Below, in pieces: positions 1-5,678 of a DNA stretch of 5,678 nt (within the stretch, counting starts at the first letter, position 1; every line of letters starts with the position of its first letter). Under the pieces are notes generated by a model, which saw only the letters and a program-made list of their open reading frames with translations, made no database searches and was not told the DNA's origin. Source of the stretch: a bacterium (GTDB lineage Bacteria > UBA3054); contig JAFYIM010000362.1 in the NCBI GenBank assembly GCA_017538635.1, positions 1 to 5,678 on the forward strand. The letters are read 5' to 3'. The translations under genes were made by a program, and so were the position numbers.

Positions 1-1
1 A

Positions 2-187
2 CTGGAGGAAGACCGCCGCATAAGCGAAGAAAAATTCGAGAAAAAATTCCAGGAAGAATGGAAAAGGGATAAATATTCCATCTATAGCGACTGGCATCAG
101 GCGGACTACGCCCGCCAAAGAGACGCCCGCATAGAGGAAATGGAAAAAGAAGAGCAGGAAGCGAAAAAAGGAGAAGACAAAGAATAG
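2..187 (+). CDS. C-terminal end of a highly charged protein (partial, unknown)
   Basis: This is an open frame running in from the left edge and closing at TAG 185-187; the N-terminus lies outside the window. The visible 61 residues are very hydrophilic: about 35 are E, K, D or R, with E most frequent. The last 20 residues are a lysine/glutamate run that would form a charged helix or disordered tail. A short aromatic patch (SIYSDWHQADYARQ) interrupts the charged stretches. There is no membrane segment and no motif I recognise. The first forward frame hits a stop early, which supports this frame. The gene converges on the minus-strand operon, with only 12 nt between its stop and the stop of the last operon gene. 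I cannot assign a function; a coiled-coil or linker tail of a larger protein is possible. Confidence 0.7.
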   Translation: MEEDRRISEEKFEKKFQEEWKRDKYSIYSDWHQADYARQRDARIEEMEKEEQEAKKGEDKE

Positions 188-207
188 GTCAGCAGGATCC
201 TAGTCTT
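162..207 (-). terminator. Possible weak terminator at the end of the operon, inside the convergent gene
   Basis: Read on the minus strand, AAGAC (207-203) can pair with GTCTT (178-174). Inside it TAGG (202-199) pairs with CCTA (188-185), plus a two-base extension and a five-base loop. A 6-nt bulge breaks the stem. A run of six T follows after a few bases, within the 3' end of the plus-strand gene. The stem is weak and asymmetric, so the call is low; the T run also simply encodes lysines of the convergent gene. Confidence 0.22.
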
Positions 208-418
208 GTTTAGTCCGGCGGAATTCCTCTAGCAGATCTTCCGTGATGTACTCATCGCTCATACAGTGAAGATCCGAAACTCCCTTGTGCAGGAGTTCGC
301 TCTCCTTGGAATGGTAGAAGAAATCCAAAGCGGCAGGAAGCGAGATCCCCGCCCTTTTGGCAAAAAGCACGATGACTCTGGAAAATTTTCTCTGCAACAA
401 AATGGGATTGGCTAGCAT
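200..418 (-). CDS. Small DUF3791-like protein, distal gene of the cassette
   Basis: A 72-residue protein, probably cytosolic and helical, with no signal peptide or membrane segment. The N-terminus reads NPILLQRKFSRVI. It is followed by a helix with FAKRAGISLPAALDFFYHS (19-37) and a C-terminal block, DLHCMSDEYITEDLLEEF (49-66). From memory this resembles a small family found beside DUF3990 proteins. The block LH-x4-EYI-x2-DL-x-E matches the protein encoded at 885-1136, so I read the two as distant paralogues of the DUF3791 group. Start: ATG 418-416 overlaps the DUF3990 stop by 7 nt (ATGCTAG). A GGGAG lies 9 nt upstream inside the DUF3990 gene, so translation is probably coupled. The last gene of the operon, it ends 12 nt from the convergent gene. 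The biochemical function is unknown; a partner or antitoxin for the DUF3990 protein is an inference. The family name is less certain than for the 885-1136 protein. Confidence 0.85.
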   Translation of the reverse strand: MLANPILLQRKFSRVIVLFAKRAGISLPAALDFFYHSKESELLHKGVSDLHCMSDEYITEDLLEEFRRTKQD

Positions 419-888
419 ATCGTCTCGCTCCCAACAAATCGCAGATACTTGTCAATGACTTCCTGCGTGCGAAGCGCCAACTGCATGCTCGGCTGCTGAA
501 GCCTCAAACGCTCAATAGCCACGCTCTTGTCGATCAAACCGCCGATGTAAAGTTCGACGGTATCGAAGACCTTGTCGTTCGCTATGCCGCCCATAACGAG
601 GTCAAAATCGCTGGAATCTTTTTCCTTGCGGCATTTTACGACAAAGTCGAGCCATTCGTCCGAATAAGCGTCAAACACCAAAGCCTTGCTCCGTTTAAAC
701 GCGTCGTCGTTCAATTCATACTTGGATATAACGGCATGCCCGTCCGATTGGACAAAACGCTCGCACCATTTCTTGGCTTGCTCTATGAGGGAAGTCGTAT
801 AGAAGCCAGGACCGAAATCGACATTTTTGCGGGAATGAAGAACGTCCGGCTTGGGAACGGCTATACTTGACGCATGATAAAGAATCAT
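412..888 (-). CDS. DUF3990-type protein, putative ADP-ribosyltransferase-fold enzyme
   Basis: A 158-residue protein of typical length for DUF3990. What is visible: an N-terminal LYHAS (3-7, His5), a central DFGPGFYTT (24-32, Tyr30), then QAKKW (37-41). A DFDLVMGGIANDKVF block follows (94-108), then a late QLALRT strand (136-141) before a short helix. An early histidine plus a G-x-G-x-Y-x-T motif is the pattern of the first two ADP-ribosyltransferase motifs. From general knowledge I believe DUF3990 belongs to that superfamily. The third acidic or Gln position could be Gln136, Gln142 or Glu143, and I cannot tell which. If active it would use NAD+ and modify an unknown target; it is probably cytosolic, with no signal peptide. 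The ATG at 888 overlaps the upstream stop by 4 nt (ATGA) and has a strong ribosome-binding site. Position between two small DUF3791-like genes suggests a functional unit. Family call is confident; enzymatic role is inference. Confidence 0.88.
   Translation of the reverse strand: MILYHASSIAVPKPDVLHSRKNVDFGPGFYTTSLIEQAKKWCERFVQSDGHAVISKYELNDDAFKRSKALVFDAYSDEWLDFVVKCRKEKDSSDFDLVMGGIANDKVFDTVELYIGGLIDKSVAIERLRLQQPSMQLALRTQEVIDKYLRFVGSETIC
428..432 (-). promoter_or_regulatory. Ribosome binding site for the distal DUF3791-like gene
   Basis: GGGAG on the minus strand lies 9 nt upstream of ATG 418 and is encoded by the last codons of the DUF3990 gene. It supports that start and, together with the 7-nt gene overlap, translational coupling. 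Confidence 0.5.
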
Positions 889-1136
889 TGCAGGACTCCT
901 TTCTTTCTCATAATTTCTATAAGGTCGTTCAAAATGTATTCTTTATCCTGCGTGTGCAGCGAGTCGTAGCAAGGAATAATGTAGGAATAAAGCAGATCGC
1001 TGTCAACGGCAAGCTTATTGTAAACCTGAGTTGGGTCAAGCTCAAGTTTTGACGCCAGATTTTCAATGCAGAAAACCACGAACGCAAGGACGTCCGGAGT
1101 TATCTCAAGTTTTTCTTTGATAAAACTATTCTGCAT
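885..1136 (-). CDS. DUF3791-domain protein, first gene of the cassette
   Basis: An 83-residue protein with the pattern I associate with DUF3791. It has an N-terminal hydrophobic helix, VLAFVVFCIENLA (16-28), then a middle helix, VYNKL (38-42). These are followed by YIIPCYDSLHTQ (52-63) and EYILNDLIEIM (66-76). The helix around 16-28 looks like a packed core helix; it is too short and carries a Glu and an Asn, so I do not call it transmembrane. The family is small, helical and of unknown biochemistry, and often sits next to DUF3990 genes. The start at ATG 1136 is the only reasonable one, but no Shine-Dalgarno is visible in the 21-nt gap after alr; an extended -10-like motif sits there instead. 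Its stop overlaps the next start by 4 nt. GC is only about 40% by hand count, clearly below alr. A role as antitoxin, immunity or specificity partner of the DUF3990 protein is inference. Confidence 0.88.
   Translation of the reverse strand: MQNSFIKEKLEITPDVLAFVVFCIENLASKLELDPTQVYNKLAVDSDLLYSYIIPCYDSLHTQDKEYILNDLIEIMRKKGVLQ
896..902 (-). promoter_or_regulatory. Ribosome binding site for the DUF3990 gene
   Basis: AAAGGAG on the minus strand sits 7 nt upstream of ATG 888, inside the 3' end of the first DUF3791 gene. It is a near-ideal Shine-Dalgarno. It fixes the DUF3990 start and shows that the middle gene has stronger visible initiation signals than the first. Confidence 0.8.
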
Positions 1137-1144
1137 GTAATGTT

Positions 1145-1153
1145 ATTTTACCA
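1145..1153 (-). promoter_or_regulatory. Possible extended -10 promoter element before the cassette
   Basis: Minus strand TGGTAAAAT fits TGn plus a -10 hexamer (TAAAAT, five of six matches to TATAAT). It lies in the AT-rich gap between alr and the first cassette gene. I see no good -35 at 17 nt. With standard spacing transcription would start near 1138, only 2 nt before ATG 1136. AT-rich sequence yields such matches by chance, so the call is tentative. Confidence 0.3.
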
Positions 1154-1157
1154 ATTT

Positions 1158-2348
1158 TTAAAGAAGCGTGGCGTTGCCCATGAGGCCGAAGTTGCTGAAA
1201 ACGAAATTGTAGAGCTGGTTGCCGTTGAACATATAGCGGCGTTCGACTCTGGCTGAGATCGCGGTGTAAACTTCGTAGGTGATGGTGCCCATCCACTCGG
1301 CCATTTCCTGGACCGTGATCTCGTTTTCGCCCTGCTTGCCCAAGAGGACGACTTCGTCGCCGGGCTTGACGACCGGTTCGTCGGGACCGAGCTCAATGGT
1401 GGTCTGGTCCATACTTATCATGCCTCTTACGGGATAGCGCTTGCCTTTTATGATGACTTCGGCGCGGTTGGAAAGGATCCTGCGGTAGCCGTCGCCGTAG
1501 CCGACTTCGATGGTCGCGATGTATGTTTCCTGGGTGGTCGTGTAAACGGCATTGTAGCCCAGGGACTGGCCTTTGGGGACTTTCTTGATCTGGGTGACTC
1601 TCGTCTTCCAGCTGAGCATAGGCTCAAGCGTCGTTCCGTGCAGCTTTTCCTTTTCGGCCTGGGAGAGCGGATATCCGCCGTAGATCAGTATGCCAGGGCG
1701 GACCATGTTGTAGCCGGTGTTGTCGATGTTGAGAACGGCTCCGCTGGCCTCCATGTGTTTCAAGGGAATGTTGACTTTTTTGGAGGCGAGGAACTTCAAG
1801 ACATCCTCGAAACGCTGCTGCTGGGCGATGGTCAGGTCGCTGGTGGGATGATCGGCCATGGCCAGGTGCGTCATGATGCCGGTGATCTTGATGTGGCTGA
1901 GTTTGGTGGCGGCGTAGATGTCGTCGAGATTGCTGTAGCGGAAGCCGACGCGGCCCATGCCGGTGTCTATTTTGAGATGCGCCTGCAAGGGCATGCCGAA
2001 GTGGCGGGCGCTCTCGTTCATAGCGCGGGCGTTGTCAATATCGACGAGCACGGGAGTGATGCTGTGGATGCAGAGGACTCTAACGTCGTCGGGTTCGGAA
2101 GGACCGAGGACAAGGATGTTGGCGTTGGGAACGTAGGAGCGGATCTCCAGGGCTTCGCGGCAGGTCGCCAGGCCCAGCCAGTCGATCCCGAATTCGAAAG
2201 CGGCCTTGGCGGTCGCTTCCAGGCCGTGGCCGTAGGCGTTGGCCTTCAGGGGCAATAGGATCTTCGTGCCCTTGGGAAGCATCTTCCTCAAGGCATCGAC
2301 ATTGTGGCGGAAAGCGTTCAGGTTAATCTCAGCCCATGAATAGTACAT
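1158..2348 (-). CDS. alr: Alanine racemase
   Basis: A PLP-dependent cytosolic enzyme interconverting L- and D-alanine, which supplies D-Ala for peptidoglycan. The 396 residues comprise an N-terminal TIM barrel (to about 235) and a C-terminal beta domain. Visible motifs are the PLP lysine in KANAYGHG (Lys35), KIDTGMGRVGF (Lys126, Arg133), His161, RPGILIYG (Arg217), the second catalytic base in SLGYNAVYT (Tyr265), GYGDGYRR (283-290) and ISMDQTTIEL (311-320, Met313, Asp314). Both catalytic residues are present, so it should be active. By eye, two cofactor-site positions differ from the Geobacillus stearothermophilus enzyme: Ala201 for Asn203 and Ala366 for Tyr354. The C-terminus runs about 25 residues past the usual end (RVERRY). 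The ATG directly follows the mnmG stop (TAAATG), with AAGGAG 6 nt upstream. Free-standing alr is usual; the position behind mnmG probably reflects co-expression rather than shared function. Confidence 0.97.
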   Translation of the reverse strand: MYYSWAEINLNAFRHNVDALRKMLPKGTKILLPLKANAYGHGLEATAKAAFEFGIDWLGLATCREALEIRSYVPNANILVLGPSEPDDVRVLCIHSITPVLVDIDNARAMNESARHFGMPLQAHLKIDTGMGRVGFRYSNLDDIYAATKLSHIKITGIMTHLAMADHPTSDLTIAQQQRFEDVLKFLASKKVNIPLKHMEASGAVLNIDNTGYNMVRPGILIYGGYPLSQAEKEKLHGTTLEPMLSWKTRVTQIKKVPKGQSLGYNAVYTTTQETYIATIEVGYGDGYRRILSNRAEVIIKGKRYPVRGMISMDQTTIELGPDEPVVKPGDEVVLLGKQGENEITVQEMAEWMGTITYEVYTAISARVERRYMFNGNQLYNFVFSNFGLMGNATLL

Positions 2349-4178
2349 TTATTTCTCCTTATCCTTGGCGTCAAGGTAAGCTGCCAGAAGCGCAGCGTCG
2401 GCGGGGGTTATGCCGGGAATGCGGGCGGCCTGGCCGACGGTCAGGGGGCGGACGGCGCTGAATTTCTGCAGGGCTTCTATCCTCAAGCCCAGGACCTCCT
2501 TGTAATCGTAGTCGGGCGGGATCCTTTTGCGGTCGAATTTCTTGGCGCGCGCCACCTGGCGTTCCTCTCTTACTATGTAGCCGTCATACTTACAGCGTAT
2601 CAAAATCTCTTCCCAAATGGAATCGTCGCAGTCATTAAGACCGAGAGTATTTCTATGGAGAGCCTCTTCTTCTTTCGTAATATCCGGACGACCCAGGACT
2701 CTTATCATGGGCGTTCCTTCGGAGTATTTTTCCCTCAGGCGTTCCAGCTCGGAATTTATCTTCGCTTCCTTTTCCGCGACCAGATCAAGCTCCGCTTTGT
2801 CTATGAGGCCGTATTCCAAGGAAGTTTTGGCGAAGCGGTAGATGGAGGAATCGGCCCTTAAGATCAGGCGGTATTCCGCCCTGCTGGTGAACATCCTGTA
2901 AGGTTCGTCAACGCCCAAAGTGACAAGGTCGTCTATCATGACGCCTAGGTATCCTTCGGATCTGGCTGGAATGAAAGGCGGAAGTCCCTTTAAGCTTGCG
3001 GCGGCGTTGATGCCGGCGGCGATCCCCTGCGCGGCCGCTTCCTCGTAGCCGGAGGTGCCGTTGATCTGGCCCGCAAGGTAAAGGTTCGGGACGATCTTGC
3101 TTTCAAGGGTGGGATAAAGGTCTCTGGGGTCGGAATAGTCGTATTCTATGGCGTAGGCGGGATGAATGAAGACTGCCTTTTCAAGCCCGGGAATGGAATG
3201 CACGAAAGCTTCCTGCACGTCCCTTGGCAGGCTCGTGGAGATGCCGTTGGGATAATAGCTCTCGGTGTCGTTGCCTTCGGGCTCCAGAAAAACATGGTGC
3301 GTTTCCTTGTCTTTGAAGCGCACGATCTTGTCTTCAATGGAGGGGCAGTATCTCGGGCCGATGCCTGTGATCTCGCCGCCGTAAAGCGCGGACTTGTCGA
3401 GATTGTCGGTGATGATCTTCTTCGTTTCCGCGGTGGTGTGCGTGATGTAGCAGGGCAATTGATTGATCGCATCAAGCGCGGGCGGTCTTCTGTAGCGGAA
3501 GGAAAAAGCGGGCGGGTCTATGTCGCCTGGCTGAAGCTGCGTTTTACTAAAGTCGATGGAAGACTTAAGGAGCCTGGGCGGAGTGCCGGTCTTCAACCTG
3601 CCTAAGTTGAGGCCTAAGTTTTTCAGGGAGTCGGAGAGTTTTTTGGCGGGAGGATCGCCCAGACGTCCGCCTTCCGTTTTCTCTTTGCCGATGTGCATCA
3701 GGCCTTTTAAGAAAGTGCCGACCGTCAGGATGATCTTTTGGGCGGTCAGTTTCGTTCCGTCTGCTAAGAGAACGCCGGAAAGTTTGCCGTTGTCTGTCGT
3801 CAGCTCTTCCGCCAGACCCACGACTATCGTAAGGTTAGGAGTGTTCTTGAGGGCCGTCTGCATGTAGGCGGAGTAAGAGCTGCGCTGGGACTGCGCTCTC
3901 AGGGCTCTGACGGCCGGGCCTTTGCTGAGATTGAGAACGCGGTACTGCAAGCCGGAATTGTCGGCAGCCAGGCACATCAGGCCGCCCAGCGCGTCAACTT
4001 CGCAAGCCAGGTTCGTTTTGCCCAGTCCCCCGATGGCGGGGTTGCAGGACATCTGCGCGATCGTTTCAAAACTTATGGTGACAAGGGCGGTCTTTAGGCC
4101 CATTTTCGCGCAGATATGGGAAGCTTCTATGCCGGCGTGTCCCCCGCCGATGACTATGATGTCAAAGTCAGAAGTCAT
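2349..4178 (-). CDS. mnmG: tRNA uridine-5-carboxymethylaminomethyl modification enzyme MnmG (GidA)
   Basis: The FAD-binding subunit of the MnmEG complex, which installs (carboxymethyl)aminomethyl groups at C5 of wobble U34 in certain tRNAs using FAD, NADH and methylenetetrahydrofolate. The 609 residues are close to the family length. Visible: the dinucleotide-binding [12 protein letters not shown] (9-20), SCNPAIGG with conserved Cys45 (44-51), [12 protein letters not shown] (85-96), the first family signature [11 protein letters not shown] with Cys278 (274-284), and the second signature [22 protein letters not shown] (371 onward). A C-terminal helical domain with [21 protein letters not shown] near the end should contact MnmE and tRNA. 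The segment RADSSIYR (441-448) departs from the usual R-x-DN-x-D-x-R. Start: ATG 4178 gives the normal N-terminus. The frame stays open upstream to 4289, but those 37 residues are low-complexity and overlap nnr. The start overlaps the nnr stop by 11 nt with no obvious Shine-Dalgarno, suggesting translational coupling. Confidence 0.97.
2355..2360 (-). promoter_or_regulatory. Ribosome binding site for alr
   Basis: AAGGAG on the minus strand lies 6 nt upstream of ATG 2348 and is embedded in the last codons of mnmG. It confirms the alr start. It also shows that the host uses canonical Shine-Dalgarno initiation. Confidence 0.85.
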
Positions 4179-5667
4179 AGCTGAGGGCGCGGCCCAGGTA
4201 ATCACTGAAATCGCTGGCGGTGCGGCCGCCAATTGGCGCGGCGAAATCAGCCGCAAGGCCGTGGTAGTAGGCCGCCAGCATGGCCGCATCGTAGGTATTT
4301 AGGCCTTGGGCCAGGAAAGCGCCTGTGAGGCCCGTAAGCAGGTCTCCCGTTCCGGCAGTGGAAAGATATGGGTTTCCGCTCAAATTGACGGCAGAAAGCC
4401 TTTGAGGGGCCTTTACGACCGTGTGGTGGCCTTTCAGCAACACGGTAACGTTCAAATTCTCGCAAAGATCAGCTGCGGCTTCTTTGCGGGCGAAATCGTC
4501 CGTTTCCGGAGCGTAGTCCATGAGGCGTTTGAATTCGCCGAGGTGCGGAGTGAAAACTAGCTCAAGGTCTTCGGGAACTCCGAAGCGTTCTCTGGCGTAA
4601 ATGGAGAGGGCGCCGGCGTCCCAGATCTGCTTTTTTATCGGAGAGCCTGCCAGAGCTTTCAAAAGCGCGGAATGGTATTCGTCGTCGGGAAGGCCCGGAC
4701 CGGCGGCGGCCGCGTCGCATTTTTCGGCAAGCTGCGCAAGTTTGTCGAGGTCCTCCTCAAGCCTGCCGGAAAGCGTTAATGTCAGAATGTGCGGGAGCGC
4801 GGAATTGAAGGCGGGCTCCAGTTCTTTCGGGATGACAGCCGTGACTAAGCCTGCGCCGCCTATGCTTGCGGCTTTAGCGGCTAGGAGAGCGGCGCCGCCC
4901 ATTTGGGAAGCACCGGCCAAAAGCAGAAGGTGTCCCCTTTTGTGCTTGTAGGAAGCGTTATCGGGCTTAGGCAGGAGCGCTCTGGCGTCTTTTAAGGAGA
5001 GCGCAAAGAAAGGACTCTCGGCGTTCCTGGGAGCCGGCAGCCCGATGTCGATTATTTCCGTGCGGCCCAGGAACTCACTTGCTTTCGTCAAGCTCGCGAG
5101 TTTGCCCTGCCCGAAAGTGACGGTCCAATCAGCCTTTACAAAAAGGCGGCTCTCGGATCCGTCAGCATTAAGCCCGCTCGGGATGTCGAGGGCGAGTTTC
5201 CTGGCCGGATGAGCGTTCACGGCGCTGATAGCGGAGGCTAAAAGCGCGTTGGCGCTGCCCTTGAAGCCGGTGCCGGTCAGTCCGTCAATTATGACGTCGC
5301 CCTGCCAGATGGAAAGGTAATCCGAAACTTCTTTGGGATCGTTTAAGGATGAGATCTTTTTCCCCTGCGCTTCAAGCCTGCGGAATTGGATGAGCGCGTC
5401 CCCTTTCAGTTTAAGAATTGGACCTAAGAGCGCGACGTCGCAGTGCAGTCCGGATTGGATAAGGTAGCGCGCTGCGACCCAGGCGTCGCCGCCGTTGTTG
5501 CCGGCGCCTCCCAAAACGAGGAAGCGTTTTGATGTCGGCGCGAAGACGTCCGTCAAGAACCGGAAAGCGGCGTAGCCGGCCCTTTCCATGAGAACGAGTC
5601 CGGGAGTGCCTTGCGCTATCGCGGAGGCGTCAAGCGACCTTATCTCATCCGCTTTGAGAAAGTACAT
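4168..5667 (-). CDS. nnr: Bifunctional NAD(P)H-hydrate epimerase / ADP-dependent NAD(P)H-hydrate dehydratase
   Basis: A metabolite-repair enzyme that restores NAD(P)H from its hydrated, inactive form. The N-terminal YjeF_N domain (about 1-212) epimerises R- and S-NAD(P)HX; the C-terminal ribokinase-like domain (about 222-497) dehydrates the S form using ADP. Epimerase motifs: LMERAG (26-31), GAGNNGGD (54-61), DGLTGTG (128-134), DIPSGLNAD (161-169). Dehydratase motifs: [14 protein letters not shown] (240-253), GPGL (323-326), DAGAL (350-354), TPHLGE (373-378), LKGHHT (411-416), and [11 protein letters not shown] (436-446) with the catalytic Asp442. The length of 499 is normal for the fused form. 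The N-terminal [13 protein letters not shown] is the expected beginning, so ATG 5667 is well supported. Only 11 bases lie upstream in the window (CTTTTTTTCCC on this strand) and no ribosome-binding site is visible; the promoter, if here, is outside. It is the most upstream gene seen and overlaps mnmG by 11 nt. Confidence 0.97.
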
Positions 5668-5678
5668 GGGAAAAAAAG

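Follow-up and report, generated by a model that had tools for sequence, protein, structure and literature searches.

What might three small overlapping genes, a DUF3990 gene flanked by two DUF3791 genes, be doing together? Genes A, B and C lie contiguously on the minus strand of the window, by which we mean the whole 5,678-nucleotide stretch of bacterial DNA that was analysed, and are transcribed in the order A, B, C. ORF coordinates confirmed the three same-strand genes and the 4-nt and 7-nt overlaps that had been read from the DNA, and both His5 and the DFGPGFYTT motif noticed earlier are present in the middle protein B (Table 1). At window positions 2-187 the plus strand carries a 61-aa ORF, convergent with C, which is the C-terminal end of a Lys/Glu-rich protein; it gave no Pfam match and was absent from the four relatives searched, where a positive control was lacking. 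An Rfam scan of the window at gathering thresholds gave no RNA.

Table 1. Positions of the cassette features in the window, and in-frame fusions of A at other loci
Feature	Position	Strand	Description
Gene A	885-1136	minus	83 aa; A-type DUF3791 protein, putative antitoxin subunit 1
Gene B	412-888	minus	158 aa; DUF3990, predicted ART fold, putative NAD+-consuming toxin
Gene C	200-418	minus	72 aa; C-type DUF3791 protein, putative antitoxin subunit 2
A/B stop-start overlap	885-888	minus	4 nt, ATGA
B/C stop-start overlap	412-418	minus	7 nt, ATGCTAG
His5 codon	874-876	minus	inferred triad residue of B
Tyr30 codon	799-801	minus	inferred triad residue of B
Gln136 codon	481-483	minus	inferred triad residue of B
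alr (alanine racemase)	1158-2348	minus	Pfam Ala_racemase N and C; upstream edge of cassette
L015			A fused to RNA uracil methyltransferase
L016			A fused to WYL regulator
L025			A fused to serine recombinase
L023			A fused to protein without assignment
L027	L027:3032-7646		A fused to PglX

In Pfam, B matched DUF3990 (PF13151; 157.1 bits, E 3.5e-46, cut-off 32.2), A matched DUF3791 (PF12668; 74 bits, E 9.7e-21, cut-off 25) and C matched the same DUF3791 family (PF12668) at 26.9 bits (E 4.7e-06), just over the cut-off of 25. At E values up to 1 the only other match of B was to Acb1, below the cut-off, with none to a RES domain, and A and C matched DUF3791 alone, with no SecB-like match. In PADLOC-DB, which collects proteins of known as well as candidate defence systems, A matched PDLC04434 (PDC-M13A, 3.9e-30), C matched PDLC04442 (PDC-M13C, 4.5e-31) and B was matched by the PDC-M13 profiles at 5.7e-59. 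The original prediction had singled the cassette out as an undescribed system, but the same set is already listed in PADLOC-DB as the phage-defence candidate PDC-M13, from which no difference was found; its profiles span the A-B-C and B-C-A gene orders and carry neither function nor description. Judged by its profile matches, the cassette belongs to DUF3990, DUF3791 and PDC-M13 and falls outside the Pfam RES family and CmdTAC. In the available part of a survey that covered 6,530 rumen genomes, the PDC-M13 count is 3,324; from similarly partial sources, the C-terminal region of Serratia Rhs5 is a DUF3990 domain with a presumed immunity gene, and one paper places DUF3990 in the Pfam ART clan. 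A literature search, with subscription papers mostly outside its reach, returned no functional or anti-phage test of the cassette and no role assigned to DUF3990 or DUF3791, both names being rare there. As a member of this catalogued candidate, which is apparently uncharacterised as far as the literature search reached, the copy in the window is unremarkable.

B is predicted with high confidence to adopt an ADP-ribosyltransferase (ART) fold, and the solved folds nearest to it are toxins of toxin-antitoxin systems, namely ParT, MbcT and RES (Xre-RES). It differs from the RES-type toxins in having no Pfam RES match, in the histidine at the first triad position and in its DUF3791 partners, those of RES-type toxins being Xre/DUF2384-type proteins. 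In the alignment of B, His5, Tyr30 and Gln136 are conserved in 151, 152 and 151 of 153 sequences, respectively, and strand order suggests that they occupy the catalytic H-Y-[EDQ] positions. The NAD+ glycohydrolases TNT, Tse6 and Tne2 are secreted or injected effectors, each with a single immunity protein. No sequence match between B and these three proteins was seen in the Pfam scan or in one further search; according to the accessible part of the source, all of them carry a glutamine in a similar active-site position, which in TNT is important, not essential (PMC6398120). The middle protein had been proposed to be an NAD+-using effector, and the predicted ART fold and near-invariant H-Y-Q residues support that proposal, NAD+ use being what we infer from them.

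The explanation that we consider probable is a mobile tripartite toxin-antitoxin module, in which an NAD+-consuming ART-fold toxin (B) is accompanied by two small partners (A and C). At its putative H-Y-Q active site B would consume NAD+, either by hydrolysis or by ADP-ribosylation of a target, and it would be toxic to the cell that makes it. A and C would jointly bind B in a complex and keep it silent, the overlapping reading frames would couple synthesis of the three proteins, and B would be released once a partner is lost, for example when a plasmid is lost or a phage interferes. The arrangement and conservation of the genes, their families, the predicted fold and conserved residues of B, the permuted gene order, the C-A fusion and the differences in site between close relatives are shown by the analysis; new here are the two-part partner set, the permuted order, the natural fusion, the H-Y-Q residues together with an ART fold, and the insertion into pglX. 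The toxin-antitoxin reading is independent both of whether A and C are paralogous and of the defence genes found beside some cassettes. HipS and HipB, the partner proteins of HipBST, are unrelated to each other. In the part of its description available, HipBST resembles the cassette in encoding a toxin and two partner proteins per operon, and differs in that the toxin is a kinase. By analogy, the cassette appears nearest in logic to CmdTAC, which in the part of the source seen likewise consists of three co-encoded proteins including an ART toxin whose triad is HY-[E,D,Q] (PMC11618068); CmdC is SecB-like, whereas DUF3791 is the sole Pfam match of A and C, so that two DUF3791 partners would replace antitoxin and chaperone. 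Both DUF3990 and DUF3791 occur widely among bacteria of the gut and rumen, and an ART-fold toxin with a two-part antitoxin, as a testable job, would explain a large uncharacterised class.

Gene order and co-occurrence were surveyed in named genomes with B as the query, yielding 33 loci, four of them from the window's close relatives, and the full A-B-C set was matched in 31. B is broken in three of those 31 (L029, L031, L033); of the other two loci, L030 ends inside B, and in L032 the A and C profiles were silent and two small genes lie downstream of B. Between the window and its close relatives the cassette differs mainly at third codon positions, with 16, 16 and 68 DNA differences at codon positions 1, 2 and 3 between B and its counterpart in L001, and this bias, together with the retention of A and C in 31 of 33 loci, indicates that the cassette ORFs are not due to chance. 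An extended survey comprised 157 distinct B rows, fragments included, with an A- or C-type match on both sides of B in 61, upstream only in 14, downstream only in 19 and on neither side in 63, counts that depend on profile thresholds and on query-biased sampling; many of the last 63 rows have other partner types. From these surveys we define a core set of 43 rows from 42 loci (the broken B of L033 is counted twice), with A and C each above 75 bits, which excludes the window itself and includes L001-L004. Of the 43 core rows, 40 have A and B overlapping by 4 nt; for B and C, 33 rows show an overlap of 4 nt and four rows one of 7 nt.

The common block that had been seen in A and C does lie inside their DUF3791 match, but when the A-type profile was compared directly with the C-type profile the probability was 1.75%, so that it is the common Pfam family that suggests paralogy; A and C are apparently paralogous small helical proteins. 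The strongest indication that A and C work as a pair comes from the Bacteroides plasmid pBF9343, where one 149-aa protein upstream of B takes the place of separate C and A and thus joins C-like and A-like parts in one chain. In this protein the A-type profile hits the C-terminal half, and the C-type profile gives a weak hit to the N-terminal half; a database homologue matched the PADLOC A-type profile at 1.4e-17 and the C-type profile at 1.1e-15, and profile-profile comparison of the fusion gave probabilities of 98% (A-type) and 36% (C-type) at the expected positions. The structure model of the C-A fusion consists of helices throughout and is less sure than that of B (pLDDT 86.8, pTM 0.54; the five models range from 66.6 to 86.8), and structure comparison with it gave no convincing relative. 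Downstream of the C-A fusion gene and B, this plasmid locus (L042:2555-4615) also carries an 86-aa gene and then one of the zeta toxin family. Evolutionary distances correlate between A and B (0.70), C and B (0.69) and A and C (0.59; n=40), with none of 1,000 permutations as high, a correlation that shared descent alone can explain. The alternative order B-C-A occurs in L113, L141, L072, L104, L056 and L155, among others, and some of these loci have a small gene ahead of B-C-A. In L233, a viral-collection contig where the set adjoins a terminase small subunit, a small gene (L233:3010-3351) matches DUF6788 below the cut-off and shares 4 nt with B, so that the set comprises four genes.

A divergent DUF3990 branch, with B proteins of at least 205 aa, has a partner ORF downstream in 36 of 42 rows, and 27 of the 35 partners scanned (one masked sequence was left out) match HTH_3. 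Many helix-turn-helix antitoxins bind their own promoter. At L145:5001-6291 and similar loci the gene behind the divergent DUF3990 gene encodes a partner of about 212 aa; the best PADLOC match of the L145 DUF3990 protein is PDC-M42A.

These partners bear on a different reading, in which A and C would be folding or targeting subunits and B, A and C together would form an active enzyme acting on a specific host or phage target. Such a role would accord with the requirement of CmdT for CmdA in order to accumulate, as reported in the accessible part of PMC11618068, and with A continuing an unrelated, longer upstream protein in frame in 5 of the 43 core rows (Table 1), which would suit a docking domain; in genome G343, moreover, both A and B contain stops, unlike the retention expected of an antitoxin. 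We nevertheless hold this reading to be rather unlikely, because C is intact in all three broken-B loci (L029, L031, L033) and A in one of them (L031), as expected for antitoxins, and because the plasmid locations and the helix-turn-helix partners of the sister branch favour a toxin-antitoxin system.

In the window the cassette lies 21 nt downstream of alr, closing a tight nnr-mnmG-alr run, and a consensus scan of the gap between alr and A gave no promoter-like site. In four relatives whose Alr proteins are 93, 90, 82 and 81% identical to that of the window, the cassette is absent behind alr and present elsewhere (L001-L004). Around alr, DNA similarity to these relatives breaks off at points ranging from 20 nt ahead of the alr stop codon to 2 nt beyond it, and similarity to their cassettes extends from one base before the A start codon to 16-23 nt before the end of C, so that the relocating unit comprises the three ORFs and little else. 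Terminal repeats were considered as a mechanism of mobility and rejected, since none were found at the cassette ends; in positions 100-1250 the only repeats found were two 16-nt pairs, one direct and one inverted, both within the cassette. The idea that the cassette generally rides on upstream genes was likewise rejected, as a same-strand ORF of at least 100 aa ending at most 60 nt from the start of the A domain was found in only 8 of the 43 core rows, four of these 8 being the window's close relatives L001-L004, and A is fused to a longer protein in 5 of the 43.

The suggested proximity to mobile elements was borne out by cassette relatives on plasmids: among 72,556 plasmid records 70 contain a relative of B, as do 4 among 50,697 phage records, these four all being unannotated fecal contigs. 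Searching viral-collection contigs with an alignment as query gave 14 loci, with the order A-B-C in L227-L231 (B is short in L231) and B-C-A in L232-L235; a single-sequence query and a C-A alignment query gave no relatives there. In a sample of 391 genomes belonging to the class of Lachnoanaerobaculum orale, DUF3990 occurs in 80 (78 above cut-off), with 1-7 matches per genome, and DUF3791 in at least 62 (at least 60 above cut-off). The position close behind alr, with no promoter-like site detected between, would be compatible with a non-toxic housekeeping or regulatory ART operon that plays no part in conflict, but the patchy occurrence of DUF3990 within one class and its variable copy number, the different sites in close relatives and the presence on plasmids and viral-collection contigs make such an operon very unlikely.

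A mobile toxin-antitoxin module might also serve as an anti-phage abortive-infection module, in which the same toxin would be released from the same partners when a phage disturbs A or C. This reading, which overlaps with the preferred one, we regard as plausible if somewhat short of probable. Besides the PADLOC-DB listing and the precedent of CmdTAC, a proven three-part ART defence in the portion of PMC11618068 consulted, it draws on single cassettes among defence genes. At L098:884-2999 a B-C-A cassette lies between two hsdS pieces, beyond which are hsdM-like and hsdR-like ORFs (named by eye); the first hsdS piece has its own stop, which indicates operon nesting and not in-frame insertion. 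L016 adjoins hsdM/hsdS, L024 adjoins cas1/cas2/csm6, and a further cassette, L027, is inserted into the pglX gene of a BREX locus. PrrC is an anticodon nuclease, an RNase and not an ART, that is encoded inside type I RM operons and kept in check by the restriction enzyme itself; L098, and L027 within BREX, resemble it as putative toxins nested in defence operons. A strong tie to defence islands, which had been anticipated, did not emerge. RM, BREX or CRISPR genes were present in the fetched flanks of 5 of 94 M13-type rows (L016, L024, L027, L098, L162), a count that comes from flanks of varying extent and stands without a background rate, and near other DUF3990 types in 1 of 63 rows; only L162 is independent, as the other four rows supplied query proteins for the count. 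Defence-gene neighbours are the exception, not the rule, the copy in the window closes a run of housekeeping genes and the literature search gave no phage test, which leaves phage defence as a possible, weakly supported role of the cassette.

The insertion in L027 would, if functional, represent a new wiring of a suicide switch to a defence protein. Its upstream ORF matches PglX profile positions 1-884 and then continues into A, B follows, and the last ORF begins with C and continues into PglX positions 875-1168 of 1174, within a BREX locus containing brxC, pglZ and brxL. The A-bearing PglX half is a database protein present in 7 contigs, some possibly copies of one data set, the longest having 217,714 bases and L027's own contig 199,751; its occurrence in a contig other than that of L027 makes an assembly slip unlikely. 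Against the solved PglX chain 8c45 the N-terminal half aligned to residue 888 and the C-terminal half from 972, the stretch 888-972 being aligned solely by the PADLOC profile. We take 8c45/8q56 to be the PglX protein of the published structure. In the part of that structure paper seen, the target recognition domain spans 662-849 and two spacer helices 850-960 (PMC11341690); these positions and the alignment borders together place the insertion after the recognition domain, in the spacer helices or close to them. Conceivably, though we find it quite improbable, the L027 cassette is a built-in guard of BREX: with A on the N-terminal half of PglX, B free and C at the start of the C-terminal half, pairing of A with C, as the natural C-A fusions suggest, would tether the PglX halves and silence B, and separation of PglX or a block of its tail would free an NAD+-burning toxin. 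If so, a split-tether antitoxin would tie restraint of the toxin to an intact defence protein.

Long proteins with an A domain are uncommon. Open frames of more than 190 aa around a DUF3791 match were rare in the 391 genomes, a sample of the class to which L027's genome belongs; among the matches listed they comprise 995 and 393 aa in G038, 428 aa in G027 and 254 aa in G072, and, with below-cut-off DUF3791 matches, 565 aa in G249 and 197 aa in G343, where G038 is the centre genome of the draw, picked for L027, and G027 corresponds to L016 and was known beforehand. A search for further long A-domain proteins, by a method that reaches close relatives only, returned the L027 protein alone. A neighbour in L023 had been guessed by eye to be SIR2-like, which Pfam did not bear out.

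Further DUF3791 and DUF3990 genes depart from the cassette pattern. Six DUF3791 loci from the same draw (L198, L200, L202, L205, L213, L216) lie in genomes in which DUF3990 was not found, and L202 holds a C-A pair without B; these are possible orphan antitoxins, or B may be hidden by contig ends (L200). At L020:2422-3536 a DUF3791-like gene overlaps a DUF3990-Fic fusion, which carries two toxin-type domains in one chain. At G330:C23:2541-3380 two below-cut-off DUF3990 matches lie within a single open frame of 2,580 aa, perhaps a large polymorphic toxin.
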